DNA from: Candidatus Kaiserbacteria bacterium
Lineage (GTDB): Bacteria > Patescibacteria > Paceibacteria > UBA9973 > UBA2100
Direction of reading: 5' to 3'
Length of the DNA: 5,102 nucleotides
Assembly: GCA_002401495.1 (NCBI GenBank)
Contig: NVTG01000120.1
Span: 1-5,102 of the forward strand
Shown here one piece after another: positions 1 to 5,102 of the stretch (the first letter of the stretch is position 1; each line of letters starts with the position of its first letter). Below the pieces are notes generated by a model. It had not been told where the DNA came from and searched no databases. It was given only the letters and a program-made list of their open reading frames with translations. A program made the translations under genes and the position numbers.

Positions 1-397
1 CTCCATTTTCATCCAAAAGAGCCTTCCATAAATCATAGCTATCTTGGAGCATTAACCAACTTTCAGCTGATCCACCCAGCACCCCGGAAAGCCTAACTGC
101 CATTTCAGGCGAAATATCAGAGCCCCACGGTGGTTGCTTAGACAAATCCTCGACATCCCAAACCACTTTGCTCGGATCCAGGTGACTCAGCTCATTTCTC
201 AATTCGTGCAGCTCCAAAACCGCCTTTTCGGCTAAACCCGCCTCAAGCTCGCCTTGATACAGGTAATCCATGAGAGCAGGAAAGCGGCTCCCCCATCTTT
301 CTTCCAGGTTGTGGCTCACAGTACTAAAAAAGGCATGAAAGAAATCCGACGTCCCGATTTCATCAGTAATGCTGCCGACTTTTACACCTACTGCCAT
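1..397 (-). CDS. Imm70-like immunity protein fused to a HigA-type C-terminus (partial, runs off the left edge)
   Basis: The frame opens with ATG at 397 and stays open for 132 codons to the window edge; the stop is not seen. An AGGA ribosome-binding sequence at 404-407 lies 6 bases upstream. Residues 1 to about 94 resemble immunity protein 70 (Imm70) of polymorphic-toxin systems: an N-terminus MAVGVKVGSITDEIG, then DFFHAFFSTVS (about 18-28), a helical middle, and the strongly Imm70-like VVWDVEDLSKQPPWG (78-92). From ISPEMAVRLSGVLGG (95-109) to SAESWLMLQDSYDLWKA (110-126) the protein instead matches the C-terminal half of HigA-type antitoxins, whose N-terminal DNA-binding helix-turn-helix is absent. 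The switch falls at residues 95-98, near positions 104-115. If expressed, the product would be an Imm70 core with a foreign tail. Both similarities are from memory of the families. It is the last cassette visible; its own attC must lie left of the window. Confidence 0.75.
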   Translation of the reverse strand, partial: MAVGVKVGSITDEIGTSDFFHAFFSTVSHNLEERWGSRFPALMDYLYQGELEAGLAEKAVLELHELRNELSHLDPSKVVWDVEDLSKQPPWGSDISPEMAVRLSGVLGGSAESWLMLQDSYDLWKALLDENG

Positions 398-403
398 CCT
401 CGA

Positions 404-407
404 TCCT
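404..407 (-). promoter_or_regulatory. Ribosome-binding site of the Imm70-like gene
   Basis: AGGA on the minus strand sits 6 bases before the ATG at 397, just inside the cassette boundary. It supports this ATG, which also matches the usual start of the Imm70 family (MAVG...). Confidence 0.55.
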
Positions 408-413
408 ATGTAG

Positions 414-485
414 TGCTAATGCCAGTGGTAATGGGCGCCAACGGAGCTCAGCGTAGTTGGCATCCGGTTGACCACATTGTTAGAT
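414..485 (-). other. attC site of the HEPN-like cassette (altered R' box)
   Basis: On the minus strand the site opens with the R'' box ATCTAAC (479-485). Its L'' arm GTGGTCAA can pair with the L' arm TTACCAC if one C stays unpaired, the usual extrahelical base. Outer stem bases ACCGGATGCCAAC and GTTGGCGCC suggest a second paired region. The R' box should read GTTRRRY, but the only candidate at the right distance is ATTAGCA (414-420), with A in place of the invariant G at the crossover point. The stop codon of the preceding gene (487-489) is two bases from the R'' box. Confidence 0.75.
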
Positions 486-486
486 T

Positions 487-1212
487 TCAATAGTCGTGCT
501 TGCCTGTATCAAGCTCGGCCATTCCGAACATATCCGCAGGACGCTTTGTTTCGAACGTAGGATCAGAAAATGCGGCAGAGAGTGCTTGCTCCGCATAACT
601 CACAAGTTCGACAAGTACAGTATATGCCTCAGAGAGCACGACTTTATGTTTACCAGCATTCATAGTTATCCACCCCGACTCGTTGACGAAGTCTACACGG
701 CCGGCTGGCATTGCCAGCTGATCTGAAACTTTTGCTGGCATCACCCCAGGTCGGATAAAGCAAGTTTTAACTACAAGTGGTGTGTGACTAACTGCAGTTA
801 CCCAGCTAAGCGACCCGAGAACTGAGGACTTTAAAGACACTATCTGATCTATTTTTTGTGCGATATGGGCAGAAACATTCCTCAGTTGCCGAATTCCCTC
901 AAGCTTTTCCTGCACTGTAGCCGGTGCATATTGAGCGGGCATCGATTTTGTGCCAGGTTGCATTTTCCAAAGGCTTCTGAACCTATCCGTCGCGTCGATA
1001 AATGCCCAAGCGTCCAAATACAGGTATGTAAATTCGCTAGGCGTCTCATTCCTGCAGTATGAAAACACATGCTCTGTGAGCCCTGAACACAATCGACGGT
1101 ACGCCAGATCTGCTATTTGCGCTGCGTGCCTCAAACCATCGATATACAGCGCCTGTCTTGCATCTAGGACCTGTGGAATATTTAGAAACGGCGAATCGTT
1201 GGAGAACATCAT
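487..1212 (-). CDS. Helical cassette protein with an RNxxxH (HEPN-like) motif
   Basis: This 241-residue protein occupies its own cassette: its ATG lies 8 bases past the attC end at 1220 and its TGA lies next to the next attC. A second ATG follows directly, so the start may be 1209; no strong ribosome-binding site is visible. Residues 66-116 look helical and end with LEGIRQLRNVSAHI, containing R-N-x-x-x-H (111-116). In HEPN-domain ribonucleases an Rx4-6H motif of this form is the catalytic signature and the domain is all-helical. Residues from about 130 appear more strand-rich (SWVTAVSHTPLVVKTCFI, GRVDFVNESGWITM), with another helix at 194-216, so a second domain is possible. There is no signal peptide or membrane segment, so it is probably cytosolic. 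I do not recognise a named family; one motif is not proof of RNase activity. No partner nucleotidyltransferase or antitoxin gene shares the cassette. Confidence 0.8.
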   Translation of the reverse strand: MMFSNDSPFLNIPQVLDARQALYIDGLRHAAQIADLAYRRLCSGLTEHVFSYCRNETPSEFTYLYLDAWAFIDATDRFRSLWKMQPGTKSMPAQYAPATVQEKLEGIRQLRNVSAHIAQKIDQIVSLKSSVLGSLSWVTAVSHTPLVVKTCFIRPGVMPAKVSDQLAMPAGRVDFVNESGWITMNAGKHKVVLSEAYTVLVELVSYAEQALSAAFSDPTFETKRPADMFGMAELDTGKHDY

Positions 1213-1219
1213 CTTTGAA

Positions 1220-1322
1220 ATCTAACGCCGAAGCTAAGTTGCCGCCGAAGCAGCCGAAGACTGCGGAGGGAACCCGAAGCGCGGCAGCGTTTTGGGCGGT
1301 CAAATGCAGCGACTTGTTATAC
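1220..1322 (-). other. attC site of the 174-residue GIY-YIG cassette
   Basis: The minus strand reads GTATAAC (R'', 1316-1322) through to GTTAGAT (R', 1220-1226), 103 bases in all. The arms GCTGCATTTGACCGCC and GGCGGCAACTTAGC are roughly complementary. The TGA of the preceding gene ends at 1324, one base before the R'' box. One arm (1277-1311) is nearly identical to that of the attC at 2423-2497. Confidence 0.9.
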
Positions 1323-1323
1323 A

Positions 1324-1848
1324 TCAAACACCAAGCAACTGCCGAAATTCCTTAACCGAAGATCGTGCACGCCCTTTTGGGCTATTAATGTAACCAGGAA
1401 CTACCATCTCTCTGCGGAGTTTGGTATCACTAATATTGGCTAGATCAGAATTTTTCTGGATACAAGTCCCTATGAGCATTTTTTCTAGCGCAGATATATC
1501 GCCGTGCGGATTACCGTTCGGTTGAACGAACGCGTGGCCTGGAGTGAGCTTAGGTAGTAACGTCAGCAGAGGCGTTCCTTTCCGACCTGACAGACTCTCG
1601 TTGTAGTGCGTGAGTTTATGGTGCGCAAAGCACTCTTTCCTAAATCCCCGCTTCTCGGCCTTACCTACGTACCAAGGAAGACTCCCCATTCCAGCGCGGA
1701 TCGAGAAAATATAAATGCCTATCGCTGTTGAAAGCCCCTCTTCGATCTCTTCGACTTCGCTCCAGAAAGTGTTCAGAGATTCTTTATCGCGAGCCACAAG
1801 GCCGCTAGTTCTCGGGATTTCGATAGATTCGTAAGGGTAGAAGTACAT
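1324..1848 (-). CDS. GIY-YIG nuclease-like protein
   Basis: The protein has 174 residues from the ATG at 1848. GIY-YIG endonuclease-fold signatures are visible: GIYIFSI (44-50) as the GIY strand, WYVGKA (59-64) as the YIG strand, a basic helix KRGFRKECFAHHKLTHY (66-82) holding candidate catalytic arginines R67/R70 and histidines, and a later helix ALEKMLIG (120-127) whose E122 is the likely metal-binding glutamate. Family members cut DNA through these residues, but many stand-alone small versions have no known substrate. The frame could extend upstream to 1920, but that stretch is attC sequence and gives no sensible protein, so the ATG just past the R' box is preferred; the upstream GAAGAG is only a weak ribosome-binding site. 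No membrane segment or DNA-binding domain is seen. It could serve in defence, repair or mobile-element competition; which one cannot be read from the sequence. Confidence 0.85.
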   Translation of the reverse strand: MYFYPYESIEIPRTSGLVARDKESLNTFWSEVEEIEEGLSTAIGIYIFSIRAGMGSLPWYVGKAEKRGFRKECFAHHKLTHYNESLSGRKGTPLLTLLPKLTPGHAFVQPNGNPHGDISALEKMLIGTCIQKNSDLANISDTKLRREMVVPGYINSPKGRARSSVKEFRQLLGV

Positions 1849-1863
1849 AAGGTAAGACTCTTC

Positions 1864-1953
1864 GTATAACGCTAAGGTAACCGGCGCCGGAGCGCCAGCG
1901 GAGGGGACCAAAAGCGGCACGCTTTTGGCGTCCGGTTGACCGCCTGGTTAAGA
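1864..1953 (-). other. attC site of the GTG-start GNAT cassette
   Basis: The minus strand reads TCTTAAC (R'', 1947-1953) through to GTTATAC (R', 1864-1870), 90 bases. The arm GGTCAACCGGACGCC pairs with GGCGCCGGTTACC if one C and one A are left unpaired, as in authentic attC sites; AAAAGCG/CGCTTTT-like sequence lies in the central loop region. The TAA stop of the preceding gene (1948-1950) is inside the R'' box. Confidence 0.9.
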
Positions 1954-2412
1954 GGCAATCTGCTTGTACATGACATCGACTGTCACTCCCTTGTATTCGC
2001 ATCGCTCCATATGATTCCAACCAAGTTTCTCATAAAGTTTCGAGGCGAACTCGGTGTACAGATACCAGGCATTATCATCTAAGCGAGCAGCCTCATATTC
2101 GCACCGAGCAATCAATTCCGTTGCTATCCCCTGATGCCGGAAGCCTTCTTTTACATAGACGGCTGCCAGCCAAGGAGATAAATCCGGTTTTATGTCCATA
2201 TCGTTCTGTACTAGCGCAGCCGAACCAACAAGCTGACTTCCTGACATTGCAATAAAGATTGAAGGAATGCCCTCTCGTCCCGCAGCATTAGAGATAGCTT
2301 CGGCTCGCCCTTCCAAAGTCAGCGACGGGTTCAAGTGCTTCCACTCTGCATGGTGAAGCTCCGCCAACTCAGCAATGAACTCCCTTTTATCTGATAGGGG
2401 AACGATTTCCAC
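1948..2412 (-). CDS. GNAT-family N-acetyltransferase (GTG start)
   Basis: This 154-residue protein has the acetyl-CoA-binding motif A of the GNAT fold: strand WLAAVYVKEGF (81-91) followed by RHQGIATELI (92-101), which fits Q/R-x-x-G-x-G/A. A C-terminal YLYTEFASKLYEKLGW (117-132) matches the usual motif B helix and the following strand. GNAT enzymes transfer an acetyl group from acetyl-CoA to an amine; the substrate here is unknown. The start is GTG at 2412, chosen because AAGAGG lies 8 bases upstream and because everything further upstream is attC. The stop TAA is shared with the next R'' box. The length is normal for a single GNAT domain, with no signal peptide. Stand-alone GNATs are common integron cargo and include aminoglycoside acetyltransferases, but nothing here points to that subfamily. 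Confidence 0.9.
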   Translation of the reverse strand: MEIVPLSDKREFIAELAELHHAEWKHLNPSLTLEGRAEAISNAAGREGIPSIFIAMSGSQLVGSAALVQNDMDIKPDLSPWLAAVYVKEGFRHQGIATELIARCEYEAARLDDNAWYLYTEFASKLYEKLGWNHMERCEYKGVTVDVMYKQIAS

Positions 2413-2420
2413 AGTCTTTG

Positions 2421-2426
2421 CCTCTT
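2421..2426 (-). promoter_or_regulatory. Ribosome-binding site overlapping the attC R' box
   Basis: AAGAGG on the minus strand lies 8 bases before the GTG at 2412 and decides that start. Its first bases belong to the R' box GTTAAGA, so the Shine-Dalgarno sequence is formed at the cassette's leading edge, immediately after the crossover point. Confidence 0.6.
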
Positions 2427-2497
2427 AACGCCGAAGCTCAGTTGCCGACCTAAGCGCGGCAGCGCTTTGGGCGGTCAACTGCAGCGTTGTGTTAGAT
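2423..2497 (-). other. attC site of the coiled-coil membrane-protein cassette
   Basis: The minus strand reads ATCTAAC (R'', 2491-2497) through to GTTAAGA (R', 2423-2429), 75 bases. CAGTTGACCG on one arm pairs with CGGCAACTG on the other with one extra A, the extrahelical base. The gene's TAA ends at 2521, so a 23-base spacer of no evident content precedes the site. Confidence 0.9.
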
Positions 2498-2520
2498 CAG
2501 TATCACTATTGCAAGCCGAT

Positions 2521-3675
2521 TTATCGTTTTGAGAGCGCAGTTATCGCTTCTTTTAGTAACCCGATCAACGAGTCAACCTTAAAATCCTGAGCATGAGTTT
2601 CGACTGGCTCTTCATGCCCAAAAAATTTATCAGTAAGGGAGGCTTTTATTTCTACTCTCTTTTCAGCTGGCAGGCTTTCCAAATAGGCATCAATACTAGC
2701 TAGCTCGAGCTCAGCTTTGCGATTTTTATTTTCTATAACTCTATGTCGCGAAGACTCCCTTGCCGCGTACGCTGCGGGAACTATCAAGGTAAACCCGGCT
2801 CCGAGCCTAAATAGAGCAACCCAAGGGTCAAACCCGCCTTTCAAGGAGAAAAAAAGCGTTGTTATTACAACGCACACCATTCCCAGAAAACAGAGCAGCG
2901 CTACGATTCGAAGCCAGTCTGCTGACCGCTTCTCCCTAAATGCAGCACCTTTAAAATTTCCGGTAAGTCCGACATTGCCAACCAGATTCACGATCTGTTC
3001 GGCTTCGGCTTTCTTTTCCTCCAGTTTATTCAGATATTCGGTTGCGGCCTCATCGAGCTCGTCGAGCTTCGACTGAAATTTAGTAGACCGCTCTGTCTGG
3101 TTAGACTGAAATTGGGACTCTAGCTCTTCAAGCTTAGCCTCCGATGTGCTTTGCAATGAATCGAGCGCGACCTTTTGTTGTTCAGATCTTTTCTCTAACT
3201 TTTCTATATGAGCATTGACCGCTGCTAGCGTTTCATCTACCGACGAAGCCTTATTTTCTAAGCCCGCAATAACATCTTCTGCGAGTTTCTTAAAACCGAC
3301 AGCGTCCGATGCTTTTATACTTGGGGTCGGTTGCTCTAATGAGATAAGCGTCGACGAAGCATTAAGCCCAGCATCGATTTGATTTGCTGCGTTAGCCAAA
3401 TGAGCTGCATTTTCATCGTTGTGAAATTGATTGACCTCATTCAAAGAGGCCTGAATAGATTTTTCTATCTGGCTAAGCTTCGAAGGCGTATTGAGAACCG
3501 GACTTGCGGCAGATAATCGGGATTCGATGAAATTCGTCGCCTGCGTCAACCGATCGAGGTTATCTCTAGCGCTACCTTCGAGCTTCTTCTTTGTTCTTTT
3601 TCTAAGAGCGGTCTCAAGTTGTCCAAGCAGGTCATGAACTCCATGATCTGTAAACGATGTTTCGTACTCGGCCAT
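2521..3675 (-). CDS. Coiled-coil protein with two membrane segments, function unknown
   Basis: The protein has 384 residues from the ATG at 3675, which is preceded at 7 bases by GGGGAG (3683-3688). The frame is open further upstream to 3771, but that part is attC sequence and an unlikely protein. Residues 1-145 are mostly helical and polar. Residues about 150-228 are rich in E, K, Q and L in heptad-like spacing and should form a long coiled coil. Two hydrophobic stretches follow, about 256-278 (LRIVALLCFLGMVCVVITT) and 284-304, separated by a short loop (KGGFDP), so the long N-terminal arm and the C-terminal tail probably lie on the same side, most likely the cytoplasm. The region from the hairpin into RKAELELASIDAYLESLP (319-336) resembles a tail I associate with unnamed proteins of accessory regions, including defence loci, though this is memory only. 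There is no enzymatic motif. It fills its cassette alone and could be a membrane-anchored sensor or effector. Confidence 0.85.
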   Translation of the reverse strand: MAEYETSFTDHGVHDLLGQLETALRKRTKKKLEGSARDNLDRLTQATNFIESRLSAASPVLNTPSKLSQIEKSIQASLNEVNQFHNDENAAHLANAANQIDAGLNASSTLISLEQPTPSIKASDAVGFKKLAEDVIAGLENKASSVDETLAAVNAHIEKLEKRSEQQKVALDSLQSTSEAKLEELESQFQSNQTERSTKFQSKLDELDEAATEYLNKLEEKKAEAEQIVNLVGNVGLTGNFKGAAFREKRSADWLRIVALLCFLGMVCVVITTLFFSLKGGFDPWVALFRLGAGFTLIVPAAYAARESSRHRVIENKNRKAELELASIDAYLESLPAEKRVEIKASLTDKFFGHEEPVETHAQDFKVDSLIGLLKEAITALSKR

Positions 3676-3682
3676 AGTGCGA

Positions 3683-3688
3683 CTCCCC
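3683..3688 (-). promoter_or_regulatory. Ribosome-binding site of the coiled-coil gene
   Basis: GGGGAG on the minus strand lies 7 bases before the ATG at 3675 and favours it over the upstream ATG at 3771, which lies on the far side of the attC. Confidence 0.6.
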
Positions 3689-3692
3689 TTTG

Positions 3693-3748
3693 ATCTAACG
3701 TCAAAGCTAACCGGCGCCGAAGGCGTCCGGTTGAGCACCTTGTTGGGC
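3693..3748 (-). other. attC site of the orphan-GNAT cassette, partly coding
   Basis: At 56 bases this is the shortest attC here. R'' is GCCCAAC (3742-3748) and R' is GTTAGAT (3693-3699), both exact consensus matches. GCTCAACCGGACGCC pairs with GGCGCCGGTTAGC with an unpaired C and A and only a short TTC loop, giving a nearly perfect hairpin. The upstream acetyltransferase gene reads into the site and stops at 3707-3709. Confidence 0.93.
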
Positions 3749-4249
3749 TGCCTTCCTGTACCTGAGTTCAACTAGCTCCTTGCCATCTATCTCGATGACC
3801 TTTGAGGCGCCGTCATGGCTGAATCCAGTCTGCTCGTAGAAGGCACGCGTTCGCGAGTTCTCTTGCAGCACCCAAAGGGTGACAGAGGTGAATCCATCAT
3901 AGTGAAGCAGTGACACTGCATCGTCCATCAACTCCCTCCCAATCCCCTCTCCCCAATGCGAATGGTCTAGGTAGATCGCGTACAACTCACCAATGCCCCG
4001 GCCATCGCTGTCCCTGCTTGGACCGAATGAGCTCCAGCCGACAACCAGCCCGTCGGAACCAACTGCAACACGAGTGCCATTGGCAGATTCAGATAGTGTT
4101 TTGGCCCATCTTTTCTCACGATCTGCCTTTGAAAGCCGTGACAGGTGGCTTTCGGGAACAATGCCAGTATATGCGGCACGCCAGGTGTCTACATGGATGC
4201 GAGCAATATCTGCCGCGTCGGCTTTATTTGCTGTGCGTATGTTATGCAT
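3707..4249 (-). CDS. GNAT-family N-acetyltransferase
   Basis: The protein has 180 residues from the ATG at 4249. The N-terminal MHNIRTANKADAADIARIHV and DTWRAAYTGIVPESHL (21-36) are typical of a common stand-alone GNAT group. Motif A is YAIYLDHSHWGEGIGRELM (90-108), with the G-x-G turn that binds the acetyl-CoA pyrophosphate; the usual first Q/R position holds W99. Motif B is LWVLQENSRTRAFYEQTGF (125-143). The substrate is unknown. The frame could begin at 4303, but those 18 residues overlap the upstream gene and do not match the family, so 4249 is preferred. This ATG overlaps the end of the 83-residue gene by 8 bases, suggesting translational coupling within one cassette. Residues 168-180 (AQQGAQPDAFGAG) are encoded by the attC itself. 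Confidence 0.9.
   Translation of the reverse strand: MHNIRTANKADAADIARIHVDTWRAAYTGIVPESHLSRLSKADREKRWAKTLSESANGTRVAVGSDGLVVGWSSFGPSRDSDGRGIGELYAIYLDHSHWGEGIGRELMDDAVSLLHYDGFTSVTLWVLQENSRTRAFYEQTGFSHDGASKVIEIDGKELVELRYRKAAQQGAQPDAFGAG
4242..4249 (-). other. Eight-base start-stop overlap (ATGCATAA)
   Basis: The ATG of the acetyltransferase (4247-4249) lies inside the last codons of the orphan gene, whose TAA is at 4242-4244, in a different frame. Such overlaps usually mean that ribosomes ending on the first gene restart on the second, which fits the lack of a strong ribosome-binding site of its own. Confidence 0.7.
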
Positions 4250-4493
4250 CAGTATCGTTCTCAGGATATGCCCAAGCCATATCGTCTTTCTCGAACTTAG
4301 CATGAGAGGCTTCCGGATCCATTAATTCTGCCCCAATAACGGAGAATTTCCCGAAAATACCCTGCCCGACCATTAGTCTTTCTATATCTTCAGAAAAAAT
4401 TTCTACAGTTTTATATTCTTCCGAGAGCAACTCACCGTGCCCACCAGTTCGACAACGTTTCAGAATGACTCTCACAACGTTTTTTTCACTCAT
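4242..4493 (-). CDS. Small orphan protein, first gene of a two-gene cassette
   Basis: This 83-residue protein begins with ATG at 4493, with AGAGG about 7 bases upstream, right after the cassette junction at 4533, and ends with TAA at 4242-4244. I do not recognise a family. The first third is basic (VVRVILKRCRTGG, 7-19) and the rest is acidic, with EEYKTVEIFSEDIERLMVG (25-43) reading as strand-helix and a polar tail ending PENDTDA. No signal peptide, membrane segment or metal motif is visible. It overlaps the start of the acetyltransferase gene by 8 bases and no attC lies between them, so the two move and are probably expressed together. It may assist or modulate the acetyltransferase, or be an unrelated passenger. 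The well-placed ribosome-binding site and tight packing support it being real. Confidence 0.75.
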   Translation of the reverse strand: MSEKNVVRVILKRCRTGGHGELLSEEYKTVEIFSEDIERLMVGQGIFGKFSVIGAELMDPEASHAKFEKDDMAWAYPENDTDA

Positions 4494-4526
4494 CCAAAAC
4501 CTCTTTGCAAATCCCCAGGCAGTACC

Positions 4527-4634
4527 GCATAACGCCGAAGCACAGCCGCGACCTTGGAGTGCGACGAAGGAGCCACGAAAAGGGCGGCCGGCGGCCAGCG
4601 GCCAGCGGCCGCGAATTGCTGCGACTGGTTATAT
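4527..4634 (-). other. attC site of the broken GIY-YIG cassette
   Basis: The minus strand reads ATATAAC (R'', 4628-4634) through to GTTATGC (R', 4527-4533), 108 bases, the longest attC here. The R' side (TAACGCCGAAGC on the plus strand) is shared with the sites at 1220 and 2423. Arm pairing is less clean than in the others. The central loop region is very GC-rich and contains a tandem repeat. The genuine end of the interrupted gene (TGA, 4635-4637) abuts the R'' box. Confidence 0.85.
4584..4611. repeat. Four tandem copies of a 7-base unit within an attC
   Basis: On the plus strand the units are GCGGCCG, GCGGCCA, GCGGCCA and GCGGCCG, back to back. They fall in the variable central part of the attC, not in the boxes that the integrase recognises. 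Units of this kind arise by replication slippage and are largely self-complementary, so they could enlarge the terminal structure of the hairpin. Confidence 0.9.
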
Positions 4635-4967
4635 TCAGCCATTGCACGGCGGAGTGAGTGACGATACCAAATCGGCCTCAATCTCCAACCTGCGCTTTTT
4701 GCTTGATTCCGCTAGGACGCACTAGCAGTTGGCTCTATTTTTCAAGAAACAAGCCTCATCGTGATGACCATCAAACCTAGTGGATAGGTCCTCTGTCTGG
4801 CCCACATAGATTGCACTGTGATTACCCCTTCCATCGGCCTTTTCGGTTCGCTTTGAAATATAGTAGACCCCAGCAATTGCTTTAAAATCAGTATTATATG
4901 GGTACACATTGAACGTGTATTCCGTGCCCGAGGCTCCGGTGAGTTTCAGTGTTCCAATTTTAGACAT
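4635..4967 (-). pseudogene. Small GIY-YIG-like gene interrupted by an in-frame TAG
   Basis: Translation from the ATG at 4967 gives 81 residues and stops at TAG (4722-4724). The same frame continues for 28 sense codons to TGA at 4635-4637, exactly where the attC begins, so the original product was about 110 residues. The first part has GVYYISKR (33-40, GIY strand) and AIYVGQTEDLSTRF (52-65, YIG strand with candidate catalytic R64), then HH (68-69). The part after the stop reads RRLEIEADLVSSLTPPCNG, which looks like the family's C-terminal helix with the metal-binding glutamate (probably E97) and a final PPCN. The short product would lack those residues and probably be inactive unless the TAG is read through. 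It has the strongest ribosome-binding site of the window. Alternative: translation as a functional 81-residue protein. The family assignment is from motifs; substrate unknown. Confidence 0.8.
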
Positions 4968-4972
4968 AATCG

Positions 4973-4980
4973 CCTCCTTT
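4973..4980 (-). promoter_or_regulatory. Perfect Shine-Dalgarno sequence
   Basis: AAAGGAGG on the minus strand lies 5 bases before the ATG at 4967. It is an essentially full match to the anti-Shine-Dalgarno sequence and fixes the start of the interrupted GIY-YIG gene. Confidence 0.8.
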
Positions 4981-4999
4981 CATTTGTCGAATTTGACGA

Positions 5000-5060
5000 A
5001 TATAACGTCGCAAACAGCGGCGCACGCCGTGCGTCCACGAACTGCTTTGCCTCGTTAAAT
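5000..5060 (-). other. attC site of the cassette to the right
   Basis: The minus strand reads ATTTAAC (R'', 5054-5060) through to GTTATAT (R', 5000-5006), 61 bases. CAAAGCAG pairs with CTGTTTG with one G unpaired, the extrahelical base, and CGCACGGCGTGCG forms a tight inner hairpin. It marks the right boundary of the GIY-YIG cassette. Confidence 0.9.
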
Positions 5061-5066
5061 GCCTGC

Positions 5067-5102
5067 TCAATGCCCTGCTCCTTGACCTGGCATACCGGAA
5101 AG
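5067..5102 (-). CDS. Possible C-terminal end of the upstream cassette's gene
   Basis: One minus-strand frame ends in TGA at 5067-5069, six bases before the attC R'' box, the position expected for a cassette gene's stop. Only 11 codons (LSGMPGQGAGH) are inside the window, too few to recognise. The two other frames stay open through the attC, so the true frame is uncertain. Confidence 0.3.
   Translation of the reverse strand, partial: LSGMPGQGAGH

Follow-up and report, generated by a model that had tools for sequence, protein, structure and literature searches.

The open reading frame at the left edge of the 5,102-nt stretch analysed here (hereafter, the window) joins an Imm70 immunity protein in frame to the C-terminal half of a HigA antitoxin, and we consider it probable, at roughly 0.77, that this fusion is a terminal assembly or library chimera and not a new bacterial protein. 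The window ends inside the fusion gene: the minus-strand frame 397..2 begins with an ATG at 397 and stays open through to the window edge, giving 132 amino acids without a stop codon. We presume that the window edge is the end of the contig and that the sequence was obtained from a metagenome. Read from the neighbouring spacer towards position 1, the region consists of the following parts.

398..486, no strand: spacer between the fusion gene and the next ORF, with a repeat copy at 457-482 (direct repeat family D2).
122..397, minus strand: Imm70-only part, codons 1 (ATG at 397) to 92 (Pfam PF15601 and identity to the relative P0001).
102..121, minus strand: 20-nt stretch holding the join, equal to the HigA gene of locus L004 and coding for SDISPE, which P0001 also has.
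19..101, minus strand: HigA-derived stretch, from the C-terminal half of HigA without the helix-turn-helix (DNA identity to L004 and TIGR02607).
1..18, minus strand: second break, 18 nt coding for LLDENG, found in neither HigA nor Imm70 relatives (protein and locus comparison, pattern searches).

A first-pass annotation of this DNA had read the frame as an Imm70-to-HigA chimera, and the profile searches bear out this description. The Imm70 model PF15601 matches residues 6-99 of the fusion at profile positions 2-96 of 131 (E 3.3e-32), with 111.4 bits against a curated cut-off of 26.7, whereas the HigA model TIGR02607 matches residues 94-126 at profile positions 46-78 of 81 only (E 1.3e-10), and its 40.9 bits stay below the curated cut-off of 47.7 for a whole HigA protein. 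When the two parts were searched separately, as had been proposed, each matched its own family: residues 1-92 retrieved Imm70 (E 8e-30) but none of the HigA models, and with residues 93-132 it was HigA (E 1.2e-11) that matched and not Imm70. An Imm70 profile spanning residues 95-132, which the same annotation had named as the outcome that would speak against a chimera, was not obtained; the profile ends at residue 99. The absence of the HigA helix-turn-helix was likewise called correctly, that half of the frame being Imm70; no helix-turn-helix model appeared when residues 1-92 were searched against Pfam and NCBIfam. The other rows were weak (TetR_C_2 at E 0.0051 and PRK09975.1 at E 0.13 for the tail; BTB at E 0.27 for residues 1-92).

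The Imm70-only part at 122..397 corresponds to the first two-thirds of a typical Imm70 immunity protein. P0001, a protein of 137 aa and the best-scoring of 739 protein matches, aligns with 75% of the fusion frame at 98% identity and ends as a normal Imm70 (SDISPEIESLANYFVTSTGRDLI and onward). Among the best 120 of the 739 Imm70 relatives, the native YF motif after the join (YF after residue 85) occurs in all 120 and a stricter native-ending pattern in 106, while AVRLS after the join, or SAESW or YDLW anywhere, occurs in none; in P0010, the protein ends soon after the native YF motif. Among the matches listed, nine, with identities of 47-55%, span over 90% of the query, and all nine carry native Imm70 endings. 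A pattern flag marked P0080 and P0116 as HigA-tailed Imm70 proteins, and both were dropped because their AVRL sits in the N-terminal half. In alignment A3, for which 29 sequences were hand-picked from the best 120 of 739, residues I99, L102, Y105, F106, S109, G111 and D113 (P0001 numbering) are invariant. This conserved C-terminal part, which belongs to the PF15601 family, is absent from the fusion frame. A table in PMC3482391 pairs Imm70 with Tox-REase-10 toxins. Two further observations concern the family itself. Two Imm70 genes (L002 3001-3303 and L003 863-1162) lie near opposite ends of one 11.4-kb Marinobacter confluentis contig, and another (L024, G370:C1:4553481-4553777) has an in-frame TAA with the native C-terminal sequence still behind it, so that this gene looks broken.

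Window positions 19-121 are identical at 101 of 103 nt to the HigA gene of L004, a locus in a gammaproteobacterial MAG, and the first 20 nt are identical throughout. In L004, the HigA gene (101 aa) stands directly behind a 94-aa ORF, which is HigB-like in our reading. The HigBA arrangement, with HigB directly before HigA, is not present in the window: the neighbour at 487-1212 encodes 241 aa, lies beyond the spacer and has no Pfam match at E 1e-3.

Across 102-121, the Imm70 protein P0001 and the HigA proteins both read SDISPE, after which P0001 continues with I and HigA with M; the join therefore lies within 102-121, and the parental overlap is at most 20 nt, an upper bound, with the P0001 codons deduced from the protein. 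The Imm70 parent probably shares this overlap at the DNA level. The first-pass annotation had placed a short ISP(E)-type stretch common to both families at the switch point, which is confirmed as SDISPE; its switch at about residue 94 stands at the DNA level as 102-121, but its single break does not, as a second break follows at 18/19. Because the shared stretch codes in the same frame in both genes, the reading frame is kept across the join without selection.

The HigA-like DNA stops at position 19, and towards position 1 the window reads LLDENG where L004 reads RRLIDVKN. This second break lies 83 nt beyond the first, and both fall inside the terminal 121 nt, at the window edge. LLDE was found in none of 120 close HigA proteins (the best 120 of 631), and an LLDENG-type continuation in none of the 47 HigA-like places in the fetched loci, a set that includes duplicates of one gene (for example, L004, L019 and L055) and in which 44 places align to residue 126 or beyond and 3 stop earlier. 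Patterns of this ending had no match in IMG/VR, nor in 369 genomes with one mismatch allowed.

A second copy of the fusion, which the first-pass annotation had suggested looking for in other genomes, was not seen among the best 120 of 739 proteins, 15 genome loci or 369 genomes. Of the 15 loci from the genome scan, three align with the Imm70 part, over residues 1-99 or 1-100, and the other 12 with the HigA part, eleven of them over residues 93-126 and L015 over 93-114; none has both halves in one place. Nor does any of the 369 genomes, which were drawn from the class of G001. Matches to the fusion occur in 109 of these; among the places listed, that in G370 matches residues 1-99 and all others start at residue 70 or later, which is the HigA part. 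The Imm70 family as such is present in two of the 369 genomes, above the cut-off in one. A plasmid search by protein matched 50 records, 5 of which cover at least 80% of the query; these are Bacillus immunity 70 proteins at 44-46% identity, matching residues 1-110 or 1-120. Fifteen of the best 20 plasmid records match residues 1-100, and 3 of the 50 reach 60-80% identity. Viral contigs, queried with P0001 rather than with the fusion, gave one weak locus (residues 24-71, 38%), and window 1-1300 had no near match as DNA in plasmids or phages.

The surroundings of the gene look by eye like a cassette array. The D2 repeat copy at 457-482 recurs at 1925-1950 and 3720-3745, and the repeat families D1-D5 are placed within inter-ORF spacers or at their margins, some overlapping called ORF ends. 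These repeats look attC-like, which would make the Imm70 gene an integron cassette; one attC scan returned no matches and a second gave 2 in the window versus a shuffled mean of 1.3, no clear excess, and both scans failed their own control. Rfam had no match. The ORFs at 1324-1920 and 4722-4967 (minus strand) contain stretches that look GIY-YIG-nuclease-like by motif, and neither has a Pfam match at E 1e-3. The ORF at 2521-3675 (minus strand, 384 aa) appears by eye to be coiled-coil, with two hydrophobic segments, and has no Pfam match at E 1e-3. A Zooshikella harenae Imm70 gene (L001 2820-3400) also lies between spacers that are attC-like by eye, which an attC scan did not confirm. The ORFs at 1948-2412 and 3707-4303 encode GNAT acetyltransferases; TIGR02607 and acetyltransferases are reported in PMC7370490 among the most abundant integron-associated functions.

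We propose that the path of the assembly or library would have followed a genuine Imm70 gene, which was probably an integron cassette, correctly to codon 92; it would then have crossed, through an identical stretch of at most 20 nt coding for SDISPE, to a HigA gene located elsewhere or belonging to a different organism in the sample, and 83 nt later it would have left HigA for other sequence and ended. This terminal chimera is favoured by the join in a short identical stretch, the second break 83 nt later, the location of both breaks at the window edge, the 98% identical relative that is unjoined and the lack of a second copy in the material searched. Chimeric contigs formed through shared k-mers are an error that PMC7299287 describes chiefly for related species or sequencing errors. 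Several points count against a chimera. The shared stretch is rare, so that the coincidence is not a common one: its 17-nt core is present in only 1 of the 369 genomes, the HigA donor itself, and an exact search with the 20-mer returned no IMG/VR contigs. In their final rounds, assemblers often run k longer than about 21. HigA is also common integron cargo according to PMC7370490, and a real event between two cassettes is thus not absurd.

Such an event, in which short-homology recombination joined Imm70 to HigA and a second event added the ending, would leave a broken immunity gene decaying in an integron array, and we rank it second, as an unlikely alternative. It would account for an in-frame join inside a stretch common to both proteins and for the loss of the conserved Imm70 C-terminus, and it would suit both the integron setting of HigA in PMC7370490 and the attC-like spacers of the Z. 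harenae gene; however, a single stretch of about 100 nt at the window edge would have had to undergo two events, the 101/103-nt identity to a present-day HigA gene would place them very recently, and the proteins, loci and genomes searched contain no second example. Should the fusion nevertheless be real and both partners array cassettes, short shared coding stretches might be able to link unrelated families of antitoxins in frame within integrons, irrespective of whether the product of this fusion works; this we regard as improbable.

That the integron has produced a new and functional antitoxin-like or immunity protein by fusing cassettes is more doubtful still, and we give it very little credence. 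The frame does stay open to the window edge, and its HigA segment is well conserved among HigA proteins; yet the HigA part has neither the helix-turn-helix nor the ending of HigA, the Imm70 part is without its C-terminal helix and strand, and no second copy was seen in the same searches. Structure prediction points the same way. In AlphaFold2 models, the mean pLDDT was 95.4 for native P0001, in which strands occupy 2-7 and 10-16, a C-terminal helix 114-128 and a further strand 132-136, whereas the fusion reached a mean of 71.6 and retained no strand in its model. Residues 1-10 fell to a mean pLDDT of 36 from 93 in native P0001, and residues 101-132 to 39-57 from 95-97, in a model whose alignment was without close rows for the HigA tail and whose frame is incomplete, both of which by themselves lower confidence. 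The predicted fold thus appears to deteriorate, which we use as supporting evidence only. No solved relative of native Imm70 was found by sequence (best E 0.23), and a weak structural resemblance to E. coli YfbM emerged: in Foldseek, the P0001 model had YfbM (1ryl) as its best match (E 0.034, TM-score about 0.5) and no match at E 0.001 or better. The suggestion in the first-pass annotation that the array may be making new antitoxin-like proteins is not supported, given the lack of a second example in the material searched, the lost Imm70 C-terminus, the worse predicted fold, the second break and the window edge; decay and misassembly, which it had offered as alternatives, fit better, misassembly probably best of all.

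The reading of residues 95-132 as a divergent but native C-terminus of Imm70 that only looks like HigA, for which the shared ISPE motif is the one point in favour, was rejected and has next to no probability, given the 101/103-nt identity of 19-121 to a HigA gene, the stop of the Imm70 profile at residue 99 and the normal ending of the 98% identical P0001.

On present evidence, the case serves mainly as a warning: where two genes share a coding stretch, the frame is preserved with no need for selection, so that an in-frame fusion at the end of an assembled sequence may have no biological origin. A real fusion would show a cassette array in which short homology had linked two antitoxin-like families.

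Compared with the known systems, the fusion is an ordinary Imm70 (PF15601; for example, P0001 and P0012, the latter named 'immunity 70 family protein' at source, from Vreelandella venusta) over residues 1-98, but the C-terminal part of the family, YFVTSTGRDLI onward, is replaced. It matches HigA of the HigBA modules (TIGR02607; for example, L004 2814-3119 and P0121) over residues 93-126, with 100% protein identity to the L004 HigA, and differs from it in having no helix-turn-helix half, no HigB in front and a non-HigA ending after residue 126. The fusion would also resemble the chimeric metagenome contigs described in PMC7299287, with a short identical stretch linking unrelated sequences, in this instance at the window edge.
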